Shown: in pieces, positions 1 to 64,000 of the stretch
How positions within the stretch are numbered: position 1 is the stretch's first letter
Layout of the letters: the number at the start of each line of letters is the position of its first letter
NCBI RefSeq assembly: GCF_000153105.1
Contig: NZ_CH672376.1
Span: 1,751,804-1,815,803 of the forward strand
DNA: 64,000 nt
Reading direction: 5' to 3'
From: Blastopirellula marina DSM 3645
Lineage (GTDB): Bacteria > Planctomycetota > Planctomycetia > Pirellulales > Pirellulaceae
Notes under the pieces: generated by a model
Told to the model about the DNA's origin: nothing
What the model saw: the letters and a program-made list of their open reading frames with translations, nothing else
Databases searched by the model: none
Made by a program: the position numbers and the translations under genes

Positions 1-1
1 G

Positions 2-547
2 ATTCACGACACCTACTTCATTGTCGCCCACTTCCACTACGTGTTGTTCGCCGGCACGGCGATGGCGGTCTTCGGCTCGATTTACTTTTGGTTCCCGAAG
101 ATGTTTGGCCGCATGATGAACGAAACGGCCGGCAAGATTCATTTCGCGCTGACGTTCATCTTTTTGAACGGCACCTTTTTCACGATGCACATTTTGGGAG
201 TCGGCGGCTTCCCTCGCCGCTTGGCTGATCCTTACCATTACCCGACCTTCAGCCATTTGCTGACGATGAACCAGTTTATGACGGTATGTGCGATCTGCAT
301 GGTCGCTGTGCAGATCATCTTCGCCGTCAATTTTTTCTACAGCCTCTTTTGGGGACCGAAGGCAGGCCGCAATCCCTGGCGAGCCAATGGTCTGGAATGG
401 CAAGCGCCCAGTCCTCCGGGACACGGTAACTTCGACTTCCAGCCGATCGTCTATCGCGGCCCGTATGAATATGGCTCGCCAGAGACGGAAGAAGACTTTT
501 ATCCGCAGACGATGCCGCCGAAACAAGACCGAGATAACCTGGCGTAA
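2..547 (+). CDS. ctaD: Cytochrome c oxidase subunit I (C-terminal part)
   Basis: This is the last 181 codons of the catalytic subunit of an aa3-type heme-copper oxidase in the cytoplasmic membrane; the start lies left of the window. The reading frame is open from base 2 and begins with IHDTYFIVAHFHYVL, the subunit I signature whose two histidines in HFHY are the axial ligands of heme a3 and heme a. Three further hydrophobic segments follow, and a polar C-terminal tail ends in TAA. Heme synthesis genes and subunits III and IV follow directly in the same direction, so this is a cox operon. Subunit II is not in the window and is presumably upstream. Confidence 0.97.
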   Translation: MHDTYFIVAHFHYVLFAGTAMAVFGSIYFWFPKMFGRMMNETAGKIHFALTFIFLNGTFFTMHILGVGGFPRRLADPYHYPTFSHLLTMNQFMTVCAICMVAVQIIFAVNFFYSLFWGPKAGRNPWRANGLEWQAPSPPGHGNFDFQPIVYRGPYEYGSPETEEDFYPQTMPPKQDRDNLA

Positions 548-561
548 CTTGCTGATTTATT

Positions 562-1584
562 GTGACTGAAACGCAACCGACAATTCGATCCGCATGGCCG
601 CACCGCGTGGCGCTGCTCTTGGTCTGCACCACCTTCCCGTTGATCTGGGTTGGCGGACTGGTGACGACCAAGAAAGCAGGCATGGCCGTGCCTGACTGGC
701 CTAACACTTACGGCTATAACCTGTTCCTCTATCCAATCAGCGAATGGATCGCGGGACCGTTCGATCTGTTTGTCGAGCATGGGCACCGCTTGCTCGGTTC
801 GGTGGTCGGCATGGTCGCGATCGCGCTGGTGATTGTGGTGGCCCTCTGCGACAAACGCCGTTGGATGCTGATATTGTCGATCATCGCATTGATCGCAGTG
901 ATCGCGCAAGGCATCTTGGGAGGCGCACGCGTGATCCAGGACGAAGTGCTGTTGGCCCGGATTCATGGTTGTTTTGGGCCGGCGTTTTTCGGACTGACCG
1001 TCGCATTAGCCGTCTTCACGTCACGGCGCTGGGGAGCGATTCAGCCCAGCCAAGTCGAGGGGAGCGGCTCGTTGCAATTGTTGGCGGTCATGACCGCATC
1101 ACTCGCCTACGTGCAGCTTTTGATCGGCTCTTTTTTGCGGCATGTGCCGGCCGGAGGAAACCACGGCGACTTTCGGATCGCGGTTGTTTTTCACGTGTTC
1201 CTCGCGTTTCTCGTCATGGCGCATGTCGTTGCGTTGACGACTACGGCTTGGCGCAATCATCCCCGCGCGATCGCCGTTCGGTGGTGGTCACTGGCCGCAT
1301 CGTTGATAGTAATAGTGCAGATTGGGCTGGGCGTTGCTGCCTGGACGTTCAAATATGGCTGGCCAACTTTCCTACCGGGTGGCGATTTGATTCCTAGTTT
1401 TGTTATTAACGCTGAAAGCGTCGCTCAAGCAGGCGTCGTAACCGCGCATGTCGCTACAGGTTCGCTGATCGTCGGCGTGACGGTCGCCATAGCGCTGTAC
1501 AGTTTCCGTTATTATTCGGCTTCACCGGCGTCGTTGGCTTCGCAAATTGCGGACAAATCGACGCTTCAGGGAGTCACGATATGA
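562..1584 (+). CDS. ctaA: Heme A synthase (COX15/CtaA)
   Basis: Converts heme O to heme A in the membrane for the aa3 oxidase. The 340-residue protein has about eight hydrophobic segments, and conserved histidines lie in EHGHRLLGSVVG, RIHGCFGPAFF, HVFLAFLVMAHV and TAHVATG, the pattern expected for CtaA heme ligands. The GTG start lies 14 bases after the subunit I stop. Its 3' end overlaps the next gene by four bases (ATGA), suggesting coupled translation with heme O synthase, the preceding enzyme of the pathway. Confidence 0.95.
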   Translation: MTETQPTIRSAWPHRVALLLVCTTFPLIWVGGLVTTKKAGMAVPDWPNTYGYNLFLYPISEWIAGPFDLFVEHGHRLLGSVVGMVAIALVIVVALCDKRRWMLILSIIALIAVIAQGILGGARVIQDEVLLARIHGCFGPAFFGLTVALAVFTSRRWGAIQPSQVEGSGSLQLLAVMTASLAYVQLLIGSFLRHVPAGGNHGDFRIAVVFHVFLAFLVMAHVVALTTTAWRNHPRAIAVRWWSLAASLIVIVQIGLGVAAWTFKYGWPTFLPGGDLIPSFVINAESVAQAGVVTAHVATGSLIVGVTVAIALYSFRYYSASPASLASQIADKSTLQGVTI

Positions 1585-2489
1585 GTACGACTCCCATCGC
1601 TTTTGAAGAACGTCGCGCCGGTCGTCTAGCGATCGCCGCCGACTATGTCGAACTAACCAAACCAAAAATTGCGGTGATGTTGCTCGCGGCGGTCGCCGTC
1701 AGCGGATGCGTCGCAACCTGGGGACAGCCTGATCTATGGCGATTGTTCCATGCGGTGTTTGGAACGGCTTTGGTCGCGGCCAGCAGTTGCGTTTGGAATC
1801 AATGGCTCGAACGCCGCAGCGATCTGCTGATGAAGCGAACGCGTGAACGGCCGCTTCCTGCCGGACGCATCACCGCGAATGGGGCGGCCATCTTTGGCGC
1901 CGCGCTCGGCTCGATCGGCGTCTCCTATTTACTGGCGACGGTCGGTTGGAAGGTCGCCGCAATCGGCGCCGCGACTTGGCTGTTGTATGTCGTCGTTTAT
2001 ACGCCGATGAAACGAACGAGCCCTTGGAACACGGCGGTCGGTGCGGTCGCCGGCGCATTGCCGCTGTTGATGGGGTGGGCCGCGATGGGAGCTCCGTTTG
2101 ATCTGCGTGCGGCCGCGTTGTTCGCGATTCTGTTCTTTTGGCAGTTTCCGCATTTCATGGCGATCGCGTGGATCTATCGCAAAGATTACGCCCAAGCGGG
2201 TATGCAGATGTTGCCGGTGGTCGATCCGACCGGAGTACGCGCCGGTCGCCAAGCGATTGGCGCCGCTTTGGCGCTGACGCTGGTCAGCATCGTGCCGTTT
2301 TTGAATGCTCCGTTGGATGGGGCGCCCTGGTGCGTCGCCGCAGCGCTAGCGCTTGGCGTTGGGCAGCTGTTGTTGGCGCTTCGATTTTCGATGCGTCGCG
2401 ATGATCGCAGTGCGCGGCACTTGCTGTGGGCGTCGTTGGTTTACTTGCCGGCCATGCTTGGCGTGTTGTTGGCATTCCCCATTTTGTGA
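1581..2489 (+). CDS. ctaB: Protoheme IX farnesyltransferase (heme O synthase)
   Basis: Transfers the farnesyl group to protoheme to give heme O, the substrate of the neighbouring heme A synthase. It is a 302-residue UbiA-family membrane protein. The allylic diphosphate/Mg2+ motif is visible as NQWLERRSDLLMKRTRERPLP (an N-x6-D-x3-M-x-R-T pattern, shown here in part), and the second Asp-rich loop includes WIYRKDYAQAG before the later helices. The start codon overlaps the ctaA stop. Length and motif order are normal for CtaB/CyoE. Confidence 0.95.
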   Translation: MSTTPIAFEERRAGRLAIAADYVELTKPKIAVMLLAAVAVSGCVATWGQPDLWRLFHAVFGTALVAASSCVWNQWLERRSDLLMKRTRERPLPAGRITANGAAIFGAALGSIGVSYLLATVGWKVAAIGAATWLLYVVVYTPMKRTSPWNTAVGAVAGALPLLMGWAAMGAPFDLRAAALFAILFFWQFPHFMAIAWIYRKDYAQAGMQMLPVVDPTGVRAGRQAIGAALALTLVSIVPFLNAPLDGAPWCVAAALALGVGQLLLALRFSMRRDDRSARHLLWASLVYLPAMLGVLLAFPIL

Positions 2490-2510
2490 CTTTGATAGCA
2501 GAACAGACCA

Positions 2511-3587
2511 ATGTCGCAGCATCACGACGATCATCACGAACATGGTCATATCCAACTGGAATACCAGCCAGCGTTGCCGATCCCCAACGCCAAGCTTTGC
2601 TTGTGGTTATTCCTCTCGACCGAAATCATGTTTTTCGCCGGGCTCATCGGCGCTTACATTGTGCTGCGTTTCGGCGCGCCGACCTGGCCGACGCCGCATG
2701 ACGTTCACCTGAGCGAGCCGATCGGCGCCTTCAATACATTTGTGCTGATCTGTTCCAGCCTGTCGGTCGTGTTGTCGCTGGAAGCCGCGAAGGCGAACAA
2801 GACGGGACTCGCGAAGGCCTGGATGTGCTTGACGTTTGTGCTGGGACTCTCGTTTTTGGGAGTCAAAGCGTACGAATACAAAGAGAAGTTCGCGCACGGC
2901 ATCTATCCCGCCCAGCCCCACGGCTTGCTGTATGACAAGCCGGACGTTTATTACGCGTCGGCGCTCAAAGTAGCGTTAGAAGATGAAGCGAAAAAGTATC
3001 CGGTCGATAGCGAAGACCCCGTCGCGAAAGAGCGTCGCGAAGTGTTGGAACTGTTGCGAAACGGCTTGGTCCAATGGAACACGCGTCAAGCGACGCAGGC
3101 CACCAATCCGGTCGAAGCGCAGGCGCTGATCGATAGCATCGCCTACACGATTCAACATCCGCACGAAGACCATGCCGAACTCACGCGTCTGCAAGCAGAA
3201 AAAACAACGCTGGCGACGCAATTGGACGAATTAAGTAAGGCGGAGACGCCGGATCCGCAAGAGCTGTCGCTGCTCAAAACCCGCATCGCAACGATCGACT
3301 TGCTGACCGCCGATGATGCGGCGATCTTGCATCACGGCGTGAATCATTCCTACGATTGGCTCGATCTGCCGTTTGTGATTCCCAGCGGCAACATGTGGGC
3401 GAGCACCTACTTTCTGTTGACTGGTTTTCATGCGCTTCACGTGATCGTCGGACTGATCGTCTTTGCGATCGCTCTGCCGGCGACGCTGGGCGTGGGCAAA
3501 GCGAACTTTATCGAAGCCGCCGGACTCTATTGGCACTTTGTCGATCTGGTCTGGATCTTTCTGTTCCCGATTCTCTACCTGTTTTAA
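2511..3587 (+). CDS. ctaE: Cytochrome c oxidase subunit III with a large insertion
   Basis: Subunit III of the heme-copper oxidase. Typical segments are [17 protein letters not shown], the helix around residues 72-90 and the closing motifs [14 protein letters not shown] and [15 protein letters not shown]. At 358 residues it is well above the roughly 200 usual for bacterial subunit III. The excess is a hydrophilic, Lys/Glu/Gln-rich stretch at about residues 140-290, between helices, that looks largely helical and partly coiled-coil and has no match I recognise. The N-terminus is His-rich ([12 protein letters not shown]). It begins 21 bases after ctaB and belongs to the same operon. Function is secure; the role of the insertion is unknown. 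Confidence 0.93.
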
Positions 3588-3610
3588 CTCGCGTCAAGGA
3601 ATCTCCGACG

Positions 3611-4051
3611 ATGTCGCCTACCGAACACGCGGAACCACATCACGAAGCGGACCATGCGCATGATCATGAGCATGGCGGCACCGGCAAGTATTGGGCCGTA
3701 TTCTTGGCCTTGTGCGTACTGACAGGCTGTTCGTTTTTGACCTATTTTGAGATGTGGCATAACGCGATTCCGGTCAGCGTCAGCCGCGCCTTCATGATGG
3801 CCGTATCGTGCAGCAAGGCCCTGTTAGTCATGGCCTTCTTTATGCACTTGATCTGGGAAGCGAACTGGAAATGGGTGTTGACCGTTCCTGCCGCGATGAT
3901 GTCCCTGTTTTTGGTTTGCATGTTGATTCCCGATATCGGCTATCGCACCTATCACTACAGCAGCGAGCGTTGGAATCACACTCCACAGCCGATTGAGCCG
4001 GAAACGCATTCAGCCGAAGGCGCTTCCGCTGTTCCGCAGCCTGGACATTGA
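3611..4051 (+). CDS. ctaF: Cytochrome c oxidase subunit IV (prokaryotic type)
   Basis: A 146-residue membrane protein with three hydrophobic segments, one containing MAVSCSKALLVMAFFMHLIWE, which is characteristic of the small bacterial subunit IV family (COX4_pro). The N-terminus is extremely His-rich (HAEPHHEADHAHDHEHGG), as is that of subunit III just upstream; metal binding is a guess. ATG at 3611 is preceded by AAGGAATC and is preferred to longer in-frame extensions that overlap ctaE. Small subunits of this kind stabilise the oxidase complex. Confidence 0.88.
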   Translation: MSPTEHAEPHHEADHAHDHEHGGTGKYWAVFLALCVLTGCSFLTYFEMWHNAIPVSVSRAFMMAVSCSKALLVMAFFMHLIWEANWKWVLTVPAAMMSLFLVCMLIPDIGYRTYHYSSERWNHTPQPIEPETHSAEGASAVPQPGH

Positions 4052-4053
4052 GC

Positions 4054-5001
4054 ATGTCTTTGGCCGCAATCTCCATCGAAAACGTCTCGTACAGTTATGG
4101 TGCGCGACGAGCGCTGAACGACCTGTCATTGCAGATCGAAGCAGGCGAGATCTTCGTCTTTCTCGGTCCCAACGGCGGGGGGAAGACGACGCTCTTTCGT
4201 CTGCTCTCGACGCTCGCGCCGCTGCAAGCAGGCAAGATTGACTTGCTCGGTTTTGATCTAGCGTCGCAGCGCGATCAAGTTCGTCGCCGGATCGGCGTCG
4301 TCTTTCAGTCTCCCAGTCTCGATAAAAAGCTGACCGTCGCTGAGAACATGCGACAGCAATCGGCGCTCTACGGACTCAGCGGCGCCGCCGCGCGAGAAGC
4401 CGAAGATCGCATGATGCGGCGACTCGGCGTAATCGATCGAGCAGGCGACCTGGCCGAACAACTTTCTGGCGGACTACGTCGCCGCGTCGAACTGGCGAAG
4501 GGAATGATCCATCGCCCGCAGTTGCTGTTGTTGGACGAGCCAAGCACGGGACTCGATCCCGGCGCCCGAAGCAGCTTGTGGGAATATTTGCAGCGGATTC
4601 GGACAGAGCAGGGGGTGACAATCGTGCTGACGACCCATTTGCTGGAAGAAGCGGAGAAGGCCGATCGGATTGCGATTCTGGATGAGGGGACCCTTGTTGC
4701 GCTCGACCGCCCGGCGGCGCTGAAAGCGTCGGTCGGAGGCGATTCGGTCACAATCACCACGCGCGGCGACGTCGAAGCATTGGCGGGGCAATTGCGACAG
4801 ATCGTCACCGAAGAGGTGCGCGTGATGGAGAGCGCCGTTCGTTTTGAATCGGCGGACGCATCTCAATTGGCGCCGCGGATCATGCAGTCGCTGGGGGACC
4901 AGATCGAATCGATCACTTTCGGCAAGCCAACCTTAGAAGATGTCTTCATCGACAAGACGGGGCGCCAATATTGGCGCGAGGAGGCCTCCGATGGCAAGTG
5001 A
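4054..5001 (+). CDS. ABC transporter ATP-binding protein
   Basis: An ATPase subunit of the DrrA/CcmA/NosF-like class. Walker A is GPNGGGKTT (around residue 40), the ABC signature is LSGGLRRRVELAKG and Walker B is LLLLDEPSTGLD, followed by a His-loop (TTHLLEEAE). A C-terminal extension of about 80 residues ends in FGKPTLEDVFIDKTGRQ, typical of exporters paired with ABC-2 permeases. ATG 4054 is chosen; TTG at 4048 is possible and would overlap the ctaF stop. The stop overlaps the permease start by 11 bases. Its position between oxidase subunits and the SCO gene suggests export of a cofactor or copper for oxidase assembly, but the substrate cannot be read from sequence. Confidence 0.93.
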   Translation: MSLAAISIENVSYSYGARRALNDLSLQIEAGEIFVFLGPNGGGKTTLFRLLSTLAPLQAGKIDLLGFDLASQRDQVRRRIGVVFQSPSLDKKLTVAENMRQQSALYGLSGAAAREAEDRMMRRLGVIDRAGDLAEQLSGGLRRRVELAKGMIHRPQLLLLDEPSTGLDPGARSSLWEYLQRIRTEQGVTIVLTTHLLEEAEKADRIAILDEGTLVALDRPAALKASVGGDSVTITTRGDVEALAGQLRQIVTEEVRVMESAVRFESADASQLAPRIMQSLGDQIESITFGKPTLEDVFIDKTGRQYWREEASDGK

Positions 5002-5869
5002 AACTGTCGCGCCAATCGAGCCGAAACCGCTGTTGGCCGCGTGGTCGCTTTGCCAGCGTGAGATCGTGCGTTTTTTGCGGCAACGCAACCGGATCATCGG
5101 CGCGATTGGTCAGCCGTTGCTGTTTTGGCTGTTGTTTGGCGCCGGGATGAGCCGCACGTTTCAATTGCCTGGGGCCGCGACCTCGGCTGGCGTCAGCTTT
5201 TTGGAATACTACTTTTCCGGGACGCTAATGCTGATCGTCTTGTTTACGGCGATCTTTGCGACGATCTCGATCATCGAAGATCGTAACGAAGGGTTCCTGC
5301 AGTCGGTGTTGGCGGCGCCGATTCCGCGCTGGTCGATGGTGCTGGGCAAAGTGATGGGAGGAGCATTGTTGGCGACGCTGCAAGGAGTCCTCTTCTTGCT
5401 GCTGGCGCTGACGCTGAAAGTGAATCTGGGGCCGCTCAACTTTCTCGTGATGGCGGTCTTTCTGCTAATTGTCGGCATCGGTTTGACGTCGCTCGGATTT
5501 TTGCTCGCCTGGCGAATGGAATCGACGCAAGGTTTTCACGCGGTGATGAATCTGCTGCTGATGCCGCTTTGGCTGCTATCGGGCGCCTTTTTCCCGGTGC
5601 CGTGGATTAACGCGCAATCCCCGTGGAGTCAGGTGGTGATGCACTGGGTGATGCGTCTGAATCCGGTGACCTACGCAATTGCATCGCTACGAGAGATAAT
5701 GTACTGGGGGATGGGCGACGACGCTCCGTTGCCGGGTCGCGGGCTTCCGGTCGAAGCCTATTGGTCCCCCAGTCCCGTAACCGGCGTGGTCGTGACGATC
5801 GCGTTCGCCGCATTGATGCTCGGCTGGGCTTGTTGGGCCGCAGCCGAACCCAGAAGTGGAGACGCCTAA
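4991..5869 (+). CDS. ABC-2 type transporter permease
   Basis: The membrane partner of the preceding ATPase: 292 residues with six hydrophobic segments, including LFWLLFGAGM, an IIEDRNEGFLQSVLAAPIPRWSMVLGK cytoplasmic loop (typical of ABC-2 permeases) and LLLMPLWLLSGAFFPVPW near the end. It starts inside the ATPase gene and its TAATG junction overlaps the next gene, so translation of all three is probably coupled. The pair resembles DrrAB/NosFY-type exporters. A link to oxidase maturation is inferred only from the operon. Confidence 0.92.
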   Translation: MASETVAPIEPKPLLAAWSLCQREIVRFLRQRNRIIGAIGQPLLFWLLFGAGMSRTFQLPGAATSAGVSFLEYYFSGTLMLIVLFTAIFATISIIEDRNEGFLQSVLAAPIPRWSMVLGKVMGGALLATLQGVLFLLLALTLKVNLGPLNFLVMAVFLLIVGIGLTSLGFLLAWRMESTQGFHAVMNLLLMPLWLLSGAFFPVPWINAQSPWSQVVMHWVMRLNPVTYAIASLREIMYWGMGDDAPLPGRGLPVEAYWSPSPVTGVVVTIAFAALMLGWACWAAAEPRSGDA

Positions 5870-7053
5870 TGAATAAATCACTCGCCTTTTTCTTCGCCAT
5901 CATGTTTGTCCTGATTGGGGGAATGATGGTCTGGTTCGCCGCGAATGCGGCCAATCGCAACGGCGCGATGCGCGATGTGGATCACCCGGCCGACAACGTC
6001 ACCGTTCCGGAAGACGCTTATGTGGGCGAGTTCGAGTTGATCGACACCAACGGAGAGCCGTTTGATTCCAGCGAGCTGAACGGGGATGTGTGGGTCGGCA
6101 GTTTCTTTTTTACGGCCTGTCCATCGATCTGCCGATTGTTGAATCAGCAAGTCGCCGCGCTAGCCGGAGAATTTGAAGAAGACGACGTTCGCTTTGTCAG
6201 CATCACCTGCGATCCTGTCAACGATACGCCGGAAGTGATGGCGAAGTACGCCAAGATGTTTGAAGCCGATCCACAGCAGTGGAAGTTTTTGACCGGCGAC
6301 TTGGCGACGATTCAGGAGATCTCCGAAAAGCAATTTCACGTTGGTTTCGCCAAGCAGACGCACAGCGAGCGCATGTTGGTGGTCGATCGCAATGGAAAGT
6401 TACGCGGCAGTTTTCTGGCGACGCAAACCTCCGATTTTCAAGCGGCTCGCAAGTTGATCAAAGAACTGTTGGCCGAAGAGCCGGAAGCGACGCAGCCGGC
6501 TGAACCGATGACGTCGTTTACATTGACCGAACGCAACGGGGAGCCGTTTGACAGCAAGTCGCTCGAAGGAGACTATTGGCTCGGCAGCTTCTTTTTTACG
6601 ACTTGCCCCTCGACCTGCACGCTGTTGAATCTCGAGAATGCTCGCCTGCAGGCTGAGTACGCCGATCGCGGACTGAAGATCGTTAGCATCACCTGTGATC
6701 CGGCGAACGATACGCCCAACGTATTGACCGGCTACGCCGAGCGTTTTGAAGCGAAGCCGGACGTTTGGTACTTTTGCACCGGCGATCTGAAATATATTGA
6801 GCAGATCGGCGCTAACTATTTTGACGCGATCGTGAAACCGCAGACCCACAGCGAGCAGCTTTATCTGGTCGGGCCGGACGGCAAAGTGATTGACTCGTAC
6901 ATTGCAATCAATCCAATCCAGATGCAGCTACTGCGGAAGAAGCTGGACGAAGTGCTGGGCCCGCAGCCGAAGAAGTCGGCAGAAGCAGTTGAGCCGAAGT
7001 CGACCGAAGATCAAGAGTCGCAGCCCGCCGCAACCGCCGCTAAGCAGGAGTAA
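5869..7053 (+). CDS. Tandem SCO1/SenC copper-chaperone protein (two complete domains)
   Basis: SCO proteins are membrane-anchored thioredoxin-fold proteins that deliver copper to the CuA site of oxidase subunit II. This 394-residue protein has one N-terminal transmembrane anchor (about residues 5-28) and then two full SCO domains in series. Domain 1 has C84-P-S-I-C88 and H165; domain 2 has C246-P-S-T-C250 and H327, so both keep the CxxxC plus distal His copper ligands. The domains are similar to one another (FFFTACPSIC / FFFTTCPSTC; SITCDPVNDTP / SITCDPANDTP), so an internal duplication is likely. The tail is Glu/Ala/Gln-rich. Start ATG 5869 overlaps the permease stop. Normal SCO proteins have a single domain. 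Confidence 0.93.
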   Translation: MNKSLAFFFAIMFVLIGGMMVWFAANAANRNGAMRDVDHPADNVTVPEDAYVGEFELIDTNGEPFDSSELNGDVWVGSFFFTACPSICRLLNQQVAALAGEFEEDDVRFVSITCDPVNDTPEVMAKYAKMFEADPQQWKFLTGDLATIQEISEKQFHVGFAKQTHSERMLVVDRNGKLRGSFLATQTSDFQAARKLIKELLAEEPEATQPAEPMTSFTLTERNGEPFDSKSLEGDYWLGSFFFTTCPSTCTLLNLENARLQAEYADRGLKIVSITCDPANDTPNVLTGYAERFEAKPDVWYFCTGDLKYIEQIGANYFDAIVKPQTHSEQLYLVGPDGKVIDSYIAINPIQMQLLRKKLDEVLGPQPKKSAEAVEPKSTEDQESQPAATAAKQE

Positions 7054-7058
7054 TTCAC

Positions 7059-7511
7059 TTGGATCTGGTTCAGATACTGCCGCATGTCAACGCTTCGCTC
7101 AACGCGCTGGCGACGGTCTTGTTGATCGTTGGCTTGGTGCTGATCAAGCGACGGCAGGAAGTCGCCCATAAGTGGACGATGCTCTCCTGCTTTGGCGTCT
7201 CGGTGATCTTTTTGGGATGCTACCTGACGTATCACGCATTGCTGGAAGGACACGGCAAAACGTTTCCCAGCTATCCACCGGCGGCGGTGCGCTACTTTTA
7301 CTATGCCGTCTTGTTGACGCATGTTGTACTAGCGGCGGCGGTTCCCTTTTTGGCGGTCGCGACGATTTACTATGGTTTGCGTGACAATCGGCGTTTACAC
7401 CTTAAACTAGCGAAGGTGACGTTTCCGATTTGGTTGTACGTTTCGGTGACCGGCGTCTTCGTTTACCTGATGCTTTACCAGATCTATCCACCGCAACTGA
7501 ACGCTGGTTAG
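7059..7511 (+). CDS. ctaM: DUF420 protein (CtaM-like oxidase assembly factor)
   Basis: A 150-residue protein with four hydrophobic helices and conserved histidines (PHVNASLNA, YHALLEGHGK, LTHVVLA, LRLH-type positions), matching DUF420. In Staphylococcus aureus CtaM of this family is needed for active aa3 oxidase; the cox context here fits the same role. The start is a TTG with CAGGAG about nine bases upstream, five bases after the SCO stop. A second, more divergent DUF420 gene lies at 62258. Confidence 0.85.
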   Translation: MDLVQILPHVNASLNALATVLLIVGLVLIKRRQEVAHKWTMLSCFGVSVIFLGCYLTYHALLEGHGKTFPSYPPAAVRYFYYAVLLTHVVLAAAVPFLAVATIYYGLRDNRRLHLKLAKVTFPIWLYVSVTGVFVYLMLYQIYPPQLNAG

Positions 7512-7534
7512 CCGGCGTCGAGGATGGAGAAGCG

Positions 7535-7861
7535 ATGAACTATCGACTGACGAAGTCTCCTCGGGCGTCGATGATGCTGGCGCTCGCTGTTGTCTTGATC
7601 ATCCAGGTTTCAGCCGCTCAGGCTTGTCCCACGTGCAAGACCGGATTGGGCGAGCGCTTTGTCAACGCTTACGGCTGGAGCATCATCTTTATGATGGCGA
7701 TGCCGTTCACGTTGGTCGGAGCATTCGCCGCCTACGTGTTTTGGACGATTCGCTCCAAGACTGCCGCGGCGATCGCCGCCGGCTCGGACGAATCGGTCGC
7801 TGAATTGGCGCAGCGCAAATCGGCATTGGGAGTTCCGACGCAGCCGCCGGTCGATGCGTAA
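7535..7861 (+). CDS. Small exported membrane protein with a CPTC motif
   Basis: I do not recognise a named family. The 108-residue protein has a hydrophobic N-terminus ending in VSAAQA, then ACPTCKTG, and a second hydrophobic segment (WSIIFMMAMPFTLVGAFAAYVFW) before a polar tail. The CxxC immediately after a signal-like segment suggests a redox or metal role outside the cytoplasmic membrane. ATG 7535 follows GGAGAAG, a good ribosome site. It is the last gene of the oxidase operon, so an accessory role in oxidase maturation is plausible but unproven. Confidence 0.7.
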   Translation: MNYRLTKSPRASMMLALAVVLIIQVSAAQACPTCKTGLGERFVNAYGWSIIFMMAMPFTLVGAFAAYVFWTIRSKTAAAIAAGSDESVAELAQRKSALGVPTQPPVDA

Positions 7862-7863
7862 AG

Positions 7864-8232
7864 TTACGGAAGTCGTTCTTTGACGTCGGTTCGCGGATCC
7901 CAGAATTGATCATGCCCGACCCACAGACTGCGAGCGAATGGGAAGAAGATCAGGGGAAAAATCAAAACGAACGCGAGCGCCACGTACAACAAGGTTTTCG
8001 AATCCGCCAACCCATTGAATAACAGCAGTGGAAAAGCGACCGCGACGATCAACGTTGTCAGGCCATAGTTGAAATAGATCGAGCCTAAAAAGAAGCCGGG
8101 CTCTCGTTCAAAGCGAGCGCCGCATTCCGGACATTGGTCGTAGGTGGTAAACCAGGTTTTCATCAGTCGGCATTGTCCGCAAACCGGACAGCGCAGGGTG
8201 AGGCTTCTCCGCACAAGTGTCCAAAATCTCAT
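7864..8232 (-). CDS. DUF983 membrane protein with zinc-ribbon-like cysteines
   Basis: A 122-residue protein of the DUF983 family: an N-terminal pair of CxxC motifs (C15-P-V-C18 and C34-P-E-C37), a conserved EREPGFFLGSIYFNYGL stretch and two transmembrane helices. Function is unknown; members are often found near respiratory genes. ATG at 8232 is preceded by AGGAAACG and is preferred to a longer in-frame reading. It converges with the oxidase operon, with only two bases between stops. Confidence 0.83.
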   Translation of the reverse strand: MRFWTLVRRSLTLRCPVCGQCRLMKTWFTTYDQCPECGARFEREPGFFLGSIYFNYGLTTLIVAVAFPLLLFNGLADSKTLLYVALAFVLIFPLIFFPFARSLWVGHDQFWDPRTDVKERLP

Positions 8233-8328
8233 CGTTTCCTTCTTTCTTTCCCACAGATGGGGAGCGGCGAACTTGCGACTATGATCGTAGCGTTCCCCCT
8301 TTCCTGATGGCAAACGCCAAAATGTCGC

Positions 8329-8502
8329 ATGCGGTATCTCTGCGGTCGAATGTTGCAAATCGCCGGGCTCGTCATTTTGCCGCTGGTGATGCTGTTAGAA
8401 TTTCAGCAGGTGCTGTCGTTTCGGACGATGTTAGCAGGATTTCTGTTTGGAACGGCCCTTTTCTACTTGGGACGGGTATTATTGGGTGATCCGCGGATCT
8501 AG
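8329..8502 (+). CDS. 57-residue membrane microprotein
   Basis: A short open frame (ATG 8329, TAG 8500-8502) encodes two well-formed hydrophobic helices, MLQIAGLVILPLVMLLEF and MLAGFLFGTALFYLGRVL, joined by QQVLSFRT. This organisation of short membrane protein is unlikely in random sequence. The start may be the second ATG at 8350. No clear ribosome site is visible. It is divergent from the DUF983 gene (97 bases between starts) and upstream of the beta-propeller gene. Function is unknown. Confidence 0.55.
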   Translation: MRYLCGRMLQIAGLVILPLVMLLEFQQVLSFRTMLAGFLFGTALFYLGRVLLGDPRI

Positions 8503-8522
8503 CGCGATTGGGCCCCCTGATT

Positions 8523-8550
8523 TTGTGATCTCCTGCCTGGGCCCTATACT
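8523..8550 (+). promoter_or_regulatory. Candidate sigma-70-type promoter
   Basis: TTGTGA (8523-8528) and TATACT (8545-8550) are separated by 16 bases and lie about 60 bases upstream of the ATG at 8611. The -10 box has one mismatch to consensus. This would drive the beta-propeller gene and possibly the MoxR operon. Confidence 0.4.
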
Positions 8551-8610
8551 TTCAGCAGTAGCAATATTGTCCCGTTCGCGGCGCCCTCCTTCCTTCCCCT
8601 CCGGCCGAGT

Positions 8611-11040
8611 ATGAAGTCCCCTTTATCTCTCAAGCGTATCTCGCTGCTGGCCGCAGTGATCGTGGTTGGGCTGTCGCAGGCAAATCTCGCTCATGCGCAG
8701 TTGCGGTTTTTGCCGCAAGCGGCGCCGTCGCGAGGGCAGTTCTCGTTGACGGTCGACCTGCCGAAACTGAACAACGAATCGCAACAATTGCTGGTTCAGC
8801 TCGAGCAACGACTGCGTGATCGCCAGTGGCAAGAAGCGATTGAAGGCTACCGCCGCTTGGTGTCGGCGCACGGCGACGAGCTTTTCGAGGCTGATTCGTT
8901 GACGCTCCAGACCGGCGATCAATATCTGTTCTACGTTGGTTTGCGTCGTCGACTGCATACGCAGTTAGCCGAAATCGCGCGGCGTGAGCCTGAGTTGCTG
9001 ATTCCGTATCGTGATCAGACGGACATCTCGGCCAAAGCAGATTTTGCAGCTGCGATCTCCGCGCATGATCTGGGCGCTTTAGAGCAAGCGATCGAACGCT
9101 ACTTTTTGGCGAGCGATGCCGACCAAGCGCTGTTGGCGCTGGGAGACATGCGACTGGAACGCGGTGAGTTCGCCGCAGCGCGAGCCGCCTGGGAGCAGAT
9201 CGATCCGCGACTGCGGTCACCTTACGACGAGAAGTCGCTGTTGTACGCGCTGCCGGGGCAACCGCTGTGGGTCGCCGTGGACGGCGTCGATTGGAAACGA
9301 GACGAAGCGGAGATCGTCCAGTTATTGTTGCAGCCGAAGCGCCACTCGGCGCATCGCTCGGTTCCCCAGTCCGATATCCCGCTGGCCGACTTGTTGGCGC
9401 GGTTGACGCTTGCTTCGGCGCTGGAAGGAGACGTGACGCGCGCCGCGATCGAGTTGGATCTGCTGCGACGGCTTGCTCCGAAGGCGGAAGGTTGGATCGC
9501 CGGAAAGCGGCAACCTTATGACGCGGCGCTGCAAACGATTCTCGCGACGTCGCAAGGGGCGCAATATGCGCTCTCCTACGTCAATCATTGGAATACGTTC
9601 GCCGGCAGTCCGACGCGCAGCGCAATTGCCGATCATGCGCCCGACGCCAGGATGGTCGTCTGGTCGATCAAATTTCCGAAACAGGCCGCAACGATCCGCA
9701 CGCCGGGATTGACCGAAACGTCGTTGAGTGGAGAAACGCCGCTTAGTTTTTATCCGATCACCGTTGGCGATCATCTCTTTGTGAATGACGCCAAACGGCT
9801 GCGGGCTTTCCAACTGCACGACGGCTCGCCAGCTTGGCCGAGCGGCGAAACGCGTGATCGAAAAAGCGCCGACTACGGCGCGTTCCATCGCAGTACGCCT
9901 GACATCACCAACGGCTTGCATTTGGGAAACACCAATCAGTGGCAAGACCGTACTCTGGCGAAAGTGGAATCAGCAATCGGCGCACCGCGTTATACGCTTT
10001 CAGCCAAGGGACGTTTGATGGCGGCGCGGCAAGGGAACTCGCTCTCGGTCTATACCGAGCGTGCGTCGGAGTTCGCCAAGTCGGCCGAGACGTTTATCAT
10101 CGATCTGGGGGCCGAAGGGCGAATCGCGGCGATCATCCCCGCCAACGAGACAGGCGAAGATGAATGGGAGTTTGAAGGGACCGGCCTGATCGACGATGGT
10201 CGGCTGTATGTCGCGATGACCAAAAACGGCGTGCGGAGCGAATCGGCGGTCGCTTGTTACGACGCGTCGACAGCGCGGCGCATCTGGCGACGGACGATTT
10301 GCTCGACCGAGCCGTATGGCGCCGGGCTCGTCCTAGGCGACAAAGCGGGGCAACGTTCCCACAACTTGTTGACCATGGCGGACGGCGTGTTGTACTACAA
10401 CACCAATCGCGGCGCGGTCTCCGCGATCAGCGCCGCCACCGGCGAGATCCAGTGGTTAACTATCTATCCGCGCGGACCGTTGGTAGCAGGCACTTTGATT
10501 CAGGCGAATCAACAACTGCTTCGTGACTTGAATCCATGCGTCGTCACCGGAGATATGGTGATTGTGATGCCGGCGGATAGCGATCGAATCATGGCGCTCG
10601 ATGCGGCGACGGGGAAACTTCAGTGGCAAACCGTTCCCGGCGGCGTTCAAGCAGCGCATTTGCTGGGAACGACCCAAGAGGATTTGATCGTCAGCGGCGA
10701 CCAGATTTATTGGATCCGACTCGATTCGGGACGGATTCGGAGCCAGTTCCCTAATCCGCGTGATCCGCAAAATCTGCAGGCCGAAAGTCTTCCGCAGGGT
10801 TACGGACGCGGGATTCTGGGGCGTGATACAATATACTGGCCCACCTTAGAGGCGATCTACGTCCTGAAACAGCAAGTCGATCAGGACGAAAACGTAGTCG
10901 CCGCGCGAGAACCGATTGATTTGAAAGCGTTGGGGCTGACGGGAGGAAATTTGGCGATCTCGGGTGACTACCTGGTGATCGCCGGAGCGACGCAGCTGAC
11001 CGTATTGAAGAATGACGTATCCAGTGGTCCTTCTCCCTGA
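8611..11040 (+). CDS. Secreted PQQ-like beta-propeller protein
   Basis: An 809-residue exported protein. The signal peptide ([23 protein letters not shown]) is followed by a helical region of about 300 residues with TPR-like character ([40 protein letters not shown]). A C-terminal beta-propeller contains PQQ-enzyme/BamB-type repeats: [29 protein letters not shown] and [16 protein letters not shown]. No catalytic or PQQ-binding residues are evident, so a scaffold or binding role is likely. It lies 44 bases before the MoxR gene on the same strand and may be co-transcribed. Confidence 0.82.
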
Positions 11041-11084
11041 TTCATCGCTCGCCGACGGCGAGTTGCAGTACCTCCGGAGTAACG

Positions 11085-12128
11085 ATGTTGGAAGAACAAG
11101 ATATCGATTCCGTTCGCAGGCTCAACGCCGCCTACGAACAGATCACGCGAGAACTGTCGAAGGTCATTGTGGGCCAGCAAGAGGTGGTCGAGCAATTGCT
11201 GATTTCGCTCTTCGCCGGAGGCCACTGTCTGTTGGTGGGCGTGCCGGGGTTGGCGAAGACGTTGATGATTCGAAGTTTGGCCGAATCGCTGTCGCTCGAT
11301 TTCAATCGAATCCAATTTACGCCTGACCTGATGCCGTCCGACATCACCGGGACCGAGGTAATCCAAGAGGATCGCGCCACGGGCCAGCGTGAGTATCGAT
11401 TTATTCCTGGGCCGGTCTTCGCCAACGTCATTTTGGCGGACGAGATCAATCGCACGCCTCCCAAGACGCAAGCGGCCTTGTTGGAAGCGATGCAAGAGCA
11501 CCAGGTCACCGCCGGCGGTCAGCGTCATCGCTTGCCGAGTCCCTTCTTTGTGTTGGCGACGCAAAACCCGATCGAGCAAGAGGGGACCTATCCGCTGCCA
11601 GAAGCGCAGTTGGATCGTTTCATGTTCCATGTCCAGGTCGACTATCCGACCGCCGCCGAAGAGTTGGAAATCGTGCGCCGCACGACGACCGACCATCACT
11701 CGCTGATCACGGCCACGTTGTCAGGCGAAGATATTGCGCAGTTGACGCATGTGGTGCGCAAAGCGCCGGTCGCCGACCATGTCGCCGCCTACGCGATCGA
11801 ACTTGTGCGGATGACCCGTAAAGGGAGGGACGAAGCGCCCGACTTTATCGGCCAGTATGTTCAGTGGGGCGCCGGACCGCGGGCGAGCCAATATTTGGTG
11901 TTGGGAGCAAAATCCCGCGCCGTGCTGCAAGGGCGAACGTTTGTCACGACGCAGGACGTGCAAGCCGTCGCTCTGCCGGTGCTGCGACATCGCATGCGAA
12001 CCAATTTTACTGCCGACGCGGAAGGGATCACGACCGATGATCTGATTCGTCGGCTCATCGAACTCGTGCCTACGGTCGCCGCAGATGAACAAGCCGACAA
12101 AGCGTTTAGATCCGCAAACGCTGGCTAA
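11085..12128 (+). CDS. MoxR-family AAA+ ATPase
   Basis: A 347-residue AAA+ chaperone-like ATPase. Walker A is G52-VPGLAKT59, Walker B is VILADEINR (D119, E120), and the sensor region contains [23 protein letters not shown], diagnostic of MoxR. ATG 11085 is preceded by CGGAG. MoxR proteins work with VWA-domain partners encoded beside them, exactly as here (DUF58, BatA-like and VWA proteins follow). It overlaps the DUF58 gene by 44 bases, so translation is tightly linked. Confidence 0.95.
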
Positions 12129-12990
12129 GCTGCATGGCTTGAGATTGCGGGCCCAACATATTGTCGAAGGGTTCGTCTCGGGTTCGCATCGCAGTCCCTT
12201 TCGCGGCTTCTCCATTGAGTTCGCCGAGCACCGAGAGTATGCGCCCGGCGACGACCTGCGCTATCTCGATTGGAAGGTGTTTGGCCGGACCGACAAGTTC
12301 TATCTGAAGCAGTACGAAGACGAAACGAACTTGATCGCCTACCTAGTGCTGGATGTCAGCGAAAGCATGACGTATCGCGGCCCTACTGCGGCTTTGTCGA
12401 AGTTGGAGTACGCCGAGTGCATCGCGGCGACGATGGCCTGGTTGACGTTGCACCAACAAGACGCGGTCGGGCTGGCGACCTTTGATGACGATGTGCGAAC
12501 GCTGATCGAACCGGGCAGCAGTCCAACGCAATTGCAACAGTTTTTTGACGTGTTGGATCGTACCGAGCCGCGGCAAAAAACGGCGACCGGTCCGATCTTT
12601 CATCAACTCGCCGAACGATTCCGTAAACGGGGCGTCGTACTGGTCATCAGCGATTTTTTTGACGATGTCGACACGATGATCGCCGGGCTAAAGCACTTTC
12701 GGCATCGTCGACACGATGTGGTGTTGGTCCATTTGTTGGATCCGGCCGAACTCGATTTTCCATTTCAACAGCCGACGATGTTTCAGGGATTGGAACAGAT
12801 GCCCGAGCTGCTGGTCGATCCGCAATCGCTGCGCAAAGCGTATCTGCGTGAAATCAATGCGGCGATCGATTCGCTGAAAGCTCAAGCTCGCGGCGCCAAT
12901 ATCGACTATTTGCAGGTTCGCACCGATCAGCCGCTGGATGTGGTGTTGAACGCGTTTTTGTCAGGTCGCATGGCTCGGATGCATACGTAA
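12085..12990 (+). CDS. DUF58 protein with a VWA-like fold
   Basis: A 301-residue soluble protein with the DUF58 core [21 protein letters not shown] (residues 50-70) and a MIDAS-type DxSxS motif (D90-V-S-E-S94). Together these predict a metal-dependent adhesion-like surface that binds a partner, usually the adjacent MoxR ATPase. The start [16 protein letters not shown] is typical of the family and lies inside the moxR gene. No transmembrane segment is present, unlike the two VWA proteins downstream. Confidence 0.92.
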
Positions 12991-12997
12991 GGAAACA

Positions 12998-15169
12998 TTG
13001 CCTGTGTCGCTTTTGGCCGTGAGCCCGTTTTTACTTTCCAGCGTCGGCATGTTGGCGTGGGGAGCGGCGGCGGCTGCGCCGATCTTGATTCATCTCTGGA
13101 ATCGACGTCGACATCGCAATACGACTTGGGCGGCGATGCAGTATTTGATCGCGGCGATGAAAAAGAACTCGCGGCGGATTCAGATCGAACAGTTGTTGCT
13201 GTTGCTCCTGCGCTGCGCCATCATGCTGTTGTTTGCGCTGGCGCTGGCCGATATTTCCTGTACTTCAGGTTCGCCGCTGGCCGCGACCGCATCGCTGGAT
13301 GCGCGACATACCGTGCTGGTGATCGATGGCTCGTACAGCATGGACTATCAGGAGAACGGAAGCTCGCGGTTTAATGCGGCCAAAACGGAAGCGCGGCATA
13401 TTGTCGAAGCGACTTCGCAAGGAGACGGCTATACGCTGGTCCGAATGGGACAACCGCCGCTGGTCGTTATCGGCGATCCCGCCTATGACGTGGGGGACGT
13501 GCTGCAAGAGATCGACGCGATGCAAATCGCCCATGAGGGCGCCAACCTCGAGACGACGCTGGCCGAAGTGGAGAAGATTTTGGACAACGCTCACGCCAAT
13601 CATCCGCGACTGACGCGCTCGCGGGTGATCCTGTTCAGCGACTTGCAAAAGACGACCTGGGAAGACGCGACTGCCGGCGGCGCCGCGCTCCGTTTTGAAG
13701 CGTTGGCGAAAAAGGGAAGCTTGAGTCTGATCGACGTCGGCCAGTCCGCTGCCGGAAATGCGTTGATTGAGAACGTGCAAATGCTCGAGCCATTCGCGAC
13801 CTTGGCCGCTCCAAGCACCTTTGAAATTGATATCCGTCGTGAGGGGGACCTGGAGTCTGGCGGCAAGAGCGTGCGGATGTTTGTCGATGAGACTTTGGTC
13901 GGACAGCAGGTGATTGATCTGACGACTAGCGAAGCGGCGTCGGCGCAGTTCTCGTATCGCTTTGAAAAGCAGGGGGACCACGCGATTGAGTTTCGTCTCG
14001 ACGAAGATGCGTTGCCGATTGATGACCATCGGTGGATTGTCGCATCGGCGAAGGATCAAGTCCGCGTGCTTTGCGTCGCCGGCAGTCCAGGCGCCGCCAA
14101 GTTTCTACGATTCGCACTACGTCCCGACGATCGCGCCGAAGCTTCGATCGCGCCAGAAGTGGTCAGCCAATCGGCGCTGGTCGAAATCGATCTCGCTCCT
14201 TACGCCGCGATCTTTGTCGCCGACGCGGCTCGCTTTACAGCGCAAGAGGCCGGCGTACTGACCGAATACGCGGCGACAGGGAAGGGGATCGCGTTTTTCC
14301 TGGGACCCGACGCCGACGCCGATAATTACAACCGCTTGCTTGGATCGCAGGAGACCCCTTTGTTGCCGGTAACATTAGAGTCGGCCAGCGCCGAAGGAGA
14401 TTATCGTTTTGACCCGCGCAGTTACGAACATCCGTTGGTCGAGCCATTTCGCGGACAGCAAGGGGGCGGTTTGCTGTCGACCCCGATCTGGCGGTACTTC
14501 CGCGTCAAGCGAAACGAAACTGCTCGCACGGCGCTGTGGTTCGATACCGGCGATCCGGCGATTGTGTTGGGCAGCGCAGCCGCCAGCGATCAAGGAGAAG
14601 CGACCGACAACGTCGCAGTGATCTGTTTGCCGGCGGCGATCTCGACGGCGACCAGATCGGGGCAGCCTTGGTCGGCGCTGCTGACCTGGCCCAGTTTTCC
14701 GCCGCTGGTGCAAGAGACGCTTGCTCAGTTGGTGCGGGGAGAGAGCGATCGACAAAACATCATGGTCGGCCAAGTGCTGCAAGGGCGGCTGACGTCCAGT
14801 TCGTCCGCAGTCACTGCGGCGATCACCAATCCGCGCGGCGAAACGCAGCGTCTCGGCCGCCTACCCGATGGTAGCTGGGCGTTTGATGAAACCGAGACGA
14901 GCGGCGTCTATCGCTTGAAAATGAGTGATCGGCCCCACGCCGACGAATTATTCGCCGCCAATTTGCAAACCGTCGAAAGCGATCTGACAAAGGTTGCCCG
15001 TGACGATCTGCCGCCGGTGTTGTTTCAGGCGAACTCGGATGACAGCGCCTATTTTGCAGCGGGAATTGCCGATGGATTTCCGCTGTTTCGCATCCTTCTG
15101 ATCAGCGTGCTCGCGTTGTTGTTACTAGAACCGGTTCTTGCCTGGAAGTTTGGATCGGCCGCGCTATGA
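12998..15169 (+). CDS. BatA-like membrane VWA protein
   Basis: A 723-residue protein with the BatA N-terminal region (FLLSSVGMLAWGAAAAAPILIHLWNRRR, then a basic segment and a second helix) and a VWA domain with DxSxS at D110-GSYS114. A long periplasmic region follows, and a final helix (LLISVLALLLLEPVLAW) lies at the C-terminus. The TTG at 12998 and a GTG at 13004 are both possible starts after GGAA. The stop overlaps the next start (ATGA). Family knowledge places it with MoxR and DUF58 in a membrane-associated complex; substrate unknown. Confidence 0.87.
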   Translation: MPVSLLAVSPFLLSSVGMLAWGAAAAAPILIHLWNRRRHRNTTWAAMQYLIAAMKKNSRRIQIEQLLLLLLRCAIMLLFALALADISCTSGSPLAATASLDARHTVLVIDGSYSMDYQENGSSRFNAAKTEARHIVEATSQGDGYTLVRMGQPPLVVIGDPAYDVGDVLQEIDAMQIAHEGANLETTLAEVEKILDNAHANHPRLTRSRVILFSDLQKTTWEDATAGGAALRFEALAKKGSLSLIDVGQSAAGNALIENVQMLEPFATLAAPSTFEIDIRREGDLESGGKSVRMFVDETLVGQQVIDLTTSEAASAQFSYRFEKQGDHAIEFRLDEDALPIDDHRWIVASAKDQVRVLCVAGSPGAAKFLRFALRPDDRAEASIAPEVVSQSALVEIDLAPYAAIFVADAARFTAQEAGVLTEYAATGKGIAFFLGPDADADNYNRLLGSQETPLLPVTLESASAEGDYRFDPRSYEHPLVEPFRGQQGGGLLSTPIWRYFRVKRNETARTALWFDTGDPAIVLGSAAASDQGEATDNVAVICLPAAISTATRSGQPWSALLTWPSFPPLVQETLAQLVRGESDRQNIMVGQVLQGRLTSSSSAVTAAITNPRGETQRLGRLPDGSWAFDETETSGVYRLKMSDRPHADELFAANLQTVESDLTKVARDDLPPVLFQANSDDSAYFAAGIADGFPLFRILLISVLALLLLEPVLAWKFGSAAL

Positions 15170-17553
15170 ACAACGCTTTTGATCGCTGGGTCTATTGGTT
15201 TTTCGCCGGCGATGCTGCGCACGAAGCGGAAGGATTGCAATCCAGCATTCAGTGGATCGCTCCGTGGGCGCCTTGGGTGACGATCGCCATTTTGTTGGGC
15301 GGAGGCGCTCTCGTCGCATCGATCTATTACCGCGAACGGACGACCAAACAGCCATGGTACAAAGCGACGTTGGCGGCGATGCGAATCGCGCTGGTCGCGC
15401 TGATCCTGTTTATGCTGTATGGATTGTCGCTTCGTCCTTACCGCACCGACACGCCTGACTTGGTGATCGCGCTGGACGACTCGCAAAGCATGTCGCATGT
15501 CGATGCGCTATCAGGCGAAGAAGCGTCTCAGGTCGAGTCGCGACTTTCGGCGGGCGGCTATCAGGAAGCGTCACGTTGGAATCAAGGACGCACGTTGTTG
15601 CTCGCGGAAGATTGGTTCAGCCAGTTACTGCCGCATTACCGCTTGAAGGGTTACTTTATCAGTGATAGCGGCCGCGCTTGGAGCGGGGACGCCGAGCAAT
15701 GGAACGAGATGTTAGCGTCCGCAACCGCCGATCGTCCGGCAAGTCGGTTGGGAGACAGCCTAACCGAGATCTTCCAGCAACAGCGCGGGCGGCCGACGGC
15801 GGCGGTCCTGTTAATGACCGATGGAATTACGACCGAAGGAAAGTCGCTTGCCGATGCGGCGGTGGTTGCGCGGCGGCGCGGCGCTCCGTTGTATGTCGTC
15901 GGATTAGGGAGTCGCCAGCGCCAGTTGAATTTGCGGGTTGAAGATCTTGATGTCGAACGTGCGGCGTTTGTCGGAGATCCGCTCAGTTTCAAGTTCCGCT
16001 TGGGCGCCGCCGGAATGGCAGGCAAAACCGCGCGGGTAACGCTGCGTCTGAAAGACGATCCTAAAGTCCTGGCCGAGCGAACCGTCCCTGTTGCAAGCGA
16101 CGAGATGACCCGGCAGTTGGACTTGCAGTTTCGCCCGACGAAGAAAGGAGATTATACCTTTGTCGTCTCGGTGGAAGCCGGCGACGAAGAGATCGATCTT
16201 AGCGACAACGAAGCGACCGCTCAAGTTGCGGTTCGCGATGATGCGATCAAAGTGCTGCTGGTCGATTCGCAGCCGCGATTTCAATATCGCTATTTGAAGA
16301 CGTTGTTTGAGCGGCAGTTGAAACCGGCTAGTGCGAGCGGTCGTCCCGAGAATGCGTTTGATCTGACCGCGATTCTGCAAGATTCCGATATGGAATACGC
16401 CGACCAGGACGCGGTGGCCGAGCGGGCTTTTCCGGCGAGTCAGGACGAACTGTTTCAATACGACGTCATCGTGATCGGCGACGCGAATCCCGCGTTCTTA
16501 AGTCGCATTAATTTAGAACTGTTGACCAAGTTTGTGGTCGAAAAAGGAGGCGGCGTGATCTTCGTCGCCGGCGACCAGTACTTGCCGTGGCAATATGGCG
16601 GAACGCCGTTGGCTTCGCTCTTCCCCTTTCAAATGGATGGGGCCCAGCGTCCGGCGCCGCCGCTGACCGATTCGATTCCGGTCAAGTTGACGAATCTAGG
16701 GATGGCCTCGCCGCCGCTGCAGGTTGGTTCGAACACCAGCGAAACGCTGCGGCGCTGGGATTCGATCGCCCAGCTTTATTGGCTGCCGGAGTTTGCGACG
16801 CTTAAACCGGGCGCTCAAGTGCTGGCGACCGCGCGCGATCGATTTGACGCCAAAGGCGAACCGATCCCGCTGTTGATGCAACAGTTTGTCGGTGGGGGCA
16901 AAGTGATGTTCTTAGCCAGCGACGATCTGTGGCGATGGGAATACCACGATCCCTTTTGGATGCAGTCGGTTCGGTATCTCGCGCGAGCTTCCATCTTAGG
17001 AGGCGGTTGGGGCGCCGAATTGGCCGCGAATCGAAACGAATACGAACGGGGCGAACCGGTCCGCTTACGCGTCCGATTTTTTGATGATCGCAAAGCGCCG
17101 ACCAGCGACCAGGGGGTGACCGTCATGATCGAGCAAGCAGGAGGCCGACAACGGCGCGTCTCGCTGGCTCGCGCTTCGGGAAGCCGTGATACGTTTGAAG
17201 CCGCGATCAGCGACTTGCCGGAAGGGGAGTATCGGGCTTGGATCGCAGAGCCGGTCATGTCGAATGCGACCGAGCAGGCGGCGACGAGTTTTCGTATCGA
17301 AGCGACCGCCGGCGAAATGGCGCGGTTGGCCGCCGACTTCGACGAACTACGCGCTGCTGCAACGGCGGCCGGCGGAAAGTTTTACACATTTTCAGACGCG
17401 ACGCAGTTGCTGAAAGACTTGCCTCCAGGGCGCCAAGTCCGCATCGAAACGCTCTCGCCGATTCCGGTTTGGAATTCCTGGAAACTAGCGGCTCTGTTCG
17501 TCAGTCTCATTATTGGGGAATGGCTGTTACGTAAGCGCGGAGGGATGCTTTAA
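15166..17553 (+). CDS. Membrane VWA/glutamine amidotransferase-like protein
   Basis: A 795-residue protein with two N-terminal membrane helices (about residues 32-54 and 70-89), a VWA domain with DDSQS at residues 104-108, a beta-sandwich region and a class I glutamine-amidotransferase-like fold. The last includes YDVIVIGDANPAFLSRIN and GGGVIFVAGDQYLPWQYGG, with no obvious catalytic Cys, as is usual in these planctomycete proteins. A C-terminal helix (LAALFVSLIIGEWLLRKR) anchors the end. Fourth gene of the MoxR cluster, start overlapping the previous stop. Confidence 0.83.
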   Translation: MNNAFDRWVYWFFAGDAAHEAEGLQSSIQWIAPWAPWVTIAILLGGGALVASIYYRERTTKQPWYKATLAAMRIALVALILFMLYGLSLRPYRTDTPDLVIALDDSQSMSHVDALSGEEASQVESRLSAGGYQEASRWNQGRTLLLAEDWFSQLLPHYRLKGYFISDSGRAWSGDAEQWNEMLASATADRPASRLGDSLTEIFQQQRGRPTAAVLLMTDGITTEGKSLADAAVVARRRGAPLYVVGLGSRQRQLNLRVEDLDVERAAFVGDPLSFKFRLGAAGMAGKTARVTLRLKDDPKVLAERTVPVASDEMTRQLDLQFRPTKKGDYTFVVSVEAGDEEIDLSDNEATAQVAVRDDAIKVLLVDSQPRFQYRYLKTLFERQLKPASASGRPENAFDLTAILQDSDMEYADQDAVAERAFPASQDELFQYDVIVIGDANPAFLSRINLELLTKFVVEKGGGVIFVAGDQYLPWQYGGTPLASLFPFQMDGAQRPAPPLTDSIPVKLTNLGMASPPLQVGSNTSETLRRWDSIAQLYWLPEFATLKPGAQVLATARDRFDAKGEPIPLLMQQFVGGGKVMFLASDDLWRWEYHDPFWMQSVRYLARASILGGGWGAELAANRNEYERGEPVRLRVRFFDDRKAPTSDQGVTVMIEQAGGRQRRVSLARASGSRDTFEAAISDLPEGEYRAWIAEPVMSNATEQAATSFRIEATAGEMARLAADFDELRAAATAAGGKFYTFSDATQLLKDLPPGRQVRIETLSPIPVWNSWKLAALFVSLIIGEWLLRKRGGML

Positions 17554-17638
17554 CGGCAGCCCGCGGCGTTTTCGACTGGAAGCCGCCGCACTAAGCCCGG
17601 TATAGTGAAAGCGGAGTTCGTTAAACCATAGATAAGAC

Positions 17639-20600
17639 ATGAAGCACCCGATCGTTACGCAGATAGAACGCATCCGGAACCGCGCCGTGCGGATCGTCCG
17701 TTGGCGCGCGCTGTTCTGGTGCGTCGCGGCGCTGCTGGGCGTCGTTGGCGGCGTCGCGCTGCTTGACTATCTGGTTCATAGCGAAGAGCCAGGCACTCGC
17801 TATTTCTTTTCGATCGCCGCCTGGGGAAGTTGCCTGGCGGCGGCGATCTATTTTTTGCGAACTGCCTGGAGTTGGCGCCCTGATTTGTTGGCGACGGCGC
17901 AGCGGATCGAAGCGTTCTTTCCTCAATTTCGCGATCGACTTTCGAGCTCGCTCGAGTTTCTCGAAAACGGCGCCGCAACCGGTTCGTTGGCGCTGCAGCG
18001 AAATGTGGTCGCCGAAACCGAAGCGGAACTGCAGAGTTACGATCTCGACGCGGCGATCAACCGCGACCTCTACAAAAAAGGGGCGCTCGTTGCGATCGCG
18101 GCAATTGCTCTGACATCCATTCTGGCTGTCGCGGCGCCTCGCTATGCGCGGATCGCGATAACCCGATTAGCGGCGCCTTGGAGCGACGCGCAGTGGCCGC
18201 GCGTCCATCAGTTGCAGTTTCTTGATCCGCCCGGCAGCGTCGCGGTGGGAGAAAGCGTTTCGCTGGAAGTGATCGACGGCGGTGGAAAATTGCCAGAGGG
18301 AGTCACTTTGCAAGTCGATCGAGGAGATCGAATCGAGTCGCTGCCGATGGAATTCGACTTCGCCAAATCGCTGATGAAACGGACGTTATCGAACGTCACT
18401 TCCGATTTGCGCTATCGCGCCTACGGGGGTGATGACGACGCGATGCAGTGGCGCACCCTCAGCGCGGTCAATCCTCCGCAGATTGTCGACGTTCAAGTCA
18501 CGGTCGCCCCGCCTGCCTACGCTGAATGGGAGCGCGTCGCGTCGCCGCGCGTCATCTTGGCGCTGCAAGGATCGCAAATCGATTTTCAAGGGCGGGTCGA
18601 TCAACCGATCGAAAAAGCGCGGCTCTACTTTGAAAGCTCCGCGGGGCGCCGCACGATTTCGCTTGCCGTCGGCAGTGATCAGCTTTCGCTGGCGAGTGAT
18701 CCCGCCGAACCTTTCGAGCTGACCGCGTCCGGCGTCTATTGGCTAGAAGTCGAAACGGCCGGCGGATTGGTGCGGACCGAAAGAGATCGCTATCAAGCTC
18801 GCGCCGTTTCCGACAAGCCGCCCGAGTTGGTCTGGAGCAGACCTGAAGAAAACATATTTGTAACGCCAACCGCCAAGATCGACATCGCCGCTGTAGGCTC
18901 AGATGATCTGGGGCTAGAGCGAGTGCTATTGCGATTTATGAACTTGCGTGCGACCGACGCTGGCGCAACCGAAGTTCCGTTATGGCAGGCGCCCGAGGAT
19001 GCGGCGCGAGCGACATCGCTTGCGTCGATCAGCGCCAATCCACTGCCTCCCGTTTCGCTGCAGCATGATTGGCAGTTGGCGAAACTAGAAGGACTTCAGC
19101 CAGGCGATGTTCTCGAAGCGACGTTGGTCGCCTACGACCGGAAACCGCAAGAAGGAGTCAGCCTGCCGCGGCGGATTTCGATCGTCACGCCGGAACAGAT
19201 GGAAGAGCGCATCGTCGCGATGCAGCGTCGTTTGATCACGCAACTGGGGGAAGCGGCCCAAGCGCAAGCGGAAGCGCGCAGCGAAACGTCGGCGGTCGAA
19301 ATCGCCGCCGCCGAAGGGAAACCGCTGGGCCCGCAGGATCGCTCACGCCTGCAAAACGCCGAGCTGCGTCAGCGCCGCGTGCGCCGCGAAATCTCGGATT
19401 CCCAGTCTGGCGTCACCGCCCAGATTGAGAAGATCGAGCGGGAAATCGAGCAAAACGGAATCGACGACGCCGATACCCAACAGCAGCTCGCGGCCCTCAA
19501 AGAGCGAACCGAACAATTGGCCAAGGGAGAATTGGCGAGCATCGAAAATACGTTGGGCGAAGCGAAACGGGATATTGAGCTGGAGGAAAACTCTTCGCCT
19601 GCCGAACGCGCCGCTCAAGCAGTCGAGATGCGCGGCAAACTATCGGAAACGGTGGAGAAGCAGCGTGACGCCGAGCGTCAGCTGGAAGAGATGATCGCCG
19701 GGCTCTCGCAATGGGACACCTATCGTCGCTTCGCGCTCGATCTACGTGGGCTGCGTGAACGTCAACAAGAATTACAAGAGCGAACGCAGGCCGAACAAGC
19801 GGCGACGATTGGTAAAACGCCTGAGTCGCTGGATCCGGCTGAACGTTCGGAACGAAAACGCTTGGCGACCGACCAGGCCGACTTGGCGAATCAGCTGGAT
19901 CGAATTCAATCGCGCATGCGGGAGATGGAGCAGCAGCTCGCCGCGAGCGAACCGGCGGCGGCTGAAACGTTGAAAGACGCGATCGAACAGCAGCGGCAGG
20001 AATCGATCTCGCAAAAAATGCGCTCCGCAGGCGCCCAACTGGCGCAAAATCAACTCGGCGAAGCTGCGACCGCCCAAACGGAAGTCGATCAACAATTGGG
20101 CGAGATGCTCGACATCTTGAACAATCGTCGCGAGAACCGCTTGAAGCAGCTTGCGGACAAATTGAAAGAAGCGGAGCAAGAGCTGCGTGAATTGAAGGCC
20201 AAGCAAAAAGGGCTGGAAGACAAACTGAAGCAAGCGGCCAAGAACCCTGACGCCGGCGAGCGTGGTCGCCAATTAGAGCAACTCGCGGCGGAAGCCGAGA
20301 ACCTGCAAGCCGAAGCGGAAAGACTGGCGCGGAAGCTCGAGCGACTGCGAGCCGAGAAAGCCGCCGACGCGGTGCGAGACGCAGCGCAAAAGCTGCAAAA
20401 AGCGGCGGAGCAAGCCGACAACGATGATGCGGCCGCCGCCTTGGAAGAACAGGATCAGGCGCAACGCGATCTCGAGCAAGCGCAGCAAGAGCTGGCCGAA
20501 AAACAAAAGCAGGTCGAGAAAGACCTCGCCGAAGAACAATCGCAACGTCTGCGGCAATCGATCGAGTCGATGGTCACTCAGCAGAAAACGGTCGTCCGCG

Positions 20601-21259
20601 AGATCGAGCGGCTTCGCGAAATCGTCGGCGATCGCGCTCCGACAGAGGCTCAAACTCAATCGATCCGGTTGATTTCGCAGTTGCAAAAAGGGCTGATGGG
20701 GGAAACCGCAGATTTCGCGCGTTCCATTTCTAAGGCCGCCGTGTTCCATTTGTCATTAACGACTGCGGCGGATTTGATGCGGGAGACGGCTCGCGGTTTG
20801 GATGCGCGCGATTTGTCCGACTCGACGCAGCGAACCGCGGATCAATCCGCGATGCGGCTCGAGCAATTATTAGCGGCGCTCGACGAAAGCGATGCGGAAG
20901 AGAATCAACCGCAAGAGGAGGACCAGGGGCAACAACCGGGCCAACAACAAGGAGCGCAACCAGGGGGTAACCAAGATGGGATTAGCCAGATCGCCCAACT
21001 CAAGCTGTTGAAACTGATGCAGCAAGGGCTGAACGAACTGACCACCCAGGCGGCCGCTCGGTTGCAGCAAGAGTCTCCCCCCTCTGTCGAACTGGAAATA
21101 GAATTGGCTCGCTTGGCGAAAGAGCAGGGCGAACTGGCCGAATTGGCGTTAGAATTAACAGAGCCAGCCAAGGAAGATCTCTTTCAGATCGACGACGCAG
21201 AGGATGAGTCGGCAGGCGAACCCGCGAGCGATCCGAACGCTGAGGTAGAGAAACTGTGA
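17639..21259 (+). CDS. Very long membrane-anchored coiled-coil protein
   Basis: A 1206-residue protein of unknown function. There are three hydrophobic segments in the first 170 residues, then beta-rich repeats. A stretch of roughly 500 residues is almost pure Glu/Gln/Ala/Lys/Arg heptads (from about nucleotide 19190 to 20700), predicting a long coiled coil. The C-terminus is acidic and Gln-rich (PQEEDQGQQPGQQQGAQPGGNQDG). It is separated from the VWA gene by 85 bases and overlaps the next start. In planctomycetes such genes close MoxR/VWA operons; it may be a cell-envelope spanning or scaffold component. Confidence 0.75.
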   Translation: MKHPIVTQIERIRNRAVRIVRWRALFWCVAALLGVVGGVALLDYLVHSEEPGTRYFFSIAAWGSCLAAAIYFLRTAWSWRPDLLATAQRIEAFFPQFRDRLSSSLEFLENGAATGSLALQRNVVAETEAELQSYDLDAAINRDLYKKGALVAIAAIALTSILAVAAPRYARIAITRLAAPWSDAQWPRVHQLQFLDPPGSVAVGESVSLEVIDGGGKLPEGVTLQVDRGDRIESLPMEFDFAKSLMKRTLSNVTSDLRYRAYGGDDDAMQWRTLSAVNPPQIVDVQVTVAPPAYAEWERVASPRVILALQGSQIDFQGRVDQPIEKARLYFESSAGRRTISLAVGSDQLSLASDPAEPFELTASGVYWLEVETAGGLVRTERDRYQARAVSDKPPELVWSRPEENIFVTPTAKIDIAAVGSDDLGLERVLLRFMNLRATDAGATEVPLWQAPEDAARATSLASISANPLPPVSLQHDWQLAKLEGLQPGDVLEATLVAYDRKPQEGVSLPRRISIVTPEQMEERIVAMQRRLITQLGEAAQAQAEARSETSAVEIAAAEGKPLGPQDRSRLQNAELRQRRVRREISDSQSGVTAQIEKIEREIEQNGIDDADTQQQLAALKERTEQLAKGELASIENTLGEAKRDIELEENSSPAERAAQAVEMRGKLSETVEKQRDAERQLEEMIAGLSQWDTYRRFALDLRGLRERQQELQERTQAEQAATIGKTPESLDPAERSERKRLATDQADLANQLDRIQSRMREMEQQLAASEPAAAETLKDAIEQQRQESISQKMRSAGAQLAQNQLGEAATAQTEVDQQLGEMLDILNNRRENRLKQLADKLKEAEQELRELKAKQKGLEDKLKQAAKNPDAGERGRQLEQLAAEAENLQAEAERLARKLERLRAEKAADAVRDAAQKLQKAAEQADNDDAAAALEEQDQAQRDLEQAQQELAEKQKQVEKDLAEEQSQRLRQSIESMVTQQKTVVREIERLREIVGDRAPTEAQTQSIRLISQLQKGLMGETADFARSISKAAVFHLSLTTAADLMRETARGLDARDLSDSTQRTADQSAMRLEQLLAALDESDAEENQPQEEDQGQQPGQQQGAQPGGNQDGISQIAQLKLLKLMQQGLNELTTQAAARLQQESPPSVELEIELARLAKEQGELAELALELTEPAKEDLFQIDDAEDESAGEPASDPNAEVEKL

Positions 21260-22074
21260 TGCGAATCTTAGCGATACTCACAACTTGCACGCTTCTCGCG
21301 ATCGCGTTGCCGCTCGTCGCGGATGATGCGACGGATCAGGCGACGCTCGATCAACAGTTGTTAGAAGGACTCGGCGACGATCTGTTCGATGGACTGGAAA
21401 TTCCCGACGCACTGCCGCCAAAGTCGGGAGACCAATCTTCCGCTGGTGAGAAAGATCCCGCAAAGCCCGCCGCCGCAGGCGCTGCGCCCGACGTTGGCGG
21501 CCAAGTGGACGGCGAAGATCTGGGACTCGGCCCCGAGAATCCGCTGGTCAACATCGGTCGACAGATGCAAACGGTGCAAGATCGCATCGGACAAGGTCAG
21601 GCCGAGGACAATACGCTCGCGTTGCAGCGTTCGATCATCGAGCAGTTGAACGATTTGATCGATCAGGCGAAACAGCAACAACAGCAACAGCAGAATCAAC
21701 AACAACAGCAGCAGCAACAGCAACAAAACCAACAACAGCAGCAGCAATCGCAACAACAGCAAGGTCAGCAGTCGCCGCAAAATGGCGGTTCCCAGACGCA
21801 GCCGCAAGAGGGCGAAGGCGAAGAGCAAATGTCGCAGCAGCAGCGTGAAAATGAGCAGGCCGCCGACAGCAGCGACCAAGTGCAAGATCGTGAATACCAA
21901 CTGCTGCCGCTCGAAGCGCGCGGCGCGTTGATTAAAGAAGTCTGGGGTCAATTGCCCGAACGCGTGCGACAGCAACTGCAGAATGCGTCGGTCGAAAAAT
22001 TCCTGCCAAAATACGAACGCCTGACGGAAGAGTATTTCCGTCGTCTGGCGGAACAGGAGCAAGAGGGTCGATGA
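21259..22074 (+). CDS. Exported poly-glutamine protein
   Basis: A 271-residue protein with a signal peptide (MRILAILTTCTLLAIALPLVA), an acidic Ala/Gly/Pro linker, a glutamine tract at residues 139-171 interrupted only by Asn, Ser and Gly, and a conserved-looking folded end (LPLEARGALIKEVWGQLPERVRQQL...). ATG 21259 overlaps the previous stop; GTG 21256 would add one residue. The C-terminal part probably defines the family, with the Gln tract as a flexible or self-associating linker. Last gene of the MoxR block. Function unknown. Confidence 0.75.
   Translation: MRILAILTTCTLLAIALPLVADDATDQATLDQQLLEGLGDDLFDGLEIPDALPPKSGDQSSAGEKDPAKPAAAGAAPDVGGQVDGEDLGLGPENPLVNIGRQMQTVQDRIGQGQAEDNTLALQRSIIEQLNDLIDQAKQQQQQQQNQQQQQQQQQQNQQQQQQSQQQQGQQSPQNGGSQTQPQEGEGEEQMSQQQRENEQAADSSDQVQDREYQLLPLEARGALIKEVWGQLPERVRQQLQNASVEKFLPKYERLTEEYFRRLAEQEQEGR
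21673..21771 (+). repeat. CAA/CAG trinucleotide tract encoding poly-Gln
   Basis: About 33 codons in a row are CAA or CAG apart from two AAT/AAC, one TCG and one GGT. CAA and CAG are mixed, which limits but does not abolish slippage. The tract is in frame with the host gene. Confidence 0.9.
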
Positions 22075-22123
22075 ACCGCAGCTTCTCGAACCGCCAATTG
22101 GCCGTCGATCCTAGGGAGAGGTC

Positions 22124-23185
22124 ATGACGAGATCCAACCGACGACAGTTTCTGACAGCGCTTGCCGCCGCGCCGCTCGCATTAAATGCGCGCCATTGTCT
22201 TGCGCAGGTCGAGCCCGAGTTGTCGCGCTCGGCGGAGATGGTGACGCCGGAAGCCCGCGCCGCAATCGACGCTGGTCTGCGTTATCTGGCTGATCGCCAG
22301 ATCAAAGATGGGCGCGCTCGCGGCGCGTATGGATTTGACGGCTATCGCGCCAACACGGCGGTTGTCGCGTTGTCGGGGATGGCCTTTATGTCGCATGGCA
22401 GTTCGCCGGGACGGGGGCCGTACGGCCAAAGCATCGACTACTGCATCGAGTATATTCTCGCGAATTCGCAAGAGGGAGGCTTTATCGCGATCCCCGGCGC
22501 TGCGACGCATGGTCCGATGTATGGTCATGGTTTCGCGACGTTGTTTCTAGCCGAAGTTTACGGCATGTCGTCCGACTCGACGGTTCGCGAGAAGTTGGTT
22601 GATGCGATCAAGTTGATCGTCGATACGCAAAACATCGAAGGCGGCTGGCGGTATGAACCGGTCCGGCAAGACGCCGACATCTCGGTCACCGTTTGTCAGA
22701 TGATGGCCCTGCGCGCGGCGCGCAATGCAGGCATTTATGTGCCGAATGAAACGGTCGATCGTTGCGTCGACTACGTGAAGCGGAGTCAAAATCCGGACGG
22801 CGGATTCATGTACATGTTGCAAAGCGGAGGGCCCAGCGCGTTTCCCCGTTCGGCCGCCGGAGTCGTCGCGATGAACAGCGCCGGCATCTATTCGGGCGAA
22901 GAAGTCGAACGCGGATTGCAGTACCTGGTCGAAAATCTCCAGAACCCGCGTGAGATCCGCAGCAACAGCCATTTTTTCTATGGACAATATTACGCGTCCC
23001 AAGCGTTTTGGCATGCAGGCGACGCGCTGTGGCGTCAATACTATCCCGTAGTGCGCGAGTATCTGCTCAGTCGGCAGACCGCCGGCGGCTATTGGCCTGA
23101 CTTTATTTGTCCTGAATATGGAACGGCGATGGCCTGCATCGTGCTGCAAATGCCGAACAACTATTTGCCGATCTTCCAGCGATAG
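22124..23185 (+). CDS. Tat-exported alpha/alpha-toroid (prenyltransferase/squalene-cyclase repeat) protein
   Basis: A 353-residue protein with a Tat-type signal (SNRRQFLTALAAAPLAL). The mature part carries repeats resembling squalene cyclase/prenyltransferase toroids: GLRYLADRQIKDG with GAYGFDGYR, NIEGGWRYEP and QNPDGGFMYM, and a C-terminal LSRQTAGGYWPDF. The DCTAE or DxDD catalytic motifs of squalene-hopene cyclases are absent, so it is probably not a cyclase. The start is supported by GGGAGAGG. Six bases separate it from the NPCBM gene. Confidence 0.82.
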   Translation: MTRSNRRQFLTALAAAPLALNARHCLAQVEPELSRSAEMVTPEARAAIDAGLRYLADRQIKDGRARGAYGFDGYRANTAVVALSGMAFMSHGSSPGRGPYGQSIDYCIEYILANSQEGGFIAIPGAATHGPMYGHGFATLFLAEVYGMSSDSTVREKLVDAIKLIVDTQNIEGGWRYEPVRQDADISVTVCQMMALRAARNAGIYVPNETVDRCVDYVKRSQNPDGGFMYMLQSGGPSAFPRSAAGVVAMNSAGIYSGEEVERGLQYLVENLQNPREIRSNSHFFYGQYYASQAFWHAGDALWRQYYPVVREYLLSRQTAGGYWPDFICPEYGTAMACIVLQMPNNYLPIFQR

Positions 23186-23191
23186 GCGCTC

Positions 23192-24397
23192 ATGTCTCGT
23201 CTCTGTCTACCTTTTTTTGCGGTCATCCTGGCCGCCGCTCCGCAGTTGGTCTTGGCCCAACGGACGCTGCTTGAGCTTGGTCAAGTTCGCCGCGACGCAC
23301 AGCTCACCGCGGTCGATGGGGATCAGTGGATTTTCGCCATCGACGGCGAAAAGGAGACCATCCCCAGTTCGCAGATCATCCGCTTTGGGGCTCCGGCGGC
23401 CGTGGTGAAAACGCCGCTGATCGTGCTGCATGGAGGAGGGCGCATCGTGCTGCAAGACATCGCGCTGGCGCGACGCGAGCTGGTCGGGTTTCCGACCAAA
23501 GCGTTTGAAGAAGTGAAGCTGCCGCTACGACTCATTCGCGGCATCGCTTTGCGGCTTCCGCTCGACGACGTAAAACGACAGTCCCTCTTTGATCGGATCA
23601 ACGACTATGCCGGCATCGACGATCAGTTGCTGCTCGAAAACGGCGATGTGATCTCGGGACTCGTTGCCTCTGTCAAATCGGAATCCATTCAGCTAGAAAC
23701 CGCGACTGATTCGCTGGGGGTCGATCGGACGCGGGTTGCGGCGATTTTGTTTGCTCCGAATCTGACTCCCAACTCAGGAGAGTCGATGGACAGCTGGATC
23801 GGAACGAGCGACGGCTCGCTGCTGCCGGTTCGCAAGCTGACGCTCTCCGCCAAGAGCATGTCGGCCGAAGTCGCCCGCGATGTCGTCCTGCAATCGATTC
23901 CGGGGGCTCGCTTGCAACGCGACCTGGTTTACGCTGCTCCGATGTCGAAGCAGGTCATGTATCTTTCGGACATGCCGCAGCTTCAGGACAAGCAGGTTTC
24001 CTTTCTGACGACGCAATGGAGCTTTCAACGCGATCGAAACGTACTGGGGGGCGAACTAAGCGTGAACGGCGTCGCCTATCGCAAAGGGCTGGGCGTGCAT
24101 AGCACTTCGCGGTTAGCTGCGCCTGTACCGCAAGGATTTCAGCGATTTGCGGCCGAGATCGCGGTCGATGGAACATCGGGGGACGCAGGGAGCGTTCGCT
24201 TTCGCGTCTATCTGTCTGGCGCGGACGGCGCTTGGAAGTCGGCCTATCAAAGCGAGATCATCCGCGGCGGCATGCCGCCAGAACCGATCGACGTGCCTCT
24301 GGCCGGTGCGACCGCGATCGCATTGGTGGTTGATTTCGCAGATCGCGGAGATGTGAAAGATCGGGCCGATTGGTTGTCGGCCCGCTTTGAGAAATAG
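23192..24397 (+). CDS. Secreted NPCBM-domain protein
   Basis: A 401-residue exported protein: signal peptide (LPFFAVILAAAPQLVLAQ), a region of unknown fold up to about residue 270, and a C-terminal NPCBM/NEW2-like carbohydrate-binding domain recognised from GVAYRKGLGVHSTSRL, FAAEIAVDGTSGDAGSVRFRVY and a closing AIALVVDFADRGDVKDRADWLSAR. NPCBM domains bind glycans at the cell surface; no catalytic domain is attached. It probably forms a pair with the toroid protein upstream. Confidence 0.82.
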   Translation: MSRLCLPFFAVILAAAPQLVLAQRTLLELGQVRRDAQLTAVDGDQWIFAIDGEKETIPSSQIIRFGAPAAVVKTPLIVLHGGGRIVLQDIALARRELVGFPTKAFEEVKLPLRLIRGIALRLPLDDVKRQSLFDRINDYAGIDDQLLLENGDVISGLVASVKSESIQLETATDSLGVDRTRVAAILFAPNLTPNSGESMDSWIGTSDGSLLPVRKLTLSAKSMSAEVARDVVLQSIPGARLQRDLVYAAPMSKQVMYLSDMPQLQDKQVSFLTTQWSFQRDRNVLGGELSVNGVAYRKGLGVHSTSRLAAPVPQGFQRFAAEIAVDGTSGDAGSVRFRVYLSGADGAWKSAYQSEIIRGGMPPEPIDVPLAGATAIALVVDFADRGDVKDRADWLSARFEK

Positions 24398-24407
24398 AGG
24401 AGTCTGC

Positions 24408-24914
24408 TCAGCGCTTGTTGGCCGGGATCAGAAAGCTCATGTGATGCTGGCAGTGCCAGAGATGGAACTTGCGCCACTGATCGGTTGTCAGCTTGCCAAA
24501 TATCGGCGACTCGACGAACTCAACGTTCTCATCACTGATCCTAGCGATGGCTTCTTCGAGCTCGGCCAAGCGGATTTCATCGTCGGCATTGGCGGATGGC
24601 AGCGTTGACTTGGGGGCGGTGGCCTTCATTTTGATGACGCCTCCCTTCAGAATTGTCGGCAGCACCAACATGCGGATCAACGGTTTGGCGATCGGCATCC
24701 AAAACGGCGGCGGATCTTCAAACCCGTCGACCGATTGATTCATGCCGGCGGCGAGATGCTGACAAATTTGACCCAGGTTCCATTGGCCGACATGGTGATA
24801 TCCGACAACGGTCAGTCGGCGACACTCGTCCACTACATCCGCCAAGTTCTCAAAGACTACTTCGCGACGTTTCGTCGTCCCGACGTCGTCACTTCCGCTT
24901 TTTCTCACAATCAT
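24408..24914 (-). CDS. DUF1569 (DinB-like) protein
   Basis: A 168-residue protein with DinB-superfamily features: GQWNLGQICQHLAAGMNQSVDGF (His probably metal-binding) and a C-terminal WRKFHLWHCQHHMSFL with clustered histidines, as in DUF1569. ATG 24914 is supported by GGGGGAG. DinB-like proteins are four-helix bundles, often metal-dependent thiol transferases, but no activity is known for this subfamily. It converges with the NPCBM gene, 10 bases between stops. Confidence 0.8.
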   Translation of the reverse strand: MIVRKSGSDDVGTTKRREVVFENLADVVDECRRLTVVGYHHVGQWNLGQICQHLAAGMNQSVDGFEDPPPFWMPIAKPLIRMLVLPTILKGGVIKMKATAPKSTLPSANADDEIRLAELEEAIARISDENVEFVESPIFGKLTTDQWRKFHLWHCQHHMSFLIPANKR

Positions 24915-24970
24915 GCTCCCCCATCCTTTTCTTAAGGACCCGCGCGCGATCATTTAGTGCTAAAAAACCA

Positions 24971-25007
24971 AAAAAAAGGCCGATGTCGCACTAGTGCGGC
25001 ATCGGCC
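24971..25007 (-). terminator. Rho-independent terminator of the eboA-eboB pair
   Basis: A 13-bp stem (24978-24990 with 24995-25007, one T.G pair, loop CTAG) is followed on the minus strand by a T-run, the complement of 24971-24977. It lies between the TatD gene stop and the DUF1569 start. Confidence 0.9.
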
Positions 25008-25054
25008 TCTTCTCGTATCTCGAATTGTCGATTCTCTTCGCGAGTTCCGGTTCG

Positions 25055-25963
25055 CTAAGAGATTATTTCATTCTCTTGAGAGGGGGGCGAGTCAGGGCGT
25101 TGACCCCGCAGAACGCTATTCCCTTCAAACAGTTTTTGCTCATCGATGGGTGTGGGTTCCAGCCAGTCCGCCTCGTTGAATTGTCCACTTTGATTATAGG
25201 CGTCGATGGCGTTCTTATAACAAGTTAGCTGAACATCTTCGTCGGCGATACCCTGACTAAGCATCAAACTTGCTGTTTTAGTCACGGCGAGAGGGTCGGA
25301 TATGCCCCAATCGGCGGAGGAGTCAACGATGATCCGATCCGATCCATATTGTTTGACGATCTCGACCATCCGTTGGTTCCCCATCTTCGTTTTGGGATAG
25401 ATGGTGAACGCCGCCCAATAGCCGCGATCGAGGACCTCTTTGGCCGTTTCCTCATTGTTATGGTCGATCACCACCATATGCGGCGCGACTCCATGCTCTT
25501 CGATGATATCCATACTGCGATAGGTCCCCCGCTTTTTGTTGCGGTGGGGCGTATGAATCATCACCGGCAGGTCCAGTTCTTTCGCCAGATCTAATTGAAC
25601 GCGGAGCGCTCGTTCTTCGGCGGCGGTCATATCGTCAAAGCCGATTTCGCCCACCGCGACCACGTTCTCTTTGGCGAGAAACAACGGCAGCATGTCGAGC
25701 ACTTCCTCGGCCAACCGCTCGTTGTTCGCTTCTTTGGCGTTCAAGCCGATCGTGCAATAATGTTTGATGCCAAACTGCGCGGCTCGAAAACGCTCGAACC
25801 CGACCAGGCTCGAAAAGTAGTCATGGTACGAGCCGGCGTTGCTGCGCGGCTGACCCAGCCAGAACGCAGGCTCAATCACGGCGACGATGCCGGCTTCGGC
25901 CATTCGCTCGTAGTCATCGGTCGTACGCGACGAGCAGTGAATGTGTGGGTCGATGTAACGCAT
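25055..25963 (-). CDS. TatD-family metal-dependent hydrolase (EboB-like)
   Basis: A 302-residue amidohydrolase-superfamily protein of the TatD type. Metal ligands are visible: H7-x-H9 in MRYIDPHIH, the Glu in VGEIGFDD, His in MIHTPH, His in VIDHNNEE and Asp in DSSADWG. Its partner 16 bases upstream on the same strand is an EboA-domain protein, so this is best seen as the TatD member of the ebo metabolite-traffic cluster (EboB in that scheme) rather than housekeeping TatD. The substrate is unknown. The last 30 residues are polar and probably disordered. Confidence 0.8.
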   Translation of the reverse strand: MRYIDPHIHCSSRTTDDYERMAEAGIVAVIEPAFWLGQPRSNAGSYHDYFSSLVGFERFRAAQFGIKHYCTIGLNAKEANNERLAEEVLDMLPLFLAKENVVAVGEIGFDDMTAAEERALRVQLDLAKELDLPVMIHTPHRNKKRGTYRSMDIIEEHGVAPHMVVIDHNNEETAKEVLDRGYWAAFTIYPKTKMGNQRMVEIVKQYGSDRIIVDSSADWGISDPLAVTKTASLMLSQGIADEDVQLTCYKNAIDAYNQSGQFNEADWLEPTPIDEQKLFEGNSVLRGQRPDSPPSQENEIIS

Positions 25964-25978
25964 GCTGTTCCCTTTTGA

Positions 25979-26878
25979 TTAATTCGCGTACGCGGCGGCG
26001 CAAACGCCGCTCCAGGTGAGCTTACCTTGATTCAATTGCGACGCGACTTGCGGTCTGGTGCGCAAGATATTATCGGCTTCATCGGTGGCGCTGGCGGCAA
26101 GCGCAAGTGCAATCGCCGCCTGCTCGACTTCGGTCCCCGACGCGAAGATCGCCGCCATATCTTCCATCGCCGTTTCATCGGCGAACGGACCGACCATCCG
26201 CCATAACTCGGCCGGAATCGGACGTGCGGCGGCGCGCCGTTCGTGAGCGTAGTCAATCAGCATTTCGGCCAGCGCTCGATTCACACGGCGATCAATGCCG
26301 ACCATCGGGTCCAACTCGGCGCCGATGAACAACGCTTTCAGGACCATTTGATTCCAGGCCGCTTCCGAGAAGTTTTCTTCCGGAAACGGATTGTGATGAG
26401 CGATTGCTGCAAAAATAAACTTGACGTTGGTTCGTAGTCCGTCGATCGCGCGGTCCACGAGCAGTTCGGGATGCGGCAAAAGCGGCAGCGCCTGAAACAA
26501 CGCGACCGATTCGTTCAACTCGGCCGCATTGAACAGTTTTTCCAATCGCCCAAAGTAGGGCTCTGGATCTTCGTGCGGGATCGATAGCAGTAGCAAGGTT
26601 CTCGCCGCCTGACCCACGCTCCAGCGGGATGGATCCCAGCCGCTGCGGGCCTCTTGGGCCAATTTCAGCTGCAATGCCGAGAGCTCTAGCGGTTGCTTGC
26701 CAACTTTGCGCGGTGCAAAGCCAAACCCCAGATAAAGTGCAGATTCATCACCTGCCGCGACCGCCGCGATTCGATCGTCCAGCCAGGCCAGGGGAGCGTC
26801 AGCGACGATCGGCTCGAGCCAACCGCGCAACAGCTTGGCGGGGGTAGGGGGCGTTTTGTCTCGATTTTCGAAAAGCAA
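25979..26878 (-). CDS. eboA: EboA-domain protein
   Basis: A 299-residue protein recognised as EboA from LPLLPHPELLVDRAIDGLRTN followed by AIAHHNPFPEENF and EAAWNQMVLKALFIG. EboA belongs to a conserved gene set of cyanobacteria, algae and some bacteria connected with precursor movement for natural products such as scytonemin; its biochemistry is unresolved. It looks helical and soluble, with no signal peptide. The other ebo partners (UbiA-like EboC, EboD, EboE, EboF) are not in the window, so this is an eboA-eboB remnant or a minimal version. Confidence 0.78.
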   Translation of the reverse strand: MLFENRDKTPPTPAKLLRGWLEPIVADAPLAWLDDRIAAVAAGDESALYLGFGFAPRKVGKQPLELSALQLKLAQEARSGWDPSRWSVGQAARTLLLLSIPHEDPEPYFGRLEKLFNAAELNESVALFQALPLLPHPELLVDRAIDGLRTNVKFIFAAIAHHNPFPEENFSEAAWNQMVLKALFIGAELDPMVGIDRRVNRALAEMLIDYAHERRAAARPIPAELWRMVGPFADETAMEDMAAIFASGTEVEQAAIALALAASATDEADNILRTRPQVASQLNQGKLTWSGVCAAAYAN

Positions 26879-26982
26879 GGTAATTTGCCTTTAATAGCCG
26901 TCTATTGCTAACTAGTTTAGCCTAAGTCTTCGGCTCGACCGCTGCAAGAACGTGAGCCCCGTTTCGTCGCCGTAGGGAGCGG

Positions 26983-28315
<1,333 letters not shown>

Positions 28316-29323
28316 ATGTCGACTGATCTCCCTTCGTCCAATACGTCTTCTGCAAACTTGGTGGATGCGCCAGCGGTCAGGCCTTTCTCCTTGGATACGC
28401 GAACAAGCATGTTGCCCGATGTCGCCGCCGACGCGGCGCCCATCGTGCAAGGCAAGCTGAATCGCGTGGGGATGTCCGGCATAGAAGTCGCGATTCGCTT
28501 GCGTGACGCCAACGGCGACGTGATTCGAACGCCGGCTCGCGTTGACGCGTATGTCAGTCTGGACGATCCCGAGGTCAAGGGGATCCACATGTCCCGGCTT
28601 TACCTCTGTCTTCAAGATTCGCTTGACGACGAGTTTGGTCGCGCCCAGATCGAAACGATCTTGCAACGGTTCCTGGAAACGCACAGCGACATCAGCGCGA
28701 CCAGCTATCTCCGCTTTAGCTACGAGCTGATGGTGCGTCGCGAATCGCTGCTGAGCGATCATTCGGCTTGGCGCAGCTATCCGGTCAAGATCGAAGCCTG
28801 GTCGAGCGGCGGCAAAGTGACCTATCGGGTTCATGTTCGGTTGACTTACTCCAGCGCTTGTCCTTGTTCGGCGGCGCTGGCGCGTCAACTGTTGCAGCAG
28901 CAATTTGAAGAGCAATTCTTCGGACATCACTGGCTGTCGACTGCATCGGTCTTGAATTGGCTCGGCTCGAACGAAACCTTGATGGCGGTGCCGCACAGCC
29001 AGCGCAGCCATGCCGATATTACGATCGAACTTGACGGTCAACGCGACGACCTGCCGATCGATGAACTAATTACCTGCACCGAAGGTGCGCTGAACACCGC
29101 AGTTCAGGCAGCCGTCAAGCGAACCGACGAACAAGAGTTCGCGCGGCTGAACGGCGAGAATCTGATGTTCTGCGAAGACGCCGCACGACGTTTGAAAAAC
29201 GCCGTCGACTCGCTCGAAGGAATCCACGACTATCGTATCCAAGCGAGTCACTTCGAGAGTCTTCATCCGCACGACGCCGTCGCGATCGTCACCAAGGGCG
29301 TTCCCGGCGGACTGACCGCCTAG
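28316..29323 (+). CDS. folE2: GTP cyclohydrolase FolE2 (type IB)
   Basis: Opens GTP to 7,8-dihydroneopterin triphosphate, the first step to folate and to queuosine precursors. It is recognised by VDAYVSLDDPEVKGIHMSRLYL, YSSACPCSAALARQ and QRSHADITIELDG; the IHMSR and SACPCS motifs are characteristic of FolE2, which is unrelated in sequence to FolE. FolE2 enzymes can work without zinc. The 335-residue length is slightly above the family norm because of a polar N-terminus. A QueD-type gene lies 1.7 kb downstream on the same strand. Confidence 0.95.
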   Translation: MSTDLPSSNTSSANLVDAPAVRPFSLDTRTSMLPDVAADAAPIVQGKLNRVGMSGIEVAIRLRDANGDVIRTPARVDAYVSLDDPEVKGIHMSRLYLCLQDSLDDEFGRAQIETILQRFLETHSDISATSYLRFSYELMVRRESLLSDHSAWRSYPVKIEAWSSGGKVTYRVHVRLTYSSACPCSAALARQLLQQQFEEQFFGHHWLSTASVLNWLGSNETLMAVPHSQRSHADITIELDGQRDDLPIDELITCTEGALNTAVQAAVKRTDEQEFARLNGENLMFCEDAARRLKNAVDSLEGIHDYRIQASHFESLHPHDAVAIVTKGVPGGLTA

Positions 29324-29377
29324 TTGATCCGCTGCTGTCCCTCTGTTTGTCGCCTCCCCAAAGATTGCGAAGAGCGT

Positions 29378-29728
29378 ATGACGTCCGAAGCATCCTCAGA
29401 CATCACGTTGCGATCGGCCCAGGCCGAAGTGGACGAGTGGATTCGGACGATCGGCGTGCGCTACTTTTCGGAACTGACAAACTTGGCGCAACTGGTCGAA
29501 GAAGTGGGAGAGCTGTCGCGCATCATGTCGCGAACCTACGGTGAGCAAAGCTTTAAAGCAGGGGATCGTCGCGGTGAACTTTCGGACGAGTTGGCCGACG
29601 TCCTGTTTGTGCTGATCTGCATCGCCAATCAAACGGGGGTCGACTTGACCGCCGCGCTCGAAAAGAACCTGGCCAAAAAAACAGGCCGCGACTCGGAGCG
29701 TCACATCAATAATCCGAAGTTGCGTTGA
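29378..29728 (+). CDS. MazG-type nucleotide pyrophosphohydrolase
   Basis: A 116-residue single-domain all-alpha NTP pyrophosphatase. Metal ligands follow the MazG pattern: LVEEVGELSRIM (ExxE) and ELSDELADVLFVLICIAN (ExxD). Single-domain members hydrolyse dNTPs or act as house-cleaning enzymes. ATG 29378 follows GAAGAGCGT. It is followed after one base by the next gene, so the two are probably co-transcribed. Confidence 0.9.
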   Translation: MTSEASSDITLRSAQAEVDEWIRTIGVRYFSELTNLAQLVEEVGELSRIMSRTYGEQSFKAGDRRGELSDELADVLFVLICIANQTGVDLTAALEKNLAKKTGRDSERHINNPKLR

Positions 29729-29729
29729 A

Positions 29730-30962
29730 ATGGTCATGGCTCGTAAAAAAAATCGCCTGCGACAGATCGTCGGCGCAGCGATCGTGATTTTCGTCACGGT
29801 TTTGATAGCGTGGCCCGTGATCGAATTTTTGGTGCGAAGTTCGGCCCCCAATCGTCCGAGCGAAGCGATGGACCGGCTAGAACGGCTGGCGATCATGCGC
29901 GACTGGATGATGGGGTTGTTTGGCTTTGGCTGGTTTTTTAGCGTTGGCGCCGTGATCGGCAGCTTTTTGAATGTGGTTGTTTGGCGTTTGCCCCGCGGAA
30001 AATCGGTGGTCGACAAACCATCCAACTGCCCATTCTGCTGCACGAAGATTCGCGCCTTGGACAATGTGCCGGTGCTCGGTTGGATCAATCTGGGAGGAAG
30101 GTGTCGCGCCTGTCGGCTGCCGATATCGTCTCGCTATCCCTTGGTCGAAACGACGATGGGATTGATCTTTGTCGTGTTGCTGATTGCCGAACTGTTGACA
30201 GGCGGCGGCAATTTGCCGGGCGGAGCCATCACTAGCGGACGCGGTTTCGCCGGTGTCGTGTTTGAAACGCGCTGGCCGATCATTCGACTATACGCTTACC
30301 ACGCCGCCTTCTTTTGTTGGCTGTTGCCGTGGGCGTTGATTGCGTGGGATCGTCAGCGGATTCCCCGCTCGACAATCCTGGTGGCAGCGCTGGTTGGTTT
30401 TGGAGCTGCGCTGATTTGGCCGGGGCTTCATCCACTTGCCGCTGGGGATTTGAATGCTTCGCCGCGACTGACCGAACTGATAACTGCGTTGATCGGAACA
30501 GTGATCGGCCTTTTGCTGGGCCTGGCGGTGCGGTATTGGGAAAATCGGGCCGAGGATGACTTGTCCCGCGGCTGGGCGCTGCCGACGATGCTCAGCATGA
30601 CCGGCCTGTTTCTCGGCTGGCAAGCGGTGGTGACGATCGCAGCTTTGATTTTGCCGCTCTATGGCGCGGCGAGTTACTTTGCATCGCGACAAGGTTGTTT
30701 TGTCCGCCGCGGATTTTTCGAACTGCTGATGACGGCGGTCACGCTCGGCTATATCTGTTTTTGGGGATTTTGGAGCGAGCAAGTTTGGCTGCCAGGCGAA
30801 GCCTGGTCGGTCGCCAGCTTGTGCGTGGTCGTTCCGCTGTTGCTGCTGGGTGGGGCGTTGTTGGCGGTCGCCAAACGCCCTCAAGGCGCCGATCGGCGTC
30901 GATTTCAAAATCAAGAACCGGTTTCGCCTCCGCGAACCGAACCGGTAGAATTCATTTCATAA
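29730..30962 (+). CDS. Prepilin-peptidase-like membrane protein lacking GxGD
   Basis: A 410-residue protein with about nine hydrophobic segments. The N-terminal DiS_P_DiS module of type IV prepilin peptidases is intact: GSFLNVVVWRLPRG, then C100-P-F-C103 and C125-R-A-C128 with SRYPLVE. The A24 peptidase half is divergent. A plausible first catalytic Asp remains (D207 in AWDRQRIPR), but where GxGD with the second Asp should stand, before GLFLGW, the sequence reads GWALPTMLSM. The protein may therefore keep methylation or binding but not cleavage. ATG 29730 or 29736 are equivalent starts. Confidence 0.8.
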   Translation: MVMARKKNRLRQIVGAAIVIFVTVLIAWPVIEFLVRSSAPNRPSEAMDRLERLAIMRDWMMGLFGFGWFFSVGAVIGSFLNVVVWRLPRGKSVVDKPSNCPFCCTKIRALDNVPVLGWINLGGRCRACRLPISSRYPLVETTMGLIFVVLLIAELLTGGGNLPGGAITSGRGFAGVVFETRWPIIRLYAYHAAFFCWLLPWALIAWDRQRIPRSTILVAALVGFGAALIWPGLHPLAAGDLNASPRLTELITALIGTVIGLLLGLAVRYWENRAEDDLSRGWALPTMLSMTGLFLGWQAVVTIAALILPLYGAASYFASRQGCFVRRGFFELLMTAVTLGYICFWGFWSEQVWLPGEAWSVASLCVVVPLLLLGGALLAVAKRPQGADRRRFQNQEPVSPPRTEPVEFIS

Positions 30963-30990
30963 GCAATTGAGTTTTGAGGGAGATGGAAAG

Positions 30991-31470
30991 ATGAGCCTGG
31001 TTATTATGCGGCGCATCAAGTTTTGCGCGGGTCACCGCTTGTACAAGCACGGCGGCAAGTGCGAATTCTTTCATGGCCATAACTACGTCGCTGACTTTTA
31101 CGTCACCGCTGACGAAGTGGACGACGTCGGTCGCGTGATTGATTTCGCCGACCTGAAGGCGAAGTTCAAGGGTTGGCTGGACGAACATTGGGATCATGGA
31201 TTCTTGCTCAGCGAACAGGATGAGAACGGCATCAATGCGATTAAGCAAGTCGTGCCGTGCAAGTATTTCGTGATGCCCTACAATCCGACCGCCGAGAACA
31301 TGGCTCGCTATCTGCTGGATTATGTTTGTCCTGAGTTGCTCGATCAATCGAACGTGCGCCCGGTGAAGGTTGTGATCTGGGAGACGGAAGAAGCGTTCGC
31401 CGAAGCTCGTCTCAGCGGCGAAGTAGGCGAGACGTCGTCGGCTTCGCTCAGTTCGGTCACCGTGGACTAA
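30991..31470 (+). CDS. queD: 6-carboxytetrahydropterin synthase (QueD/PTPS family)
   Basis: Converts dihydroneopterin triphosphate (the product of FolE2) into 6-carboxy- or 6-pyruvoyl-tetrahydropterin for queuosine-type deazaguanine synthesis. Zinc histidines are in FCAGHRLYKHG and FFHGHNY, and the catalytic Cys is in GKCEFFHGH. The 159-residue length is slightly longer than E. coli QueD, with a Ser-rich tail. ATG 30991 follows GATGGAAAG. Specific activity (QueD or PTPS) cannot be settled from motifs alone. Confidence 0.88.
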   Translation: MSLVIMRRIKFCAGHRLYKHGGKCEFFHGHNYVADFYVTADEVDDVGRVIDFADLKAKFKGWLDEHWDHGFLLSEQDENGINAIKQVVPCKYFVMPYNPTAENMARYLLDYVCPELLDQSNVRPVKVVIWETEEAFAEARLSGEVGETSSASLSSVTVD

Positions 31471-31489
31471 ATGCCGATAGGTCAACAGT

Positions 31490-32035
31490 ATGAACGCACA
31501 GTCGCCAGCCAAGATCGGCGTTGTCACGGTCTCGGATCGCGCTAGTCGCGGTGAGTACGAGGATCGCGGCGGCCCAGCGATTCAGGCCTACCTGAGCGAG
31601 ATCCTGACATCCGATTGGATCGCGGCGCCGCGCGTGATCCCGGATGATCGCGCCGGGATCGAGCAAACGTTGCGGCAGCTTTGCGATGAAGAGCATTGCT
31701 GCTTGGTGATTACGACCGGCGGTACTGGTCCGGCGTTGCGTGATGTGACTCCTGAAGCGACCGAAGCGGTTTGCGACAAGCTGATGCCTGGCTTTGGCGA
31801 ACTGATGCGCAAGGTCTCTTTGGAGAAAGTGCCGACGGCGATTCTCTCTCGCCAAACGGCCGGAATTCGCGGACAATCGTTGCTCCTCAATTTACCGGGG
31901 CAGCCGAAGGCGATCGCCGAGTGTCTGGATGCAGTATTTCCGGCGATTCCTTATTGTCTTGATCTTTTGGAAGGCCCTTATCTCACAACGGATCCCACCC
32001 GCGTTCTGGCATTTCGGCCTGCGAAGAAAAAGTGA
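31490..32035 (+). CDS. MogA/MoaB-type molybdopterin adenylyltransferase
   Basis: Adenylates molybdopterin before molybdenum insertion. Family motifs: VVTVSDRASRGEYEDRGGPAI, LVITTGGTGPALRDVTPEAT and LNLPGQPKAIAECL, covering the binding loops of MogA/MoaB. The 181-residue length is normal. It begins 19 bases after queD. The two share a strand and the MPT/pterin theme, though the pathways are distinct. Confidence 0.9.
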   Translation: MNAQSPAKIGVVTVSDRASRGEYEDRGGPAIQAYLSEILTSDWIAAPRVIPDDRAGIEQTLRQLCDEEHCCLVITTGGTGPALRDVTPEATEAVCDKLMPGFGELMRKVSLEKVPTAILSRQTAGIRGQSLLLNLPGQPKAIAECLDAVFPAIPYCLDLLEGPYLTTDPTRVLAFRPAKKK

Positions 32036-32230
32036 TCGTGCATTTTCGTCAAAATCGGCGTCACCAGTTCACCGCCACTGTTTTGGTGGGTGCGGCCATG
32101 CGCAACTCGACTCCCGGTACGCGACGCGTCGTAGACTATCCAAGCGACGTATCTGACGTTGCTGCGGAAAAGTTGCGATACGCTGCGAGCAGCAATTGCT
32201 GGCAAACGATCGCTTCGGGGCAGTTTCTGC

Positions 32231-34102
32231 ATGGGGGCATGCGCAGTGGTAGACGCAAAATTCGAGAACAAGATCAATCGTCGCGTTTTGGTGATCGACG
32301 ATAACAAGGCGATTCATGACGACTTTCGTCGCATTCTCGCCGGACCAACCAACCTGAACGTCGCACCAAGCGATATCAAGGCGCTCTTGTTCGAAGAAGA
32401 GACGCTGGAGCCAACCGAACTTGATTTTGGCTTCGAAATCGAGTCGGCCTTCCAGGGAGAAGAAGGGCTTGAGAAGGTTGCTGCAGCCGAGCGAAGTGGA
32501 TTTCCGTTTGCGCTGGCTTTTGTCGATATGCGAATGCCGCCGGGTTGGGACGGGCTGGAAACTGTGAAACAGATCTGGCGAGCCCATCCCGATCTTCAGG
32601 TCGTCATTTGCACGGCCTACTCGGATCACTCGTGGGAATCGCTGCTGCAAGAGTTGGGCGAAACCGACCAACTGGTGATCTTGAAAAAGCCGTTTGACGT
32701 GATCGAAGCGCGTCAGTTGGCGATTGCGTTGACGCGGAAATGGCAACTGACGCAGCAAGCCCGCATGCGAATGGATCAGCTCAATCAATTGGTGGAGCAA
32801 CGTACCGCCGATTTGATCAAAGCGGCGACAGAATTGAAATTGACGAACGAACAGCTGGTGGAAGCGAGTCGCGCGGCGGAAGCGGCGAATCGCTCGAAGA
32901 GCGAGTTCCTCGCGAATATGAGCCATGAGATACGCACGCCGATGACGGCGATCATCGGCTATGCTGAAGAGTTACGAGAAACCGGTGAGATCGAACGAGC
33001 GCCAAAAGAGCGAGTATTTGCCCTCGACACTATCTTGCGTAACGGACATCACTTGCTGCAAGTTATCAACGACGTCTTGGATCTGAGCAAGATCGAAGCC
33101 GGCAAGCTGGACGTATACATGCAGCCTGCTTCGCCGGTGCGGATCGTATCGGACGTCTTGGCGCTGATGCATTTGCGCGCTTCGCAAAAAGGGTTGCGAC
33201 TAGAAAACGAGTTTTGCGGACCGTTGCCAGAGACCATTGTGACCGACGTGACTCGGTTACGACAAATCTTGATCAACTTGATCGGCAATGCGATCAAGTT
33301 TACCGACAAGGGTACGGTATCGCTCCGGACGAAATTGATCGACATCGGCTCCGACAATCCCCGCTTAGAGTTTGAAGTGGTCGACTCGGGTATCGGCATG
33401 ACGGAAGATGAGCTGCGACGTGTCTTCGTACCGTTTGAACAAGCCAACAATTCGATGAGCCGCCGATACGGCGGCACGGGGCTTGGCTTGTCGATCAGCA
33501 TTCGATTGACCGAACTATTGGGCGGATCGATGCGTTGCGAAAGCAGCTTGGGACATGGCAGCTATTTCCACTTCACGATCGCGACCGGCGATTTGTCGAA
33601 TGTCAAAATCAGCAACTGTGCCGACGATTTCAATTGGGTTCCGGTGAGCGTCAGCAGCGTACCGGCGAAGAAGTTCGCCTTGTGCGGACGCATTTTGCTG
33701 GTGGAGGATGGGCCAGACAATCAGCGTTTGCTTCGCTTGATCCTCGAGAAAGCCGGCGCCGAAGTGGCGATCGCCAACGACGGACGTGACGGCGTTGATA
33801 TGACGCTGACGGCGCGCAACCAAGAAGTCCCGTTTGATCTGATCTTGATGGACATGCAAATGCCGATTATGGACGGCTACCAAGCGACCCGTACGCTGCG
33901 TAGGGAAGCGATCCGTACGCCGATCATCGCCCTGACGGCGCACGCGATGAGCGATGATCGACAGCGTTGCATGGACGCCGGCGTCGATGATTATCTGACC
34001 AAGCCGATCGATCGCCGCCTATTGCTGGAAACGATCGCCGGTTATCTGCAGTCAACCCCGAAATCGGCGACGCCGACGAGTGCTGAATCTGTCGCCGACT
34101 AG
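32231..34102 (+). CDS. Hybrid histidine kinase with receiver domains at both ends
   Basis: A 623-residue soluble protein in the order receiver, coiled coil, HisKA, HATPase, receiver. The first receiver has VLVIDDNK and phosphoacceptor Asp in FVDMRMPPGWDG (D99), and carries an extra, acidic segment of about 30 residues (37-70) after the first helix. HisKA has H232 in ANMSHEIRTPM, and the ATPase N, G1 and G2 boxes are present (NLIGNAIKFTD, VDSGIGM, GGTGLGLSI). The second receiver has LILMDMQMPIMDG. No transmembrane or PAS sensor is seen, so input probably comes through phosphorylation of the N-terminal receiver. ATG 32231 follows GGGGCAG. Confidence 0.92.
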   Translation: MGACAVVDAKFENKINRRVLVIDDNKAIHDDFRRILAGPTNLNVAPSDIKALLFEEETLEPTELDFGFEIESAFQGEEGLEKVAAAERSGFPFALAFVDMRMPPGWDGLETVKQIWRAHPDLQVVICTAYSDHSWESLLQELGETDQLVILKKPFDVIEARQLAIALTRKWQLTQQARMRMDQLNQLVEQRTADLIKAATELKLTNEQLVEASRAAEAANRSKSEFLANMSHEIRTPMTAIIGYAEELRETGEIERAPKERVFALDTILRNGHHLLQVINDVLDLSKIEAGKLDVYMQPASPVRIVSDVLALMHLRASQKGLRLENEFCGPLPETIVTDVTRLRQILINLIGNAIKFTDKGTVSLRTKLIDIGSDNPRLEFEVVDSGIGMTEDELRRVFVPFEQANNSMSRRYGGTGLGLSISIRLTELLGGSMRCESSLGHGSYFHFTIATGDLSNVKISNCADDFNWVPVSVSSVPAKKFALCGRILLVEDGPDNQRLLRLILEKAGAEVAIANDGRDGVDMTLTARNQEVPFDLILMDMQMPIMDGYQATRTLRREAIRTPIIALTAHAMSDDRQRCMDAGVDDYLTKPIDRRLLLETIAGYLQSTPKSATPTSAESVAD

Positions 34103-34106
34103 CGCC

Positions 34107-37100
34107 TTAGTCGAACGGATGAGCGCCGAGCGTACCTTTGAGTGCGGCGAGATAGTCGGCCGATTGGGCGATACCCAATTGAGCTGCGGCGTATTCTCGT
34201 CGGGCCGCCAGGTCGAGTTCGCTTGCTGATTCGGCGTTACGTGAATCGGAAACGAACTTGTCGATGGCGGCTAGGTGTCGCGTCCAGAGCGCCGTATCGC
34301 GCTGCTGTTTCGTCGTCAAACGCTGGCGATACCAATCGCTGGCGAGCAAATACTCTTTGGTGAACATCTGTCGAATCTCGGGATCGGCGGTCGTTTTCCC
34401 TTCGTACGAGCCTTCGGCCATGATCATCAGCAGCGCTCGCAGCGGAGGACACGCCTCCTCGGCCGAGCCATCCTGCAAATGGCGCTCAGCGACGCGCTGT
34501 TGGGCTTCGACGATATGCTTGACGCCGTCCGCATAGGAAACCGGATCTTGCGTCTCAGGACGGAGAATCGAGTCATCGAACACTTTGAGCGGATTGTCGA
34601 AGACGCGTCCAAAGAACGTCCGCACAAACCGCCGCGTGATCCGATAGCCCAATCGGCTGGCCAGGATCGTCTCGCCGTCGTGCGTGAAGTCTTCGATCTT
34701 CTCGAGCATTCCGCCATCGATCAGGAACTTCGGATCGCGTTCCTCGGGCGTCAAGCGGCACCAGATTTCTGGAATCAGCAAGCTAATGTCATGATCCACG
34801 CGAACATGGGGTCCGATGTAGCCGGCCGCTGACGAATAGCCGGCCAAGCCGGTCAGGATGTAGCTCACCAAAGCGTTGTTCAGATCGGCGGCGGGACGCA
34901 GCGCGTTGAACGGACCTTTGGTCAACGCACCTTCGCTGCCGGCGCCGGTGGTCGAAGGACTCTTGCCGGTCAGCGAGCAGACGAAATCCATGAACAATTC
35001 CGGCAGTTCCTGATAGTGGATCGGCCCATAGACCGCCAGGCTGCGAATGCCGGCCGCCGCATCGGGCGGATTGTTGCGTCGACCGCACAAGACGGCGTTG
35101 ACCGGCGTCGGCACCGGTTGATTGCCGGGAATCTTGCGATAGAGCCGCGTTCCCATTTCGCCGACATAGCGGAAAATGGGATTCGCCATGTCGGGACGCG
35201 TCTGCAAGTAGCGAGGATTCTTGCTCGGCTGTCCGTCGATCAGACGCGGAAACGCCGAACAGACCGCGTACTCGCTGGGATATTGATCCTCTTCCAGAAA
35301 GCCGCGAAGGAAGTTTTGCATCGGCAGCGTGAACGAATCGAAGTCGGCGATTTGTTCGGCCATCTTGGCGACCTCTTCCCGCGTCAACGGTTGGAAGTTC
35401 GAGATGAAGTTCCCATCAAGCGACAAGTCGTATTCCGTCTGCTTGTCGAGCCCGCGATGAACGGCGTCATCGGGACGCTGGAACAAGCGGTATTCGCAAT
35501 TGGTCAAAAACTTGTAGCTGTCGGCGGTCAGTTGCGGATCAAGATTGGTGATCGCATTGGCCGGAGCGACGACCGACGCGGTGATATCGTCTTCGGTCTG
35601 AACTTTATCGGCGGCGTAAAAATCTTGTCGCAATTTGTAAGTGCGCCATTGTTGCGTTTCGGATAGTCCGACGCGCAAATAGGTGCCGACCAACGTGCGA
35701 TCGCGATATTTCAACTCATGCCCCGGCATGCCGTTGACGATGTCGACGCTGAAATTGGCGCGCCAATTCTCATCCCAGTCCGGCTGCTGGAAACGTTTGA
35801 TGATGAATAACATCGAGTAGATGTGATTCGGGATCGATGCGAGCCACTCGTTGTATTTCTCGGTGTAATCGGTCGACGGCGTCAGCAACTTGATCACGCT
35901 TCCGAGCGAACGTTCCGGCGACAAGACTGAGCGACTGGGACGCGCGGCGTAGTCGGGTTTGATCTGCGAATCGCTCGCCCAGCGATCGCTGAAGTCGTGG
36001 TTGAATACGTCGTCGATAAGCGCCAAATCTTTATCGATATCGGCGACAAAAATCGGCCCATACAACATATAGTCAGCGGCCGATTTGCTGATTTCGCTTT
36101 TCCCGCCGCCGCTGACGGTGCACGGCTTGTGGCAGTTGACCCCTTCGGCCATTGTGCCGATCAATCGCCAACTGGGCGCCGCGGGGTGCTTTTCCATCCG
36201 GATTTTGTAGCCGGACGGAGCGATGTAGATCTTGCCCGGCAGCAGAGGAATCGAACGTTCCTCGTCGTCACGGGTCCATTTGATTTTTTGCTCCAGCATG
36301 GTCGCTCGAGCATCTTCGGGAATGTAGATGACGTCGGCGAAGTTTTTGTCGACGCCATAGCCTTCGGGCTGCATGTCGATCCACTCACCGTAGTCGTTGG
36401 CGACATCGTCGATCGTACGGCCGTTGTAGCGCTGGCTGTTAACGCGAAACTCTTCCCCCAAGTTCCAACTGGTGTATGCGACCACGCCGCCGGCATGTTC
36501 TTCTTCGACATTGCCATAGAGATTCGCGGCGTAACTTAGCTGCGTCTTGACTTCTTTTTTGCAATAGCCGTAGTAGTTATCGGCGATCAACGTGACGATC
36601 ACGCCGCGCTGGTCGCGACAGGTCGCTTTGAAGGGCTGCCCGTTGTTGTATTTTTCGGTTTCGTCTTTCCAGCACATGCCGTCCTGACGCTGACGCGCAG
36701 TCGCGTCATCAAAGTGGGGGAGCCCTAGCTCCTTCTTGGTCACCCCTTCTAGCTGCGGCGCGAGAATCACGCAGCCGGTATGTCCCGACCAATGTTCGGC
36801 GTCCAGTGCGGCGTCATTTTTCGGGATGAAAGGATCGCCGGCGTTGCCGAAAATCGATTCGACGAAATCGAGATTGCTGACCAGTTGTCCCGGCGCATAG
36901 AAGCGAACTTCCATCGTCTTCTCCGGCGTATAACCGGGGACTTCGGGGCATACGATTGGACGCAGCAGCAACGAAACGAAGCTGTACGCTTTGTCTTCGT
37001 GATCGGACGTGTATGGAAGCTCTAAAAACTTGCGCGGCGGCGACATCGCGATCTGAAACATGCGGGCAAACGCGATTTTCGGCACGGCGTACTTGTCGCC

Positions 37101-37580
37101 GGCGATCGGCAAACCTCCTTCGCAAACGTGGAAGGTCCCCTTGGTGGTTCGGCGATCGTGGCGCGGATTGTGTAGGACGCCGTTTTCGATCCGATACGAC
37201 TTGACCAGTTCGCTCTCGAACTTGTTTCCTTGGACCGGTAGCGACAACTCGCGGGCGACGCCGTGACGATCCAAGACGAACGAACGTCGCGGCAGTTGCA
37301 GCGGGCCGACGTCGGTGTCCGAGAAATAGTCGCTCAGAAACGCTTCGATACGACAATCGATCGGCGGCGGGACGTCGCGCAGCAAACGAGATTTTTCGTG
37401 GTAATTCGCCAACAACCCTTTGACCAGATCAGCGAACTCCGTCTCTTTCTCATGCAGCGGAGGGGGCAACTCATTCGCAATCATCTGTAAGTTGATGTAG
37501 CGAATCAAACGACTCCGTTCGGCGCTGCGTTGCTTTTTGGTCTGTGGTGCGCCGAATCCAAGCTTTTCTTTTAGGTCCAT
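34107..37580 (-). CDS. Candidate PPi-type phosphoenolpyruvate carboxykinase
   Basis: A 1157-residue soluble protein. The very large size and the central stretch [22 protein letters not shown], followed by [17 protein letters not shown], match what I recall of the diphosphate-dependent PEP carboxykinases (EC 4.1.1.38) of Entamoeba and Propionibacterium, about 1100-1200 residues and unrelated in size to ATP/GTP enzymes. They interconvert oxaloacetate plus PPi with PEP, CO2 and Pi. No classical ATP P-loop (GxxGxGKT) is seen. ATG 37580 begins [16 protein letters not shown]; no clear ribosome site. It converges with the hybrid kinase gene. The identification rests on memory of motif and length, so it is moderate. 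Confidence 0.55.
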
Positions 37581-37787
37581 CGTAGTTTTACACGCTGAGG
37601 ACGAATTTTTAGTACAAGGTTGCGAATGCGATCTTAACCGCTCGTGAGCCTGCTCGTCTGCGCTTGCCTTCCCTTGGTGGGGGGTTATGGAAAAACCGGC
37701 CGCACAGGAGGCGGACAATGGCGAACCGCTGAAAAAATAGTTACCATTGCGAAAGCAGACCTCTCTCAGTTTTTCAGGATATCGACC

Positions 37788-39140
37788 ATGAGAAACGGCA
37801 TCGTCCCGGTGCGTCGCGCCCGGCTCGCACTTTTCGTTCTGCTCAGTCTGGGCTCATTCGCTGCGGCTCAGAATAAGGATCGTGAAACGAAAGTCCGTAA
37901 TGATCGTCGCGATATCCTGGCCGATGGCACTTGGCACTACAACGATCTGACGGGCGCGACCGCAGCGGCGAAGTCCTCCGGCAAGCCGATCCTGGTCATC
38001 TTTCGCTGCATCCCCTGCGAAGCGTGCGCTCAGCTTGACGAAAAAATCATCGAGCGCGATTCGGCGGTGCGCCGCATCATGCAAGAGTACGAGTGTGCGC
38101 GAATTGTGCGGATGAACGGCGTCGACTTGGCGAAGTTTCAATTCGACTACGATCAATCGTTCGCCGCGTTTTTGATGAACGCCGACGGGACGATCTATGG
38201 CCGTTATGGAACGCGTTCGCATCAAACCGAAGAAGAGGGAGACGTCGCGATTGAAGGCTTGGCCGCGACGCTCGAGAAAGGATTGATCCTGCATCAGATT
38301 TACCCGCTGAACAAAGATCAGTTCGTCGCTAAAACCAAAGGTGACAAGCCGCCAGTTTCGACCGCCGAGAAGTTTCCGCATTTGAAAAAACGGGACTTCG
38401 GTGAAGAGCTCGACTACGACGGCCAAGTGGTCAAGAGCTGCATCCATTGTCATCAAGTTGGCGAGAGCTATCGGGTCACCTATCGGTTGGAGGGGCAAGC
38501 GATCCCGCAAAAGATCTTGTTTCCCTATCCGCATCCGAAGATTCTTGGCCTGATCATGGATCCCAAAACTGCCGCTACTGTCACGGAAGTGACGCCTGAC
38601 TCGCCGGCCGCGAAAGCCGGCTTCCTGGCCGGCGACGAGATCCTGTCGCTCAACGGGCAACCGATGGTCTCGATGGCCGACATCCAATGGACGTTGCATC
38701 ATCTGCAGGAGGAAAAATCGCTCGATGTCACGCTGCGTCGGGGTGAGTTAATGATCAAAATGGATTTTCCTCTTCCGGAAGATTGGAAAGAGCAGGGGGA
38801 TATCTCCTGGCGCGTCACCAGTTGGGATCTATCGCGTCAGGTCTTGGGCGGAATGCGGCTAAAAGATCTAGAGCCCTCAGATCGGAAAGCCCTGGGGCTA
38901 GCGGACGATCAGCTAGGACTAAAAGTGCGTCATGTCGGCAAGTACGGCGATCATCGAGGAGCGCTCAAGGCCGGCGTCCAAGTGGGGGACGTGATCACAT
39001 GGATAGCCGGGGTCGACAAAAACCTGGATGAATCGAGTCTGTTGGCCAGGCTCGCCAATGCGACGAAGCCTGGACAAGAGGTTGAGGTCACGCTGCTTCG
39101 TAACGGCCAATCGCAACGTACGAAGATTCGTATGCAGTAA
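37788..39140 (+). CDS. Exported thioredoxin-like / CxxCH heme / double-PDZ protein
   Basis: A 450-residue protein: signal peptide ([18 protein letters not shown]), a thioredoxin-like domain of the kind used in heme-associated planctomycete proteins with C74-I-P-C77-E-A-C80, a single c-type heme site C218-I-H-C221-H222, then two PDZ domains ([30 protein letters not shown] around residues 261-290 seen in part, and a second from about 375 with [15 protein letters not shown]). No protease domain is attached. It suggests a periplasmic redox protein that docks on partners through PDZ. ATG 37788 is the start giving a proper signal peptide. Confidence 0.85.
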
Positions 39141-39147
39141 CGCCGCT

Positions 39148-40836
39148 TTACGAGACGTCGTGAAACGCTTTGCTGACGCAACCGCTATCGGCTTGCGAGA
39201 CGGTTGCGGCGAAGTCGGCCAGATAGGCATGTTTGTGCCGCAGGTCAGGCGTCTTCCAGTTGGCGGCGCGAGTCGCCAACACGTCTGCTCCGACGTGCAG
39301 CGTGATCTCGCCGCCGAGCAGATCAAACGAGATTTCATCCCCGTCTTCCACCAACGCGATCGGCCCGCCGACTGCCGCTTCCGGAGCACAGTGAACGCCG
39401 ATCGCTCCGTGCGATACGCCAGAGACGCGCGTGTCTGACAGAAACGCTACTTTGCCGTCCAGATGCGGTACGGCCAAAGCCGCGGTCGCGACCAACACTT
39501 CCGGCATCCCCGAAGCGACCGGCCCCAGATAACGAAGCACGATCACGGTTCCCGGCGTGATCTTATTCGCTTCGACCGCGTTGACGATATCCTTGGCTTC
39601 CGAAAAGCAGATCGCTTTGCCGCTGAATTTTGGGTCACGCATGCTCGATACTTTGAAGACCACGCCGCCGGGCGCCAGGTTGCCAAAGCAGATCTGCATG
39701 TCGGCATATTCTTTGAACGGCTTTTCGATCGTCGCGATCAAGTCTTGATCCGCGGGAACATCGGCCGCGCCGTTGACGTTTTCGGCCAATGACTTGCCCG
39801 AGACGGTCAGGCACGAACCATCGACAATGCCGACCGAGATCAAGTACTTCAGCAGCATCGGCGTACCCCCCAGCTTGTGCAGGTCGTACATCGTGCGTTT
39901 GCCGCGCGGAGCGAAGCTGCACAGGACCGGCGTGTTGCGGACAATCCGCTGCACGTCACGCAATGTGAAATCAACTTCGGCTTCTTTGGCCAGCGCGATC
40001 AGGTGCAGCACGCCGTTGGTCGAGCCGCCCACGGCGGCGATCACCGCGGCTGCGTTTTCAAACGCCTTTTTGGTCAAAATATCGCGGGGGCGAATGTTCT
40101 CGGTCAGCAGATGCTTGACTGCTTGGCCGATGCTGCGGCATTCTTCGCGTTTGGCCGGATCTTCAGCCGGGATCGAACTGGAGTAGGGAAGCCCTAGCCC
40201 GATCGCTTCGATCGCGATTCCCCAAGTATTAAAAGAAGCGGCGATGCCGCACCCGCCGGGTCCGGGACAAGCGGTTCGCAAGATCTGATCCGCTTCGTCC
40301 GCCGTCATTGCGCCCACGGAAGCCGCCGCTTGGGCGTCGTAGACATCCAAGATCGACGTGTCGCGGCCCAGATGGCAACCAGGTTTAATACTGCCGCCGT
40401 TGACGATCAGCCCGGGATAGTTGAGCCGAGCCAACGCCATGGCGAAGCCGGGCCCGTTTTTGTCGCAATTGTGCAGTCCGATCAAAAAGTCGTAGCCATG
40501 GGCGCTGACGACGCATTCAGCCGCATTGGCGATCATATTACGCGAGGGAAGGCTGGCGTTGCCCCCTTCATGTCCTTGCGTGATGTTATCGCTAACGGCC
40601 GGCGTGCCAAACGGAAACCCGATCAGTCCCGCTTGCTCGCAGCCTGCTTTCAGCTCTTGGCCCAGTTGATAGGCGTGGACGTTGCAAAGATTGCCGTCCA
40701 GCAGCGGCACGCCGATCCCGATCTGCGGTTTGTCAAAATCGGCGTCGGTCAGTCCCAAGCCGTAATAAAAAGCGGTGATCCCTTTTTGCCATCCACGCGT
40801 TAAACGGCGACTATTCCAATTGAGGGGCTGAGACAT
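39148..40836 (-). CDS. IlvD/Edd-family dehydratase (probable dihydroxy-acid dehydratase, divergent)
   Basis: A 562-residue Fe-S dehydratase. Cluster cysteines C51, C124 (HNCDKNGPG) and C196 (CPGPGGCG) and the carbamylated-Lys position K126 are at DHAD spacing, with GHEGGNASLPSR for the first core. But loops differ from housekeeping IlvD: GCDKNMPG is HNCDKNGPG and the CPGAGACGGMYTANTM segment is CPGPGGCGIAASFNTWG. It may act on a sugar acid rather than on dihydroxy-isovalerate, with true ilvD elsewhere. It converges with the thioredoxin/PDZ gene (7 bases). Confidence 0.8.
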   Translation of the reverse strand: MSQPLNWNSRRLTRGWQKGITAFYYGLGLTDADFDKPQIGIGVPLLDGNLCNVHAYQLGQELKAGCEQAGLIGFPFGTPAVSDNITQGHEGGNASLPSRNMIANAAECVVSAHGYDFLIGLHNCDKNGPGFAMALARLNYPGLIVNGGSIKPGCHLGRDTSILDVYDAQAAASVGAMTADEADQILRTACPGPGGCGIAASFNTWGIAIEAIGLGLPYSSSIPAEDPAKREECRSIGQAVKHLLTENIRPRDILTKKAFENAAAVIAAVGGSTNGVLHLIALAKEAEVDFTLRDVQRIVRNTPVLCSFAPRGKRTMYDLHKLGGTPMLLKYLISVGIVDGSCLTVSGKSLAENVNGAADVPADQDLIATIEKPFKEYADMQICFGNLAPGGVVFKVSSMRDPKFSGKAICFSEAKDIVNAVEANKITPGTVIVLRYLGPVASGMPEVLVATAALAVPHLDGKVAFLSDTRVSGVSHGAIGVHCAPEAAVGGPIALVEDGDEISFDLLGGEITLHVGADVLATRAANWKTPDLRHKHAYLADFAATVSQADSGCVSKAFHDVS

Positions 40837-41040
40837 GCGGAGAGTTGCTTTCGAAGGTCAAAGGGGCGCGGAACTGCTAGTATCGCCCAACGCGTGCCGG
40901 GGCTCAAGTTCCCCTGCGGTGGTGCAACAAACGCCGTAGTTGCGCACAAAGCCAGCATGGGGAATGGGCGCCACGCCAATGCCTAATCAATAACGATTCG
41001 GTGGTTTCCCACCGTTCACTATCGCTCCCTCGTCACAGCG

Positions 41041-41345
41041 GACCGGACAGGACTCCATATTTTTTCGGGTTGGCAGATGGGACTGGACAGGACTCCATAT
41101 TTTTTCGGGCTGGCAGATGGGACCGGACAGGACTCCATGTTTTTTCGGGTTGGCAGATGGGACTGGACAGGACTCCATGTTTTTTCGAGCTGGCAGATGG
41201 GACCGGACAGGACTCCATGTTTTTTCGGGTTGGCAGATGGGACTGGACAGGACTCCATATTTTTTCGGGTTGGCAGATGGGACTGGACAGGACTCCATGT
41301 TTTTTCGGGTTGGCAGATGGGACTGGACAGGACTCCATGTTTTTT
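41041..41345. repeat. 40-bp tandem repeat, seven full copies plus a partial
   Basis: Units start at 41041, 41081, 41121, 41161, 41201, 41241 and 41281 with a degenerate eighth at 41321. Each is GACYGGACAGGACTCCATRT followed by TTTTTCGGGYTGGCAGATGG (two halves of 20). Copies differ only at four positions: C/T at 4, A/G at 19, an occasional G-to-A at 28 and T/C at 30. There are no unique spacers, so it is not CRISPR. Confidence 0.97.
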
Positions 41346-41624
41346 GGGGTTAGTCGACCAGGTCGGTGGGTTGCGCAAGCGGCGATGTTGATCGAGCTTG
41401 GGGGCTGGAATTCGCTTGCCCTATCCGCGCTACCGATATTTTTTCAACTACCAAGATTCTTTCAGAAATGGGAATTCGTAGCGCGCAGCCAAGCGCCGCG
41501 TCGTTGATGCGGTTGGCCAACGAACGATTACGCGTGGGTTGTTCTTCCTCGGCGTGTAATCGACCGCAATTCCGTGCGCTTCGTCAAGAGACAATTTTTG
41601 CCTACTGAGTTACCAAATTTAGGG

Positions 41625-41640
41625 TGCGCGTTGACGCGCA
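41625..41640. repeat. Short inverted repeat TGCGCGTTGACGCGCA
   Basis: 7-bp arms (TGCGCGT / ACGCGCA) around TG, preceded by AGGG. A related element, GGTGCGTCTTGACGCACC, is at 61981-61998. Confidence 0.7.
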
Positions 41641-41676
41641 AAAAAAGCCGCGACTGTCACCGATGACAGTCGCGGC
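41640..41676 (-). terminator. Rho-independent terminator of hsp20
   Basis: Perfect 13-bp stem (41647-41659 with 41664-41676, loop CCGA) followed on the minus strand by seven T (complement of 41640-41646), 34 bases after the hsp20 stop. Confidence 0.95.
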
Positions 41677-41710
41677 GCAGAGATCGCCTCTTCTCGGCTC
41701 CACGCTTGGT

Positions 41711-42151
41711 TTACTTGGCCGTTACTTCGATTTTGCGTGGTCGCACTTTTTCGGCTTTCGGAATCGTGACGTTCAAGATTCCCTGGTGATACTCGGCGGT
41801 GACGTTATCTTCGTCCACCGGCGACGTCAGACGCAGGCTGCGCTCGAACTTGCCATAGGTATGTTCGACGCGATGGAACTTTTTGTCGTCCGATTCTTCG
41901 ACTTGTCGCCGTTCGCCGGCGATCGTCAGTAGACCTTCTTTCAGTTCGACTTGAACGTCCTCGGCGGCCATTCCGGGAATCTCGACCGACACTTCGTAGG
42001 ACGTTTCCGTCTCGGCGACGTTCAAGGACGGCGTCCAAGCGGCGACGGCCGACTGGGCGTCGGCGTTGAGCAACGTTCCGAAAAGCCCATCCATCTCTCG
42101 GCGCAGGTCGGCGAAGTTGCGCGGATGATACATTGTTAATGCACGGACCAT
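41711..42151 (-). CDS. Small heat shock protein (Hsp20/alpha-crystallin)
   Basis: A 146-residue ATP-independent holdase. The alpha-crystallin domain runs from about residue 38 (WTPSLNVAETETSYEVSVEIPGM) to the family signature in FERSLRLTSPVDEDNVTAEYHQGILNVTIPKAE (shown in part, GILNVTIPK), followed by a short C-terminal tail without a clear IxI motif other than IEV. Ribosome site GAGGAGGAA precedes the ATG. It has its own terminator and, strikingly, a sigma-54-type promoter about 110 bases upstream with a structured leader. Confidence 0.95.
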   Translation of the reverse strand: MVRALTMYHPRNFADLRREMDGLFGTLLNADAQSAVAAWTPSLNVAETETSYEVSVEIPGMAAEDVQVELKEGLLTIAGERRQVEESDDKKFHRVEHTYGKFERSLRLTSPVDEDNVTAEYHQGILNVTIPKAEKVRPRKIEVTAK

Positions 42152-42188
42152 GATTGGTTCCTCCTCTTTCCCTAAGTACGAAAACCGA

Positions 42189-42235
42189 TCGAAGCGGGCG
42201 AACGCTCGTTCGCCGCATGCTTACCATCGCTTCGA
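42189..42235 (-). promoter_or_regulatory. Structured hsp20 leader (two nested inverted repeats)
   Basis: Inner arms GGCGAACG/CGTTCGCC (42197-42204 and 42207-42214) lie within outer arms TCGAAGCG/CGCTTCGA (42189-42196 and 42228-42235). On the transcript this would fold into one long hairpin with a one-sided 13-base bulge, about 37 bases before the start codon. It is neither CIRCE nor HAIR. Confidence 0.6.
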
Positions 42236-42255
42236 CGTTTGGTGACGCTTGGATA

Positions 42256-42276
42256 AAAAGCAAGCGGCGTGCCAAT
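42256..42276 (-). promoter_or_regulatory. Sigma-54-type promoter of hsp20
   Basis: On the minus strand: TTGGCACG-CCGC-TTGC followed by a T-run. The GG and GC dinucleotides are separated by the required 10 bases and the match to TGGCACG-N4-TTGC is complete. It points to the hsp20 start at 42151, with transcription expected near 42248. Confidence 0.8.
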
Positions 42277-42519
42277 TTCTAAGGGTTTGTCGCAAGTGCC
42301 GTCGTGAATTGCAGTTGCGAGCGGCGGCTTTTTTTGACTGTAATTTTGACTGTGTCAAAATGGCGCCGGCGGCAGTTTTGTTAAGAACCGATTTGAAAAC
42401 GAAGAAGTTATGAAGGGAATCCGCGTGCTGCGGAAGGAAACAATCGCCAAGTTAGAAAAGGCCGATAGGATGAGGCGATCCGTACTGAGTTTCCCGTTTC
42501 TCTCACCAAGAGACATCCA

Positions 42520-43218
42520 TTGCCCGATTCCCGCTTGATCGACGATTCGGCGATTTGGATCATCGTTCCGGCTTACAACGAGTCGGCTCGCATCGGCAAA
42601 ACGCTCGCACCGCTCTGCAGCGCGTTTCCCAATGTCGTCGTGGTCGATGACGGCTCGGCGGATGATACGGCGGCGATCGCCGCAGAGTCGCCCGTTTGGG
42701 TGCTGCGGCATCTGATCAACTCGGGGCAAGGAGCCGCGCTGCAAACCGGAATTGATTTCGCGCTGCGGCAAGATGCTCAGATCATCGTCACCTTCGATGC
42801 CGATGGCCAGCATGACGCCGGCGATATCTTGCGCCTGGTCCAACCGATCCGCCGCGGCGAGGTCGACGTTACGCTGGGTTCTCGCTTTTTGGGCAAGACG
42901 ATTGATATGCCGTGGACGCGGCATGTGATGTTGAAAGGAGCGGTTTGGTTTACCCGCCTCTTTTCGCAGATCGCGGTGACCGACACGCACAATGGCTTTC
43001 GCGCGATGTCGCGTAAAGCGGCGCAGACAATTCGCATCACGCAAAACCGAATGGCCCACGCATCGGAAATCTTGGACCAGATCCGCGAGTTTCAGCTGCG
43101 GTTTAGCGAAGTGCCGGTTACGATTCGGTATAACGTCGCGACTCTCGAAAAGGGGCAGAGTAACTCGGCCGCGGTAAAAATCGCCGCTCAGTTTCTGCTC
43201 GGGAGGCTCGTGCGTTGA
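42520..43218 (+). CDS. Family 2 glycosyltransferase (DPM1-like)
   Basis: A 232-residue soluble or peripheral glycosyltransferase. Motifs: IIVPAYNESARI, VVVDDGSADDTAA and the metal-binding DADGQHD, as in dolichol/undecaprenyl-phosphate sugar transferases. There is no C-terminal membrane helix. TTG 42520 is the best start. The stop overlaps the DUF2304 start by four bases (TTGA), a common pairing that couples the transferase with a small membrane partner. Confidence 0.9.
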   Translation: MPDSRLIDDSAIWIIVPAYNESARIGKTLAPLCSAFPNVVVVDDGSADDTAAIAAESPVWVLRHLINSGQGAALQTGIDFALRQDAQIIVTFDADGQHDAGDILRLVQPIRRGEVDVTLGSRFLGKTIDMPWTRHVMLKGAVWFTRLFSQIAVTDTHNGFRAMSRKAAQTIRITQNRMAHASEILDQIREFQLRFSEVPVTIRYNVATLEKGQSNSAAVKIAAQFLLGRLVR

Positions 43219-43574
43219 CTCCGTTTCAGTGGCTCGCGATCACCTTCATCATTGGCGCCGCTTGTTACGAGTTGGTGAACATTCGTCAGCAGCGAGCGGT
43301 CCGCATGGTGGGACTGTTTCGGGGCGTCATTTGGTTTGCCGCCGCGCTGGCGATTCTCTTTCCGAATCAAATCGGTCGCTTGGCCAGTTTTGTGGGAATC
43401 GGCCGCGGCGCCGACGTCATTCTCTATTCGTTCGTCTTGATCTTCATGGCGACGACCTTCTATTTCTATTCGCGCTATCTTCGCCTACAACGCCAGATCA
43501 CCGATCTGGTCCGTTACCTGGCGATTCAAGAAGCAAGTCGCGGCGCTGAAGAGCAGACGCTCGAAGAAGGCTAG
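43215..43574 (+). CDS. DUF2304 small membrane protein
   Basis: A 119-residue protein with three hydrophobic helices (LAITFIIGAACYEL, GVIWFAAALAILFP, DVILYSFVLIFMATTFYFY) and a polar C-terminal helix (RLQRQITDLVRYLAIQEAS), the DUF2304 layout. Encoded directly after GT2 genes in many bacteria, it probably anchors or assists lipid-linked sugar transfer. Starts with TTG overlapping the GT2 stop. Confidence 0.85.
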   Translation: MTPFQWLAITFIIGAACYELVNIRQQRAVRMVGLFRGVIWFAAALAILFPNQIGRLASFVGIGRGADVILYSFVLIFMATTFYFYSRYLRLQRQITDLVRYLAIQEASRGAEEQTLEEG

Positions 43575-43607
43575 AACAGAGCGCCGAATCGTTTGTGCAA
43601 GGGACCG

Positions 43608-45758
43608 ATGGAAAGTCAAAACGCGTCCGACTCTCGGGAGAGAGTTCTTGGTTTGGCTTTGCTGCTGACCATCGTCACCTGCATCGCGTATGGCAATAGC
43701 TACTCGGGCGGTTACGTCCTGGACGACGCGCGATATTTAGAACTGGATCAAGCGCCCGACTTGGCTAATCTGCGGAGTCGACTCGGCGCGGTCGCCGCCG
43801 GTCGCGTTCGCTCGGTCGGCAATCTTTCCTTCACGCTCAACTATTTGCTGATCGGCGGCGGTCCGCAGGCGTTTCATGTCGGAAATTTTCTCGTTCATTT
43901 GGCGACAGCGCTTGTCTTGTTCGACCTGGTGCGACGGTTGCTTGCGGCGCCCTGCTTTCAAGAACGGTACGCGGCTGTCGCAGCCAAATTGGCGTTTGTG
44001 GTCGCTATGCTATGGGCCGTTCATCCGCTGGGGACGATGGGAGTTACTTATCTGATTCAGCGCTATGAATCGCAAGCGGCCCTCTTTTATCTGTTGACGC
44101 TCTACTGCATCGTACGAAGTTGTTTGGCGAACGATTGGCGATGGGCTGCGGCCGCGATTGCAATGTGCGGTCTGGCCGTCGGCACCAAGGAAGTCGCCGT
44201 GTCGGCGCCGCTGTTGGCGATTGCGCTGGACCGAGCGATCTTCGCAGCGGGTTGGCGCGAGCTGTTGCGAAAACGGGGTTGGGCTTACGTGGGCATGGTG
44301 ATCGTCACCGCGTATGTGACGGTGAAGCTTCAGCCCGCATTTGAGGAAGGCACGACGCTCCATACATCGGTCTCTGGCGCGGATCAGGTTACGCGGTGGG
44401 AGTACCTTTGCACCGAGTCGCAGGTCATCACGTATTACATCCGCTTGGCCTTGTTTCCGTATCCGCTGTGCTTTGACTACGAGTGGCCGATTGCTCGTCA
44501 GTTTTCCGACTATTTCGCAACCGGGCTGTTTGTTGTCGGGCTATTGATCGCGACCGCTTACGCGCTCTGGCGTTGGCCGCCGATCGGCGTCGTGGGATTG
44601 TTGTTCTTTTGCGTCTTGGCGCCATCGTCCAGTTTTGTGCCGATCGCCGATCCGGCGTTTGAATATCGCATGTATTTGCCGTTGGCCTGTATCGTGCTGT
44701 TGTGCGTCATCGGCGGATACGAACTTTGGCTTCGCTCGTCCGACGCCGCACAGCAGTCGCTACGCTATCTGCCGATCGTGCTGACGGCGAGCGTTGTGAT
44801 CTTATTTGTGGGGATGACTCTCCAGCGCAACCGGGTTTATCGTTCGGCCGAAAGCGTCTGGCGAAGCGTCGTTGAGCTGCGTCCAGATCATGTTCGCGCC
44901 CATCATAACCTCGCGAAGATCCTGAAAGACGACGGCCGGACCGCCGCAGCGATCACAATCTTGGAAAACTCACGAGCGCGAATCGCCGTGAGCGGCGGAT
45001 CGACGGCGGCGATAGATATCGAACTAGGCGAAATTGCCGCACGCACGGGGGATTTTCGGGAAGCGCAACAGCGCTTTCAAAACGCGATTGACGAATTGGC
45101 GGAACGGAAGTCTCGGAACAGTGAGACGCTCCGGCTTGACGCTGAAGCGCACATCGGGCTGGGCGCTTTGTGGCAACAGCAAGGGAAACACGCCGGCGCC
45201 GCCGCAGCGCTGATCGCGGCGACGCAACTGCGTCCTGATCGCTATCCTCAGGCACACGGCATGGCCGGCGTTTCTCTGCGTGAGTTGGGGAAACTGGATG
45301 ACGCCGAGCAGCAGTTGGGCAAAGCGGTGTCGCTGACAGGGCCGTCGCAGCCTTGGCGGCGCGAGTTGGGGATTGTTTATTTTCAGCAGGGTCGGCTGCG
45401 CGAAGCCGCCGATGCGTTTGAGGATTGGCGGAAGCAGTCGCCGGACGATCTCGAAATTACGCTGCGTCTGGCCTGGCTGCGCGCGGCGGCGGCGTCAGAC
45501 GAAGTACGTAATCTGGCCGAAGCGAAGCAACTGACCGAGTCGTTAATCGCGCGCCTTGGTCCGCAATTGCTGCTGCTGGACTTGGCCGCGACCATTCTGG
45601 CCGCCGAAGGGAAATACGCCGAAGCGGCGCAGCTTTGCGAAAAGGCGATCGCACTGCAACGGCAGCAGGGGGGCGATCTTCTGTCGATGGAAACTCGGCT
45701 GCAGTTGTTTCGGAGTCAGCGCCCGTTTCAATCGGCTCAGCCGGACGAGCTTTACTAA
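43608..45758 (+). CDS. TMTC-like membrane protein with TPR repeats
   Basis: A 716-residue protein. The N-terminal half has about ten transmembrane helices, beginning LALLLTIVTCIAYGNSYSGGYVLDDARYL, the DD-containing loop expected of GT-C type O-mannosyltransferases such as TMTC; the second half is TPR repeats (RAHHNLAKILKDDGRTAAAITILEN, EAQQRFQNAIDEL, DDAEQQLGKAVSL, EAADAFEDWRKQSPDD). ATG 43608 follows CAAGGGACC. It is downstream of the GT2/DUF2304 pair, consistent with protein glycosylation from a lipid-linked sugar. Confidence 0.8.
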   Translation: MESQNASDSRERVLGLALLLTIVTCIAYGNSYSGGYVLDDARYLELDQAPDLANLRSRLGAVAAGRVRSVGNLSFTLNYLLIGGGPQAFHVGNFLVHLATALVLFDLVRRLLAAPCFQERYAAVAAKLAFVVAMLWAVHPLGTMGVTYLIQRYESQAALFYLLTLYCIVRSCLANDWRWAAAAIAMCGLAVGTKEVAVSAPLLAIALDRAIFAAGWRELLRKRGWAYVGMVIVTAYVTVKLQPAFEEGTTLHTSVSGADQVTRWEYLCTESQVITYYIRLALFPYPLCFDYEWPIARQFSDYFATGLFVVGLLIATAYALWRWPPIGVVGLLFFCVLAPSSSFVPIADPAFEYRMYLPLACIVLLCVIGGYELWLRSSDAAQQSLRYLPIVLTASVVILFVGMTLQRNRVYRSAESVWRSVVELRPDHVRAHHNLAKILKDDGRTAAAITILENSRARIAVSGGSTAAIDIELGEIAARTGDFREAQQRFQNAIDELAERKSRNSETLRLDAEAHIGLGALWQQQGKHAGAAAALIAATQLRPDRYPQAHGMAGVSLRELGKLDDAEQQLGKAVSLTGPSQPWRRELGIVYFQQGRLREAADAFEDWRKQSPDDLEITLRLAWLRAAAASDEVRNLAEAKQLTESLIARLGPQLLLLDLAATILAAEGKYAEAAQLCEKAIALQRQQGGDLLSMETRLQLFRSQRPFQSAQPDELY

Positions 45759-46023
45759 CAGTGGCGCTATAGCACTTTTGAGGGTTTGCGACGCAAAGTT
45801 AACGCAATCAAAATTGCTTCTCTGACCGGGGACGCGAACTGTAATGATTCAACGAATCTTTTCGCCGGATTCGCGCAAGATTCGATGAATCGCAACAGAA
45901 TATGTCGACGTGAGAATTGGAGTCGACTACGATCGGCTCGTTAAGTGAATTACGCGAATTACTCGCCGCATTCGCTTCCCGATCGTTGTTCCTCCCCCTT
46001 ATCTTTGATCGGAGTTGACATCT

Positions 46024-48975
46024 ATGTCCCCTCACCAACTTGTGTCGCTTTGGCGACGCATTTCGGGAAGTGCTGCGCACGCAAAGCGCCGCCGAACCGA
46101 ACGTTTTATTCCCCAAATTGATTTTCTGGAACGTCGCGAAGTCATGGATGGCGATCCAGCTGCGACTCTCTTTCCGGCCCCCATTGCGGACCCGGATGAT
46201 CCGTTTGTCGTTGACGGCAGCGCAGGCGTACAGAGACTTGGCTATACCGGCGACTCAATCACGGTTCTCGAAAATGGGGATTATGTCGCCGTCTGGATCG
46301 ATAGCGCCACGCCGGGCGAATATTCGGTTTACTTACAGCGCTATTCCGGCGTTCAGGCCGGCGACCCATTGAATCCCGCGCGTACCGATGTGGGCGTTCT
46401 CGAGGGACCGCGAGTCTTGTTGACGACCAGCCCGAATCAGATTGATACGGTTCAGGTCGTCAGCAACGCTGCAGGACAAATGGTCGTTGGTTGGCGAGAG
46501 ATCGACGGAACGCAGTCGCCGTTTCGGATGCAGCGAATCGACGCCGACGGAACCCTGGTCGGCGGTCAGGTTATCGTCGGTTATCAGCAAGCGAATGAGC
46601 CGACTTTCGCGATCAATGACTCTGGACAAATGGTCGCCGTTTGGAGTCAAAACAGCGTCGTGAGCGGCGTCGCTTTCGATGATTTCTACTTTGACGAAAC
46701 GACGACAACCGGTTCGACCTTCCTCGTGCGAACGGATCAAGCGTCGGCGTCTGGGCACGAAGTTGCCATCGACAATAGCGGACGCTTTATCGTCGCGTGG
46801 TCGGCCGCGAGTTCCGCTCAAATCCGCTATCGTCGCTTTGATATCACAGCGGGCGGCGTGGTCGCAGTCGATGCGATTGAGGTTGCGATCACCAACCCGG
46901 ATCTGTATAGCACCGTGCGCTATGATTCGCCGGACGTGTCGGTCAACGAAGCAGGCGAAGTCGCGTTCGCGTATACGCGGCGAATTCCTTCGGCCGGCAA
47001 AAACGCGACTGGATTCAGACCGGCGTACGACAATAAAGAAGAAATTGTCGTGCAGGTATTTTCCGGCTTCGGTTCGGCGACGCTGACGCCTGCTTCGGGT
47101 AATGCGGCGGTTACGCCGACGCTTCCTAGTTTCGCCAACGAGATCATGGTCACGGGAACCGACCAAAATGGCGTTACCGGTCGTCAGCGTTTCGCACGCA
47201 TCGACATCGACGAAAATGGCAACTTTGCGGTCGGCTATCAGGAACTGCTGAATAGCGATGTCCTGGCCAGTTATTATCTGGTGCAGTACGCCAAGCAGGT
47301 TGAAAACGGCAGCTGGGTAGGTTTCCAGAAAGCGGCGACCGACATCATTGGACAGACCGATCTTTACAACGGCTCGGCTGCGGTTGAATTGAGCTTGTCG
47401 ATGAATAGCCGCGGTGACATCGTCACCCTGTTTACTTCGGGAACGGAAACGGTCAACGGAGACGAAGTCGATATCTTTGCGCGGCGGTTTGGGTTCCAAT
47501 TGCCGCAGGTCCCTGATACGCCGGTCGATCCGCCGATCGATCCACCCACAGTGGTCTTTACGCCGGAACAAGTCGTCGGCTATGGCGGCAGCGGGCAAGA
47601 TCAAACGCCGGATGGTTTGGCTGTCTCGGAAGATGGCGCTACGCTGACGCTGACCGGCAATACGTGGAAGCAAGTGCTCGGCTCATTTGTGATCACGGAG
47701 CATACGATTCTCGAGTTTGATTTTGATCTATTGAGCGAAGGAGAGATCCACGCGATCGGCTTTGATGTTGATGATGATATTGCTCCCGGCATGACGTTCC
47801 GCATCGCCGGAACGCAAGATTGGGGAATCGACGTGACCTCGCTACGCGTCGAGGGGACCAACAAGGTTCGGATTCCGGTCGGTCAGTTCTACACGAGCAC
47901 CGCCGAAAACCCGTTTACGCGGATTGTGCTGATCAACGATGACGACGTCGACGCTTCGGCTCAGTCCTCGTTCTCTAACATTCGTCTGTTTGAGGAAGTG
48001 CCGACCGCGACGGTCAACATCGGCGGATCGGATGTCACGGCGGACGTTTCCTCTTACGGCACGAGCCAAGATCACGCGATCAATCAGGTGACGATCGATA
48101 GCGAGACCAATTCGATCACGATCGAAGGAAACTCTTGGAAGAAGATCGACCTGCCGGAAGATATCGTGATCACGGCGAACACGATTTTGCAGTTTGAATT
48201 TGACGCCGAGACGCTCGGCGAAATTCATGCGATCGGCTTCGCCAACGATGCGTCGAATATTGCTCCCAGTCAAACGTTCCGCGTCGCCGGCTCGCAAAAC
48301 TGGGGAATCAATGCGACTAACATTGATCGGTTGCTGGTCGATCATGACAACGACCCGGCTACGGCTGACGTCTTCCAGATTCCGGTGGGGCAATACTTCA
48401 CCGGATCATTTGACTTCTTGACGATCGTCAACGACGACGATCTGTCCGATGCGGTCAAAGCGACCTTCAGCAACATCAAGATCTTTGATGCGACCTATAC
48501 GCCCACGGTGACGATCAACGGTGTGGCGGCTTCCGTCGAGCTTATGAGCTTCGGCGGCGGTCAGGACACTGCGCCTAGCATCGTCGGGATCGACGGCGAT
48601 ACGATCCGGATCGAAGGAAACGGCTGGAAGGCGCTGGCGCTGGACGGCGGCGTGACGATCACGTCGACGACCGTGTTGACCTTTACCTTCGAGAGCGATT
48701 CGATCGGCGAAATCCATGGGATTGGATTCGCGACTGACGCGACTTTGGGAACAGCGGATCCCAGTCGCAGTTTTCAGACCGCTGGTTCGCAAAACTGGGG
48801 GTTGAACGCCAAGTCAGACGCTTCGCCGTATATCTCGATCGTCGGCAATACCTGGACGATTGAGATCGGCAAGTTTTTCACCGGCAACTTTGATTACTTG
48901 ACGTTGATCTGTGATGACGACGCAGATGGTTACGCCGTCAGTCAGTTTTCCAACATTACGATTTCCAATAGCTAA
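46024..48975 (+). CDS. Large surface protein with three C-terminal repeats
   Basis: A 983-residue protein. The basic N-terminus ends in RFIPQIDFLERREVMDGD, the planctomycete LExR-type segment before the exported part; a conventional hydrophobic signal is missing. Residues 40-500 hold beta-propeller-like repeats (WRE/W-rich stretches such as VVWSQNSVVSG, IVAWSAASSAQIRYRRF). After a Pro/Asp hinge (VPDTPVDPPIDPPTV) three repeats follow at about 510-659, 660-825 and 826-983, each with HAIGFDxD-like, FRxAGxQxWGxN-like and NDDD...FSNIxxF-like blocks, acidic and possibly calcium-binding. ATG 46024 follows CGGAG. Likely cell-surface or matrix protein. Confidence 0.82.
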   Translation: MSPHQLVSLWRRISGSAAHAKRRRTERFIPQIDFLERREVMDGDPAATLFPAPIADPDDPFVVDGSAGVQRLGYTGDSITVLENGDYVAVWIDSATPGEYSVYLQRYSGVQAGDPLNPARTDVGVLEGPRVLLTTSPNQIDTVQVVSNAAGQMVVGWREIDGTQSPFRMQRIDADGTLVGGQVIVGYQQANEPTFAINDSGQMVAVWSQNSVVSGVAFDDFYFDETTTTGSTFLVRTDQASASGHEVAIDNSGRFIVAWSAASSAQIRYRRFDITAGGVVAVDAIEVAITNPDLYSTVRYDSPDVSVNEAGEVAFAYTRRIPSAGKNATGFRPAYDNKEEIVVQVFSGFGSATLTPASGNAAVTPTLPSFANEIMVTGTDQNGVTGRQRFARIDIDENGNFAVGYQELLNSDVLASYYLVQYAKQVENGSWVGFQKAATDIIGQTDLYNGSAAVELSLSMNSRGDIVTLFTSGTETVNGDEVDIFARRFGFQLPQVPDTPVDPPIDPPTVVFTPEQVVGYGGSGQDQTPDGLAVSEDGATLTLTGNTWKQVLGSFVITEHTILEFDFDLLSEGEIHAIGFDVDDDIAPGMTFRIAGTQDWGIDVTSLRVEGTNKVRIPVGQFYTSTAENPFTRIVLINDDDVDASAQSSFSNIRLFEEVPTATVNIGGSDVTADVSSYGTSQDHAINQVTIDSETNSITIEGNSWKKIDLPEDIVITANTILQFEFDAETLGEIHAIGFANDASNIAPSQTFRVAGSQNWGINATNIDRLLVDHDNDPATADVFQIPVGQYFTGSFDFLTIVNDDDLSDAVKATFSNIKIFDATYTPTVTINGVAASVELMSFGGGQDTAPSIVGIDGDTIRIEGNGWKALALDGGVTITSTTVLTFTFESDSIGEIHGIGFATDATLGTADPSRSFQTAGSQNWGLNAKSDASPYISIVGNTWTIEIGKFFTGNFDYLTLICDDDADGYAVSQFSNITISNS

Positions 48976-49003
48976 CCGGTTGGAGATTCTTTCAGTTTCT
49001 ACC

Positions 49004-49039
49004 GCGGGCGGCTCGTTCTGTGAGCCGTCCGCTTTTTTT
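49004..49039 (+). terminator. Rho-independent terminator of the surface protein gene
   Basis: 11-bp stem with one G.T pair (49004-49014 with 49022-49032, seven-base loop) followed by seven T (49033-49039). Confidence 0.93.
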
Positions 49040-49145
49040 CTGCGCCGCCGTCTGGCAAAATCAAACCGAGCACGGAAGCGCCGCAACGTCGCGCTCCGAT
49101 CCACAGACTCGTTTCTTGTTCTCGCCCTGCCCAAAGGATCTGTCG

Positions 49146-49808
49146 ATGCCCGATCAGCACCAGCAAACGAATCAATCGTTTTACGACCGCATTAGCGGCG
49201 CCTACGATTTCATCGCCGATTCTAGCGAGCACAAGGCCCGCGAGATGGGACAGAGCGGTCTGGGGTTAAAGCCTGGCGATCGGGTGTTAGAAATCGGTTT
49301 CGGCACCGGCAACTCGATGATCGACTTGGCGAAGTTGGTCGGACCGACCGGCAAAGTGATCGGCGTCGATATCTCGCCTGGCATGCAAAAGGTGGCCGAG
49401 AAGAAGATCGCCAAAACCGATCTCGGCGATCAGATCGAACTGCATATCGGCGACGCGCGGAATCTGGACTTTCCGCCCAACAGCTTTGATGCGGCCTTTA
49501 TGAGCTTTACGCTGGAGTTATTCGACGAGTCTGATATTCCGTCGGTGCTGGGCGAGATTTTAAAAGCGCTAAAGCCCGGCGGCAAGATCGGCGTCGTTTC
49601 GATGGCGACCGTCAAAACCGGCGACAAATCGAGCGCCCTCGAAAAGACCTATATCTGGATGCACCAGCACTTTCCTCATATCGTCGATTGTCAGCCCATT
49701 GATGTGGTGACGCTTGTCGCCGCCGCCGGATTCACGATCGAAAAAGAACTGGATATGGAGATCTGGTCCATGCCGGTCCGAGCCGCGATCGGCGTTAAGC
49801 CGGAGTAG
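49146..49808 (+). CDS. Class I SAM-dependent methyltransferase (UbiE-like)
   Basis: A 220-residue methyltransferase with SAM-binding motif VLEIGFGTGNS, motif II VIGVDISPGM, and a UbiE-type DARNLDFPPNSFDAAFMSFTLELF. Although UbiE-like, nothing in the neighbourhood points to quinone synthesis, so the substrate is open. ATG 49146 gives the expected N-terminus (SFYDRISGAYDFIADSS). Confidence 0.88.
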   Translation: MPDQHQQTNQSFYDRISGAYDFIADSSEHKAREMGQSGLGLKPGDRVLEIGFGTGNSMIDLAKLVGPTGKVIGVDISPGMQKVAEKKIAKTDLGDQIELHIGDARNLDFPPNSFDAAFMSFTLELFDESDIPSVLGEILKALKPGGKIGVVSMATVKTGDKSSALEKTYIWMHQHFPHIVDCQPIDVVTLVAAAGFTIEKELDMEIWSMPVRAAIGVKPE

Positions 49809-49829
49809 AGAAACCGCTGAGAGCGCATC

Positions 49830-49864
49830 AAAAAAAAGCGACGGCGAGTGGTTCTCGCCGCCGC
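49830..49864 (-). terminator. Rho-independent terminator of the rhodanese gene
   Basis: Stem 49838-49848 / 49854-49864 (one mismatch) followed on the minus strand by eight T (complement of 49830-49837). It lies between the converging methyltransferase and rhodanese genes. Confidence 0.85.
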
Positions 49865-49896
49865 TTCGCCTCTTGATATTTATTCGCAAGCCGATG

Positions 49897-50229
49897 TTAG
49901 GCGTGGGCCAGTTCGTGGCCTGACTGCTTCCACGACTTGGCGCCTCCTTCGTAATCGCTGACATTAGTAAAGCCCTGCGATTCGAGTTCCTTCGCCGCTT
50001 TGGTCGACGAGGGGCAGTCTTCACTGGCGCAGTAAACCACAATCGGTTGACTCTTTCCGCCGACCGCTTGTTCCACCTTTTCGGCGAAATCGTCTTGGTC
50101 GCGCGGAATGTTAATCGAATCGGGGATATGCGTCTCGGCGAAACTCTCGGCTGGTAACGTATTGATCAACGTTATCGCTTCGCCGCGCTCTTTCAGATTT
50201 TGCAGTTCAGCGGTTGAAATCGCTTTCAT
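49897..50229 (-). CDS. Rhodanese-like domain protein
   Basis: A 110-residue single-domain protein. Active-site Cys is in IVVYCASEDCPSS, with DQDDFAEKVEQAVGG earlier and SDYEGGAKSWKQSGH at the end. Sulfur or other thiol transfer is likely; the substrate is unknown. It follows the flavin/PPOX-like gene on the minus strand by about 70 bases. Confidence 0.9.
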   Translation of the reverse strand: MKAISTAELQNLKERGEAITLINTLPAESFAETHIPDSINIPRDQDDFAEKVEQAVGGKSQPIVVYCASEDCPSSTKAAKELESQGFTNVSDYEGGAKSWKQSGHELAHA

Positions 50230-50302
50230 CGCTCGTCTCCTTTCATACCGTGTTTCCCGGCACTTGCTTTAATCCTCGGCGTCGCATGGCGCTCGTCGCG
50301 AT

Positions 50303-50821
50303 TCACGAGATCGCCGCGTGTTCTTCCCACGCGATCTTCTCGTGATCTTCTTCGCCTGACTTCGAGCTCGTCTTCGTAAAGAGCGAGCGAACCATTCCTT
50401 GGACGCCGCGGGAATGATGTTTCCAATATTCGGCCTCATGCACGTCGACCCGAATTAGCGCCAAGTTCGGCGTTTCTACTCCATCCGGGAACCAATCGTT
50501 CAGGTGGTCGTTCCAAAGCGCTTCGATCCGTTTTTGATCTTTCACCACTTCTGCGCGACCCGAAAGAGAGACAAAGTCGTCATGCGTCGGCGAACCATAG
50601 CAAACATTGACCTGCGGATTGGCGGTCAACTCGGCGACCTTCGGATCATCGGCGACAGTGACAAACCAAATATCGCCATCAAATTTGTGACCCGCTGTGC
50701 ACATCGGACGACTACGTAGATGTCCGGCGCCGTCCGCGGTCACAAGCATCGCATGCCGAATGTCATCAATCAAACCGCGCAGCGTATCAATCACTTGTTG
50801 TCGTTCATTCTTGTTAGTCAT
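50303..50821 (-). CDS. Pyridoxamine 5'-phosphate oxidase-family (general stress) protein
   Basis: A 172-residue split-barrel FMN-binding fold: HAMLVTADGAGHLRSRPM, IWFVTVADDPKVAELTANPQVNVCYG and VSLSGRAEVVKDQ, as in general stress protein 26-like members. It is a flavin/nucleotide-binding protein, not the vitamin B6 enzyme. ATG 50821 is preceded by GGAGTTCGCC. With the rhodanese it forms a two-gene minus-strand unit. Confidence 0.88.
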   Translation of the reverse strand: MTNKNERQQVIDTLRGLIDDIRHAMLVTADGAGHLRSRPMCTAGHKFDGDIWFVTVADDPKVAELTANPQVNVCYGSPTHDDFVSLSGRAEVVKDQKRIEALWNDHLNDWFPDGVETPNLALIRVDVHEAEYWKHHSRGVQGMVRSLFTKTSSKSGEEDHEKIAWEEHAAIS

Positions 50822-51116
50822 GGCGAACTCCTTTTTGTACAAATAAATGCTAAGTCAAAGATCAGCAGCCAACGGCTGCTTATGACTCTGTAGGCGTATA
50901 GGGTGTCGGAAGCAGGTAGCGAAGAGACTAAGCCGCAATGCGCGTGCCGATTCCGATTATGGCAGTCCAGACCCTTAGTAAAGCAGCATCCCGCACGATC
51001 GGTCGGCTATTTTTGGCGGCATCGCATCCGCATTGAACGCCGCGCAACCAGGCGCCGTCCGCAGATTGCTACAATGGCACGCAAAATCGATCCCAGGGCG
51101 AAATAGGCGAAAAGTA

Positions 51117-51440
51117 ATGCAAATCACAGACCTCTTGGTCGACCTGCCGGCGAACCTGCCCAATGAATTGGTCGCGACGCTCTTGCAAACCGAGCGGCTA
51201 CGGATCGAGCGGATCGTTTCGCACGCGCACGCTTCGCCGCCCAACTTTTGGTACGACCAAGACGAGCATGAATGGGTTTTGCTATTAGCCGGCGCCGCAC
51301 GACTCGAAATCAAAGGAGCAGCGAGCCCGCTGGAGCTTCGCCCGGGCCAGGCCATCCTGCTACCGGCCCATCAGCAACATCGCGTCGCCTGGACGACGCC
51401 TGACGAGCCGACCGTTTGGTTGGCGATCTTTTATCGTTGA
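51117..51440 (+). CDS. Cupin-domain protein
   Basis: A 107-residue single cupin. Motif 1 is HAHASPPNFWYDQDEHEWVLLLAG, where the His and Glu are likely metal ligands; motif 2 is LRPGQAILLPAHQQHRV. The N-terminus matches small cupins of unknown function, often a mannose-6-phosphate isomerase-like or sensing role. ATG 51117 has no strong ribosome site. Confidence 0.83.
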   Translation: MQITDLLVDLPANLPNELVATLLQTERLRIERIVSHAHASPPNFWYDQDEHEWVLLLAGAARLEIKGAASPLELRPGQAILLPAHQQHRVAWTTPDEPTVWLAIFYR

Positions 51441-51480
51441 GCAGGCCAGCCAAGCTGTTGACGGCCGCAAGAATCTCCGG

Positions 51481-52014
51481 CTATTTCACCCGGTCGTGTG
51501 AACTGTTCGAGTCGGCGAGTTCAATCGGCGATTCTAACGAGTAGTGGGGAGACCCGTAAAAATAGTGAACTCCATTCCACTCAATCACCGGTAGCCGAAC
51601 GTAGCCGTTGTGGATGTCGAAGCCGGGTCCTTTTTTCTTGCTCGTTTCCCGCGTGGTGATGTTGAGCCAATAGAGCGGCTGCGGCACGATCGTTGAATTT
51701 TCGTGTTCCTCTGGCGTCTCGATCACGTCGATCGAGCGAATCTCGCCGTTGGTGGAGTTGTCGATCAGCGACCAATGGATCGCTTTGCGCGTCATCCGTC
51801 GTGCTGGATCGCCTCCTTCGTACGGATCCTCCAATTCGGGCCGAACTTCGTCGATCCAGGCAATCATCCGGTAGACGTTTTCCTGATCGCCAGACGCATG
51901 CGCAGCGCGATAGGCGGCGATGAATTCAGCTTGCGACTGCGGACCAGAAGACCCGCATCCAAGCGCCAAGACCCAGGAAAGAACCAGGATTCCGAGCACG
52001 CCATTGTGATTCAC
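51481..52014 (-). CDS. Putative lipoprotein of unknown function
   Basis: A 177-residue protein. If translation starts at GTG 52014 (after GGGAGGG), the N-terminus MNHNGVLGILVLSWVLALGC is a lipoprotein signal with lipobox LALGC, cleaved before Cys20. The mature protein is polar, with IHWSLIDNSTNGEIRSIDV and VRLPVIEWNGVHYFYG. No known domain recognised. Converges with the cupin gene. Confidence 0.6.
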   Translation of the reverse strand: MNHNGVLGILVLSWVLALGCGSSGPQSQAEFIAAYRAAHASGDQENVYRMIAWIDEVRPELEDPYEGGDPARRMTRKAIHWSLIDNSTNGEIRSIDVIETPEEHENSTIVPQPLYWLNITTRETSKKKGPGFDIHNGYVRLPVIEWNGVHYFYGSPHYSLESPIELADSNSSHDRVK

Positions 52015-52540
52015 AGGCAAGACCCTCCCAAAAGAGCAGGGGCAATGTTTCTCTACTATTGGACCGTCCGGATATGAAGTTTTGCCGATATCGGCATGAG
52101 AATCGAAACAGGAAAGCTTTTCAGCAAACCTATTTGCAAACAAATCTCCTCGCGGGTCCCGTCAATAAGGATGAGAGAAGCCTAGGTAGGCAGACGCGCG
52201 TCGCCAGTGCGATGCAAGAGAAAAGCAAGTCGCAGAGTCGGGGATTGAGCCTGAACGAAGGTTACGCGACTGACGGCCTAAGAATCAAACGCACAGTGCG
52301 GGACAGGTATTTTACATGCCGTCATTGCCGCCGGTAAAACAGGAATGCAGCGTGATGAGGCGGGGAAATCTTTGTCTGACATCCTGTTCGCTAGGTAGAG
52401 AAATCACGTCACCATAAAATTGACTCGATTGGCGTTTCGCTTTTTCCATGAATTGCGTTGCAGGTTTGATTAGAGTAAACCTAGGTGCGATGCGGTATCG
52501 CGCAAACGACCGGGGGCTATCTAAAGTGTTTCGTACTGCA
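52015..52540. other. Intergenic region before the first NarL regulator
   Basis: About 525 bases with no convincing gene. Two CCTAGG-type palindromes occur (near 52180 and in AAACCTAGGTG near 52485), the second about 50 bases before the regulator start. No promoter pair stands out. Confidence 0.5.
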
Positions 52541-53203
52541 ATGGCCACCACGTTAAGTGTTGCGAAGATTTTAATCGTTGACGATCACCCGCTTGTTCGC
52601 GAAGGCCTGACGATCCTTTTGAACGCGCATTGCGATCTGGAAGTTTGCGGCGAAGCGAGCGATGAAAGCGGCGCATTCGCGCTATTTCGGGAGCAAAAAC
52701 CTGATTTAACGATCGTGGACGTTTCGCTCGCCAGCGGGCAAGGGATCAATTTGATCAAGCAGATTCTTGCGTGTGATCCCCAGGCGAAGACGCTCGTTGT
52801 CTCCGGCTATGACGAGTCGCTGTACGCGGAACGCTCGTTGCGCGCCGGTGCGTGCGGCTATCTAAATAAGCAGGAGTTGATCGACAAGATAATTGATATG
52901 GTTCGAGCAATTCTCGAAGGAAAGCGTTTTCCGCTGTGGGGAGCGACCGATTGGCAATTTCCTCCATCTGACGGCGTAATTCCTTCGATTCCGTCTGACC
53001 CGATAAATCGACTCACCAATCGCGAGCGTGAAATTTTCACGATGATCGGTCACGGCCAAACTTCGGCCGAAATCGCGAGCCAATTGAATTTGAGCGTGCA
53101 CACGGTCGATACGCATCGGGAACGACTCTGCCGTAAAATTTCGGCAAAGTCAAGCGCCGAATTGATCCGACGAGCAATGCAATGGGTGCTGGAAGATCAT
53201 TGA
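52541..53203 (+). CDS. NarL/FixJ-family response regulator 1
   Basis: A 220-residue two-domain regulator. Receiver: acidic pair D14-D15 in LIVDDHP, phosphoacceptor D60 in LTIVDVSLASGQG, Ser in VVSGYD and Lys in YLNKQE. DNA-binding LuxR-type HTH: LTNREREIFTMIGHGQTSAEIASQLNLSVHTVDTHRERL (in part LTNREREIF and SVHTVDTHRE). It is the first of three similar regulators in 4 kb. ATG 52541 is preferred although no ribosome site is seen. Confidence 0.92.
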   Translation: MATTLSVAKILIVDDHPLVREGLTILLNAHCDLEVCGEASDESGAFALFREQKPDLTIVDVSLASGQGINLIKQILACDPQAKTLVVSGYDESLYAERSLRAGACGYLNKQELIDKIIDMVRAILEGKRFPLWGATDWQFPPSDGVIPSIPSDPINRLTNREREIFTMIGHGQTSAEIASQLNLSVHTVDTHRERLCRKISAKSSAELIRRAMQWVLEDH

Positions 53204-53606
53204 GATTTTGGAAATAGGACCAAAATTTAGTTCGCGCAGCGTACTGATCAAAGGCTCTGGTTTCATCCTGGTTTTGCGCGCCTGTCTTGATTATTGGAAA
53301 AATGAAATCGCTCTCGGAAGATCGTGCATCACTGTCGCCGCGAACTCTCGCCGGCCTCGGATCAGGCTAGGCAAGAGGTGCCGTGTCTGAAATACGCAGA
53401 AACTTTACCGAACTTGAGAAATCCGTGACCGGTAAGTTTGTCAGAATACCATGATAAGAATAGGCATTTGTTGATCCGCGTTCCGCGGAGCGATAGATTG
53501 GCGGAAAGACGATTCTGGCGTCGAGTTCATGGAGGAATATTGCAAGGCGCCGCCAGAATCAAATATAGCTGGCCAGCTATGTGTGAACATTTGACAAAGG
53601 GCGACA
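53204..53606. other. Intergenic region before the second NarL regulator
   Basis: About 400 bases without a recognisable gene; it holds the 16-bp palindrome at 53565-53580. Confidence 0.55.
53565..53580. promoter_or_regulatory. 16-bp perfect palindrome, possible operator
   Basis: ATAGCTGGCCAGCTAT lies 27 bases before the ATG of response regulator 2. A dimeric NarL-type regulator would suit such a site; autoregulation is inferred. Its TGGCCA centre is shared with the palindrome at 61133. Confidence 0.45.
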
Positions 53607-54272
53607 ATGAAGACGACGGGCAAGGGGTGCGCAAAGATCCTGATTGTTGAAGACCACCCATTAATTCGAGTTGGGCTCAGTCATCGAATTTCGACGCAGT
53701 CCGACATGCTGGTTTGTGGTGAAGCCGATAATCAGATCGAAGGGTATCGCCTGATCAGGGAAACGAATCCCGATTTGGTGATCGCCGATATTTCGCTAAA
53801 GTGCGGGAATGGAATTGAGTTAATCAAACAGATCGCTGGACCCTGTCCAAGGGTAAAGACGTTGGTTCTCTCCTGTTATTCGGAAACGCTGTACGCCGAG
53901 CGCGCACTTCGTGCCGGAGCGATGGGCTATATCAACAAGCAGGAAGCGAACGACCTTGTCGTCACCGCGATTCGCACGATTCTGAACGGCGGTCGATTTC
54001 TTAGTCCTGGCTTGACGCAAATCCTACTTCACCAGGCCGTCGCCGCCCAAACAACGGCTGCCGTTGACGCGCTGCAGCGTCTCTCGAATCGCGAACTCGA
54101 GATTTTTCAGCTGATTGGCCGTGGGATGACTTCAGGCGTGATTGCGAAACAGCTGCATCTAAGCGTGCACACAATTGAGTCCCATCGAGAGAAGATTCGT
54201 CGTAAGTTGCGGGTAAAAGGAAGAGTCCAGTTGATGCAGGAGGCGTTGAATTGGGCGATGGGGAAGCGCTAA
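53607..54272 (+). CDS. NarL/FixJ-family response regulator 2
   Basis: A 221-residue regulator: acidic pair E15-D16 (LIVEDHP), phosphoacceptor D61 in LVIADISLKCGNG, Ser in VLSCYS, Lys in YINKQE, and LuxR-type HTH with LSNRELEIFQLIGRGMTSG and LSVHTIESHREKI. Very similar to regulator 1 along the whole length. It converges with the kinase gene (22 bases between stops), its likely partner. Confidence 0.92.
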   Translation: MKTTGKGCAKILIVEDHPLIRVGLSHRISTQSDMLVCGEADNQIEGYRLIRETNPDLVIADISLKCGNGIELIKQIAGPCPRVKTLVLSCYSETLYAERALRAGAMGYINKQEANDLVVTAIRTILNGGRFLSPGLTQILLHQAVAAQTTAAVDALQRLSNRELEIFQLIGRGMTSGVIAKQLHLSVHTIESHREKIRRKLRVKGRVQLMQEALNWAMGKR

Positions 54273-54294
54273 GCTGTTGTTCACACGGAAGATG

Positions 54295-55065
54295 TCACTG
54301 TTGGGGGGTTGGGCTGCTTTGGGCGGGTCGCCAGAAGCAATGCAAAGTGGCGCCGTTGGCGTCAGATTGCAGGCTTAACTGCGCTCCAATGTTCTGCGCC
54401 CGATTCTGCATGATGGCAAGTCCGCTACCCGGAGCGCGCGAGTGAGAATCGCCGACACCGCGCCCGTTATCGCGGATAAGCAGCAGCAAGCCTTCGTCCT
54501 GTTGCGCGAGCGAGATCTCAATGCGATCACTGCCGCTATGTTTGACGCAGTTGGTTATCGCCTCTTGAGCGATTCGAAAAAGCTGAGTTGCGACATCAAT
54601 GTCGGAGGTCTCACCGCGCTGGTCCCAAGCGAAGCGACAATCCATTTGATAGAGTTGATGCGTTCGGCTCGCCAAGCCTTCCAAAGCTTGGGGCAGCAAT
54701 TCGGCGGACTCTAGCCTAGCGACCAGCCCATGCGAGATCAGCCGAACTTGTTCGACCGATTCCTTAAGTGCGTTGGCGATCTGAACAGCGATCGCCTTTA
54801 AGGATTCGTTGCGTTTCGCTTCGATCGGGTCCGCCGCTTCGGCCGCTAGAGAGTCGATCAGTCGCTGCGTCATGAATGACAGGCCAATCAATCCTGATTG
54901 CACAATATCATGCAGTTCTTGGCCGATTTGTTGACGCTCCTGCTCTAGCAGGTCGGCCAACTGCGTCCCGTCGTCGATCGAGTGGGCGGAACGGGCAAGG
55001 GGGCGATCGAACTTGTTGGGCGTCGGTTCGCCATTTGGATCAGAAGGAAAAATGGAGGCGGACAT
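54295..55065 (-). CDS. Soluble NarX-type histidine kinase (HisKA_3)
   Basis: A 256-residue kinase. The HisKA_3 box is ERQQIGQELHDIVQSGLIG with H52, and the HATPase domain has EAITNCVKHSGS, LLIRDNGRGVGD and GSGLAIMQNRAQNIGA. Ahead of it is only a 30-residue polar segment, so no sensor or membrane helix: input must come through interaction or a very short domain. ATG 55065 follows GGAAAGAG. It is encoded between regulators 2 and 3 and is the only histidine kinase in this cluster. Confidence 0.9.
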   Translation of the reverse strand: MSASIFPSDPNGEPTPNKFDRPLARSAHSIDDGTQLADLLEQERQQIGQELHDIVQSGLIGLSFMTQRLIDSLAAEAADPIEAKRNESLKAIAVQIANALKESVEQVRLISHGLVARLESAELLPQALEGLASRTHQLYQMDCRFAWDQRGETSDIDVATQLFRIAQEAITNCVKHSGSDRIEISLAQQDEGLLLLIRDNGRGVGDSHSRAPGSGLAIMQNRAQNIGAQLSLQSDANGATLHCFWRPAQSSPTPQQ

Positions 55066-55826
55066 GACTCTTTCCAGTTCAGCAGAATGATGAAACCGAT
55101 GTGAAGTCGCCGATGTGGTGGGCGCCGCCACGCAAAAATAGTGTGCGTCGCCCTGCATCGGCGGTCTTGAACCGGTCGATAATTAATGCTGAATGGCTTG
55201 GCAGTTCGGACAGTAAGTGCCGATTGGTCTTGCCGTTGGATGCGAGTTGCATCCTCTCCGTGCTCGCTCACATCTTCGAGATCATTGGTGAATTTGTGGG
55301 CGAGCTTTTTTGGGGGGTTAGATGGTGGCTAAGTTACTTTCGGTGTTGGTTGAAGGACGCTTCACCTGCGCAACAATAGCATGCGTTCAAAAGGTCGATT
55401 AATTAAAGTTGGATCGAAGCAGAGACAGGTTCTACTTTTTACGGAAAATAAGGATCTACTTAATTTGTGGTAGAATCCGCCACACGAATTGAATGAAATC
55501 TGTGACATGGAGTTAGTCTTAATCGCCCTATTTGACAGCCGAAAAAACCCTGATAACATGGCTTGAAGTGGATGCCACCATCGGGCTGTTTCATTGATCC
55601 CCAGACAGGCAGTATTTGCGGTAGCAGCCGCATTGAAAAGGGGTTTGCTTTGGATGGAAAGACAGGTAGGTCCGGCGACAATTGGGTTCCGATGTTTGAT
55701 TGATTTTTGGGAACCTTGTTGAGAAATTACTCTCCCCATAAATTTCTCAATCCCAACCGGGCTCACCATGCGTGAGAACTGAAGCGATGGTGGGGTCGTT
55801 GTGGCGCCCTATACAAGAGATTTTTC
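55066..55826. other. Intergenic region between kinase and third NarL regulator
   Basis: About 760 bases. No coding frame with family features was found; it is AT-richer than the flanks. CTCAC-N5-GTGAG at 55762-55776 is a small inverted repeat about 50 bases before the regulator. A TATACA box lies near 55810. Confidence 0.5.
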
Positions 55827-56516
55827 ATGCATCAGCGAACCGCTAAAAAGATCTTAATTGTCGACGGTCAGCCCCTTTTCCGAGATGGTATGGCGTACCA
55901 TCTCCGCGATCAGAGCGGGTTCTCGGTGTGCGGTGAAGCCAGCGGCGTCAACCAAGCGCTGGAGCTGCTTGAAAAGCAAACGCCAGATATTGCATTGATC
56001 GACATTTGTTTGGATGACGGCAACGGATTGGAGCTGATCCGCAACATCAAGTCGCGATATCCGCATATTCAAATGATGGTCGTATCGGGCTACGACGATG
56101 ACCTATACGCCGAGCGGGCACTGCGAAGCGGCGCAAGTGGATATGTGAATAAACGAGAGCCCATCGGGGTGTTGCTGGAAGGGCTGCGGAGCGTAAGTGA
56201 TGGAAAAATCTATGTGAGCGCGAAAGTTACGGAGCGGATGCTGCGAATCACCGCCCAGGGAGGCGCTCAAAACCTTTCGTCGACGCTTGGCGCTTTGACC
56301 GACCGTGAACTCGAGATATTCGAGCTGATTGGTCTCGGCATGGCGTCGCGTGAAATTGCCGAACGGCTTCACTTGAGCGGCAATACCATCGACACCTATC
56401 GGGAACGGATTAAGAAGAAGCTCGGTTTTCATTCCGGAGCGGAACTTCTTCGTCACGCCGTGCATTGGGTGCTGGAGAATGGTCGCGAATCTCCGCTTCC
56501 TTGTAACACCGTTTAA
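55827..56516 (+). CDS. NarL/FixJ-family response regulator 3 (altered acidic pocket)
   Basis: A 229-residue regulator like the two upstream. Phosphoacceptor D59 (IALIDICLDDGNG), Ser in VVSGYDDD and Lys in YVNKRE are kept, but the conserved acidic pair reads D13-G14 (LIVDGQP), losing one Mg2+ ligand. HTH: LTDRELEIFELIGLGMASREIAERLHLSG with NTIDTYRERI. Phosphorylation may be weak or altered. The C-terminus has a short extra tail (NGRESPLPCNTV). Confidence 0.92.
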   Translation: MHQRTAKKILIVDGQPLFRDGMAYHLRDQSGFSVCGEASGVNQALELLEKQTPDIALIDICLDDGNGLELIRNIKSRYPHIQMMVVSGYDDDLYAERALRSGASGYVNKREPIGVLLEGLRSVSDGKIYVSAKVTERMLRITAQGGAQNLSSTLGALTDRELEIFELIGLGMASREIAERLHLSGNTIDTYRERIKKKLGFHSGAELLRHAVHWVLENGRESPLPCNTV

Positions 56517-57207
56517 TTTTCGCCGCATTTCTAAAATGCATTCCGCATTTCCTGCTTTCTGCTGAACTGTCGCCGACCGCTTCCTCTGACTAGGAATCGA
56601 CGAGCCGCTTTTGAGGCGGCCCTCTCGCTGGTCGTGAAGCTCTCGCCACACGAGCGCTGCGACGTCACTTCGCCAACGCAAAGACGCTATTTCTGAGCGA
56701 AAATTGTCGTCGTAAAGAGCTGGGTTTTCCTGGTTTTTCTCAAGCTCTCGAGTCGTCTTGACGGCCCGTTCGCCGGATTTCTTGGCTTGTTGACAAGCCT
56801 TCTAGCGCGGCAAGTCAATACCATCTTTCTCGAGGAAATCGCCTTTTATGGGTGGAGTAAAAGATTGTTGATCCAAAAGTATGAGATATGCCTACAAGGG
56901 CCGTGGCGGAGTCCGCTACAAGCCCCATGTTTCCCAAAGAAAGATGCGTTTATATGGAAATAGATACTAATGGGGGTGTCCAACTGTCGTCGATGATTGA
57001 TTGCACCAAGCGGGTCACCGCCGACTTGCCTGGCGATCGCATGGAGGAAGAAGTTTTCGTTCCTGCCGAACCATTCGCACCATCGTATTGGTTACCGACA
57101 GCAGAATGAATCCCGTGAGCGGCCGATAGCACTCGTTACCCAGGAGCACGCCAGTATGGCGCGCTTAGTGCGTCGGTCGCCAATTTTAAAGTTGAAAGGA
57201 CTCAGTA
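56517..57207. other. Intergenic region before the outer-membrane protein
   Basis: About 690 bases. It has an inverted repeat GGCTTGT-TG-ACAAGCC (56784-56799) and a possible stem-loop at about 56908-56935 (GTGGCG/CGCTAC inside GGGC/GCCC). A frame at 56888-57109 exists but has no family features. Promoter and leader of the next gene are presumably here. Confidence 0.5.
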
Positions 57208-58308
57208 ATGAAAATGTACGAGATGCTTCGAGCATTCGTCGTCGGCGGCTTGGTGCTTACAGGCGCCGGGTTGCAGGCTGATGAATTCGACTCGAGCAAG
57301 ATGATGACGCAGTATTCGAACCCCGCAAGCGAATGTTGCTGTGATTTGGATTCGTGTTGTGCGAATTCTGGTTCAAGAGGAGGACATTTTCTGTTCGGCG
57401 TGGAAGCCACTTTTTTGGCGCCGATCGGAAGCACCGGCGTTCAGACGTGGGAATTCGCGGATCTTGCGAGCGGTGCGAACAACGCATTTACGACAGACAG
57501 TTCGGGTATCGAGAATCTCGTTCCCGCGCCTCGCGTGTGGCTTGGGTTCGTCAACGATTGTGGTTGGGGAGCACAGGTCCGCTACTGGGAATTGAATTCC
57601 AGCGCCACCAACACGGACCTCTTTACGCCGCAACTGATTACCGGCGACACGACCGGGTTCAACGCGGCCAATACGATCCAGATGCAAGCGCTCGACATCG
57701 AAGCGATTCGTAACTTCTGCTATTGCGACTGGAATGTGACGACGTCGTTTGGCTATCGCCATGCGTTGCGTGATTCCCAGGGTGCGATGAACTTCATCGC
57801 CCAAGTGGACCGGCCGACCATCATCGGCGGCCAGACCGCTCTGTACTCAGGCGCTTCGTCGAGCATCTCCAAGTTTGAAGGGGATGGTCTTACCTTCTCC
57901 CTCGCCGGCTCACGTCCTACTTGCTACGGAATTGATTTGTTTTGGAATATGCGAGGGTCGTGCCTGTGGGGCAACTCTTACTCGAGCTCGTCGGCAGCCG
58001 CCGCAGTTGGTACGCCGTTCGGCGGGGCGAATTTCACGACGGGCGCAGTCTCCGGCAAAAGCGATGACATTTGGATCGGTGAATTACAAGCCGGCGCCCA
58101 ATGGTCGCGATGCCTGCCCTGCAGCAATGCGAGATTCTTCCTTCGTGGTGCGTTTGAATACCAATACTGGGGTTCGACCTCTGGTCAAACGTTCGCCGAA
58201 GCCGGCGTCTTCGATTCGGGCGTCTCAGGCATGTACGTTTCGGCTTCTTCGCCGGAAAGTTCCATCAACCTGGTTGGTTTCGCACTCTCGTCTGGAATTA
58301 CTTGGTAG
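57208..58308 (+). CDS. Cysteine-rich secreted beta-barrel protein (BBP7-like)
   Basis: A 366-residue exported protein: N-terminal signal (MLRAFVVGGLVLTGAGLQA), then a cluster of cysteines (ECCCDLDSCC) and beta strands of alternating polar/hydrophobic residues ending in VGFALSSGITW with a terminal aromatic, as in outer-membrane barrels. Motifs FLFGVEATFLAPIGS and PRVWLGFVNDCGWGAQVRYW match planctomycete BBP7/Lpg1974-type outer-membrane families. Ribosome site AAAGGA is upstream of ATG 57208. Confidence 0.82.
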   Translation: MKMYEMLRAFVVGGLVLTGAGLQADEFDSSKMMTQYSNPASECCCDLDSCCANSGSRGGHFLFGVEATFLAPIGSTGVQTWEFADLASGANNAFTTDSSGIENLVPAPRVWLGFVNDCGWGAQVRYWELNSSATNTDLFTPQLITGDTTGFNAANTIQMQALDIEAIRNFCYCDWNVTTSFGYRHALRDSQGAMNFIAQVDRPTIIGGQTALYSGASSSISKFEGDGLTFSLAGSRPTCYGIDLFWNMRGSCLWGNSYSSSSAAAAVGTPFGGANFTTGAVSGKSDDIWIGELQAGAQWSRCLPCSNARFFLRGAFEYQYWGSTSGQTFAEAGVFDSGVSGMYVSASSPESSINLVGFALSSGITW

Positions 58309-58386
58309 TCGCGTAACATCGGCCCCAAGTTAACGCCGTCCAAGGCCAGGCAGACTTTCTGCCTGTCCTAGAGCGGTTCTGAATTC

Positions 58387-58430
58387 GGTCCGTAGCAGTC
58401 GCCGATTTTTCGGCTGCTGCTAACGGGACC
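58387..58430. other. Two-tier stem-loop between outer-membrane genes
   Basis: GGTCC/GGACC outside, TAGCAG/CTGCTA in the middle and GCCGA-TTTT-TCGGC at the tip form a 44-base hairpin between the two outer-membrane genes. It may be a transcript end or a leader structure; an AGGCAGA/TCTGCCT hairpin (58348-58364) lies just before it. Confidence 0.45.
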
Positions 58431-58568
58431 GCCGGACGAAGTGCGTCGTGTTGATCGTGAGGAGGTCACAGCCTAGTCGCTTGGGATTTTGACGTCGACT
58501 CCATGGCACAAAAGTGGAGCAGGCGCCAGGCGAAGCCCAAGCGGACTTTTCGGTTAAGGATATTAACA

Positions 58569-59678
58569 ATGCTCCCGCTGTATATAGCTTTGCAACGCTT
58601 GTTGCAATACAAATCGATGTTTCTCGTCGGGGCGACGCTGCTTGCACTCGTCTCGACAGGGCGACCGGTATTCGCACAACTTGCCGAGACGGAAGATGGC
58701 TTTCAGTATTTCTCGAACGAGCCGGTTTTCGTCGCGATTGACTTTGAAGAGGCGCTGCAATCAGAGGGATCAGCGCCCTCCGTGCCGGTTGCGTTGCAAG
58801 ACCCTGTTGCGCCTGTCCCGCCCGGAGCGGATTCCAGCTACGGTGAAGAGCTGGAGGATTTCAATATCCAGTTTTTGCGATCGGCCAGCGTCCTGTTGAA
58901 ACCAGGTCAGCACCAGTTGGATGTTGGTTTGGTCTACGCCAAGAATGACTACAACGCGCCAATCAGCTTGGCTCCCAGTGGAGTCGCCCGCGTCGACTTC
59001 CGCCAGCGATCGCTGTTTGTACCACTCGCATTCCGCTATGGCATTACGGAACGGACGCAAGTTTCGATCGCGGCGCCGCTTGGCTGGGCGAATACCGAAG
59101 TTTCGTCGGTGGGATTGTTTGATCAATCGACCAGCAACGGCGGCATCGGCGATACCGAGCTAGGGGTGAACTATCACTTGCGAAAAGGGTGCTATCAGCA
59201 CCTCTCGCCCGATGTGATCCTTTCGCTGGGACTTACTTTGCCGACTGGCGATGGACAGTTTCCGTTCAACGGCCTAACCGACGCTTCATTAGGCAACGGC
59301 GTCTGGGCCACGTCGATCCAGCTCCTTTGCATCAATCGCTATGATCCGGTAATCGTCTACTACGGGGTTGGCTATCGCCATCAATACGAGGATACGATTC
59401 TCGGTCAGGACATCTTCTTTGGCGACCAGATTAGTTACAACCTGGGCGTTGGCTTTGCCGTGAACGATCGCATTACGTTCAGTACGTCCTTTTTGGGAAT
59501 CTTCCAAACAGAGACCATCTTGAACGGCGTCGGCGTGCCGGGCACTTTGCGTGAGCCGTTGCGATTGCGGTTCGCGATGACCGCCTATCGCTGTGGGAAA
59601 ATCATTGAACCGTTTGCGGAAATCGGCATGACGCCGGATGCTCCCGATTCGGTAATCGGCATTGTTTGGACCTACTAA
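58569..59678 (+). CDS. Outer-membrane transporter barrel (FapF/phenol-degradation type)
   Basis: A 369-residue exported beta-barrel. Signal segment FLVGATLLALVSTGRPVFAQ is preceded by a polar n-region; a Pro/acidic stretch follows (VPVALQDPVAPVPPGADSS), then the barrel starts RSASVLLKPGQHQLDVGLVYAKNDY, matching the Phenol_MetA_deg/FapF-like transporter family, with IAAPLGWANTEV and LGLTLPTGDGQFPF strands and terminal VIGIVWTY. ATG 58569 follows AAGGA; ATG 58503 lacks a ribosome site. It is 24 bases before a C39 peptidase gene, the FapD/FapF-like arrangement. Confidence 0.78.
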   Translation: MLPLYIALQRLLQYKSMFLVGATLLALVSTGRPVFAQLAETEDGFQYFSNEPVFVAIDFEEALQSEGSAPSVPVALQDPVAPVPPGADSSYGEELEDFNIQFLRSASVLLKPGQHQLDVGLVYAKNDYNAPISLAPSGVARVDFRQRSLFVPLAFRYGITERTQVSIAAPLGWANTEVSSVGLFDQSTSNGGIGDTELGVNYHLRKGCYQHLSPDVILSLGLTLPTGDGQFPFNGLTDASLGNGVWATSIQLLCINRYDPVIVYYGVGYRHQYEDTILGQDIFFGDQISYNLGVGFAVNDRITFSTSFLGIFQTETILNGVGVPGTLREPLRLRFAMTAYRCGKIIEPFAEIGMTPDAPDSVIGIVWTY

Positions 59679-59702
59679 GTCACCTCCAACGAAGTTGATT
59701 TG

Positions 59703-60407
59703 ATGACAGTTCTAGCCTCTTCGCTCCGCTCGACTTTGCTGCTCGGCGTGCTCGCGACGACCATGATCATAACTCGATCGGTCGTCGCTGAAACGGGTCC
59801 GCCGGTACGCGACTCGCAGCGCAGCTTTTATGCTTATGCGCGCAATTGGAGAGATATTCGCGATCAGAACATCGTCAAGCAACGACGCGACTATTCGTGC
59901 GGAGCGGCCGCTCTGGCGACCATCTCTCAATACTATTGGGGAGACGGAGTCACCGAGCAAAAGATATTGAACGTGTTAGAAGAAAATCTAACGCAAGAGC
60001 AATTGCTAGAGCGAGTGCAAAACGGCTTGGCGATTTCCGACTTGCGTATGGCCGCGGTCAAGGTTGGCTATCTTTCGACCATCGGACGCATCACGCCGGA
60101 AGAACTCACCAAGGTAAAGCTGCCGGTGATTGTCGCCCTTAAGTTGGAAGAGAGTAACCATTTTGTCGTCGTCCGCGGCGTCGTCAATGGCTGGGTCTAT
60201 CTGGCCGACCCAGCGCGCGGCAACCTGCGAATGCCGTTAGGGCAGTTCGCCGATATCTGGATAGAAAACGCCGTATTGGTCGTCGCCAAACGGGGAGAGG
60301 TTCTCTCCAAGAAATCACGACTGGGCATCACGATGGCCGAAGTTAATCGCGGCTGGCTTAACAATCAGGTATTGCGGACCGCACCAGAAAAGACGTTTAA
60401 ATACTGA
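59703..60407 (+). CDS. Exported C39-family cysteine peptidase (FapD-like)
   Basis: A 234-residue C39 peptidase with its own Sec signal (LLLGVLATTMIITRSVVA) and no ABC-transporter domain. Triad: C66 in YSCGAAALATI, H153 in SNHFVVVRG and D169 in YLADPARG. C39 domains usually cleave after double-glycine leaders while fused to exporters; here the stand-alone, exported form resembles FapD of the Pseudomonas functional-amyloid system. A candidate substrate with a glycine-type leader is encoded convergently at 60679. ATG 59703 is chosen (TTG 59700 adds one residue). Confidence 0.85.
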   Translation: MTVLASSLRSTLLLGVLATTMIITRSVVAETGPPVRDSQRSFYAYARNWRDIRDQNIVKQRRDYSCGAAALATISQYYWGDGVTEQKILNVLEENLTQEQLLERVQNGLAISDLRMAAVKVGYLSTIGRITPEELTKVKLPVIVALKLEESNHFVVVRGVVNGWVYLADPARGNLRMPLGQFADIWIENAVLVVAKRGEVLSKKSRLGITMAEVNRGWLNNQVLRTAPEKTFKY

Positions 60408-60594
60408 TCTGTAACTTTCCTGCCCGCCCTGTTGATTCACTCGCTGGCTGCGCTCGTCGGATGGTGGAGTCACCGCGTGTGCAGGGAAAGTCGCATCGCA
60501 GAAAGCTGTTCCAGCGGTCGATTCTCAACTCGCCCAGGAACAGACATGCGTCGCTGTTGATCCCCGCTGGTTCCCAAGCGTCCGCAGTCTTTAT

Positions 60595-60628
60595 AAAAAA
60601 AGCCGCCATGCGAAAAACGCAGGGCGGC
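60595..60628 (-). terminator. Rho-independent terminator of the secreted-peptide gene
   Basis: GCCGCC (60602-60607) and GGCGGC (60623-60628) with inner TGCG/CGCA and one mismatch, followed on the minus strand by seven T (complement of 60595-60601). Confidence 0.85.
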
Positions 60629-60678
60629 CTTGTTGCGAGCAGACACACAGACGCTCGTAACTTCAAGCTTTTCGTCGA

Positions 60679-61056
60679 CTAGAAGCCGTAGGCGGACGAC
60701 GATCCAAACGACGAAACGGTCGTGCCGCTGACCGGAATGCCCAAGACGAAGTTGGTGATGCTGGCGCCGTTGCTGCCGCTACCGCCAGCGACGAAGAACC
60801 CAGCGCCAAGGTAGTTAGAGCCTTGTCCGGCGGCCGGGTTGCCGTTGACATAAGCACCGCCAAGTCCCCAAGCCAACGCGAACGTACCACGAACTTTTTC
60901 GCCTTCGGCGTCGCTCATCACTTCCAGGCCGGGCAGGCCCATCGCGGAAAGAGCGCTATTGTCAATGTTGCCATTGGTGGGTTCGGCAGCTTGAACGTTG
61001 CTGGTCGCGACCATGACGAGGGCAACCACAAACAGTGAGCATACAGTGCGAATCAT
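60679..61056 (-). CDS. Sec-exported Gly/Ser-rich protein with a double-glycine-like leader
   Basis: A 125-residue protein: Sec signal (MIRTVCSLFVVALVMVATSNVQA), an N-rich segment NIDNSALSAMGLPGLE, then VMSDAEGEKVRGTFA, which aligns with double-glycine leaders (MSDxE...V.G, Gly57 at -2, Thr58 at -1). The rest is rich in Gly, Ala, Ser and Asn with aromatic residues (LAWGLGGAYVNG, LGAGFFVAGGSG, SVSSFGSSSAYGF-like end). Ribosome site GGAG precedes the ATG. It lies convergent to the C39 peptidase; the likely fate is cleavage after the leader in the periplasm and export through the barrel. The identity as a substrate is inferred. Confidence 0.72.
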   Translation of the reverse strand: MIRTVCSLFVVALVMVATSNVQAAEPTNGNIDNSALSAMGLPGLEVMSDAEGEKVRGTFALAWGLGGAYVNGNPAAGQGSNYLGAGFFVAGGSGSNGASITNFVLGIPVSGTTVSSFGSSSAYGF

Positions 61057-61132
61057 GTTAATTCTCCAAAAACCGAATACCTGGGAGGGAGTCACGCAAT
61101 CTCAACAACTGGTATTGCGTTAGGCAAAAGTA

Positions 61133-61146
61133 GAAGTGGCCACTTC
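61133..61146. promoter_or_regulatory. 14-bp perfect palindrome upstream of the secreted-peptide gene
   Basis: GAAGTGGCCACTTC lies 77 bases before the ATG of the Gly/Ser-rich protein. It shares the TGGCCA centre with the palindrome before response regulator 2. Operator role is inferred. Confidence 0.4.
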
Positions 61147-61633
61147 ATGCGTTGGATTGTAGTGAATGTATCAATTACGCGAGATCCGTAGGAATGGCTA
61201 TTTTGGAATGGCCCAAAGTGCTATTAGGTTGTGGCGTATATCACCACACGATCCGCGCCCAGGGACGAGCGAAAGCAAGATACGGCGGCATCCCGCTCAA
61301 GCGGCGACAACCAGGTAGAAATTCTGGTCATCAAGTCGACGAAGACTGCCCTGCAATCTCACGGCTCAACGTAGCGGGACAAAAGGAAAATCGGATCTCC
61401 AGCTCGGCGGCGATGAACTTGTCGAAGCTCGCGATCAAGACGTTTCGCGATGGGGATATCAACAAGGCGCAAGCCGGCTATCCTAGATCGCCAGATAGAT
61501 AAGCGCCGCGTTGCTTTCCAGAGTCTTCAATCGGTATGTCTACTTCTGGGATTCCCAGGGCAAGATTGCGGTCGTCAGCTGGAAGTCATGCGAGAAGTAT
61601 TTCGCCGGACCTCTGCGACTGGGCAGTCCCACC

Positions 61634-61668
61634 AAAAAAACGCCAGCCGCACGAAGCGTCTGGCGTTT
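61634..61668 (-). terminator. Terminator of tRNA-Leu
   Basis: AAACGCCAG (61638-61646) pairs with CTGGCGTTT (61660-61668); the complement of the A-run at 61634-61640 gives a T-run on the minus strand, about 35 bases beyond the tRNA end. Confidence 0.8.
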
Positions 61669-61701
61669 CTCGAAAATCGTGATTGCGAAAGCGTCGCTAA
61701 G

Positions 61702-61787
61702 TAGCCGAGGCGGGGATCGAACCCGCACGGAGGTTACCCTCCACAGGATTTTAAGTCCTGTGCGTCTGCCAATTTCGCCACTCGGCC
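61702..61787 (-). tRNA. tRNA-Leu (anticodon TAA)
   Basis: 86-base tRNA on the minus strand. Acceptor arms GGCCGAG/CTCGGCT (G1.U72), anticodon stem CAGGA/TCCTG around the loop CTTAAAA (anticodon TAA), a long variable arm (GGAGGGTAACCTCC) as in leucine tRNAs, and T-arm GCGGGTTCGATCCCCGC. Discriminator base A; CCA is not encoded. Confidence 0.97.
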
Positions 61788-62257
61788 GTGGTCGGGCGCC
61801 TATGGGGGTGGCGCTGAATCTTGAGTTGTTGGTTGGTTTGGGGTTGGTGAGAACTGTTTCCCTCGGCTTGCGCCTCGGGCTAGTGTTCGAGTTGTTTACT
61901 TTTTCGGGCTACGAAGAGAGAGACTGCTGAATTTTCTAATCGTGCAACTTCAAAACTAGAGAGATTCGGGCGACGCCGAAGGTGCGTCTTGACGCACCCT
62001 ACGGGGGGCTTTTCCGCTTTCGGCTTTCCGCTCTCCGCTTTTCCGTCGAGTTGTTATTTTGGCGATCGGTTGCAATCGTCACAAGTATAGGCTGCAAATC
62101 AACTTCGCTGCGGAAGTTCCTGCTGTGATTGGGGCGATTGGTTTGTGGCGCTCCCACGGGACTGCCGATAAGGGAAAAGCGGGCAGGCGCTTACGAGGCC
62201 GCAAATTCTCGCTAAACTATCCGCATTCACAAGCATTCACTTTTGGGGGCGACAGGG
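61788..62257. other. Intergenic region before the second DUF420 gene
   Basis: About 470 bases with no recognisable gene. It contains GGTGCGTCTTGACGCACC (61981-61998, perfect 8-bp arms around TT) and low-complexity repeats of CTTTCCG/CTTTTCCG near 62010-62045. Confidence 0.6.
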
Positions 62258-62752
62258 ATGCTATCGCTGTTTGCGCAAAACTATGGATTTCTGCCGACTC
62301 GTGGTTCGGTGATGCTCGACTTCGTCTTTTTGGCGATGTTTGGCGTGATCGTGATCATGGGGGTCAGCATTGCACTCGTTCGCTTTCGGCGAATGTACAA
62401 CCTGCATAAATGGGTGCAAATTATTTTGGGGGTCGTGCTGCTGTTGGCGGTGATCGCGTTCGAGGTTGATATGCGATTTTTCACGAACTGGCGCGAACTG
62501 GCCGAACCGTCGCCGTATTACGCGTCCGGGACGGTCGACACGAGTCTGTACATTCACTTGGCCTTTGCGATTCCAACGCCGCTGCTTTGGATCTATGTGA
62601 TCGTGATGGCGATTGGGAAGTTCCCGAGCCCAGTGATGCCGAACAGCTATAGCAACACCCACAAGTTTTGGGCCCGGCTCGCGGCGATCGGCATGACGAT
62701 GACCGCGGTGACAGGCTGGGTTTTTTACTATCTGGGGTTTGTGGCGAGCTGA
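62258..62752 (+). CDS. DUF420 membrane protein (second copy)
   Basis: A 164-residue protein with five hydrophobic segments and DUF420-type histidines (RMYNLHKWVQ, SLYIHLAFAIPTPLLW, NTHKFWARLA). It is clearly related in layout to the CtaM-like protein at 7059 but divergent and away from oxidase genes. ATG 62258 follows a G-rich stretch. A role in another oxidase or respiratory branch is possible but unsupported by neighbours. Confidence 0.75.
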   Translation: MLSLFAQNYGFLPTRGSVMLDFVFLAMFGVIVIMGVSIALVRFRRMYNLHKWVQIILGVVLLLAVIAFEVDMRFFTNWRELAEPSPYYASGTVDTSLYIHLAFAIPTPLLWIYVIVMAIGKFPSPVMPNSYSNTHKFWARLAAIGMTMTAVTGWVFYYLGFVAS

Positions 62753-62780
62753 CGGAAAGCGGAACAAGAAAATACCTGCA

Positions 62781-62813
62781 GCGGCGGAAGAGAATGCATT
62801 GCTCTTCCGCCGC
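62781..62813. terminator. Terminator hairpin between DUF420 and leuA
   Basis: Perfect 12-bp stem GCGGCGGAAGAG / CTCTTCCGCCGC with a nine-base loop, T-rich on both outer sides (TTTCCCGTTT to the right, ATTTTCTTG when read on the minus strand), so it can serve both converging genes. Confidence 0.8.
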
Positions 62814-62834
62814 TTTCCCGTTTCCGCTTTTCTT

Positions 62835-64000
<1,166 letters not shown>

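What the first reader, a model, noticed from the sequence alone, without database searches (positions are those of the whole stretch)
58569..61056. Candidate minimal Fap-like secretion locus: barrel, stand-alone C39 peptidase and Gly-rich substrate
Seen: a FapF/phenol-degradation-type barrel gene, then 24 bases later an exported C39 peptidase with Cys-His-Asp triad and no transporter, then, convergent, a 125-residue protein with a Sec signal followed by a double-glycine-like leader (VMSDAEGEKVRGT) and a Gly/Ala/Ser/Asn-rich remainder. Known: FapD is a C39 peptidase and FapF a pore for amyloid subunits in Pseudomonas. Inference: the peptidase cuts the leader in the periplasm and the pore exports the peptide. 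No FapA/B/C/E homologue is visible, so it would be a reduced or novel version.
Basis: partly seen in the sequence, partly recalled or inferred. Interest (0 to 1): 0.88.

Follow-up and report, generated by a model that had tools for sequence, protein, structure and literature searches.

The report
Periplasmic leader-cutting secretion module in planctomycetes
A planctomycete bacterium carries a small protein-export kit, a pore, a protein-cutting enzyme and a cargo protein with a two-part address tag, and its relatives suggest what the related enzyme of the Pseudomonas amyloid system may cut.

Summary
The pore gene (58569-59678) is a FapF homologue by sequence and predicted fold. The gene 24 bases downstream is a FapD-like stand-alone C39 peptidase with an invariant Gln-Cys-His-Asp. 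The convergent gene (60679-61056) encodes a Sec signal, a conserved leader ending SDxEGxxVRG, and an uncharged Gly/Ser/Ala/Asn-rich core.

The leader has the register of double-glycine C39 leaders. In 397 genomes of the class, 28 have the stand-alone peptidase and 27 of those also have leader proteins; 1 of the other 369 does. The pore gene lies directly upstream of the peptidase in 32 of 33 loci. Leaders are conserved between loci while cores are as different as shuffled sequence. An outer-membrane protein gene (57208-58308) belongs to the module.

Sec-plus-leader proteins also lie beside FapD/FapF-type pairs in other phyla. Pseudomonas FapE carries such a leader in 14 of 14 operons read, which makes it the predicted FapD substrate; papers of 2017 and 2018 call that target unknown.

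FapC was not found, so this is not Fap. The Neisseria nap island (2025) is a published relative. Amyloid formation is untested. Verdict: new variant of a known kind, with broad implications.

The parts
57208..58308 (+).
   Evidence: A homologue lies in 24 of 33 relative loci. Locus-type copies (E<1e-130) in 9 of 9 genomes with the system, 8 of which supplied rows of the profile; only distant paralogues (E 1e-12 to 1e-35) in 4 of 4 without. The L020 homologue matches PF05150 at E 1.2e-4, below its cut-off; the window protein itself has no Pfam or NCBIfam match.
58569..59678 (+). FapF-type 12-stranded outer-membrane barrel with a signal peptide and a Pro-rich, probably disordered N-terminal segment; no coiled coil predicted
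   Evidence: NCBIfam FapF E 2.6e-13; PDB FapF 5o65 E 2.8e-30; predicted model pLDDT 82.1 whose top 18 PDB fold matches are all FapF.
59700..60407 (+). Exported stand-alone C39 peptidase (FapD-type). TTG at 59700, more likely ATG at 59703. Q61, C67, H154, D170 counted from 59700.
   Evidence: Pfam C39 E 1.3e-19; NCBIfam FapD E 3.9e-25; Gln/Cys/His/Asp 27 of 27; predicted fold matches PCAT1, ComA and the double-glycine protease 6mpz. Only match in this genome at E 0.001.
60679..61056 (-). Substrate precursor, 125 aa
   Evidence: Only leader-profile match in this genome at E 0.001; leader proteins in 32 of 33 relative loci. No Pfam or NCBIfam match.
60988..61056 (-). Sec signal peptide of the substrate, about residues 1-23 (cleavage position read by eye)
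   Evidence: Sequence reading: charged start, hydrophobic core, A-x-A-like end.
60886..60987 (-). Double-glycine-type leader, about residues 24-57, ending LSAMGLPGLEVMSDAEGEKVRG
   Evidence: Alignments A1 and A4; per-position conservation in 18 proteins: G -1 in 18 of 18, R/S -2, V/I -3, E/Q/A/K -7, S/T -10. In the wider set the Gly is kept in 50 of 52, Ala in 2.
60682..60885 (-). Predicted mature cargo, 68 aa: 16 Gly, 10 Ser, 9 Ala, 5 Asn and no Lys, Arg, Asp, Glu or Cys
   Evidence: Composition.
60595..60631 (-). Intrinsic-terminator-like hairpin with U run downstream of the substrate gene
   Evidence: Fold -25.4 kcal/mol for the 66-base stretch, z -2.73, 2 of 200 shuffles at least as stable.

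Best explanation
This is a Fap-type secretion module that needs no transporter ATPase of its own. The substrate precursor crosses the inner membrane by Sec and loses its signal peptide, which exposes a double-glycine-type leader in the periplasm. The exported C39 peptidase binds this leader through its conserved S-D-x-E-[GA]-x-x-V-x-G register and cuts at or one residue after the Gly. The freed, uncharged Gly-rich core leaves the cell unfolded through the FapF-type barrel. The 57208 outer-membrane protein probably helps at the surface. Shown here: homology, predicted folds, gene order, co-occurrence, leader conservation. Inferred: cutting, its exact position, passage through the barrel, and the role of the 57208 protein. 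The function of the cargo (matrix or fibre, adhesin, or bacteriocin-like peptide) is open.
For: FapF: profile hit to FapF only and fold hit. C39 of the double-glycine protease type with the catalytic set invariant. Barrel directly 5' of the peptidase on the same strand in 32 of 33 loci and a leader protein in 32 of 33. Genome co-occurrence of stand-alone peptidase and leader: 27 both, 1 peptidase only, 1 leader only, 368 neither, of 397; five of the 27 supplied rows of both profiles, without them it is 22, 1, 1, 368. Leader conserved, cores at shuffled level. A matrix trained on planctomycete and FapE leaders finds leaders beside FapD/FapF-type pairs in other phyla: 28 of 129 Sec-like ORFs within 3 kb against 2 of 121 farther off (p 2.9e-7). 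Literature: FapD acts in the periplasm and its catalytic Cys is needed for FapC secretion (PMC5557850, passages); Neisseria NapP/NapF with GG peptides (PMC11798529, sections 5 and 9).
Against: No cleavage, secretion or fibre data exist for this module in anything I saw. The residue after the Gly is not Gly/Ala as in classical leaders: 10 different residues occur in 52 leader proteins, Thr, Gln and Lys most often, and two proteins (L109, L110) have Ala in place of the Gly. Barrel and peptidase almost always occur together, so the leader could be read by the barrel instead. FapF is also close in fold to an uptake channel (4rl8, ranks 19-20). The co-occurrence p value ignores shared ancestry. L111 (0.6 kb of contig beyond the peptidase) has no leader in its locus, although its genome has leaders on other contigs. 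The 57208-type gene is missing from 9 of 33 loci. In 20 of 43 non-planctomycete loci the matrix finds no leader.
Confidence: 0.77

Rival explanations
1. The module is a reduced functional-amyloid system: the cores assemble into surface fibres as FapC does.
For: Same pore and peptidase families as Fap. The window core has no charged residue and 59% Gly/Ala/Ser/Asn. Up to 6 leader proteins per locus.
Against: FapC model silent in four planctomycetes with the module although two positive controls rang. FapC-type repeats not seen by eye. Cores differ as much as shuffled sequence and some are 14-18% charged, unlike a single fibre subunit family. In Fap the leader is on FapE; none is seen in the first 75 residues of the fibre subunits FapB and FapC.
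Confidence: 0.3
2. The cargos are secreted bacteriocin-like or signalling peptides, as proposed for the Neisseria nap island, rather than structural proteins.
For: Leader type is that of class II bacteriocins: a gammaproteobacterial counterpart (L160) matches Pfam Bacteriocin_IIc at residues 33-56, its leader and the next 8 residues (E 0.0062, below cut-off). Nap peptides plus C39 plus FapF homologue in PMC11798529 (sections 5 and 9). Fast-diverging cores, several leader proteins in some loci.
Against: I saw no immunity-like gene among the ORFs, but made no dedicated search. Planctomycete cores are 57-106 aa and 16 of 18 lack Cys, longer than the predicted 16-36 aa mature Nap peptides. The 57208 protein has no place in this reading.
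Confidence: 0.27
3. The leader is a docking or chaperone site for the peptidase or barrel and is not cut.
For: Residue after the Gly is free to vary. Some C39-like domains are inactive and only bind cargo (stated in PMC5557850, passages).
Against: All catalytic residues are intact in 27 of 27, and FapD needs its catalytic Cys for secretion (PMC5557850, passages).
Confidence: 0.1
4. The barrel is a small-molecule uptake channel of the COG4313 kind and only sits next to the peptidase.
For: Pfam gives only a weak Phenol_MetA_deg hit (E 0.0024, below cut-off); 4rl8 is the next fold after FapF.
Against: Sequence profile hits FapF and nothing else in the PDB at E up to 1. Fixed gene order in 32 of 33 loci, and 39 of 43 non-planctomycete loci found by the peptidase alone also hold a barrel.
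Confidence: 0.05

Closest known systems
Fap functional-amyloid secretion system of Pseudomonas (fapABCDEF; FapF pore, FapD periplasmic C39 peptidase)
   Same: Homologous pore and peptidase. FapE has Sec signal plus leader of the same register (P-x-E-[LIM]-x-D-x-E-L-[AS]-x-L-R-G) in 14 of 14 operons read.
   Different: FapC not found in the planctomycetes tested, no fapABCDEF order, no predicted coiled coil before the barrel (low confidence there), an extra outer-membrane protein, and leader directly on small diverse cargos.
Neisseria nap island (NapA-C GG peptides, NapP C39 peptidase, NapF FapF homologue; PMC11798529, 2025)
   Same: C39 peptidase plus FapF homologue plus leader peptides; authors propose cutting in the periplasm (section 9).
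   Different: Short cationic peptides of 16-36 aa with a GG site; the words 'signal peptide' do not occur in the main text, and a holin-like NapH is suggested for inner-membrane passage; napI and napR genes; proteobacterial.
Acinetobacter Fil system (NCBIfam FilB C39 peptidase and FilC barrel; the host name is recalled)
   Same: Window peptidase matches FilB (E 6.4e-23) and barrel weakly FilC (E 0.011).
   Different: Far below cut-offs; other Fil genes not searched for. One paper search returned only an unrelated paper.
PCAT/ComA-type bacteriocin ABC exporters with a cytoplasmic C39 domain
   Same: C39 fold and leader register (recalled).
   Different: Here the peptidase is a separate exported protein without transporter, and the cargo has a Sec signal in front of the leader.

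Membership tests
Fap system | FapF-type pore | tested here: met
   (family match below equivalog cut-off, 49.6 of 700 bits).
Fap system | FapD-type exported C39 peptidase | tested here: met
   (88.4 bits, cut-off 330: family, not equivalog).
Fap system | FapC amyloid subunit | tested here: not met
   NF058558 silent in G000, G001, G049, G106; positive controls G446 and G494 rang.
Fap system | FapA, FapB and FapE present | tested here: inconclusive
   NCBIfam gave no hit for the substrate or the 57208 protein; whole-genome searches for FapA, FapB and FapE were not run in the window's genome.
Fap system | N-terminal coiled coil before the FapF barrel | tested here: inconclusive
   Model shows no helix of 4 or more residues between residues 28 and 114, but confidence there is mostly low.
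Fap system | Product forms amyloid | not testable with these tools
   Needs biochemistry.
Neisseria nap-type module | C39 peptidase, FapF homologue and double-glycine-type precursor in one locus | tested here: met
   definition from PMC11798529 sections 5 and 9.
Neisseria nap-type module | Cationic mature peptides of 16-36 aa | tested here: not met
   Window core is 68 aa with no Lys, Arg, Asp or Glu.
Neisseria nap-type module | napI, napR and napH genes | not tested
   No homology search was made for them.
C39 peptidase family | Gln/Cys/His/Asp catalytic set and C39 fold | tested here: met
Double-glycine leader peptides | E-8, L-7, V/I/L-4, G-2 register (recalled), then G/A at -1 | tested here: inconclusive
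   Register met, with G/A in place of L at -7; the residue after the Gly is variable instead of G/A.

The most novel reading that the evidence does not exclude
There is a phylum-spanning secretion class in which cargo carries a tandem address, a Sec signal followed by a double-glycine-type leader, that is read in the periplasm by a stand-alone C39 peptidase coupled to a FapF-type pore. Fap, nap and the planctomycete module are branches of it. FapE, and possibly FapA, are the natural FapD substrates, FapE being cut right at its ELAxLRG segment.
Probability: 0.6. Interest if true: 0.85.

Novelty: new variant of a known kind. Interest (0 to 1): 0.74.

Why it matters
Two papers on Fap of which I saw passages (2017, 2018) say that the target of FapD is unknown, and the first says that Fap proteins lack a canonical C39 site. 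The planctomycete cargos show which leader such peptidases go with, and the same register then appears at the start of mature FapE. That turns an open question into a one-residue experiment. It also offers a marker, Sec signal plus leader, for finding secreted proteins that no family model names, and gives planctomycetes a candidate export route with many diverse cargos.

Tried and rejected
Chance neighbourhood: rejected by synteny and genome co-occurrence. Barrel as plain phenol-type channel: rejected as best reading. The upstream response regulators and kinase (53607-56516) as part of the module: the regulator at 55827 had one weak match (E 3.3e-5) in the 7 loci compared and the kinase none; the regulator at 53607 was not compared; not included. 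The FapC search in the own genome alone was uninformative, as no control rang; it was repeated with positive-control genomes. The leader matrix misses leaders that look real by eye: 20 of 43 non-planctomycete loci had no ORF within 3 kb at or above score 8, among them Helicobacter (L187, L188, L191), Methyloglobulus (L159) and Paucimonas (L176) loci. Conversely, of the 28 near ORFs at or above 8, L189 is scored out of register and L186 is doubtful; of the two far ORFs, one (L190) looks like a real leader and one (L165) like chance. A regex count of the residue after the Gly was replaced by a count on the profile alignment, which also showed two proteins with Ala in place of the Gly. Nine paper searches listed Fap work and the Neisseria nap paper, and no paper on such a planctomycete system among the rows listed; several lists were capped and only open-licence papers are held.

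Rows dropped before counts: two of 30 genomes (G319, G412) whose match is an ABC-transporter-sized frame, four of 12 (G020, G034, G035, G056) for the same reason; L154 and L161, planctomycete loci, left out of the 43 non-planctomycete loci of L149-L193. FapE and FapA motifs were read in 14 of the 42 Pseudomonas genomes with FapE.
Full report
OBSERVATION. The three genes exist as described. The barrel ATG is at 58569, the peptidase ATG at 59703 (24 bases after the barrel stop), and the 125-residue protein runs on the minus strand from 61056 to 60679. In reading order the last protein is a Sec signal (about residues 1-23, by eye), a leader ending LSAMGLPGLEVMSDAEGEKVRG at residue 57, and a 68-residue core with no Lys, Arg, Asp, Glu or Cys. 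Downstream of it lies a terminator-like hairpin.

PORE. The single protein matches NCBIfam FapF at E 2.6e-13, below the equivalog cut-off. A profile of seven planctomycete homologues finds FapF and nothing else among PDB sequences at E up to 1 (4 of 4 hits, best 2.8e-30). A predicted model (38 sequences, 7 of them not planctomycete; pLDDT 82.1) has about 12 long barrel strands; its 18 best PDB fold matches are all FapF chains, followed by the COG4313 uptake channel 4rl8. The segment before the barrel is predicted disordered, whereas FapF has a coiled coil there (PMC6173800, passages).

PEPTIDASE. It matches Pfam C39 (E 1.3e-19) and NCBIfam FapD (E 3.9e-25). The predicted fold (pLDDT 88.5) matches PCAT1, ComA and the double-glycine protease 6mpz that was solved with a leader peptide. 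Gln, Cys, His and Asp are invariant in 27 of 27. It is the only match in the genome at E 0.001.

CONSERVATION OF THE MODULE. In 60 genomes, the own one included, 12 have a match; 8 are stand-alone and 4 are ABC-transporter-sized. The substrate search hit 5 of the same 60 genomes, all 5 among those 8, on the same contig as the peptidase. In 397 genomes of the class, drawn evenly from a larger group, 30 match the peptidase profile; two are ABC-sized, leaving 28. A signal-plus-leader profile hits 28 genomes, 27 of them shared. The exceptions are G357, where a weaker but real-looking leader protein lies in the locus itself (L112), and G330, a partial match. Fisher p is 1.4e-39, without correction for ancestry; five of the 27 (G000, G001, G004, G045, G049) supplied rows of both profiles. 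In 33 relative loci, 7 of which supplied profile rows, the barrel lies directly 5' of the peptidase in 32 (L025 ends at the contig edge), a leader protein is present in 32 (L111, also near a contig edge, lacks one), and the 57208-type outer-membrane protein in 24; 51 leader proteins in all, 1 to 6 in each locus that has any. The outer-membrane subfamily is present at E<1e-130 in 9 of 9 genomes with the module that were searched, 8 of which supplied rows; 4 of 4 without the module have only distant paralogues.

LEADER. Among 18 proteins from 8 loci (132 pairs between loci) the last 22 leader residues are 40% identical; cores are 20%, against 19% for shuffled cores. Strong leader conservation with free cores is what a processing enzyme would impose. 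Counted from the Gly, E/Q/A/K is at -7, Gly/Ala at -6, Val/Ile at -3 and Arg/Ser at -2. This is the register of class II bacteriocin leaders (E-L-x-x-I-x-G-G, recalled), with the final G replaced by any of 10 residues; in the wider set of 52 the Gly itself is kept in 50 and is Ala in two. The exact cut, after the Gly or one residue later, is therefore open.

BEYOND PLANCTOMYCETES. A scan with 27 peptidases returned 80 loci of 555 relatives. 43 of them are not planctomycete; 39 of these hold a FapF-type barrel by profile. Beside many of them lie small Sec-type proteins with leaders such as MTETQLAAVEGG (Methylocaldum, three copies), LSNAELDGIQGG (Granulosicoccus), LLSDAELEGIRGG (Methylomirabilota), LTDPEMAEIRGG (Nitrospirae), LDNEEMKNTQG (Helicobacter) and MMSDQKLDEIRGA (Pseudomonas, in a UmoA-family protein). 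A matrix trained only on 18 planctomycete and 9 FapE leaders gives 28 of 129 Sec-like ORFs within 3 kb of the peptidase at or above score 8, against 2 of 121 farther away; shuffles reach this in 0.9% (p 2.9e-7). 23 of 43 loci are hit; the other 20 are not. Two of the 28 are doubtful or out of register (L186, L189).

FAP ITSELF. FapE was found in 42 of 59 Pseudomonas genomes and in 1 of 41 genomes of the non-planctomycete loci, a Paucimonas. In 14 of 14 Pseudomonas operons read, FapE has, right after its signal peptide, P-x-E-[LIM]-x-D-x-E-L-[AS]-x-L-R-G-R. FapA has an internal E-L-[SNA]-D-x-[DE]-[FI]-A-x-[VI]-[AST]-[ST]-G in 14 of 14; neither motif occurs in 523 reversed frames. FapB and FapC show no such leader in the first 75 residues by eye. 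These operons are all from one genus, so conservation by descent is part of the picture. The Nitrospirae cargo of L162 matches the FapE model over its signal, leader and the next 11 residues (residues 11-60, E 3e-4). In print, FapD is periplasmic, its catalytic Cys is needed for FapC secretion, its target is unclear, Fap proteins were said to lack canonical C39 sequences, and FapE alone showed complete N-terminal processing, with GG/GA motifs in FapE discussed (PMC5557850, passages; PMC6173800, passages and section 6). A site at ELAxLRG is not mentioned in those passages and is a testable proposal.

WHAT IS ALREADY KNOWN. In 2013 Fap operons were reported only from Proteobacteria, with FapD and FapF noted as parts of larger families (PMC3792158, passages). 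Co-located fapD and fapF homologues in five further phyla were mentioned in 2018 (PMC6173800, section 6). The Neisseria nap island couples GG peptides with a C39 peptidase and a FapF homologue, with periplasmic cutting proposed (PMC11798529, sections 5 and 9). The parts list is therefore not new. New, as far as the nine searches show, are the planctomycete branch with its fourth gene, the tandem Sec-plus-leader address with relaxed final residue, its breadth, and the link to FapE.

MEMBERSHIP. The module works like Fap at the pore and peptidase steps, but it is not Fap: the FapC model is silent in four planctomycetes with the module, with two positive controls ringing. FapA, FapB and FapE were not searched genome-wide in the window's genome.

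HOST.

LIMITS. Everything is computed. Cutting, its site, passage through the barrel and the fate of the cargo are inferred. Signal peptides were called by eye or by a crude rule, the co-occurrence test ignores ancestry, and the literature held is open-licence only.

Noticed in passing
L217-L230 (Pseudomonas fap operons) and L196: FapA carries a conserved internal E-L-[SNA]-D-x-[DE]-[FI]-A-x-[VI]-[AST]-[ST]-G segment in 14 of 14 Pseudomonas operons read, which resembles a second C39 site.
   Followed up: partly
L176:7088-7612, L178:2146-2679, L181:316-930: Proteins of the UmoA family (NCBIfam, E 1e-14 to 5e-8, below cut-off) sit beside a C39/FapF-type pair and carry a leader, so UmoA-like proteins may be C39-processed exports.
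   Followed up: no
L023 (G010) and G303 contig C35: Large sets of leader proteins around one peptidase: 6 in L023 and 8 in G303.
   Followed up: partly
L021:8773-10597 (G045): Two peptidase genes in tandem beside one barrel.
   Followed up: no
L151:8935-10113: A lipoprotein-like C39 peptidase with no barrel found in the locus but with a small leader-like protein (ENMKNFTGA) next to it; a case where a leader goes with the peptidase alone.
   Followed up: no
window 53607-56516: Two LuxR/NarL-type response regulators and a histidine kinase lie upstream of the module; possible regulators. One regulator and the kinase were compared with 7 loci and are not conserved there.
   Followed up: partly
G002 and G003 (same genus as the window): Two close relatives have no peptidase match and no leader match, so the module is patchy within a genus.
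   Followed up: no
L109:11065-11559 and L110:5442-5954: Two leader proteins end VRA instead of VRG; a natural test of how strictly the Gly is needed.
   Followed up: no
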